A stretch of DNA of 24,322 bases from a virus. Made by a program: the position numbers and the translations under genes. The notes beneath the pieces are model-generated. The model was not told where the DNA came from and searched no databases. It saw only the letters and a program-made list of their open reading frames with translations. Location of the stretch: the IMG/VR virus record IMGVR_UViG_3300031787_007347, positions 1 through 24,322 of that record; one strand, given 5' to 3'. Positions 1-24,322 of this stretch are shown one piece after another; position 1 is the stretch's first letter, and each line of letters begins with the position of its first letter.

Positions 1-1157
1 CAACCACTCTCGGAAGGTTGCCAATAAGCATTGATAGCAACGTTATTGGATTCTTGTCCAGCAACAAGAGCACCATTAGCACCCAGGATGCCGTTGTAAG
101 TGCGAGGACGAGTGCCCTCAGTACCATAACGATAACCAGCAGCAATACCCCACTGAGGAGCACGATAACCAACCTGTGCGAGGAAGTTCAGAGCACCGTC
201 AGAGTTGAAGACACCAGTTTCACTATTGTCACCATCTTGGGCAACATAGTTCAGACCAGCAACGAATCCACCTTGACCTTTCTTGGTGGGTTGCTTCCAC
301 TGAGCACCGAAACCAGCACCAGTTGCCTTGTTATAGACACCAGGAGCACCAGAAACAGCAAAGAAGTCAAGGATTTCCGACTTATAAGCAGAAGGAACCC
401 AAGCCATCTCAGTGTTACGAACCAGAGGACCAGCAGTAAGAGTTACACTCTTAGTAACTGGGAACTGATAGTAGAGACGATCAATAATGACTTGATCAGC
501 AGTAGATTCTGCCTTGTCCAGTTTGAACAGAGAAGAACTGGAACCGAAAGGATCACTACCAAAGTTGCCAGAACGCAGACGAGTGCGAAGCAGGTCTTTT
601 CCAGTAAAAGAAGTATCGAAGTTCAGACGAACATCATAGTTGAATGCGGTGTTGCCCACATCAGCACCTTTATTGGTTTCAAGACTAGGAACGCCACCAA
701 GAACGAAATTGACTTCACCCTTGAGTTTAGTAGTGGTAGAGAATTGTGTTGCTTCCAAGTTTCCAACACGGTTCTCAAGACCATCTACACGACCCTTGAG
801 TACGGCAAGTTCACTCTTGAATTCGTCCAGAAGGCGACGAAGTTCATCCGTAGTTTCAGTTACACGATCAAGGCAAGCATTTAGAAGAGCAGCAGCTTCG
901 AAGCGAGTCATCGCCTGACCACCAACAAAGGTGCCGTTAGGATAACCAGCAACGCAACCATAACGCTCTACGAGGTTGCCAAGTGCCTGATATGCCCAAT
1001 CAGTAGGTTGAACATCAGAGAATTGTGTAATGCTAGTGACTTGTTGTGCCGAGGCATACTTGTTGACATCCTCAGTATTGAGTTCTGCAGCATTCACCGC
1101 AGGAGCAACAAGACCCAGTGCAACAGGCACGAGCATCAGTTGTTTTAGAAATTTCAT
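1..1157 (-). CDS. SLH-domain outer-membrane porin, cyanobacterial iron-uptake porin type (3' end cut by window)
   Basis: An outer-membrane channel protein; the cyanobacterial family (SomA/SomB-like, OprB-type barrel) lets small solutes and ions through the outer membrane. The minus frame is open from ATG at 1157 to the window edge, about 385 residues, so the end of the barrel is missing. Residues 1-23 form a signal peptide ending VNA. Residues about 44-100 form one SLH domain (FSDVQPTDWAYQAL, then GYPNGTF and MTRFEAAALLNACLDR) that would bind peptidoglycan. Residues about 100-137 form a short coiled coil, followed by alternating beta-strand sequence typical of the barrel. Codon use and GC look richer than in neighbouring phage genes, suggesting recent transfer from a host. 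A CTAAATAA box lies about 30 bases upstream. The family is clear; the presence of a phage copy is the unusual part. Confidence 0.88.
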   Translation of the reverse strand, partial: MKFLKQLMLVPVALGLVAPAVNAAELNTEDVNKYASAQQVTSITQFSDVQPTDWAYQALGNLVERYGCVAGYPNGTFVGGQAMTRFEAAALLNACLDRVTETTDELRRLLDEFKSELAVLKGRVDGLENRVGNLEATQFSTTTKLKGEVNFVLGGVPSLETNKGADVGNTAFNYDVRLNFDTSFTGKDLLRTRLRSGNFGSDPFGSSSSLFKLDKAESTADQVIIDRLYYQFPVTKSVTLTAGPLVRNTEMAWVPSAYKSEILDFFAVSGAPGVYNKATGAGFGAQWKQPTKKGQGGFVAGLNYVAQDGDNSETGVFNSDGALNFLAQVGYRAPQWGIAAGYRYGTEGTRPRTYNGILGANGALVAGQESNNVAINAYWQPSESG

Positions 1158-1187
1158 ATAGTTTGTTAAGATTTACAACTACGAAGT

Positions 1188-1195
1188 TTATTTAG
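1188..1195 (-). promoter_or_regulatory. Late-promoter-like box CTAAATAA before the porin gene
   Basis: The minus strand reads CTAAATAA, a one-base variant of the T4-like late box ATAAATA, about 30 bases before the porin ATG. The same variant precedes the small gene at 15626-15811. Confidence 0.5.
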
Positions 1196-1197
1196 CT

Positions 1198-1215
1198 CCC
1201 CTGATATTTTAGGGG
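1198..1215 (-). terminator. Short hairpin between tRNA-Gly and the porin gene
   Basis: CCCCT and AGGGG arms (5 bp) enclose an 8-base AT-rich loop just after the tRNA-Gly 3' end. There is no strong U run, so it may be a tRNA-processing or transcript-end hairpin rather than a full terminator. Confidence 0.4.
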
Positions 1216-1216
1216 A

Positions 1217-1288
1217 AGCGAGATAGGGGATTCGAACCCCTGACGTTCAGCTTGGAAGGCTGACATTCTACCGCTGAATTAATCTCGC
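1217..1288 (-). tRNA. tRNA-Gly (anticodon UCC)
   Basis: A full cloverleaf is visible. The acceptor GCGAGAT pairs with ATCTCGC, the anticodon loop is CTTCCAA on a TCAGC/GCTGA stem, and the T arm is AGGGG TTCGAAT CCCCT. The length is 72 with the discriminator base, and CCA is not encoded. Confidence 0.95.
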
Positions 1289-1335
1289 AAAAGGGAAAGA
1301 TTTCTCTTTCCCAGGCACTTCCTTCACACTTTGGA

Positions 1336-1364
1336 AATATAAGACAAATATGAGAATTTGTCAA
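1336..1364 (-). promoter_or_regulatory. sigma70-type promoter between tRNA-Thr and tRNA-Gly
   Basis: On the minus strand TTGACA (1359-1364) and TATATT (1336-1341) are separated by exactly 17 bases, just after tRNA-Thr. It could give tRNA-Gly and the porin gene a second start. Confidence 0.6.
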
Positions 1365-1435
1365 GCCCCCGACAAGATTTGAACTTGCGACCAACGGTTT
1401 ACAAAACCGTTGCTCTACCACTGAGCTACAGGGGC
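1364..1435 (-). tRNA. tRNA-Thr (anticodon UGU)
   Basis: The acceptor GCCCCTG pairs with CGGGGGC (one G-U pair). The anticodon loop TTTGTAA sits on ACGGT/ACCGT, and the T arm is GCAAG TTCAAAT CTTGT. The D arm GCTC..GAGC is intact. Confidence 0.94.
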
Positions 1436-1438
1436 AAA

Positions 1439-1510
1439 CTCCACAACCTGGATTCGAACCAGGGACCAAGTGATTAACAGTCACCGACTCTACCGCTGAG
1501 CTATTGTGGA
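1439..1510 (-). tRNA. tRNA-Asn (anticodon GUU)
   Basis: The acceptor TCCACAA pairs with TTGTGGA. The anticodon loop CTGTTAA sits on GGTGA/TCACT (one G-U pair), and the T arm is CCTGG TTCGAAT CCAGG. Only three bases separate it from tRNA-Thr. Confidence 0.94.
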
Positions 1511-1517
1511 ATAAGTG

Positions 1518-1594
1518 TGCCGTTGTGGGGGAATCGAACCCCTACTTCTCCAACTCCCTTGTCGGGGTGTCCTGACCACTAGACTACCAACGGC
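1518..1594 (-). tRNA. tRNA-like element with aberrant anticodon arm (identity unclear)
   Basis: The acceptor GCCGTTG/CAACGGC, the D arm GTC..GAC (Glu/Asp-like TCTAGTGGTCAGGAC) and the T arm GGGG TTCGATT CCCC are well formed. The middle does not make a 5-bp stem with a 7-base loop. The best fit is CCGAC/GTTGG around the 6-base loop AAGGGA, as if about three bases had been added. There is no U33-anticodon arrangement, and one extra A lies between the T stem and acceptor. It may be a decaying tRNA, a tRNA with unusual decoding, or a tRNA-shaped processing element. Confidence 0.6.
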
Positions 1595-1609
1595 GTTTGT
1601 GTGGAGCGT

Positions 1610-1687
1610 CTTTCTATGCTATGTGCATAGCGACTACTCCTGTTTGCTACCGGCATTCTGGTTTATCTTTCCAGCGCAAAGTAGCAA
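1610..1687 (-). other. Structured spacer between tRNA-Arg and the tRNA-like element
   Basis: This 93-base gap (1595-1687) is long compared with the other tRNA spacers. It holds two hairpins: GCTAC/GTAGC (1646-1650, 1681-1685) enclosing CTGG/CCAG (1658-1661, 1671-1674), and GCTAT/ATAGC (1618-1631). It has no coding potential. It could be a remnant tRNA, a processing spacer or a small RNA. Confidence 0.35.
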
Positions 1688-1761
1688 CGGGTTAGGAGGG
1701 ACTCGAACCCCCGACCAATTCATTAGAAGTGAATTGCTCTATCCATCTGAGCTACTAACCC
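1688..1761 (-). tRNA. tRNA-Arg (anticodon UCU)
   Basis: The acceptor GGGTTAG pairs with CTAACCC. The anticodon loop CTTCTAA sits on ATTCA/TGAAT, and the T arm is GGGGG TTCGAGT CCCTC. It reads AGA codons, which AT-rich phage genes use more than typical cyanobacterial hosts. Confidence 0.94.
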
Positions 1762-1849
1762 ATAAGGAACCTCCCTGTTTGTGCATCGTTGAGAGGCATG
1801 GGAGGGGCAGGACTTATGCAGAGTTTGGACCCCCGCTGCCTATGAGAGT

Positions 1850-1878
1850 ATTATAGAGCAATCAGGTCTTGGAGTCAA
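1850..1878 (-). promoter_or_regulatory. Strong sigma70-type promoter of the tRNA array
   Basis: On the minus strand TTGACT (1873-1878), a 17-base spacer and TATAAT (1850-1855) form a near-consensus promoter. It overlaps the stop of the gene at 1875-2063 and faces tRNA-Arg, with a leader of about 80 bases (1762-1842) in which I see no gene. Confidence 0.8.
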
Positions 1879-2063
1879 GCCTTTGCTTCTTTACGAGCAG
1901 TCTTCTCTTCTGTAATTTCGCCTCTACGGGTCTTGACCAGTTTGGCAATTTCCTGAAGTGCCTTACGGGCACGGGTGCCTGCTGCGTTGTTTCCGCCAGC
2001 AAACTTTTCGTCTTCTACTTTCCAAGCTTCAACAGCATTCAGTAGTTCTTGTGATACAGACAT
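1875..2063 (-). CDS. Small basic histone-H1-like (Hc1-type) protein
   Basis: 62 residues from ATG 2063, with GGAG about 9 bases upstream. The N-terminal half (MSVSQELLNAVEAWKVEDEK) looks like an amphipathic helix. The C-terminal half is rich in K/R/A/E (TRARKALQEIAKLVKTRRGE), as in the small histone-H1-like proteins found in cyanophages and chlamydiae. The likely role is nucleic-acid binding or DNA packing; this is inferred from composition and remembered family resemblance, with no catalytic motif. A longer frame continues upstream to 2135, but the RBS and the compact start favour 2063. It is separated by about 40 bases from the preceding gene. Confidence 0.6.
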   Translation of the reverse strand: MSVSQELLNAVEAWKVEDEKFAGGNNAAGTRARKALQEIAKLVKTRRGEITEEKTARKEAKA

Positions 2064-2100
2064 AATAATCTCCAAAATAAAATAGGATATGTTTATATAG

Positions 2101-2538
2101 CTAGTTTTTAGTGCAATCAGGTGCCCAAGGAGCACATATTCTCATCGGTGGGGCAAGTTTTTTACAATCATCGGTATAACATAGTGTCTCATCATTCACT
2201 TCATCGATGTAAATTGGTTTATATTTCCTATCATAATCGGAAATAATCCGATCATACTCGGGAATTACATCACGAATTGCCTTATCAACTTCTAGTTCAA
2301 TTCTGGCATCCAGTTCCTTTTCACTCTCAGTTCTTGGAAGTTCGTGATTTAGACCAAACTGCTGAAGAATTAGGGTATAAATTTTCCAAAGGTCTTTTTC
2401 ACTAATCTTCAACCATCCAGATAAAGCAACTATAATCAGTACGATAACAGAACTAAAGATAACTGACTTTATTTTTTTGGAACTTACATCAGGGAGTGTA
2501 GTAAGTTTTCCGTCCCTAACCTCAAAAAGTCTAAACAT
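2101..2538 (-). CDS. Single-span membrane protein with a periplasmic-looking domain
   Basis: 145 residues from ATG 2538, overlapping the upstream gene by 8 bases, with GAGAAG before the start. After about 20 polar residues there is one strong membrane span (around residues 22-42, VIFSSVIVLIIVALSGWLKI). It is followed by a charged, helical stretch (ESEKELDARIELEVDKAI) and a Cys-containing tail with four cysteines in CYTDDC and ICAPWAPDC. An N-terminal anchor with a coiled region outside fits a holin- or spanin-like lysis protein, and lysis enzymes lie upstream, but I do not recognise the family and the function is inference. Confidence 0.6.
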   Translation of the reverse strand: MFRLFEVRDGKLTTLPDVSSKKIKSVIFSSVIVLIIVALSGWLKISEKDLWKIYTLILQQFGLNHELPRTESEKELDARIELEVDKAIRDVIPEYDRIISDYDRKYKPIYIDEVNDETLCYTDDCKKLAPPMRICAPWAPDCTKN

Positions 2539-2812
2539 TATTCTTCTCGTATTCCTTAATTGATTTATCCAGGACTCTTTCAATTCTATAAGTTATGAGT
2601 TCGGTATCTTGAATTATATAATCATTCAGAACATCAATACCCATAGAGAGTTGAACTTCATCTAGTAAATTAAAAACTTTTTTCTTTTGAACTCCAGGAA
2701 TGAGTGAAATTACATCTAGTGAGATATGAACAATTGCACCAATCTTAATCCATTCTTTCAGAGGTTTCTTTTCCTTTCCATACTTAAACTCAAAGATATT
2801 AAACTTGCTCAT
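2531..2812 (-). CDS. Hypothetical protein, 93 residues
   Basis: ATG 2812 lies inside the end of the preceding gene (14-base overlap), which suggests translational coupling. The protein has a moderately hydrophobic middle (EWIKIGAIVHISLDVISLIPGV) and a helical charged C-terminus (ELITYRIERVLDKSIKEYEK). No motif is recognised. It is the second gene of a three-gene late operon (3092 to 2101). Confidence 0.6.
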   Translation of the reverse strand: MSKFNIFEFKYGKEKKPLKEWIKIGAIVHISLDVISLIPGVQKKKVFNLLDEVQLSMGIDVLNDYIIQDTELITYRIERVLDKSIKEYEKNNV

Positions 2813-3092
2813 CTAAAAAGTCCTCCAGAGCATCATCTACCATTTGTTTGGCATCTATTTTCTTTTTTGGTTCTCTCATCTTCTTAGTATCAAAGGTAAG
2901 TGTTGGTGTGATGTTTCCATTCTCTTCTACCTTTACCTTTGCACCGAATGGAGTTCCTTTGGGTTGAACTTCAATTTGATTATGAGAGTTTAATTTAATA
3001 TCACCAATATCAGTCTCTACCTTCAGATATCCTGCCTTTGCAGCAATATCTACAATGTCTTCGGGTTCTTCTGGAAGATTTTCTATGGACAT
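2799..3092 (-). CDS. Hypothetical acidic protein, 97 residues
   Basis: ATG 3092. The protein alternates short beta-type segments (YLKVETDIGDIKLNSHNQIEV) with a K-rich linker and an acidic C-terminal helix (MVDDALEDFLDEQV). I do not recognise the family. It is the first gene of the operon that also contains 2531-2812 and 2101-2538. A late box at 3123-3129 and a terminator hairpin at 3093-3121 lie just upstream. Confidence 0.6.
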   Translation of the reverse strand: MSIENLPEEPEDIVDIAAKAGYLKVETDIGDIKLNSHNQIEVQPKGTPFGAKVKVEENGNITPTLTFDTKKMREPKKKIDAKQMVDDALEDFLDEQV

Positions 3093-3121
3093 AAAAAAGG
3101 GGAGGTCTGCAGCACTCCCCC
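3093..3121 (-). terminator. Rho-independent terminator after the secreted hydrolase gene
   Basis: On the minus strand GGGGAG (3115-3120) pairs with CTCCCC (3099-3104), followed by TTTTTT (3093-3098). It would end transcripts of 3146-3790 right before the next gene's ATG. Confidence 0.75.
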
Positions 3122-3122
3122 T

Positions 3123-3129
3123 TATTTAT
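3123..3129 (-). promoter_or_regulatory. Late promoter box ATAAATA for the operon 3092-2101
   Basis: The minus strand reads ATAAATA, about 31 bases before ATG 3092. The promoted transcript would start inside or just before the terminator hairpin. Confidence 0.65.
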
Positions 3130-3145
3130 TCAGTTGTATGTGTTT

Positions 3146-3790
3146 TCAGACTTCGGTAAGAACCAACTTAGCAGCATAATTATAAGCAAAGTCAGTTCTT
3201 GCTCCATGATGTCCCCAACGAATCCATTTACTCGCAAGTCGCATATAATCAGTAATGGATTTACCTGGAGTTTTCATCTGGGTTTCAATCATCTTCCAAT
3301 CACTTTCGTGCAGCATATAGTCAAGTTGTGCATCAAGTGAAGAAGGATTAGCACCAATACGAGCAGCATGTCTTCCGAGTCCATAAAAACGAGGAGCATT
3401 AGTCCATTGAATTAGACCATACCCACCACCACAGTTAGGATAGGAAGTTTTAGCACCACCTTCGCAAATATTAGGAACGAAGGTAGACTCTTGTCGGATA
3501 TTGCCCATAATGGTAGCTAGGGCGTTTTTGTCAGTAATACCACGCTTCTGGAGGAATTCCAGAGTTCGTGATTCATTAGTATTGCATCCTTTACAAACTA
3601 ATCGTTTTACCTTAGGTTTTTCGGGAACAACCTCTTTGGTCTCTGTCTCTTGAGTAGGACCTTCAGGAACAATTGCGAAAGGCGGTTGTTGTACTGAAGA
3701 TGTCGCCATACTCGGTGCTGGCAGTGTTGCCGCTGATGTTGCAACCGCACCCAAAATTGCTACGGTTACATTTGTTAGGTTTTTAAGCAT
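3146..3790 (-). CDS. Secreted phage tail-lysozyme-type peptidoglycan hydrolase
   Basis: 214 residues from ATG 3790. Residues 1 to about 30 look like a signal peptide (LTNVTVAILGAVATSAATL). A Pro/Glu/Lys linker follows, then a CKGC motif, then a domain resembling the phage tail lysozyme family (PF18013): RTLEFLQKRGITDKNALATIMGN followed by QESTF, whose Glu is the expected catalytic acid, then GGGYGLIQWTNAPR. The family cleaves glycan strands of the cell wall. A signal peptide would carry it to the periplasm without the holin. The start codon has no Shine-Dalgarno sequence; a short leader reading frame ends 4 bases before it. It sits in a cluster with two other wall hydrolases. Confidence 0.78.
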   Translation of the reverse strand: MLKNLTNVTVAILGAVATSAATLPAPSMATSSVQQPPFAIVPEGPTQETETKEVVPEKPKVKRLVCKGCNTNESRTLEFLQKRGITDKNALATIMGNIRQESTFVPNICEGGAKTSYPNCGGGYGLIQWTNAPRFYGLGRHAARIGANPSSLDAQLDYMLHESDWKMIETQMKTPGKSITDYMRLASKWIRWGHHGARTDFAYNYAAKLVLTEV

Positions 3791-3914
3791 TTAGTTAAAT
3801 TGAATTCGGCATCCGTATAGAAGAGGGGTCCACCCAACTCTCGGAGGGCATCTTCCACGGCTCTAGGTGTCACGGTCACAGACTCATAACGAATACTCCG
3901 CTCATAACGGAGAT
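3791..3914 (-). ncRNA. Candidate structured leader RNA upstream of the secreted hydrolase
   Basis: The leader runs from the predicted start near 3914 to the ATG. It is clearly richer in GC than its surroundings. It contains CTCCG/CGGAG (3908-3912 with 3896-3900) and a nested fold: CCGT/ACGG outside, GAGAG/CTCTT, then GGG/CCC (around 3813-3861). The 9-mer CGTTATGAG occurs twice, 18 bases apart. I do not recognise the RNA family. It may be a riboswitch-like leader, an attenuator, or a short translated region. Confidence 0.45.
3795..3851 (-). CDS. Possible 18-residue leader peptide
   Basis: ATG 3851 opens a short frame (MPSESWVDPSSIRMPNSI) whose stop lies 4 bases before the hydrolase ATG, which lacks its own ribosome site. 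Coupled re-initiation would explain that. An overlapping frame without ATG (VTVTPRAVEDALRELGG) also looks protein-like, so which frame is used, if any, is uncertain. Confidence 0.3.
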   Translation of the reverse strand: MPSESWVDPSSIRMPNSI

Positions 3915-3920
3915 TTTTTC

Positions 3921-3949
3921 ATAATAAGTTAATATTTAGGATTTGTCAA
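3921..3949 (-). promoter_or_regulatory. Consensus sigma70 promoter of the secreted hydrolase
   Basis: On the minus strand TTGACA (3944-3949), a 17-base spacer and TATTAT (3921-3926) lie before the structured leader. It suggests host-polymerase (early or constitutive) transcription of this gene, unlike its late-promoted neighbours. Confidence 0.75.
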
Positions 3950-3976
3950 GTGTTCCAGTTTAAAAAGTGTCTCAAG

Positions 3977-3983
3977 ATAAATA
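3977..3983 (+). promoter_or_regulatory. Late promoter box ATAAATA for the plus-strand island
   Basis: The plus strand reads GATAAATATT, 22 bases before ATG 4005. It is divergent from the sigma70 promoter at 3921-3949. Confidence 0.6.
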
Positions 3984-4004
3984 TTATGTTATGCCTTCAG
4001 ACAA

Positions 4005-4118
4005 ATGGCAAAATCCGCAAACAAGGGTAAGAAAGGTTCTGCTGGTGGAAAGCAGTCCAAACAAAATTCTGGTAATGCGACTGCTAAAAAAGCAAAAAAT
4101 GGTGGTAAGAAAAAGTGA
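4005..4118 (+). CDS. Very basic 37-residue protein
   Basis: ATG 4005 to TGA 4118. About a third of the residues are lysine and the rest mostly Gly, Ala, Ser and Asn (MAKSANKGKKGSAGGKQSKQ, then NATAKKAKNGGKKK). It has no folded-domain signature and is likely disordered and nucleic-acid binding. It is the first gene of the plus-strand island, with an upstream late box and tight spacing (6 bases) to the next gene. Its low-complexity lysine-rich sequence resembles small phage proteins of unknown role. Confidence 0.6.
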   Translation: MAKSANKGKKGSAGGKQSKQNSGNATAKKAKNGGKKK

Positions 4119-4124
4119 GGATTT

Positions 4125-4319
4125 ATGCCAAGAGAGTGGAATACTCCGCATAGAGAACCTTGGAATGCACCAATACATAATATTCTAAAGGCAATAGATA
4201 ACCACACTCACGAGTACTTCAAGAGTGGTGATATTTGGCATTTAGAAAAGGCAGATATGTTGAGAAACTATCTGCACGAACTTAAAACTTGGATACACAA
4301 AACAGAAGGAAGATTATGA
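4125..4319 (+). CDS. Hypothetical protein, 64 residues
   Basis: ATG 4125 follows GTGAGG of the preceding gene, which doubles as the ribosome site. The sequence is rich in His, Trp and Asn (MPREWNTPHREPWNAPIHNI, then HTHEYFKSGDIWHLEKADML). It looks like a small helical protein. No family is recognised. Its stop overlaps the next start (ATGA). Confidence 0.6.
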   Translation: MPREWNTPHREPWNAPIHNILKAIDNHTHEYFKSGDIWHLEKADMLRNYLHELKTWIHKTEGRL

Positions 4320-4444
4320 GTGAAGTTGTTTGGAGTGTAAATATATTATTAGGTGTTGGTCTGATTGGGGTTATTTGGTGCATATACAAAATTCTTATCT
4401 GGGATAATGAAGAAAAAGATTCTTCCGATACTCATCCTCATTAG
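4316..4444 (+). CDS. Small single-span membrane protein, 42 residues
   Basis: ATG 4316 overlaps the previous stop (ATGA). Residues about 6-29 form a membrane span (WSVNILLGVGLIGVIWCIYK). The tail is acidic and His-rich. No family is recognised; a holin-like or membrane-anchor role is possible only by analogy. It overlaps the next gene by 38 bases in another frame. Confidence 0.55.
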   Translation: MSEVVWSVNILLGVGLIGVIWCIYKILIWDNEEKDSSDTHPH

Positions 4445-4568
4445 ATTACTGTCTAATGATGGTTTCTTTAATGAAAATAGAAACATCAAAATAAAACAAC
4501 AACCACCTGAAGTTCGTTCGGCAATTCGTAGAACCTGGAAAAGAGGTAAAAAAAATGTATCACTATAA
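4407..4568 (+). CDS. Small basic protein with hydrophobic N-terminus, 53 residues
   Basis: ATG 4407 opens MKKKILPILILIRLL, which resembles a signal peptide or membrane anchor. The rest is basic (VRSAIRRTWKRGKKNVSL). The 38-base overlap with the preceding membrane-protein gene and the 14-base overlap with the nuclease gene fit a compact operon. The frame is open further upstream, but only without ATG. No family is recognised. Confidence 0.5.
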   Translation: MKKKILPILILIRLLSNDGFFNENRNIKIKQQPPEVRSAIRRTWKRGKKNVSL

Positions 4569-4896
4569 GGTAAAAAAAATCAACCGTGTTGTTGATGGCG
4601 ACACAGTTGATCTTGATATTGATTTAGGTTTTGATATTACAATCTCTCATAGAGTTCGTCTCAAAGATATTAATGCTCCCGAAACTAGAACTAAAGATTT
4701 AGAAGAGAAAACAAGAGGTCTGGCAGCAAAGGTATGGTTAGAAGAACAACTCTCCCGTGAAGGTGAGTGGGTCATTGAAACCTACAAAGAAGACAAGTAT
4801 GGAAGAATACTTGGCACTCTTTATCTTGTAGGTGATTCAACCACAATTAATGATTGGATGATGAATGAAGGTATTGCCGAACCTTATTCAGGATGA
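4555..4896 (+). CDS. Thermonuclease-like (staphylococcal nuclease family) protein
   Basis: 113 residues from ATG 4555 with GAGG upstream. The SNase fold (PF00565) is visible: VVDGDTVDLDIDLGF (Ca-binding Asp), RVRLKDINAPETR (catalytic Arg, Asp and Glu) and KYGRILG (second catalytic Arg). The family cleaves DNA and RNA. The protein is near the minimal domain length and has no signal peptide, so it may act in the cytoplasm, for example in host nucleic-acid breakdown, or in the wall space after lysis. It is the last gene of the plus-strand island; its stop overlaps the converging lysozyme stop by 9 bases. Confidence 0.85.
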   Translation: MYHYKVKKINRVVDGDTVDLDIDLGFDITISHRVRLKDINAPETRTKDLEEKTRGLAAKVWLEEQLSREGEWVIETYKEDKYGRILGTLYLVGDSTTINDWMMNEGIAEPYSG

Positions 4897-5409
4897 CCAT
4901 AATTTTGATTCTGCAACTCGTCTTCTTAATAATCCTGCTTCAACATTAGTACCAGGATTACGATAGAGTTTGAGTGCCTCGGAAACTTTATTCCATTCCT
5001 TATTTTTAAGGACTCTTGTTATCGTATTAAAGTCAGAGCCTCCATAAAAATCAGCCCCAAGATTATAAGCAAAGCTAAGAATTGCGCCTTGTTGATTTGC
5101 ATTCATCTCTCCCCAATAAGGAATTTTTTGAAGTTTCGGAAGGAATCTATTTTTCAAATCAAATTCCAATAAAGTATCAGCATACTTTTGAGTGATTACT
5201 TTACCCATCTTAAAAGGAGATCCATCAAAATCTTTGGTGCTTCCCCACCCTATCGTGATTGGAAGTTTTCCAGTCAAAGGATCTGGATAAGCATTTAAAT
5301 GACATCCTTCAAACTCTTTGATTAAGTAAATGCCAACTAATGAAACTCCATTAACATTACCAATATTAGTTGGCTTCTCTACTTTTTTGCATCGAAGATT
5401 CTGCCCCAA
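4888..5409 (-). CDS. GH24 lysozyme domain, probably expressed by -1 frameshift from the upstream peptidase gene
   Basis: The frame encodes a T4/P22-type glycoside hydrolase 24 lysozyme that cuts the MurNAc-GlcNAc bond: LIKEFEGCHLNAYPDPLTG (catalytic Glu), ITIGWGST (Thr), QQGAILSFAYNLG, and the C-terminal GLLRRRVAESKLW. It ends 9 bases into the converging thermonuclease gene. No ATG or GTG precedes the domain. The only start codon in the open stretch is TTG 5409, without a good ribosome site, and a stop lies just upstream of it. The frame is exactly -1 relative to 5379-6080 across an A AAA AAG heptamer with a downstream stem. The fused product would be 397 residues. Confidence 0.85.
   Translation of the reverse strand: MGQNLRCKKVEKPTNIGNVNGVSLVGIYLIKEFEGCHLNAYPDPLTGKLPITIGWGSTKDFDGSPFKMGKVITQKYADTLLEFDLKNRFLPKLQKIPYWGEMNANQQGAILSFAYNLGADFYGGSDFNTITRVLKNKEWNKVSEALKLYRNPGTNVEAGLLRRRVAESKLWSS
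5332..5388 (-). promoter_or_regulatory. Candidate programmed -1 ribosomal frameshift signal
   Basis: Reading the minus strand: the slippery heptamer A AAA AAG (5382-5388, zero frame GCA AAA AAG), then the UAG stop (5379-5381) within a 7-base spacer. A perfect 10-bp inverted repeat follows, GCCAACTAAT (5365-5374) with ATTAGTTGGC (5332-5341), around a 23-base loop. The -1 frame continues as AAA AAA GTA GAG into the lysozyme. Confidence 0.75.
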
Positions 5410-6080
5410 CCAGTCTTATCTTTTGCTTTCTCTAACCAACGATATTGGAGATCCGACTTCTTATACACAGCACCTTTACCATTAGTAACTGCTCCAGTGT
5501 ATCCATCATTCAAAGAACCGTATGGATCATTGACAACATAATCATCGCCCCTCTTGCCAATGACTACAACCATGTGCCCACCAGTAGGAGCAGATAGAGT
5601 GCCACGATGAAGGATCCCGATAACAACGGGTCTCCCAGCGGCAAGCTCACGATCAAGATCAGCAAAAGAAAGATTATAATTAAAATTTGACTTAATGCCA
5701 TAATCTGCCAGAACTTTGGTCTGAACCGAGTGATCAGTTGAGTCACCAATGGCAAATACTTTTTGGACATAAGCATCATCACCCTTTGCTCCGTTTAGTG
5801 TGCCTGGTTTAAAATACTCCAGACACATAGCACAGGCAGAACTATTACAAGTACGATCAGCGTCTCTGTAATTATCTGTTTGAGGATAGTATGGAACATT
5901 TAAAACTCCGGTTGTGGGGGGAGTTATTGGAGTTCTATACACACGAACCCAATTAGCATCATCCTGCATTAAATCTAATGCCTTTACGAGTAAATCCTTT
6001 TCCAGTTGTTCAACCGCAGCAACGTGGTTAGGATTTTTTGGATCGTAATGTGAAAAGAAATTGTGAAGGTCAATCTGCAT
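5379..6080 (-). CDS. C39-like cysteine peptidase (N-terminal part of a probable two-domain endolysin)
   Basis: 233 residues from ATG 6080, with GGAGA 5 bases upstream. After a helical N-terminal region (MQIDLHNFFSHYDPKNPNHV), the papain-like C39_2-type core begins at about residue 73. It shows YYPQTDNYRDADRTCNSSAC (Gln and nucleophile Cys), then GGHMVVVIGKRGDDYVVNDP (catalytic His and the DPYG motif). Members of this family cut peptides, here plausibly wall cross-links. The gene stops at UAG right after a slippery heptamer, so most ribosomes would release a peptidase-only protein and some would continue into the GH24 domain. Confidence 0.8.
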   Translation of the reverse strand: MQIDLHNFFSHYDPKNPNHVAAVEQLEKDLLVKALDLMQDDANWVRVYRTPITPPTTGVLNVPYYPQTDNYRDADRTCNSSACAMCLEYFKPGTLNGAKGDDAYVQKVFAIGDSTDHSVQTKVLADYGIKSNFNYNLSFADLDRELAAGRPVVIGILHRGTLSAPTGGHMVVVIGKRGDDYVVNDPYGSLNDGYTGAVTNGKGAVYKKSDLQYRWLEKAKDKTGWGRIFDAKK

Positions 6081-6258
6081 CGTCTTCTCCGATATACTGC
6101 ATTGAAAAAATATCGTGATCTAAAATTTCTGGATCAAACCATTCGGAAAATTCACGTTGAATTGAATGAGCATCATCAATATTTCTTTCACTCAAATAAT
6201 GAATACGGTCAATTGCCCAGTCATGAGACTTCCGAAGAGTCATTTCCAAGGTTTCCAT
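6070..6258 (-). CDS. Small acidic hypothetical protein, 62 residues
   Basis: ATG 6258 is chosen because AAAGGA lies 10 bases upstream; the frame stays open to a TTG at 6327. The sequence is acidic and helical (METLEMTLRKSHDWAIDRIH, then FDPEILDHDIFSMQYIGEDD). It overlaps the end of the GIY-YIG-type gene and, by 11 bases, the start of the peptidase gene, so it probably belongs to the same transcript. No family is recognised. Confidence 0.5.
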   Translation of the reverse strand: METLEMTLRKSHDWAIDRIHYLSERNIDDAHSIQREFSEWFDPEILDHDIFSMQYIGEDDAD

Positions 6259-6676
6259 AGAAGTAATCCTTTCGCATATAGCGTCCAAGTATGTTGGAAT
6301 TATAATATGCAGGTTCTCCGGTGTCAAGTGATTCTACCAGTACATTATTTAGAAAAAGTTGTTTTGTTTCTTCGTAGTTGCATCCACCTTTAGTCTTATG
6401 GAGGCTTATAATTTCTCTACCGAAGAACTCTTTACCATACTTTTTAACATCATCCTTTAGTTCAGGACAAGAACCATAATACTTTTTCCAATCAGATTCT
6501 TGTTTTACTCTCCTTTTTTTCCCTGGAGGTGTTCTAAAAGACCAAAAATACTTTCTACCCAGATATTTGCGCCCATTCTTACTGCAAGATATACGATATA
6601 CAAAACCAAAATAATCTTGGATATGATCAGACTCAAAAATTTCTCCATTATATTGCCAAGGGTTTTCATAGCTCAT
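6221..6676 (-). CDS. GIY-YIG-type phage nuclease (putative Seg-like endonuclease)
   Basis: 151 residues from ATG 6676. The pattern FGFVYRISCSKNGRKYLGRK is the degenerate GIY...YIG motif of the phage nuclease family. It is followed by the conserved KRRVKQESDWKKYYGSCPEL and KYGKEFFGREIISLHKTKGG, then EETKQLFLNNVLVE with a likely metal-binding Glu. T4-type phages carry free-standing endonucleases of this kind that nick DNA and drive their own spread. A late box lies about 23 bases upstream. The family is assigned from remembered motif order; activity is unproven. Confidence 0.72.
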   Translation of the reverse strand: MSYENPWQYNGEIFESDHIQDYFGFVYRISCSKNGRKYLGRKYFWSFRTPPGKKRRVKQESDWKKYYGSCPELKDDVKKYGKEFFGREIISLHKTKGGCNYEETKQLFLNNVLVESLDTGEPAYYNSNILGRYMRKDYFYGNLGNDSSEVS

Positions 6677-6698
6677 ATAAAGTAATCTTATGAGCTAT

Positions 6699-6705
6699 TA
6701 TTTAT
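6699..6705 (-). promoter_or_regulatory. Late promoter box ATAAATA before the nuclease gene
   Basis: The minus strand reads GATAAATAATAG, about 23 bases before ATG 6676. It is the apparent driver of the transcript 6676 to 4888. Confidence 0.65.
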
Positions 6706-6735
6706 CTTTAACGGGAACAAACCTATTCTACTCAT

Positions 6736-6761
6736 AAAAAAGGGGACTTGTCAAGACCCCC
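6736..6761 (-). terminator. Rho-independent terminator after the 449-residue protein gene
   Basis: The minus strand shows GGGG-CTT arms pairing with AAG-CCCC across one T-T mismatch and a 3-base loop, followed by TTTTTT (6736-6741). TTGACA within the stem could also be a -35 box for the next gene (TAGAAT lies 18 bases on), but the terminator reading is better. Confidence 0.65.
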
Positions 6762-6791
6762 TGAAAATATATTTTAATTTTATTAGTTATT

Positions 6792-8141
6792 TTATTTTGT
6801 TTCTTCTACAATACTTCCAATAGTTTCGGCATCCATCTCCATCATTACATAATGTGCCTCTTCTACAGTATCTACGTGCCCTTGTGAGAGGAGATACTCA
6901 AGTACAAGGTCATAGGCATCATATTCATAAGAAGCGTTTACTGCCTGTGGTTTTGCCTTATTTTTATCTCTTTCTTGTTGTGCCTTTACAGCGGCATCTA
7001 CTGCTTTAGTATCAATCTTGGCATCTGCTGGACCTTGTGTTGGAGTTTGATCTTTCTTTTCATTTGGACCAGGTGTATCCCTTTTTGCTGAAATATCATC
7101 ATATCCAGACTGACCTGGTTTTACTTTAGAAGCCAGTTTTGGATTTGCCTTCGCCCATTGTTGCATCGAAGTAAGTTTAGTATCCGAAGTAGATGGTTTT
7201 GCTGGTGCAACTTTTGTAGATGGAGTAGATTTGGGGGCAGGAGTAGATGAACCTCCACCACTTCCTGAACCTCCAGAAGGTGCTGCAGAAGAAGATGCTG
7301 CAGGTGCAGGAGTTGGTTTTACACCTCTTCTAGAATTTCTTGCTGCCAAGGCATCATTATAATTCTTATACATCTTACCATCAGAAGATGATTTATATCT
7401 CTGACCTTTAGCAGTATCCACCATACCTGCCTTGGGAGTTTTTGGTGCAGAACTCTCAGTATCACCACCCTTACCACCCCCAGTAAGACCTTGAACTGCT
7501 CTCATACCACCTTCAAATGCAGCGCCTCCTAACGCCCACTTACCAGCAGTTTTAGCAGCCGATGCTAACTTACCACCAGAACCACCAGGAATCTTACCTA
7601 ATGCACCTTTAGCAAGGTCTTTAACTTTTGAAACTGCGCCCCCGATAGCATTCTTAGCACCTTGTACAGCACGTCCAACAGCAGGTCTGACTACAGCACT
7701 TGCCTTTGTACCCTGCTGAGCAACTCTAGTAGTTGCCTTACCAGCACCCTGCAGTGCAGCACCAGTTTTAGCAAGAGGTCCAGCACCCTTTGGGGCAAAC
7801 TTAGCAGCTTTAACTCCTGCACTAGCAACTCTAAGAAGAGCGCCAACAACCTCATCCAACTGTTGGAATTGCTCTTCAATATACTCTTCAGAAACAACTT
7901 CTTCAAAAATTAATGTCCCTTCAGAAAGTGCAATAACATCTTCAATAATAACTTCATCATCAACATCTGCAAAATATTCTAGAACATCAACAGCAGTATG
8001 TCCTTGAGAAATTAAAGAATATGCAACGTCTTCAAAAATTTCTTCTACCAACTGATCATCATTAATTTGTTCTTGAGGGGCATATACGGAATTATACGCT
8101 TCCATCAAGCTAGCAACTTCACTACTAGTAATTCTTGTCAT
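6792..8141 (-). CDS. Late glycine/alanine-rich putative virion protein, 449 residues
   Basis: ATG 8141. The N-terminal 110 residues are acidic and helical (MTRITSSEVASLMEAYNSVY). Next comes a Gly/Ala/Lys-rich region (about 115-225) with glycine-zipper patterning, then a Ser/Pro/Gly linker. The C-terminus has a helical module (DAYDLVLEYLLSQGHVDTVE). A similar SQGH-containing module lies near the N-terminus (VAYSLISQGHTAVDVLEYFA). I recall such modules in virion-associated proteins of cyanomyoviruses. A role as internal or ejected virion protein is inferred from composition, the late promoter and the neighbour 8180-8989. No enzyme motif is seen. Confidence 0.65.
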   Translation of the reverse strand: MTRITSSEVASLMEAYNSVYAPQEQINDDQLVEEIFEDVAYSLISQGHTAVDVLEYFADVDDEVIIEDVIALSEGTLIFEEVVSEEYIEEQFQQLDEVVGALLRVASAGVKAAKFAPKGAGPLAKTGAALQGAGKATTRVAQQGTKASAVVRPAVGRAVQGAKNAIGGAVSKVKDLAKGALGKIPGGSGGKLASAAKTAGKWALGGAAFEGGMRAVQGLTGGGKGGDTESSAPKTPKAGMVDTAKGQRYKSSSDGKMYKNYNDALAARNSRRGVKPTPAPAASSSAAPSGGSGSGGGSSTPAPKSTPSTKVAPAKPSTSDTKLTSMQQWAKANPKLASKVKPGQSGYDDISAKRDTPGPNEKKDQTPTQGPADAKIDTKAVDAAVKAQQERDKNKAKPQAVNASYEYDAYDLVLEYLLSQGHVDTVEEAHYVMMEMDAETIGSIVEETK

Positions 8142-8169
8142 TTTTTTCTTTTTTAGTTCTTTATAAATT

Positions 8170-8177
8170 TATTTATA
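8170..8177 (-). promoter_or_regulatory. Late promoter box TATAAATA
   Basis: The minus strand reads TTTATAAATAAA, immediately after the stop of 8180-8989 and about 29 bases before ATG 8141. Confidence 0.7.
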
Positions 8178-8179
8178 AA

Positions 8180-8989
8180 TCAAAAGAGTCCAAAAAACTT
8201 TTTCTGTTGCGGTTTAGGTGTTAGTTTAGGTATCGGTTTAGGTGTTGGTTTAGGTATCGGTTTAGATTGAGATGTTGGTTTTAATGCTTGGAATTGGCGA
8301 TTACCCTGAGCATTATATTTAACCGTTCCTTTAACTCCACCTAAAGTTGCACCATATGATTTATTAGCAGAAACTTGCCCTGAAGAAACTTTATTAATTC
8401 CTTGATTTCCAAGATTTGCTCTCACCATTTGCTGGCCACCAGATCCATAGGTTGTTGTTGCCTTTGCACCACCCAACTTAGATTGGTATGAAGTATTTGT
8501 AGAAACTTTTCCAACAACACCAGATTGTTGAGAAATTTGTTGTCGTGTTACTGGTTTGATTGGTGTTGTTGGTTTTAAAGTTGATCTATTTTGAAGTGAT
8601 AGCGATTGTTGAGGATTTTGATTCTGAGATGTTGAAGGTGTTGATACTGGTTTTCTTGCGTACTGCGAAAATGCACCACCTTTAGCAAACTCCCCAGTTC
8701 CTCTCTGATAATCTCTTGCTTGCTGCACTCCAGTTAAGGCCAGTTGTGCTGCTGTCCCAGCACCAGGAATAAGGTTTGCAGCAGCTCCTAGTCCAGAATA
8801 TGTGGCACCTTCCCAATCACCTTTAGATATTCTATTAGCAGCATCTACAGCACCAACAAAAGCTCCAACTCCAGGAATAATTTTAGAACCTAAACTCTTT
8901 CCAACCACAGCAGCTGCCGGTGCTGCAGCAATTTCATTTAGATTTTGTGCTTCTTTTGCTTGATTGTAAAATTCTTCGAAGGTTTTCAT
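8180..8989 (-). CDS. Putative internal virion protein with T4-like capsid-targeting N-terminus
   Basis: 269 residues from ATG 8989. The N-terminus MKTFEEFYNQAKEA resembles the shared capsid-targeting start of T4 internal proteins (MKTYQEFIAEA), with possible prohead-protease sites at AKE|A and LNE|I. Residues about 20-90 are Gly/Ala-rich and hydrophobic (IIPGVGAFVGAVDAANRI, LGAAANLIPGAGTAAQLAL). A two-copy repeat follows (VSTNTSYQSKLGGAKATTTY and VSANKSYGATLGGVKGTVKY), then a Pro-Lys tail (KPIPKPTPKPIPKLTPKP). A packaged or ejected, membrane-active protein would fit; this is inference. Confidence 0.65.
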   Translation of the reverse strand: MKTFEEFYNQAKEAQNLNEIAAAPAAAVVGKSLGSKIIPGVGAFVGAVDAANRISKGDWEGATYSGLGAAANLIPGAGTAAQLALTGVQQARDYQRGTGEFAKGGAFSQYARKPVSTPSTSQNQNPQQSLSLQNRSTLKPTTPIKPVTRQQISQQSGVVGKVSTNTSYQSKLGGAKATTTYGSGGQQMVRANLGNQGINKVSSGQVSANKSYGATLGGVKGTVKYNAQGNRQFQALKPTSQSKPIPKPTPKPIPKLTPKPQQKKFFGLF

Positions 8990-9003
8990 CTACCTTTTTT
9001 AGA

Positions 9004-9011
9004 TATTTATA
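9004..9011 (-). promoter_or_regulatory. Late promoter box TATAAATA
   Basis: The minus strand reads TATATAAATATC, between the nrd terminator and ATG 8989 (about 15 bases from the start codon). Confidence 0.7.
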
Positions 9012-9012
9012 T

Positions 9013-9038
9013 AAAAAAAGAGGGTCTAAAAGACCCTC
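9013..9038 (-). terminator. Strong terminator of the primase-nrdA-nrdB operon
   Basis: The minus strand reads GAGGGTCT (9031-9038), loop TTT, AGACCCTC (9020-9027), then TTTTTTT. This is an 8-bp perfect stem overlapping the stop codon of the last gene. Confidence 0.88.
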
Positions 9039-9198
9039 ATTTAGTATCATCTTTTTTATCATCTAACCAAATATAAGAATAGTCGTGGTCTCCGAAAAGA
9101 AAATCATCATATTCTGCTGCATCTTTATATGCGTTCAGGAGTTCTTGTTCGCACCATTCATCATAATTGGAATCCTGCGAAAGTATTTTTGGTAACAT
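9037..9198 (-). CDS. Small acidic protein following NrdB, 53 residues
   Basis: ATG 9198 lies within the end of nrdB (38-base overlap). The sequence is very acidic and aromatic (CEQELLNAYKDAAEYDDFLF, then GDHDYSYIWLDDKKDD). It has no CxxC, so it is not the glutaredoxin that often follows phage nrdB. The family is unknown. It ends inside the operon's terminator stem. The frame is open further upstream, but that part reads like an nrdB shadow. Confidence 0.5.
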   Translation of the reverse strand: MLPKILSQDSNYDEWCEQELLNAYKDAAEYDDFLFGDHDYSYIWLDDKKDDTK

Positions 9199-10291
9199 CT
9201 TGTTTGATTCCTCCGACAATATAGGATTCAACTTCCGTCTCTTGGGGTGCAACTTGAAGACCTTTAGAGGAAATCCAGTGCTCAGTCCAAGGAAGAGGAT
9301 TATTCTTAGCGGGAATATCATAAAGTGGGCGAAGACCAATAGCCTTCATTCTGCGATTCGCAATCCACTCAACATATTGACAAAGAAGTTTATCATTCAG
9401 ACCAATCATAGAACCATCCTTGAACAGATATTCTGCCCAAAGTTTTTCTTGATTGACGGCATTCTCAAATGTCTTGTAGAACCACTGTTCTTCTTCTTGA
9501 GCAATTCTCTTCATATCTGGGTCATCACCCTCTTTCCATTTGTTAAGAATATTTTGAGTGATGACAAGGTGCTGATTCTCATCTCTGGCAATTAGTGAGA
9601 TGATTTTTGCACTTCCTTCCATAAGTTTGAGTTCGCCAAATGCAAAACTGCAAGCGAAACTGACGTAAAAGCGAATACCTTCAAGAATATTAACGTTTGC
9701 AACTGCTCTATAGAGTTTGCGTTTGAGTTCATATCTTTCTGCCTGTGCAAATGGAACTGATTCTTGTGCGTGTTTCCACAGTTCAGACGAATCATACATA
9801 TGAGCACTGTTAATGAAGTCATTATATGCCTCAGTAACACTGGTGGCACGTTCTAAAATACGATCATCTCTTAAAATAGTATCAAATACATCCGAGGGGT
9901 CAGAATATACATTTTTGATGATGTAAGTATAAGATCTAGAGTGAATCATTTCCATGAATTCCCAGACCTTCATACACGCTTCTAACTCTGGAAGCGAACA
10001 GTATGGAGCGAATGCCATTCCGGGCCCACGACCCTGAACACTATCAAGCATTACTTGATATTTAAGATTTGAAGTAAAAATATGCTTTTGTTCAGGACGG
10101 AGAGACTGATAGTCTCCCCTATCTTTCTGTAGGGAAACCTCTTCGGGTCTCCAAAAATAACCTAATTGTTGGGTTGTGAGTTTATCAAAAATAGGATACT
10201 TATAAGAATCATATCTTTGAATACCAAGGGGTTTTCCAAAAAACATTGGTTGCTTTTTGGTGTCAACTTCTTCAGAGTTGAAAACTGTCAT
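9161..10291 (-). CDS. nrdB: Ribonucleotide reductase class Ia, beta subunit (radical-generating)
   Basis: Supplies the tyrosyl radical for NrdA to make deoxynucleotides for phage replication. Visible motifs are PMFFGKPLG, YFWRPEEVSL (iron-ligand region), WEFMEMIHSRSYTYII (ExxH and radical Tyr region), NVNILEGIRFYVSFACSFAF (Glu ligand) and IARDENQHLVI (Glu and His ligands). The start is uncertain. ATG 10291 gives MTVFNSEEV, which matches the T4 NrdB start (MSTVFN). GTG 10303 has a better-spaced GAGG, and ATG 10351 or GTG 10345 would overlap the end of nrdA. The gene follows nrdA directly. Confidence 0.95.
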   Translation of the reverse strand: MTVFNSEEVDTKKQPMFFGKPLGIQRYDSYKYPIFDKLTTQQLGYFWRPEEVSLQKDRGDYQSLRPEQKHIFTSNLKYQVMLDSVQGRGPGMAFAPYCSLPELEACMKVWEFMEMIHSRSYTYIIKNVYSDPSDVFDTILRDDRILERATSVTEAYNDFINSAHMYDSSELWKHAQESVPFAQAERYELKRKLYRAVANVNILEGIRFYVSFACSFAFGELKLMEGSAKIISLIARDENQHLVITQNILNKWKEGDDPDMKRIAQEEEQWFYKTFENAVNQEKLWAEYLFKDGSMIGLNDKLLCQYVEWIANRRMKAIGLRPLYDIPAKNNPLPWTEHWISSKGLQVAPQETEVESYIVGGIKQDVTKNTFAGFQL

Positions 10292-10325
10292 CTGATTGAC
10301 CACGTTCTTTTCCTCTAAACTTGTT

Positions 10326-12623
10326 TTAAATTTTACAAGACTCACAATCATCCTCCTCGGAATTAAGAATATCAGAAATTAAATCATCAACTGATGCTTT
10401 GGGTTCATCCACCTCATCAGTTTTAATATCATATGTATTTTGATAGTAACTGGTTTTCCAACCGTACTTATATGTAGTCAAAAGGTCTTGTGCCATTATT
10501 GACACAGGAACTTCATTATTGGGATAATTCTCTGGATTATACGACCAGTTTCCAGAAATCGCTTGATCGAAGAACTTCTGCATAACAGCAACAATATTAA
10601 TATAACCAGTATTACTAGGCATATCCCAAAGAAGCGTATAATTGTTCTTAAGAGTTTGATACTGGGGAACAATTTGCTTGAGAGGACCTTTCTTCGACTT
10701 TTTAATGGACAGGTATCCTCTAGGTGGTTCAATTCCATTTGTTGCATTTGACACAACGGAACTGCTCTCCGAAGGCATTTGTGCCGACAGTGTTGAGTTC
10801 CTAACTCCATATTGCTTAACTTGTTCCCTAAGGCTATCCCAATCATACTTCAAATTATTCGGAACGATTTCGTCAACATCCTTCTTGTATGTATCAATCG
10901 GCAGAATACCCTGTCCATACTTAGTACGATGAGAATACTCACAGGCACCTTTTTCTTTCGCAAGATTTACGGTTGCCTGGATAAGGTAGTATTGGAATGC
11001 CTCAGTCAAATCGTGGACAAGTTGCCAAGCATTAGGATCCTCGTAATGCTCACCGTGCTTGGCAAGATAGTGTGCCAGACCAATATAACCTACGCCAAGA
11101 GAACGACGTGCTCTAGTGGCGATTTCTGCTGCTTTGACGGGGTATCCTTGAAAATCAATGAGTTCATCAAGACTCCTAATAGCAAGATCACAAAGAACTT
11201 CAAGATCCTCGTTATCCCTAATTTTCCCAACGTTAATAGCACTAAGAATGCAAAGAGCAATTTCACCATCAGGGTCATCAATATGTTGAATAGGTTTTGT
11301 TGGGAGAGTGATTTCCTGACAAAGATTACTCATCTCAACTTTATCCATAAAAGAAGAGTGAGAGTTGCAATGGTCAATATTCATAATGTAAAGACGACCA
11401 GTTTCTGCACGTTCTTTCAGGAGGTCCAGAAAGAGTTCTTGAGCCCCGATAGTCTTTCTAGGAACAGACTCATCTCGTTCGTAACGTACATATAACTCGT
11501 CAAAAGAATCAGTTCCAAAAGCATCATATAGACCAGGCACTGAGTGGGGTGAGAAGAGTGAGATTTCCTCGTTACGGATGAATCGCTCATAGAAGAGTTT
11601 AGAGATTTGGATACTGTAGTCTAACTTACGAACACGATTATCTTCGGTTCCCTTATTATTCTTTAATACCAGAATGTCTTCTATTTCTTGGTGCCAGATA
11701 GGAAAGTGAACTGTAGCAGAACCACCTCTGATGCCGTTTTGAGTGCAGCATCGGACAGTTGCCTCAAACTTCTTAAGGAAGGGGACAACGCCTGTGTGTT
11801 GTACCTCTCCACCTCGGATTTTAGCATTGATACCACGGATTCTACCCGCGTTGATACCGATGCCAGCCCTTTGTGCGACATATTTACCAATAGCCATATC
11901 GCTGCTAAAGATACTATCGAGGGTGTCATCAACATCAACGAGAACACAAGATGCATATTGACGAAGTGGGGTTCGCACTCCTGCCATAATCGGTGTTGGG
12001 ATGTTGATTTTGTGCTTGCTGATTGCGTCATAATACTTCTTAACGTAATCTAAACGTGTTTCTTTTGGATATTTTGAGAAGATAGTAGCGGCAATCAAAA
12101 GGTACATAAATTGTGGCGTCTCATAGAGAGCACCAGAACTCCTATCCTGAACTAGATACTTATCAACTACTTGACGAAGACCTGCATAAGTGAACAGATA
12201 ATCACGCTCATGGTCAATAAAAGATTGAAGTCTATCAAACTCCTCATCATTATAAAGGTCAAGAATTTCTGCATCATACACTCCTCTACCAACACAACGC
12301 TCTACGTGTTGCTTGACAGTTGGACACTCGTGCATACGACCGAACAACTGCTTGCGGAGAGCGAACAGAAGGAGGCGAGCAGCAACGAACTGATAGTTGG
12401 GGTGGTCGAGGTCAATCAAATCGCTTGCAGAGCGAATTAGAATCTCCTGAACCTCTGCCGTGGTAATGCCATCATAAAATTGGATACCAGACTGCATTTC
12501 AACTTGAGATGCGGATACTCCTGCCAGGTCCTTACAAGCCTCCTCAACCATCAAATGAAGTTTATTCAAGTCAAGACTTTCAATCGACCCGTTTCTTTTA
12601 ATAACCTTTGTTCCGTTGCTCAT
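10326..12623 (-). CDS. nrdA: Ribonucleotide reductase class Ia, alpha subunit (catalytic)
   Basis: 765 residues; reduces ribonucleoside diphosphates. ATG 12623 is preferred over ATG 12635 because it overlaps the primase stop as ATGA and has GGAAG upstream. An ATP-cone-like N-terminus is followed by the barrel with RQYASCVLVDVDD (first active-site Cys), SNLCQEITLP (Asn, radical Cys and Glu), IALCILSAINVG (second Cys), RRSLGVGYIGLAH, the paired tyrosines in TSYYQNTYD, and the C-terminal redox pair CESCKI. All catalytic residues are present. Neighbours are primase upstream and nrdB downstream, one transcript ending at 9013. Confidence 0.97.
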   Translation of the reverse strand: MSNGTKVIKRNGSIESLDLNKLHLMVEEACKDLAGVSASQVEMQSGIQFYDGITTAEVQEILIRSASDLIDLDHPNYQFVAARLLLFALRKQLFGRMHECPTVKQHVERCVGRGVYDAEILDLYNDEEFDRLQSFIDHERDYLFTYAGLRQVVDKYLVQDRSSGALYETPQFMYLLIAATIFSKYPKETRLDYVKKYYDAISKHKINIPTPIMAGVRTPLRQYASCVLVDVDDTLDSIFSSDMAIGKYVAQRAGIGINAGRIRGINAKIRGGEVQHTGVVPFLKKFEATVRCCTQNGIRGGSATVHFPIWHQEIEDILVLKNNKGTEDNRVRKLDYSIQISKLFYERFIRNEEISLFSPHSVPGLYDAFGTDSFDELYVRYERDESVPRKTIGAQELFLDLLKERAETGRLYIMNIDHCNSHSSFMDKVEMSNLCQEITLPTKPIQHIDDPDGEIALCILSAINVGKIRDNEDLEVLCDLAIRSLDELIDFQGYPVKAAEIATRARRSLGVGYIGLAHYLAKHGEHYEDPNAWQLVHDLTEAFQYYLIQATVNLAKEKGACEYSHRTKYGQGILPIDTYKKDVDEIVPNNLKYDWDSLREQVKQYGVRNSTLSAQMPSESSSVVSNATNGIEPPRGYLSIKKSKKGPLKQIVPQYQTLKNNYTLLWDMPSNTGYINIVAVMQKFFDQAISGNWSYNPENYPNNEVPVSIMAQDLLTTYKYGWKTSYYQNTYDIKTDEVDEPKASVDDLISDILNSEEDDCESCKI

Positions 12624-13591
12624 ACTTTCTTCCATTCGTTAAACTTTACTTTTGCTTCTAAACCTGAGTGTGTATTTGATTTTAACACATCCATAACATT
12701 AAGTCCAGCAATAACCATATCATTAATATCTTTTTGTTGGATATTTCTTGGCCAAATAACTACCTCTTCTCCACGATCAATTGTCTTTGAGATTCTGTTG
12801 ATAATTTCTCTATTTCGTGGTTCGTTATCATAAACCCAAACAACCCGATTAAAACCGAAATTACTGATATCAGCATCAGCTCCACACATAGCAATTGAGT
12901 TGCGAACGAACGTGCTGTCAAATGGCCCTTCGGTAACATAAACGGTTTCATTTTTTTTAATAGTATTAAGTCCATAAATTTTTGGAGCATTCTCACTCAA
13001 CATCACGGTAATATATTTAACAGACTTTGGAATGAGTGATCTTCCTTGGAACCCAATAAGATTATGGTCAAAATCATATAATGGTATAACTATACGCGAT
13101 TCCTCATTGTCAGTGCTAGAAAAGGTTTGTTTTTGACTGTTTACCCACTCTTTAAATTTGTGTGCAAAATAAAACTTTTCTGGATCGAGTTTTCTATTTT
13201 CCAAATATGACTTTGCAACATTATTTGTTGATGCTTTTGGTAAGTCTAATTTTTTAGAAAAGGATGGTTTAGAGAATTCAAATTTTGGTTCTTCTACAAC
13301 AAAGTTCTTACCAGTATATCCTTCCTTAAACTTCTCTAGAGTATATTGCTTATGAAGTACTGGATCTAGTTCTTTGAGGAAATTATTAAAAGATAAACTT
13401 GCTCCACAATTATGACACTTAAAGTTCGTATTCACCTTTACGGCGTACAAATATCCCCGTGCCTTGCTTTTATTTTTTTGAGAATCTCCACAAAGAGGAC
13501 AACGGAAGTTGTAGAGATCCGATTTTACCCTCTTAAATTTTTGTAGGCGTGACGAAACTAATCCAATGTACTTGGAATCAATCAAATCCAT
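12620..13591 (-). CDS. 61: DNA primase (T4 gp61-like)
   Basis: 323 residues from ATG 13591. Makes RNA primers for lagging-strand synthesis together with the gp41 helicase. The N-terminal zinc ribbon has C31-x2-C34 and C59-x2-C62. A linker leads to the TOPRIM domain with YVTEGPFDS (catalytic Glu221) and VVWVYDNEP (Asp255), and RIVIPLYDFDHNLIGFQGR just before it. The length is close to T4 gp61. The stop overlaps nrdA's ATG, tying replication to nucleotide supply. Confidence 0.92.
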   Translation of the reverse strand: MDLIDSKYIGLVSSRLQKFKRVKSDLYNFRCPLCGDSQKNKSKARGYLYAVKVNTNFKCHNCGASLSFNNFLKELDPVLHKQYTLEKFKEGYTGKNFVVEEPKFEFSKPSFSKKLDLPKASTNNVAKSYLENRKLDPEKFYFAHKFKEWVNSQKQTFSSTDNEESRIVIPLYDFDHNLIGFQGRSLIPKSVKYITVMLSENAPKIYGLNTIKKNETVYVTEGPFDSTFVRNSIAMCGADADISNFGFNRVVWVYDNEPRNREIINRISKTIDRGEEVVIWPRNIQQKDINDMVIAGLNVMDVLKSNTHSGLEAKVKFNEWKKV

Positions 13592-13601
13592 TATGAAGGC
13601 A

Positions 13602-14045
13602 CTATTTTGCTCTTTCTATTCTAATCTGTTCTGAGTCTGGTGTCAAGACATCCACCACCATACTTGACTGTGAAAATGCGAATGAAACTATTACTAAAGC
13701 ACCTACAACTAACCAACGAAACTTTGTTACGTCATCAACCTTTTTATCTACTGTCTCTATGCGACCATCTATCTTTTTTTCTAATGATTCAAATCTTTCG
13801 ATTACTCTATTATGCTCTTCGGTATTTTTATCTTCCATCAATCGAATTCTACTAAAAATTACTTCATCATTCTTATTATTATTGTCCAATTTTTCCTCAT
13901 GAACTGCCAACATCTTTGATATGTTTTGACTCGTTTGTCCCATTATCTGAATGGCCTCATCTATTTTTTTCATCATAGCCTCATAGGAAGTAAGACGTTC
14001 TTCAAGAACTGCAATTTTTGTTTCGTTGGATGATTTGCTAAACAT
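13602..14045 (-). CDS. Coiled-coil protein with C-terminal membrane anchor, 147 residues
   Basis: ATG 14045 (MFSKSSNETK) is chosen; the longer frame starts only at TTG 14084. Residues 10-110 are helical and charged with heptad character (ALEERL-type, VIERFESLEKKIDGRIETVD). They are followed by one span (KFRWLVVGALVIVSFAFS, about residues 112-130) and a short polar tail. Similar tail-anchored coiled-coil proteins are common in cyanomyoviruses, function unknown. A late box lies 60 bases upstream. Only 10 bases separate it from the primase gene. Confidence 0.68.
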   Translation of the reverse strand: MFSKSSNETKIAVLEERLTSYEAMMKKIDEAIQIMGQTSQNISKMLAVHEEKLDNNNKNDEVIFSRIRLMEDKNTEEHNRVIERFESLEKKIDGRIETVDKKVDDVTKFRWLVVGALVIVSFAFSQSSMVVDVLTPDSEQIRIERAK

Positions 14046-14105
14046 TTTTTTTATTTGTATAAGATTTGTATTCCCACGAAACAAATGCTTTAGAGATTTT
14101 ATTAA

Positions 14106-14112
14106 TATTTAT
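14106..14112 (-). promoter_or_regulatory. Late promoter box ATAAATA
   Basis: The minus strand reads AATAAATATTAAT, overlapping the stop of 14109-14321 and 60 bases before ATG 14045. It could bring the coiled-coil gene, and perhaps primase, under late control. Confidence 0.5.
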
Positions 14113-14321
14113 TTTTTCTTCGACTTGGTTTTTTGAATATTTTTACGATATGCAACAGGAAGTCTTCGCATTATCTTGGATCGCCCATCAAGAAGATTAT
14201 CATAACCAGCAACAGGACCTTTAGGATCCGCTGAAGAAGTGAATCCACCAGATCCGACTACCATACCACCTTCCTCTTTTAGTGAGCGAACAATATTAAT
14301 TAATTTTTCTAACTTATCCAT
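14109..14321 (-). CDS. Small basic hypothetical protein, 70 residues
   Basis: ATG 14321 overlaps the upstream stop by one base (TAATG), indicating coupled translation; GTG 14348 would extend it. An N-terminal helix (MDKLEKLINIVRSLKEEGGM) is followed by a Gly/Ser segment (VVGSGGFTSSADPKGPVAGY) and a very basic tail (MRRLPVAYRKNIQKTKSKKK). The family is not recognised with certainty; the tail suggests nucleic-acid binding. Confidence 0.6.
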   Translation of the reverse strand: MDKLEKLINIVRSLKEEGGMVVGSGGFTSSADPKGPVAGYDNLLDGRSKIMRRLPVAYRKNIQKTKSKKK

Positions 14322-14692
14322 TAAATTGATTGCAATTGAGATAGGCACTCAGAATCTTCCTGAATATCATGAATATTAGTTTTTGGATATTCCGGAATAC
14401 GATTCAAAAATATTAAAAAACTTTTTATTATTGGCCAAAGATCTTGTTCCAAATTATAAAATAAAAGTGGAATAGTGGCATCATTAAAAACATTAAATAG
14501 CAAAGTTAAATGATTCAAAATTAAATGAATTTTTAAGACGCCAGTATTCTTATACCTTTTAAGTAGTCTTTTTATATATTTTATTCTTTTTAAATCGTCC
14601 TCAAAATCTTCCTTAGTTACTGACTGAGGATTATCATAGAATTTTATAGCAAAAAGCATATAATTGCTTTCGTTCAATTCATCAAATCTCAT
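14321..14692 (-). CDS. Conserved cyanophage hypothetical protein, 123 residues
   Basis: ATG 14692. An all-helical protein: MRFDELNESNYMLFAIKFYD, then DFEDDLKRIKYIKRLLKRYK, HLILNHLTLLFNVF and FLIFLNRIPEYP. I recall this pattern as a family kept across T4-like cyanophages, always near structural genes, with no known role. It lies 4 bases after the Ig-like protein gene and overlaps the next gene by one base, so these three form a late unit. Confidence 0.65.
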   Translation of the reverse strand: MRFDELNESNYMLFAIKFYDNPQSVTKEDFEDDLKRIKYIKRLLKRYKNTGVLKIHLILNHLTLLFNVFNDATIPLLFYNLEQDLWPIIKSFLIFLNRIPEYPKTNIHDIQEDSECLSQLQSI

Positions 14693-14696
14693 ATTA

Positions 14697-15533
14697 TCAT
14701 GCAGTTACTGTGAGTTTGATTGGGCTAGAAGTTGCGGTTGCTCCACCATCGGCAGTAACAACAACACGATAGTTGTAGTTATTGTTACCAGTTGTTGCAT
14801 TAGTAATTGAAGTACTGATTCCAGTTGCTCCAGAAATATTGTTATAAACAACGCCATTAGCAGTTGTGGACTTCTGCCACTGGTATGAAAGAACTGTATC
14901 TGGATAAGAAGAAGCAGAAACAGTTAGCGTTACGGTTGTTCCAACTCCAACTGCTGCACTAGGAGATGCTGTTACTCCAGCAATAGTGATTCTAAAGTCG
15001 GGAAGAATAGTATCATCTAAAGCATCACCAGCAGCAGTATATGATGAAGTTCCTGTAGTGATACCCGAGAAGGCAACTAGAGTTTCCGATTTAACTCTTA
15101 GATTTCCATTGGTATCATTATAAGTTTTAATTCCAACCCATCCAGCATGAGTTACGGCATATTGAGTATCAACTGCTGCAGATGCTTCATAAACATCAAC
15201 ACCATAAACCTTATTATCAGATGATGTAGAAGTTCTAGAATAATTAGAATCCTGCATTAGATATACAGGTTTTTGTGACATAGTATAAGCAACTCCCGAA
15301 ATCGTGGTATTCAGAAGGAATTGCGTACTTGCGATTGATATTACAGTTTCCGAAGTGACGGCAGAAACAACTGCCTCACCAAAAGTTCCACCAGCACCAA
15401 CAGTAATTACGGTTCCAGTAGTAATTCCAGCTGATCTAAATGATGTTCCAGTTCCAGTAACAGTCTTATTTGCAAGACTAACTACTACTGTACCAGGAGA
15501 ATAAATACCGTCTGATTTTCCCCAGAGTGCCAT
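14697..15533 (-). CDS. Ig-like domain virion protein, 278 residues
   Basis: ATG 15533. The N-terminal half (MALWGKSDGIYSPGTVVVSL, then VTGTGTSFRSAGITTGTVIT) resembles a beta-rich domain common in cyanomyovirus structural proteins. Residues about 185-278 form an Ig-like beta sandwich (SAAVGVGTTVTLTVSASSYP, LSYQWQKST, YRVVVTADGGATATSSPIKL). Such domains decorate capsids or tails and may bind surface sugars. It is Thr/Ser/Ala-rich with almost no Cys. A late box is just upstream. Placement on head or tail is unknown. Confidence 0.75.
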   Translation of the reverse strand: MALWGKSDGIYSPGTVVVSLANKTVTGTGTSFRSAGITTGTVITVGAGGTFGEAVVSAVTSETVISIASTQFLLNTTISGVAYTMSQKPVYLMQDSNYSRTSTSSDNKVYGVDVYEASAAVDTQYAVTHAGWVGIKTYNDTNGNLRVKSETLVAFSGITTGTSSYTAAGDALDDTILPDFRITIAGVTASPSAAVGVGTTVTLTVSASSYPDTVLSYQWQKSTTANGVVYNNISGATGISTSITNATTGNNNYNYRVVVTADGGATATSSPIKLTVTA

Positions 15534-15566
15534 TCTTTTTACCTATAAAGTTCTTTATTATAATGA

Positions 15567-15574
15567 TATTTATA
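15567..15574 (-). promoter_or_regulatory. Late promoter box TATAAATA before the Ig-like gene
   Basis: The minus strand reads TATAAATATC, directly after the U run of the upstream terminator and about 34 bases before ATG 15533. Confidence 0.7.
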
Positions 15575-15605
15575 AAAAAAGGAGACCTTGATATTCAGGT
15601 CTCCT
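15574..15605 (-). terminator. Rho-independent terminator
   Basis: GGAGACCT (15597-15604 read on minus) pairs with AGGTCTCC (15581-15588) around an 8-base loop, followed by TTTTTTT. The perfect 8-bp stem ends the transcript of 15626-15811. Confidence 0.87.
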
Positions 15606-15625
15606 TTATATTAACTTAACTTAAT

Positions 15626-15811
15626 TCAGGGAGTAGGGTCTTGTGCTCCCTTATCCTTTAATACCTTTTGTACTTGAAGAAGAACAAATGATACAAGTCC
15701 GTTTGATTTGACTTGTGGAACCGCTCCTAAAAGTTCGGAAACGATCAAAAGAATGGTGGCAAGTGCGGCTTCGTTAGCCATAATCCAAGCCCAAATAAGT
15801 CCTACAGACAT
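15626..15811 (-). CDS. Small membrane protein, 61 residues
   Basis: ATG 15811 with a strong GAGGT site 6 bases upstream. A hydrophobic N-terminal half (MSVGLIWAWIMANEAALATI, then LLIVSELLGAVP) forms one span; the rest is amphipathic with a Lys-containing tail (VQKVLKDKGAQDPTP). It is late-promoted and single-gene, closed by its own terminator, suggesting high expression. A holin or minor virion role is possible; the family is not recognised. Confidence 0.65.
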   Translation of the reverse strand: MSVGLIWAWIMANEAALATILLIVSELLGAVPQVKSNGLVSFVLLQVQKVLKDKGAQDPTP

Positions 15812-15838
15812 AATTTACCTCGTGTGAAGAGTTCTGTC

Positions 15839-15846
15839 TTATTTAG
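15839..15846 (-). promoter_or_regulatory. Late-promoter-like box CTAAATAA
   Basis: The minus strand reads CCTAAATAAG, about 28 bases before ATG 15811. It is the same variant as before the porin gene. Confidence 0.55.
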
Positions 15847-15849
15847 GAA

Positions 15850-17382
15850 TTATCTGCCTTTATTTCTTGCTTCTCTTGCTAGGTTTCTTGCTAATTGTGC
15901 TTTAGCTTTTTTTGCAGATGCTTCTGCTGCTGCATCTTCTTCCTTTTTTTGTTGCGGTGTAGCAGAACCCCTATAACGGTTTCTTCCATCATTTCTATCT
16001 CTTCCACCAAGACTTCTAAATTCACCTCTCTCCTCATCAACTAATTCACCTTCTGGTTCATAAGACATTCCTAGTTGATTTAGTTTCTTTACCTGCCTGT
16101 TCTTCATTGCCTCAGCAGATTTTTTCGCCCCACCAATTGCTTTCAAACCAAGGGCACCTGCTCCTGCTGCCAAACCAGCTCTTAATGCCAGTCCGCCAAA
16201 TGGACCCAGTTCATCAATCTGCTCACCTTCGGGTTCATAAGATGCCTTAATTCCCATTAGACCAAGAGAAGTTCTTGCACGATCCTTCATAGTTTTCATC
16301 TGTCTTGGATCTATCTCCTTTCCAGATTTTTTATCAGAATCACACGACATTTCTTCCTTTACTTTTTCAGGAAGACCCTCGTGCTTAGTTTTGGCAAAAT
16401 CACGAAGTTTTTTCTCACCCATCTTTGCCATCTTTTTAACTTCTTCACTTGCATCAGGCATATCACCTCTCAAATAAGCAAGTGCCATTCCCGCAAGTTG
16501 CTGTTGATTTTGACTTGCTGCCTTCTCCTGAAGAGAATGAACCTTACTCAAAAATCTTTCGTAGGAACTTTCCTGAACCTTCATTTCAGGATAAACTTCA
16601 CACTTATTCTTTTTATTCCCCTTCAGTACATCAATTTTTTCATCGCCCTTTTTGTTTTTTTTTACTTCACCAATAAATTCAACTTCCTCTTTACGAGTTG
16701 CAATTGCACCTCCGACTGCTTCTCTTCTCTTCTTAAGGTAAGAATCTTGCTTATCAACCTTACCATCATTATTAACATCAGAATCTTCCTTACCTACAGG
16801 GTCCAATCCCTTACCAGAAGTTGCTTTTGCAGTCTGCTCTCCCTGTTTCTTCTCACCTTCATATGGAGTTCCATATTCAGTCATTTCAACTGACTTAATA
16901 TTTGAATTTGAACGAAGTTGGTTAATTTTTTCACGAGTTGCATAACGAACATATGATCTACCAGTATTCTTATCAGTAACTCTTACTTTATATTTTCTCT
17001 CATCCATTTCTGCAAGTGTATTCAGATATTCGGATGATACAATTATACTTTCATCCTCTTTCTTTTCCACAAATACTTTAAATAAAGAATTTGATAGACT
17101 TTCTGCAACCATATCATCAATACCCTGCAGATAATCTTCCCCCAGTAACATTTGCTTTGCTCTCAATTTAACTGGAGCAGGAGCACTTGATTTCTGAAGT
17201 TGTTGAAGATATGCCCTTTGAACAGACGCAGGATCGGTCTTTCCACCTTTAAAGGTCTGTTTTACTTTATATCTGGTGTCATAGGCAAGTTGTCTTGCCT
17301 GTTTTTCAATTTTTTCTTTGGCACCAGCAGGACCAGCAGCAACAGGAGCGGGTGCTTCTTCAAAAATTTCTTTATTATTCAT
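15850..17382 (-). CDS. Putative virion protein with EPEGE repeats and a Ca-loop-like motif, 510 residues
   Basis: ATG 17382. A charged, low-complexity, largely helical protein. Features are an N-terminal Pro/Ala/Gly stretch, VRVTDKNTGRSYVRYATREK (about 132-151), and DVNNDGKVDKQD (about 208-219), which matches the 12-residue EF-hand/dockerin calcium loop. Two copies of SYEPEGE.(I/V)DE occur in the last third. Between them lies a Gly/Ala hydrophobic segment (GGLALRAGLAAGAGALGL), and the tail is basic. I recall similar EPEGE repeats in cyanomyovirus structural proteins. Repeats ending in Glu could be prohead-protease sites. Function is inferred, not shown. Confidence 0.65.
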   Translation of the reverse strand: MNNKEIFEEAPAPVAAGPAGAKEKIEKQARQLAYDTRYKVKQTFKGGKTDPASVQRAYLQQLQKSSAPAPVKLRAKQMLLGEDYLQGIDDMVAESLSNSLFKVFVEKKEDESIIVSSEYLNTLAEMDERKYKVRVTDKNTGRSYVRYATREKINQLRSNSNIKSVEMTEYGTPYEGEKKQGEQTAKATSGKGLDPVGKEDSDVNNDGKVDKQDSYLKKRREAVGGAIATRKEEVEFIGEVKKNKKGDEKIDVLKGNKKNKCEVYPEMKVQESSYERFLSKVHSLQEKAASQNQQQLAGMALAYLRGDMPDASEEVKKMAKMGEKKLRDFAKTKHEGLPEKVKEEMSCDSDKKSGKEIDPRQMKTMKDRARTSLGLMGIKASYEPEGEQIDELGPFGGLALRAGLAAGAGALGLKAIGGAKKSAEAMKNRQVKKLNQLGMSYEPEGELVDEERGEFRSLGGRDRNDGRNRYRGSATPQQKKEEDAAAEASAKKAKAQLARNLAREARNKGR

Positions 17383-17401
17383 TGGAAGATTCTTTTAATA
17401 C

Positions 17402-18646
17402 TTACTTTTTCCTATTCTTATTTATGAATGACTGAATTTTCTCTTTAGCAGAAAGTCCCTGAACATACTCTCGATAAGAATCGGTTCCAACTTCTCTTTG
17501 ATTTGCAGGAACACCTGAAACATTCGTAACCTTTTCCATAACATCTTTAATCCAAGATTTGAACATAATATTATCTTCGGTAACACAAATTAGATAATTA
17601 GTTCCACGACGAATAATACGTCCAACTAATCCAGTGTTAAGATTTTCTACCAACTGCCCAACAGTGAAAATCTTTTCAGTAACGTAATTCTCACGAAGAT
17701 TTTTCCAATCAAATTTGGGAGCAATCTGCCAGACTTCAACTACTTCATCCTTAATTCCCATTGATTGGCGAACCATATTAAATATTTCCATTGCTCTCTT
17801 TCTTGGAAGTTCTGGGGGCATTCCAGAGCGGAAAGTTTTAAAATCATTCTCTGCTACGGCAAGTCTCATTCTTGATGCAGAAAGACCTTCAACACCTTCA
17901 GAATCTGGGTCTCTATCACCAGCAGATACTACCTCAATATTATCAAATTGATACAGGTTATTGTTATAACTATTTGCAAGTTTGTCAAATTCCTTGACTC
18001 TATCGGCACCACCAACAATTCTTACATTAGCATATCCATCATTGTGCGCCTTTTTAAGAACATCAAAGATCGTTTTAGTGTTCCCATCATTCACAATTCT
18101 TTCACTGTGATTTGGGAACATCTGTCTCATTATTGATACTTTTGTATCGGCATCCAATGGATTTTTCTTTTTATCCTGACTACGTGAGGGGACAATCATA
18201 TAATCACTACCCTCCTGCTCGGCAGAAGCAGCAGCGGTGTCCATAAGTTGAAGGTGCCCCAAGTGAGGAGGATTGAAGCGGCCAAAAGCAATTGTAAGAG
18301 TTCCCTTCGTCTTTTCTACTGGTAAGAAGTTTTGTGGGGGTGCTTCTTGTGCTGCTGCCTGCTGCTCAGGGGGAGCCTGCTGTTCTGGTGGAACCTGCTG
18401 TTGCTGAAGGGCAGGATCTACAAAATTTGGATCAGAAATATTTTTTTCTTTTGGAGTTTGTGCTGGATCTTTTCCAGGAGTATTTTGCCTCTTATTGAAG
18501 AAGACTAACCTCCCCTTTTCAGTTTTCGCCACAAATTCACCATCCTTATACCAACCTCCGTGTCCATCACCTTTAAGGTTCATACGGGCAGCTTGTTGGG
18601 ATGCAGTTGAGGTTACTTCGGATAAAAACTGGAAAAATGATTTCAT
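17402..18646 (-). CDS. Nucleotidyltransferase (cytidylyltransferase-like) with capsid-targeting-like N-terminus
   Basis: 414 residues from ATG 18646, overlapping the upstream stop (ATGA). The N-terminus MKSFFQFLSEV resembles the T4 internal-protein targeting sequence, with a possible LSE|V cleavage site. Residues 20-55 form a small beta domain (GDGHGGWYKDGEFVAKTEKG). A Gln/Pro linker follows. From about 115 there is an HxGH-type nucleotidyltransferase domain (TIAFGRFNPPHLGHLQLMDT, later GLSASRMR as the ISxTxxR-like motif). Relatives join a nucleotide to a phosphorylated substrate (CTP:glycerol-3-P, NMN, pantetheine-P). The C-terminus has VGRIIRRGTNYLICVTEDN. The substrate is unknown. Confidence 0.78.
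   Translation of the reverse strand: MKSFFQFLSEVTSTASQQAARMNLKGDGHGGWYKDGEFVAKTEKGRLVFFNKRQNTPGKDPAQTPKEKNISDPNFVDPALQQQQVPPEQQAPPEQQAAAQEAPPQNFLPVEKTKGTLTIAFGRFNPPHLGHLQLMDTAAASAEQEGSDYMIVPSRSQDKKKNPLDADTKVSIMRQMFPNHSERIVNDGNTKTIFDVLKKAHNDGYANVRIVGGADRVKEFDKLANSYNNNLYQFDNIEVVSAGDRDPDSEGVEGLSASRMRLAVAENDFKTFRSGMPPELPRKRAMEIFNMVRQSMGIKDEVVEVWQIAPKFDWKNLRENYVTEKIFTVGQLVENLNTGLVGRIIRRGTNYLICVTEDNIMFKSWIKDVMEKVTNVSGVPANQREVGTDSYREYVQGLSAKEKIQSFINKNRKK
17419..17425 (-). promoter_or_regulatory. Late promoter box ATAAATA inside the end of the nucleotidyltransferase gene
   Basis: The minus strand reads CATAAATAAG, about 37 bases before ATG 17382. It is inside a coding region, so chance occurrence is possible, but the position fits. 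Confidence 0.5.
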
Positions 18647-18888
18647 TTGTTGGTATTTCTTTTCTTACAAAGTTCAATTGTTATTATATTTTTATTTACA
18701 ATAATGTACTGTAATGCACTTTGTCTAATCTTAATATATTTATCCTTTATCGATTGCTGTTTAGTTTGTTTGATTTTATCTTCTATTTTGGCGTAAAAAT
18801 ATGCTAAAAAATTTTCAAAAGTTTTATCGGAAGAAACTTTTATAAATTCTTTTACAATTGGGTTTAAAAAATATTTAACTTCTCTCAT
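18643..18888 (-). CDS. Small helical hypothetical protein, 81 residues
   Basis: ATG 18888 overlaps the stop of the gene upstream, and its own stop overlaps the ATG of the nucleotidyltransferase gene. The protein is Lys- and aromatic-rich and helical (MREVKYFLNPIVKEFIKVSS, IEDKIKQTKQQSIKDKYIKI). No motif or family is recognised. It is co-translated with 18885-19991 and 17402-18646. Confidence 0.6.
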   Translation of the reverse strand: MREVKYFLNPIVKEFIKVSSDKTFENFLAYFYAKIEDKIKQTKQQSIKDKYIKIRQSALQYIIVNKNIITIELCKKRNTNK

Positions 18889-19991
18889 ACTCCAATATTA
18901 TTTAATTTGGGGTCAAAGTCATTTGGTTGATAAAATATCTTATCAGTTTCAATCATCAATTTCATTTCCTTAATTTCTGCAGATTCAGGTCCAATAATGC
19001 TAGAACGATTTTTAAATCTTAAGTAAAAAAGTGGTTTATTTAATTCTGAAATATAGAATTGAATTTTTTCTCCCGTTTTCCTAACCTCTAGGTCTGGATA
19101 TCTTTCTTGAAGAGCATTAATATACTGTGGACTAGATTCTTTGATTATCCTAGGAGAAATGCTCACAACTTGGGCATAATCTGATCCAAATGCAGAATTT
19201 TTAAGTAACTGCCAGGCAAGTTGCGATCCAACTCTTCCACTAGCAGAAAATTTTTGATTCATTCCTTTTAAAACTGCATCATATAATTTTTTAGTATAAA
19301 CAACTTTTTGATATTTTTGTTGTGGGGATCTGGCAACCTCATCAAGGAATTGATAATCTCTTGGATTTATACCAAGATTAAAAGTTTCAGAAACTCTTAA
19401 TAATGATTTATGAGGACTTTCATTAGATAAAGTTTTACTTGGTGTTGTTCCTGCTTTCAGAGAAAAATTTAAGTTCTGATTTGAAAGAGCGGGTTTTCCA
19501 TTGATCATAATAGTGACCATAACATCACCCTTAATATCACCACCGGTTTGTTCTCCGGCAACACCATCAGCAATTACATCAATTTTAACAACGTCTGGTT
19601 TTTGATTTAATAGATATTCATTTTTAGCTTCCGTTAATAGTTTCTTATATCTTGCAGCATTTTGAACTACAGATCCTATTAGTCTTTGTATTACACTTTC
19701 TTTTGTATTTTCAAAATATTTTTTACCATAGGCACTTCCCGCCTCACCTAATTTCAGATTAACAACCAAATTAACCTCAACATTATCAACTGCATATTTC
19801 CCTATTCTCTGCTTTCCCCTAAACAACCTCTTCTTAAAAGATCCAGTATTAAAATTAATTTGTCTTCTAATTGAATTAACTTGCCCTGCGGTTAATTGCC
19901 TACTCGGCAGATCACTTTCACATAAAATCAATCCAATAGCAATGGCAAATATACCCTCCATTACTGATCCAAGATTTACTGCCTTCGACAT
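18885..19991 (-). CDS. Unknown protein, 368 residues, with weak restriction-nuclease-like features
   Basis: ATG 19991. The N-terminus (MSKAVNLGSVMEGIFAIAIG) reads like a helix common to phage homologues. Around residues 150-185 the arrangement GGDIKGDVMVTIMINGKP then LNFSLKAGT recalls the core of some PD-(D/E)xK restriction-type nucleases (Asp, then strand ending xxK), but the acidic residue before the Lys is Ser. The match is therefore partial and the assignment weak. The rest is mixed alpha/beta without recognised motifs. It heads a three-gene coupled operon with 18643-18888 and the nucleotidyltransferase. Confidence 0.62.
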   Translation of the reverse strand: MSKAVNLGSVMEGIFAIAIGLILCESDLPSRQLTAGQVNSIRRQINFNTGSFKKRLFRGKQRIGKYAVDNVEVNLVVNLKLGEAGSAYGKKYFENTKESVIQRLIGSVVQNAARYKKLLTEAKNEYLLNQKPDVVKIDVIADGVAGEQTGGDIKGDVMVTIMINGKPALSNQNLNFSLKAGTTPSKTLSNESPHKSLLRVSETFNLGINPRDYQFLDEVARSPQQKYQKVVYTKKLYDAVLKGMNQKFSASGRVGSQLAWQLLKNSAFGSDYAQVVSISPRIIKESSPQYINALQERYPDLEVRKTGEKIQFYISELNKPLFYLRFKNRSSIIGPESAEIKEMKLMIETDKIFYQPNDFDPKLNNIGV

Positions 19992-20018
19992 TGGAAATTA
20001 CAGTCTTATATTATAAGG

Positions 20019-20025
20019 TATTTAG
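20019..20025 (-). promoter_or_regulatory. Possible promoter for the operon 19991-17402
   Basis: The box CTAAATA abuts the tRNA-Leu 3' end, and TATAAT follows at 20010-20015. The two elements lie 28 and 19 bases before ATG 19991. A late box and a -10 element overlap, so the class is uncertain. Confidence 0.4.
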
Positions 20026-20106
20026 TGCCCAAGAGAGGACTCGAACCTCCACATCTTACGATATATGCTCCTAAGGCATACGTGGCTACCATTACACCAC
20101 TTGGGC
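20026..20106 (-). tRNA. tRNA-Leu (anticodon UAG)
   Basis: A class II tRNA of 81 bases. The acceptor GCCCAAG pairs with CTTGGGC, the anticodon loop is CTTAGGA on TATGC/GCATA, a long variable arm follows, and the T arm is GGAGG TTCGAGT CCTCT. Confidence 0.94.
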
Positions 20107-20110
20107 AGAG

Positions 20111-20183
20111 TGGAGAATAGCGGACTCGAACCGCTGACATCCTGCTTGCAAAGCAGGCGCTCTACCAACTGAGCTAATTCCCC
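20111..20183 (-). tRNA. tRNA-Ala (anticodon UGC)
   Basis: The acceptor GGGGAAT pairs with ATTCTCC (one G-U). The anticodon loop TTTGCAA sits on CCTGC/GCAGG, and the T arm is AGCGG TTCGAGT CCGCT. It lies four bases from tRNA-Leu, likely one transcript. Confidence 0.95.
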
Positions 20184-20188
20184 AATAA

Positions 20189-20202
20189 AACCCCGAAGGG
20201 TT
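20189..20202 (-). terminator. UUCG hairpin upstream of the tRNA pair
   Basis: The minus strand reads AACCC TTCG GGGTT followed by TTATT, a 5-bp stem with a stable tetraloop. The U run is short; it may end the replication transcript partially or act as a processing site ahead of tRNA-Ala. Confidence 0.5.
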
Positions 20203-20208
20203 ATTTAT
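20202..20208 (-). promoter_or_regulatory. Late promoter box ATAAATA before the tRNA pair
   Basis: The minus strand reads TGAATAAATAACCC, directly after the stop of 20209-20385. It could drive tRNA-Ala, tRNA-Leu and the operon beyond. Confidence 0.5.
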
Positions 20209-20385
20209 TCATTCTAATGCAGAACCAATTTTTTCATCAAGATCTACAATTACAGAACGAATATCAGAAATACGAGGAGGAACAGAAACCTCATCATAAG
20301 TATAACCTTTCTGATTTTCAAAAAGAATTTGACGAACTGCAGCGGCAGTACGCACGTCCATTTTAATAGATACGGATTTAGTCAT
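20209..20385 (-). CDS. Small hypothetical protein after MazG, 58 residues
   Basis: ATG 20385 overlaps the MazG stop (TGATG), so translation is coupled. The sequence MTKSVSIKMDVRTAAAVRQI, ENQKGYTYDEVSVPPRIS, DIRSVIVDLDEKIGSALE suggests a beta strand then two helices, loosely like small DNA- or protein-binding modules. The family is not recognised. Codon use and the tight junction support a real gene at the end of the replication operon. Confidence 0.65.
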   Translation of the reverse strand: MTKSVSIKMDVRTAAAVRQILFENQKGYTYDEVSVPPRISDIRSVIVDLDEKIGSALE

Positions 20386-20795
20386 CAGATGTCTCCCTCT
20401 TCACGATTTTCACTATAATACACATCAAAGAACCCATCAGGATAACGCTTCATCAGTTTATCAATATTAGTTTGAATCACTTCATCAAAAGAAACTTCAA
20501 GAGCAATACACGCCTGAGCAACATACCACATAGTATCACCGAGTTCTTTGATAAGGTGAGTACGGGTTTCATCATTCCAGGATTTGCCTTGGAAGACCAT
20601 TTTCTTTACAATCTCCATAAACTCACCACCTTCAGCATTAATACCAACAGCGGCAGTCAGAAGACGTTCAATATTAGCACCTTTCTCATCCAACTGAACC
20701 ATACGGTCAGAAAGAGCAAGGAAATCTTTGGATGCATCAGAAGTTACGGCATCCACAAAGTTTTGATATTTATCAAAGTCAACTCGTTGTGTCAT
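20385..20795 (-). CDS. mazG: MazG-like nucleoside triphosphate pyrophosphohydrolase
   Basis: 136 residues from ATG 20795, overlapping the gp41 stop (ATGA). The all-alpha MazG fold shows the metal-binding motif NAEGGEFMEI (E55, E58, E61) and KELGDTMW (E84, D87), then VSFDEVIQTNIDKLMKRYPD. The family hydrolyses NTPs or dNTPs to monophosphates. Cyanophage versions have been proposed to act on (p)ppGpp or to favour dGTP/dCTP turnover of host DNA products. It sits in the replication operon, which fits nucleotide recycling. Confidence 0.87.
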   Translation of the reverse strand: MTQRVDFDKYQNFVDAVTSDASKDFLALSDRMVQLDEKGANIERLLTAAVGINAEGGEFMEIVKKMVFQGKSWNDETRTHLIKELGDTMWYVAQACIALEVSFDEVIQTNIDKLMKRYPDGFFDVYYSENREEGDI

Positions 20796-22171
20796 GAAAA
20801 TTTAAATCCCTCAAATGATTTTTTTGGTTTCTTTTCTTCGTAATTATACTCCTCTTCTTGCCCACTGTCAAGTATGTCTTTTTGAGCAGACTGCTCGCAA
20901 TCATAAAGACGCATTTTAGCACGGTCAATACCAATCACAAACTTCTTGTTCATTGTAGGATCATTATAACGATTCTTAAGTTGTTTAACTAAAATCTGAC
21001 CCAACTCTTCCAACTCTTCAGTGCTAATAAGGGCAAACATAAGATCAGCAGTAGCAGGAAGACCAAAGGATTCACTAGTATCAGTAAGTTCAACATCAGA
21101 GTTCCCATAACCACTACGGGTAGTCTGGGTAGCAGAGACAATGGGAACATTGAATTCCACTGCCAGACCGCGAAGTTCTTCAGCAATTGCCTTGATATAT
21201 GAATAAGAATTGACAGACATATTTCCCCTATACCTAGAGGAAGCACAAATATTAAGGTAGTCGATAAAAATAATATCAGGTCTAAATGATTTCTTAAGAG
21301 CAAGTTCATTTAAAAGTGCCTTAAAATGACCACTATGAGCAGAAGCAGTCGGATATTCTTTAATTATAAGAGAACCCTGAGTCTTCTTGGCAATATTATT
21401 GACCTTATTCTCAAACATTGCACGAGGCAAATCTTCTAACTGTTGAATAGGAACATTCAATAAGTTTGCATCAATTCGTTCAGCAATTTTCTCTTCTGCC
21501 ATCTCCATTGTAATGTAGAGAACGTTCCTGCCCTGGAGCAAGACGGAGCTAGCAACATGGCACATGAATAAAGACTTCCCGACGCCTGTACCAGCAAGAG
21601 CGATATTAAGAGTTTTGTTAGGGAGGCCACCTTTCGTGATTTTATTAAAGTAATCGAGATCAAATTCAATTTTTTCTTCCTTTCTGTGATAGTACTCATA
21701 CCTTTCCTCATAGTTCAGTAAATAATCGTGTCCAATATTATTATCAAAAGATACTGCTAATGCATCAGAGAGAATATGTGGAATTGCATCTCTACCCTTT
21801 GCATCATCTTTACCATCAGCAATATGTATAGATTCCATAAGAGCAAGATAAATTGCTCTGTCCCGACACCACTTCTCGGTAATATCTAATACCCACTGTT
21901 TATCTACTGGTAAATTATTGAGATTTGGAAGTAATTCTCCAATATCCTTATTTTCAGATTCTGTTAAATCTCTACGATTTTCAATTTCAATTGATAATGC
22001 TTCAATAGTGATTGAAGAACTATATTTAACTATGAATTTAACAACTTCTTCAAATACAACTTTCTCTACTCTTTGTTGAAAATATTCTGGTTGTATAAAT
22101 GGAATAACTTTTCTAGCATAATCTTCGTTGTATATCAGGTTTCTTAAAATTGTTAATTCAAGTCTTTCCAT
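20792..22171 (-). CDS. 41: Replicative DNA helicase (T4 gp41-like, DnaB family)
   Basis: 459 residues from ATG 22171 (T4 gp41 is 475). A hexameric 5'-3' helicase that unwinds the fork and recruits the gp61 primase. The N-terminal helical domain is followed by a RecA-like core with Walker A GTGVGKS (194-200), VLYITMEMAEEKIAERIDAN, Walker B DIIFIDYLNIC, and IVSATQTTRSG (sensor region). The tail FEGFKFS-type end is basic and acidic mixed. It starts right after the oxygenase gene and is followed by mazG with ATGA coupling. Confidence 0.95.
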   Translation of the reverse strand: MERLELTILRNLIYNEDYARKVIPFIQPEYFQQRVEKVVFEEVVKFIVKYSSSITIEALSIEIENRRDLTESENKDIGELLPNLNNLPVDKQWVLDITEKWCRDRAIYLALMESIHIADGKDDAKGRDAIPHILSDALAVSFDNNIGHDYLLNYEERYEYYHRKEEKIEFDLDYFNKITKGGLPNKTLNIALAGTGVGKSLFMCHVASSVLLQGRNVLYITMEMAEEKIAERIDANLLNVPIQQLEDLPRAMFENKVNNIAKKTQGSLIIKEYPTASAHSGHFKALLNELALKKSFRPDIIFIDYLNICASSRYRGNMSVNSYSYIKAIAEELRGLAVEFNVPIVSATQTTRSGYGNSDVELTDTSESFGLPATADLMFALISTEELEELGQILVKQLKNRYNDPTMNKKFVIGIDRAKMRLYDCEQSAQKDILDSGQEEEYNYEEKKPKKSFEGFKFS

Positions 22172-22728
22172 TATTTGTAGTGTAAATATGTACTCAAAAG
22201 GTATTTTGGATTACTAATTGGGGGATTTCCTTTATGGGGAAACATCCATAGAGGAGGAAAAATAACCATTGTCCCTTGCTTTGGAGCAATGGTTAAATCT
22301 TTAAAGATAGTTTCTCCACCAGATTCAACATCATTTAAATACCAAAAAAATGAAAGAAATCTTCTAGATGAAGCATAATCTGTAACATCAACGTGAGTAT
22401 CAAATCTATCAATACCATCACAGTTATACTTTTTTATTCTAAATTGCTCAAATGCATGAGATTCTGGAAATACTCTTCCATCAATAAACTCATAATATCT
22501 ATCTCGATAATGAAAAACAGTCTGTATTAAAAAATTATGAACGTTTTGGCTATCTTGAGAATATTCCCTTTGTTCAGTCAAGTTAATCTGAGAAAAATTA
22601 GGTTTTCCATCTAAATCATACCGTTCTAGTTTTTCAGTATTATTTTCATAAAAACCAATCAAAAACTCACATATATCCTTAGTAAGAACGTTTTCATGAA
22701 TATGAACAAAATCTAAAAGATTATCCAT
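22171..22728 (-). CDS. 2-oxoglutarate/Fe(II)-dependent oxygenase
   Basis: 185 residues from ATG 22728, which overlaps the uvsX stop by 8 bases; TTG 22749 is the only longer start. A double-stranded beta-helix dioxygenase of the prolyl-4-hydroxylase-like type. The iron triad is visible as FDTHVDV (HxD) and FPHKGNP (distal His). [20 protein letters not shown] lies before the distal His, and [11 protein letters not shown] lies after it, where a 2-oxoglutarate-binding Lys/Arg is expected. The substrate (protein or nucleic acid) is unknown. Such genes are frequent in T4-like cyanophages, and the position between uvsX and 41 suggests expression with replication. Confidence 0.85.
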
Positions 22729-23722
22729 AAGAAAATTCGCCTTTGGCAATTACATCAAGTTTTTCCATTACCTCATCGGTAAAATATTTTTCGGGATTTT
22801 TGAGAATTTCTTTGGCATAGATTTTCTTCCCATCAATCTCATAACGACCTGCTACATTCTTCCAGAGTCCACCAATCTCACCAAGTTCCAAAAGACCGTA
22901 ATAACGATCAAGGCCGCGCTCATCATAATACAAACGGACTTCAACATCTTGATTCTCCTTGCTTAAACGTGATTTGTGAGTCTTTGCCTTGATAATGTTT
23001 CCGATGACATCTGTTCCATCTTTTTCTTTTTTCTTGCTGAGATAAATGATAGTAGAAGCGGCATACTTAAGACCACTGCCACCACCCATCTCTTTTGTAG
23101 GAACGTAAGAGCCAATAACATCGTAGGTATGGTTAGTAACAATCATAGGAATTTTTGCTTGACCTAATTTGAGGGTAAGCATACGGAATGCACCTTTAAT
23201 CAGTTGAGATTTGGTCATGTCCCGAACTTCCTTATCATTCAGTGCATCATTAATCTCCTTACTGGTGGAAAGCATCCCTAAAGAGTCTAGCACAAACATA
23301 CAGGGACTGCGTTCTCCTTCGGGTTTCTTCATATAGAGATCAACTGCCTTAAGTGCCTTACCACGGAACTCTTCAACGGTTACTACATTGACAACCACCA
23401 GACGAGTTGTGTCAATTCCCCTGCTCTCCAGAAGGGATTTGGTGATTGCTGCTTCAGTATCAAAATACAAACAATATCCAGTAGGATTATTGTCAAGAAA
23501 ATTTTTAACGACGGCAAGAGAGAAGAAAGTTTTACCAGTAGAACTCTCACCTGCGATTGCAGTAATCTTATTCCCAGATACACCACCAAATATACTGCCG
23601 GATACAAGAGCATTGAAAATGTACGAACCTGTGTCCACAAAAGTTTCGGTTTCATCAATCTCTGAGGCAAGTTGGGTGTATTCTCCACCAATTTCTTTTA
23701 CAATATCTTTAAGGAAGTCCAT
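22721..23722 (-). CDS. uvsX: RecA-like recombinase UvsX
   Basis: 333 residues from ATG 23722. Forms filaments on single-stranded DNA for recombination-dependent replication and repair. Walker A is GESSTGKT (58-65), followed by [20 protein letters not shown], Walker [21 protein letters not shown], and the DNA-binding-loop region [19 protein letters not shown]. The length is shorter than T4 UvsX (about 390) but normal for cyanophages as I recall them. The ATG overlaps the polymerase stop (TAATGGAC). Confidence 0.95.
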
Positions 23723-24322
23723 TAGGCAAAAAATGAATCAAGGTTTACGGTTTTTTCTACTTTCCAACCAATCGCATCAAGTATAGATTTAAGTGGTTCT
23801 AAGAAACTCTTCTCAAATTGTAGTTCATAATCAATGTATTTGTCAAGACCAAGCTCCTTAGGAAAATCTGAAATAAAGGAAATTACATTTTCCTGAATAA
23901 TATTTGGTTTCTTTAAATATACAAATTTAAGTTTTTCACCATTATTAATAAGGGAATACTTATTAGTCAGTTTATTTTCTTTAATATAATGATTGAAAAG
24001 CAGTGCTCCACGAATATGAATTGGAGTTCCTTTCACATAAATGTCAGAAGAAGAACGATACTTACGAACGTCAGATGCTGTTCTGGGGAAAGAAATTTCT
24101 TCTGGGGGAAGAGATTTAAACTTTTGACGGCAATTGTCAATGAAGTCTATTACTTCATCCTCAGTTCCACTCATCATCAGTTTTAGAGCATCCTTAATCA
24201 TTTGGCGACAAGGAGCAGGAGTTGATGATTTAACCGCTTCAATACCCATCATCTTAAGTTTGGGTTCGGTGTATCGCACACCTTCACTGTCCCAAACATT
24301 CAGAATATAACGCTTCTTGGCA
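23722..24322 (-). CDS. 43: DNA polymerase C-terminal part (T4 gp43-like, family B; 5' end outside window)
   Basis: About 200 residues from the window edge to the stop at 23722. The sequence begins [20 protein letters not shown], matching the family B palm/thumb junction KKRY motif. [20 protein letters not shown], the thumb, and the C-terminal sliding-clamp-binding type end (VNLDSFFA) follow. GTG 24279 is only an internal codon; the frame is open through the window end. It heads the replication gene series 43-uvsX-oxygenase-41-mazG. Confidence 0.93.

Follow-up and report, generated by a model that had tools for sequence, protein, structure and literature searches.

The question raised by this locus is how a phage lysozyme comes to be translated from a reading frame that has neither an ATG nor a GTG. 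In the window (the whole stretch of 24,322 nt analysed here, IMG/VR virus record IMGVR_UViG_3300031787_007347, whose closest named relatives are T4-like Kyanoviridae), a gene for a C39-like peptidase ends while the frame shifted by −1 stays open through a GH24 lysozyme. A first-pass annotation, made from the letters alone, had proposed a programmed −1 frameshift at this junction. Comparison with related loci makes it very probable that programmed −1 ribosomal frameshifting yields both a 233-aa peptidase and a 397-aa peptidase–lysozyme, a reading supported by the persistence of the slippery heptamer, by compensatory changes in the stem that follows it and by a trade-off between the heptamer and a separate lysozyme start. 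Many T4-like cyanophages appear to do likewise, and routine gene annotation overlooks their lysozyme or cuts it short.

Anatomy of the peptidase–lysozyme junction

The window contains the canonical elements of a −1 frameshift site: an in-register X_XXY_YYZ heptamer, a downstream structure and a conserved −1 frame that lacks a start. Their positions, given in Table 1, agree with the first-pass annotation both for the A_AAA_AAG heptamer directly 5′ of the peptidase stop, whose register is correct, and for the inverted repeat 7 nt beyond it. The repeat forms a perfect 10-bp stem with a 23-nt loop (RNAfold −11.9 kcal/mol, z −2.3). As had also been claimed, the −1 frame is open through a complete lysozyme; it is so from a point before the heptamer. 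From its last stop up to the lysozyme core it offers, again as claimed, neither ATG nor GTG, and a single TTG (5409) is the window's one candidate start. The predicted fusion has 231 + 166 = 397 aa, in keeping with the sizes first proposed for it and for the 233-residue peptidase. Contigs from two other samples (L092 and L093) encode both proteins in a form identical to that of the window.

Table 1. Features of the junction in the window
Feature	Position	Strand	Remarks
0-frame peptidase ORF	5379..6080	−	233 aa, TAG stop; end reads GAT GCA AAA AAG TAG
Slippery heptamer A_AAA_AAG, in register	5382..5388	−	abuts the 0-frame stop
0-frame stop TAG	5379..5381	−	heptamer-to-stop distance 0
Spacer TAGAGAA, 7 nt, heptamer to stem	5375..5381	−	
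Stem 5′ arm GCCAACTAAT, putative stimulatory	5365..5374	−	compensatory variation among relatives
Stem 3′ arm ATTAGTTGGC	5332..5341	−	encodes the LVG linker just ahead of the lysozyme core
−1 frame: linker and GH24 phage lysozyme	4888..5388	−	predicted to be reached by frameshift only

Several other features of the window were recorded. A staphylococcal-nuclease-like gene (PF00565; 4555–4896, + strand) is convergent with the lysozyme and overlaps its 3′ end by 9 bases. At one edge of the window lies an outer-membrane porin of cyanobacterial type (3–1157, − strand, 385 aa), which carries an SLH domain and runs off the stretch. An Rfam abiF RNA (RF03085; 1769–1805, − strand; 53.8 bits, gathering threshold 37) adjoins a phage tRNA-Arg gene; phage S-CREM1 has been reported to carry an abiF RNA too (PMC9964418). 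Such an RNA is the partner in AbiF-type defence or toxin systems, and a copy carried by a phage could possibly serve as a decoy antitoxin.

Heptamer and lysozyme start in related loci

Five protein scans of IMG/VR and INPHARED returned about 320 loci. After removal of identical junctions, the lysozyme lies in the −1 frame in 140, is fused in frame in 18 and lies in the +1 frame in 1. A slippery heptamer, mostly A6G, is present in register at 116 of the 140 distinct −1 junctions. The same junctions divide into 97 with the heptamer only, 19 with the heptamer and an own lysozyme start, 24 with a start only and none with neither (Fisher p 1e-15, a value that ignores relatedness). The last cell stays empty after clustering at 95, 90, 85 or 80% DNA identity. 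Relatedness was addressed on an IQ-TREE phylogeny of 125 peptidases, where the six configurations require 31 changes. Among 19 independent pairs that differ in whether the lysozyme is in the −1 frame without an own start, the heptamer agrees in 17 (median) and opposes in 0 (sign test p about 1.5e-5); once mixed states are excluded, 15 of 15 agree.

The heptamer is retained even though peptidase identity drops to about 70%. Of 44 peptidase loci that have no lysozyme downstream, none carries it in its A6G form at the gene end, and most of these loci terminate near a common WGR[IV]F motif. Loci with a clear lysozyme start usually lack both heptamer and stem; about one-sixth of the relatives have an ATGA or GTGA overlap, an own lysozyme start and no heptamer. 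Conversely, in 51 of 80 heptamer representatives the stretch from the last −1-frame stop to the lysozyme core is free of ATG, GTG and TTG, and a Shine-Dalgarno 4-mer precedes only 2 of the 45 candidate lysozyme starts in this set. The alignment of relatives that the first-pass annotation had called for thus found heptamer, spacer and paired stem kept while both frames stay open.

Codon usage and register of the heptamer

At 78 representative A6G loci, the two lysine codons occupy fixed columns as AAA (75/75) and AAG (75/78), compared with an AAA share of 0.61 for lysine elsewhere and a median top-codon share of 0.69 for conserved residues. The codon 5′ of these lysines always has A in its third position, while the residue may be Ala, Val, Thr, Glu or Ile. 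Since an in-frame A_AAA_AAG occurs at 0 of 17,650 other codon positions in these peptidase genes, its presence at the junction exceeds chance. The stop follows the heptamer without a gap in 69 of the 80 heptamer representatives, after 3 nt in 9 and after 6 nt in 2. In 52 of the 80, the shift has to fall between the −1-frame stop just upstream and the 0-frame stop, a span of 13 nt counting the stop codon, and this span contains the heptamer. An upstream Shine-Dalgarno stimulator was considered and gained no clear support: a Shine-Dalgarno-like 4-mer is found inconsistently among representatives (31/80), in a G-rich, protein-constrained stretch.

These data bear on the possibility that the lysozyme is made separately, by reinitiation after termination or by non-standard initiation at a TTG, ATT or ATA just past the peptidase stop, with the stem serving to couple the two genes. 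The relatives with an ATGA or GTGA overlap show a layout of this kind, and the window retains its TTG. Reinitiation explains neither why A_AAA_AAG is fixed in register and at its wobble bases nor why heptamer and stem are mostly lost where an ATGA is present; the many representatives without any usual start codon, and the rarity of Shine-Dalgarno sequences, also argue against it. We regard reinitiation as very improbable.

A covarying stem downstream of the heptamer

In the heptamer class, the best downstream stem has a median length of 10 bp (z 4.4 versus dinucleotide shuffles) and nearly always starts 3–8 nt past the heptamer, whereas loci without a heptamer give a stem z of about 0. The stems fall into sequence classes (CAACACCAC/GTGGTGTTG, CGCCAACTAA/TTAGTTGGCG, GACATCAC/GTGGTGTC and GTTCTACTCC/GGAGTAGAAC) whose arms pair within a locus. 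An alignment of all classes (A2) is misregistered between them because the classes differ by whole codons, and pairing in it was 84% as observed against 79% when shuffled and 28–54% when slid; covariation was therefore also computed in the register of each sequence, using permuted arms. By this measure, 10.0 of 12 positions are paired, compared with 8.33 ± 0.15 when the 5′ arms are permuted among loci. The wobble position of a conserved Gly codon illustrates the pattern, with six pair types (A-T 34, T-A 21, G-C 12, G-T 4, C-G 2 and T-G 1) accounting for 74 paired loci out of 78. One stem, that of L230, is weak (4 bp). Judged at the level of sequence, these comparisons show that the heptamer, its register, the stem and the absence of an alternative start are under joint selection.

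Slippage need not be ribosomal. RNA polymerase slipping on the A run, or on the U8 of isolate S-CAM7, would produce a mixed mRNA pool in which some molecules join the frames, as occurs in Thermus dnaX. The ingredients for this exist, in that a homopolymer run is present, S-CAM7 has 8 T and natural A7 variants show that run length can change. Six A residues are short for known polymerase slippage, and polymerase slippage predicts no fixed codon register, no adjacency to the stop and no covarying stem at 3–8 nt, all of which are observed. We consider it very improbable too.

Isolates and alternative layouts

The window's arrangement recurs in the isolate S-PM2 (75% and 65% amino acid identity to the window), where the peptidase ends GAT GCA AAA AAG TAA, the lysozyme is in the −1 frame and ATG, GTG and TTG are all absent after the last −1-frame stop. 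Three S-CAM7 isolates have instead a U_UUU_UUU heptamer followed, 5 nt on, by an unrelated 8-bp stem (z −4.5). The S-PM2 record annotates just a truncated 72-aa 'putative lysin', and S-CAM7 is a similar case. Frameshifting would explain why the lysozymes of these phages, the first of them sequenced long ago, were annotated as a truncated lysin or missed.

A mirror arrangement appears in ACG-2014f (45 records at 95–100%, of which six were read together with related contigs). Here the fusion lies in a single frame, yet A_AAA_AAG is retained with a 7–8 bp stem at 5–6 nt (z modest, −1.4), and a −1 slip is predicted to add K K V and then stop, giving the short form. The stop itself (TCT-GAN) was discarded as evidence on its own, since it is found also in fused relatives without a heptamer, and the case for ACG-2014f is carried by heptamer and stem. 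S-SRM01 and several contigs combine the heptamer with an ATGA start. Other lineages have only an in-frame fusion (the L149 to L260 group), a separate lysozyme or a peptidase alone, so not every lineage requires the two forms. S-CREM1 has a permuted fusion. Natural A7 variants (L229, L250, L273 and L286–L289), which may be real or errors, have an extra A that joins the frames and keep the stem.

The first-pass annotation had held that homologues with one continuous frame, or with a clear separate lysozyme start, would speak against a frameshift. Both kinds occur, the former in ACG-2014f, the L149 type and the rare A7 variants, among only some of the relatives; they do not contradict frameshifting because the heptamer is replaced there or, in ACG-2014f, kept in mirror form. 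It had also named a homopolymer read error as the main competing explanation, while doubting that such an error could account for the spaced stem. This explanation, in which a missing or extra A splits one continuous gene, could draw on the in-frame fusions of other lineages and on the rare in-frame A7 variants (L229, L250 and near-identical contigs), and is already refuted, on the testimony of the isolate genomes: S-PM2 shows the A6G state, as do about 100 distinct contigs of varied sample origin, the window has two identical counterparts among other contigs, the stem covaries and the three S-CAM7 isolates use a different slippery site.

Domains of the two predicted products

The 0-frame ORF comprises an N-terminal helical domain (residues ~1–50) followed by a C39-like cysteine peptidase (Pfam C39_2, Peptidase_C39_2, PF13529; E = 1.3e-13) whose active-site residues C78, H169 and D185 are invariant in their alignment columns. 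It matches phrog_3617 and phrog_10051; a phmmer search of the PDB with the peptidase gave no match. The lysozyme belongs to GH24 (PF00959, E = 4e-22), and its catalytic E/D/T residues align with those of PDB lysozymes, e.g. 9kbq. Since the catalytic residues are intact in both domains and related proteins carry the PHROG label 'endolysin', the natural reading is that the long form would be a two-activity wall hydrolase, and the short form would supply peptidase without muramidase. Alternatively, the enzyme may have a virion-associated role. A tail-assembly-chaperone reading was rejected because both domains are hydrolases. An AlphaFold model of homologues fused in frame, built on a 14-row alignment (A4), reached a mean pLDDT of 57 and a pTM of 0.45 and was set aside.

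Stand-alone lysozymes that themselves carry the N-terminal ~50-aa peptidase domain, as a copy or an analogue, were seen at L004:2274–2942, L005:2531–3202 and L312:3196 onwards, and the separate lysozyme of the DSL-LC03 and L312 type is built in this way, which suggests that this domain is needed on both enzymes. The window also encodes a second lysozyme-like protein (Phage_lysozyme2, PF18013; 3146–3790, − strand), which brings the muramidase-type genes of this phage to at least two, counting the GH24 enzyme.

Proposed mechanism

We propose that a ribosome on the peptidase message would meet A_AAA_AAG with the stop codon next and the stem–loop 3–8 nt ahead. Most ribosomes would probably terminate, releasing the 233-aa peptidase. 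A fraction would slip back one base as tRNA-Lys re-pairs from AAA AAG to AAA AAA, perhaps aided, beside the stem, by slow decoding of the stop codon that enters the A-site next; these ribosomes would move beyond stop codon and stem and translate the lysozyme, giving the 397-aa protein with peptidase and muramidase. The phage would thereby gain a fixed ratio of peptidase alone to two-activity hydrolase, with a common N-terminal domain. That two tRNA-Lys slip in tandem on A_AAA_AAG, helped by a stem, is established as the mechanism at such sites, and in E. coli their slipperiness is linked to a sole tRNA-Lys(UUU) with no CUU tRNA (PMC5009743). A pattern search of three host-type picocyanobacteria, Synechococcus WH7803 (the S-PM2 host), RCC307 and SynAce01, found one tRNA-Lys(UUU) in each and no CUU tRNA gene, although an atypical tRNA could escape such a search; a stricter version, which also specified bases of the anticodon stem, had no hits in six genomes, and the looser one succeeded. 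We infer that ribosomes do slip here, that the two proteins both attack peptidoglycan when the host is lysed and that their ratio matters.

Less securely, though more probably than not, cyanophages keep the ratio by recoding through several signals that would all yield the same two proteins, namely A6G with its stem, U7 with an unrelated stem, the mirror signal and the heptamer-plus-start arrangement. If so, the conserved trait would be the product ratio and not the gene layout, and recoding of this lysis enzyme would be widespread, with replicates supplied by nature. The dozens of lineages in which one recoding signal was acquired, lost, exchanged or inverted would form a natural experiment, and comparing them could show which peptidase:muramidase ratio the cyanobacterial wall requires. 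For annotation and enzyme use, the expressed unit would be the 397-aa fusion plus the 233-aa short form.

Comparison with known systems

The closest parallel is E. coli dnaX (tau/gamma), which likewise combines A_AAA_AAG, a downstream stem and a nearby stop to give short and long forms with a common N-terminus. The ACG-2014f lineage matches its polarity, with the long form in the 0 frame and the short form reached by a −1 slip, whereas in the window and most lineages the polarity is reversed. Unlike dnaX, the present loci have no consistent upstream Shine-Dalgarno stimulator, and the gene encodes a phage wall hydrolase in place of a polymerase subunit.

Phage −1 frameshifts are known for the lambda tail chaperones gpG/gpGT, T7/T3 gene 10 and head and tail proteins of Lactobacillus phage A2 (PMC5009743). 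As in these cases, a slip close to where the upstream ORF ends would add a C-terminal extension, apparently to fix a ratio; those products are assembly or structural proteins, whereas here a peptidase would be extended by a catalytic lysozyme domain. Catalytic wall hydrolases would thus join the jobs that phages appear to assign to −1 frameshifting.

The first-pass annotation knew of no endolysin made this way. A literature search likewise found no frameshift described for cyanophages or for peptidase–lysozymes. For lysins at large the statement must be qualified: 'lysins' appear in a list of genes with known frameshifts, with reference to a lactococcal phage lysin from two overlapping genes (Shearman 1994, as described in PMC10885494). 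That lysin also arises from overlapping ORFs and, going by the citing paper's description, belongs to another phage and apparently another architecture. Mycobacteriophage Ms6 LysA resembles our locus in giving two endolysin forms from one gene region and differs in that the second, embedded endolysin comes from an in-frame internal start; its authors merely speculate on frameshifting between gp1 and lysA (PMC3111421). Cyanophage C39–GH24 fusions of the phrog_3617 kind (ACG-2014f) have the same domain order and about 60–63% identity to the two halves, in a single frame, whereas in most lineages here the halves lie in different frames. With −1 recoding itself being standard, what appears new is a gene class without frameshift evidence of comparable depth until now, and an unusual diversity of signals.
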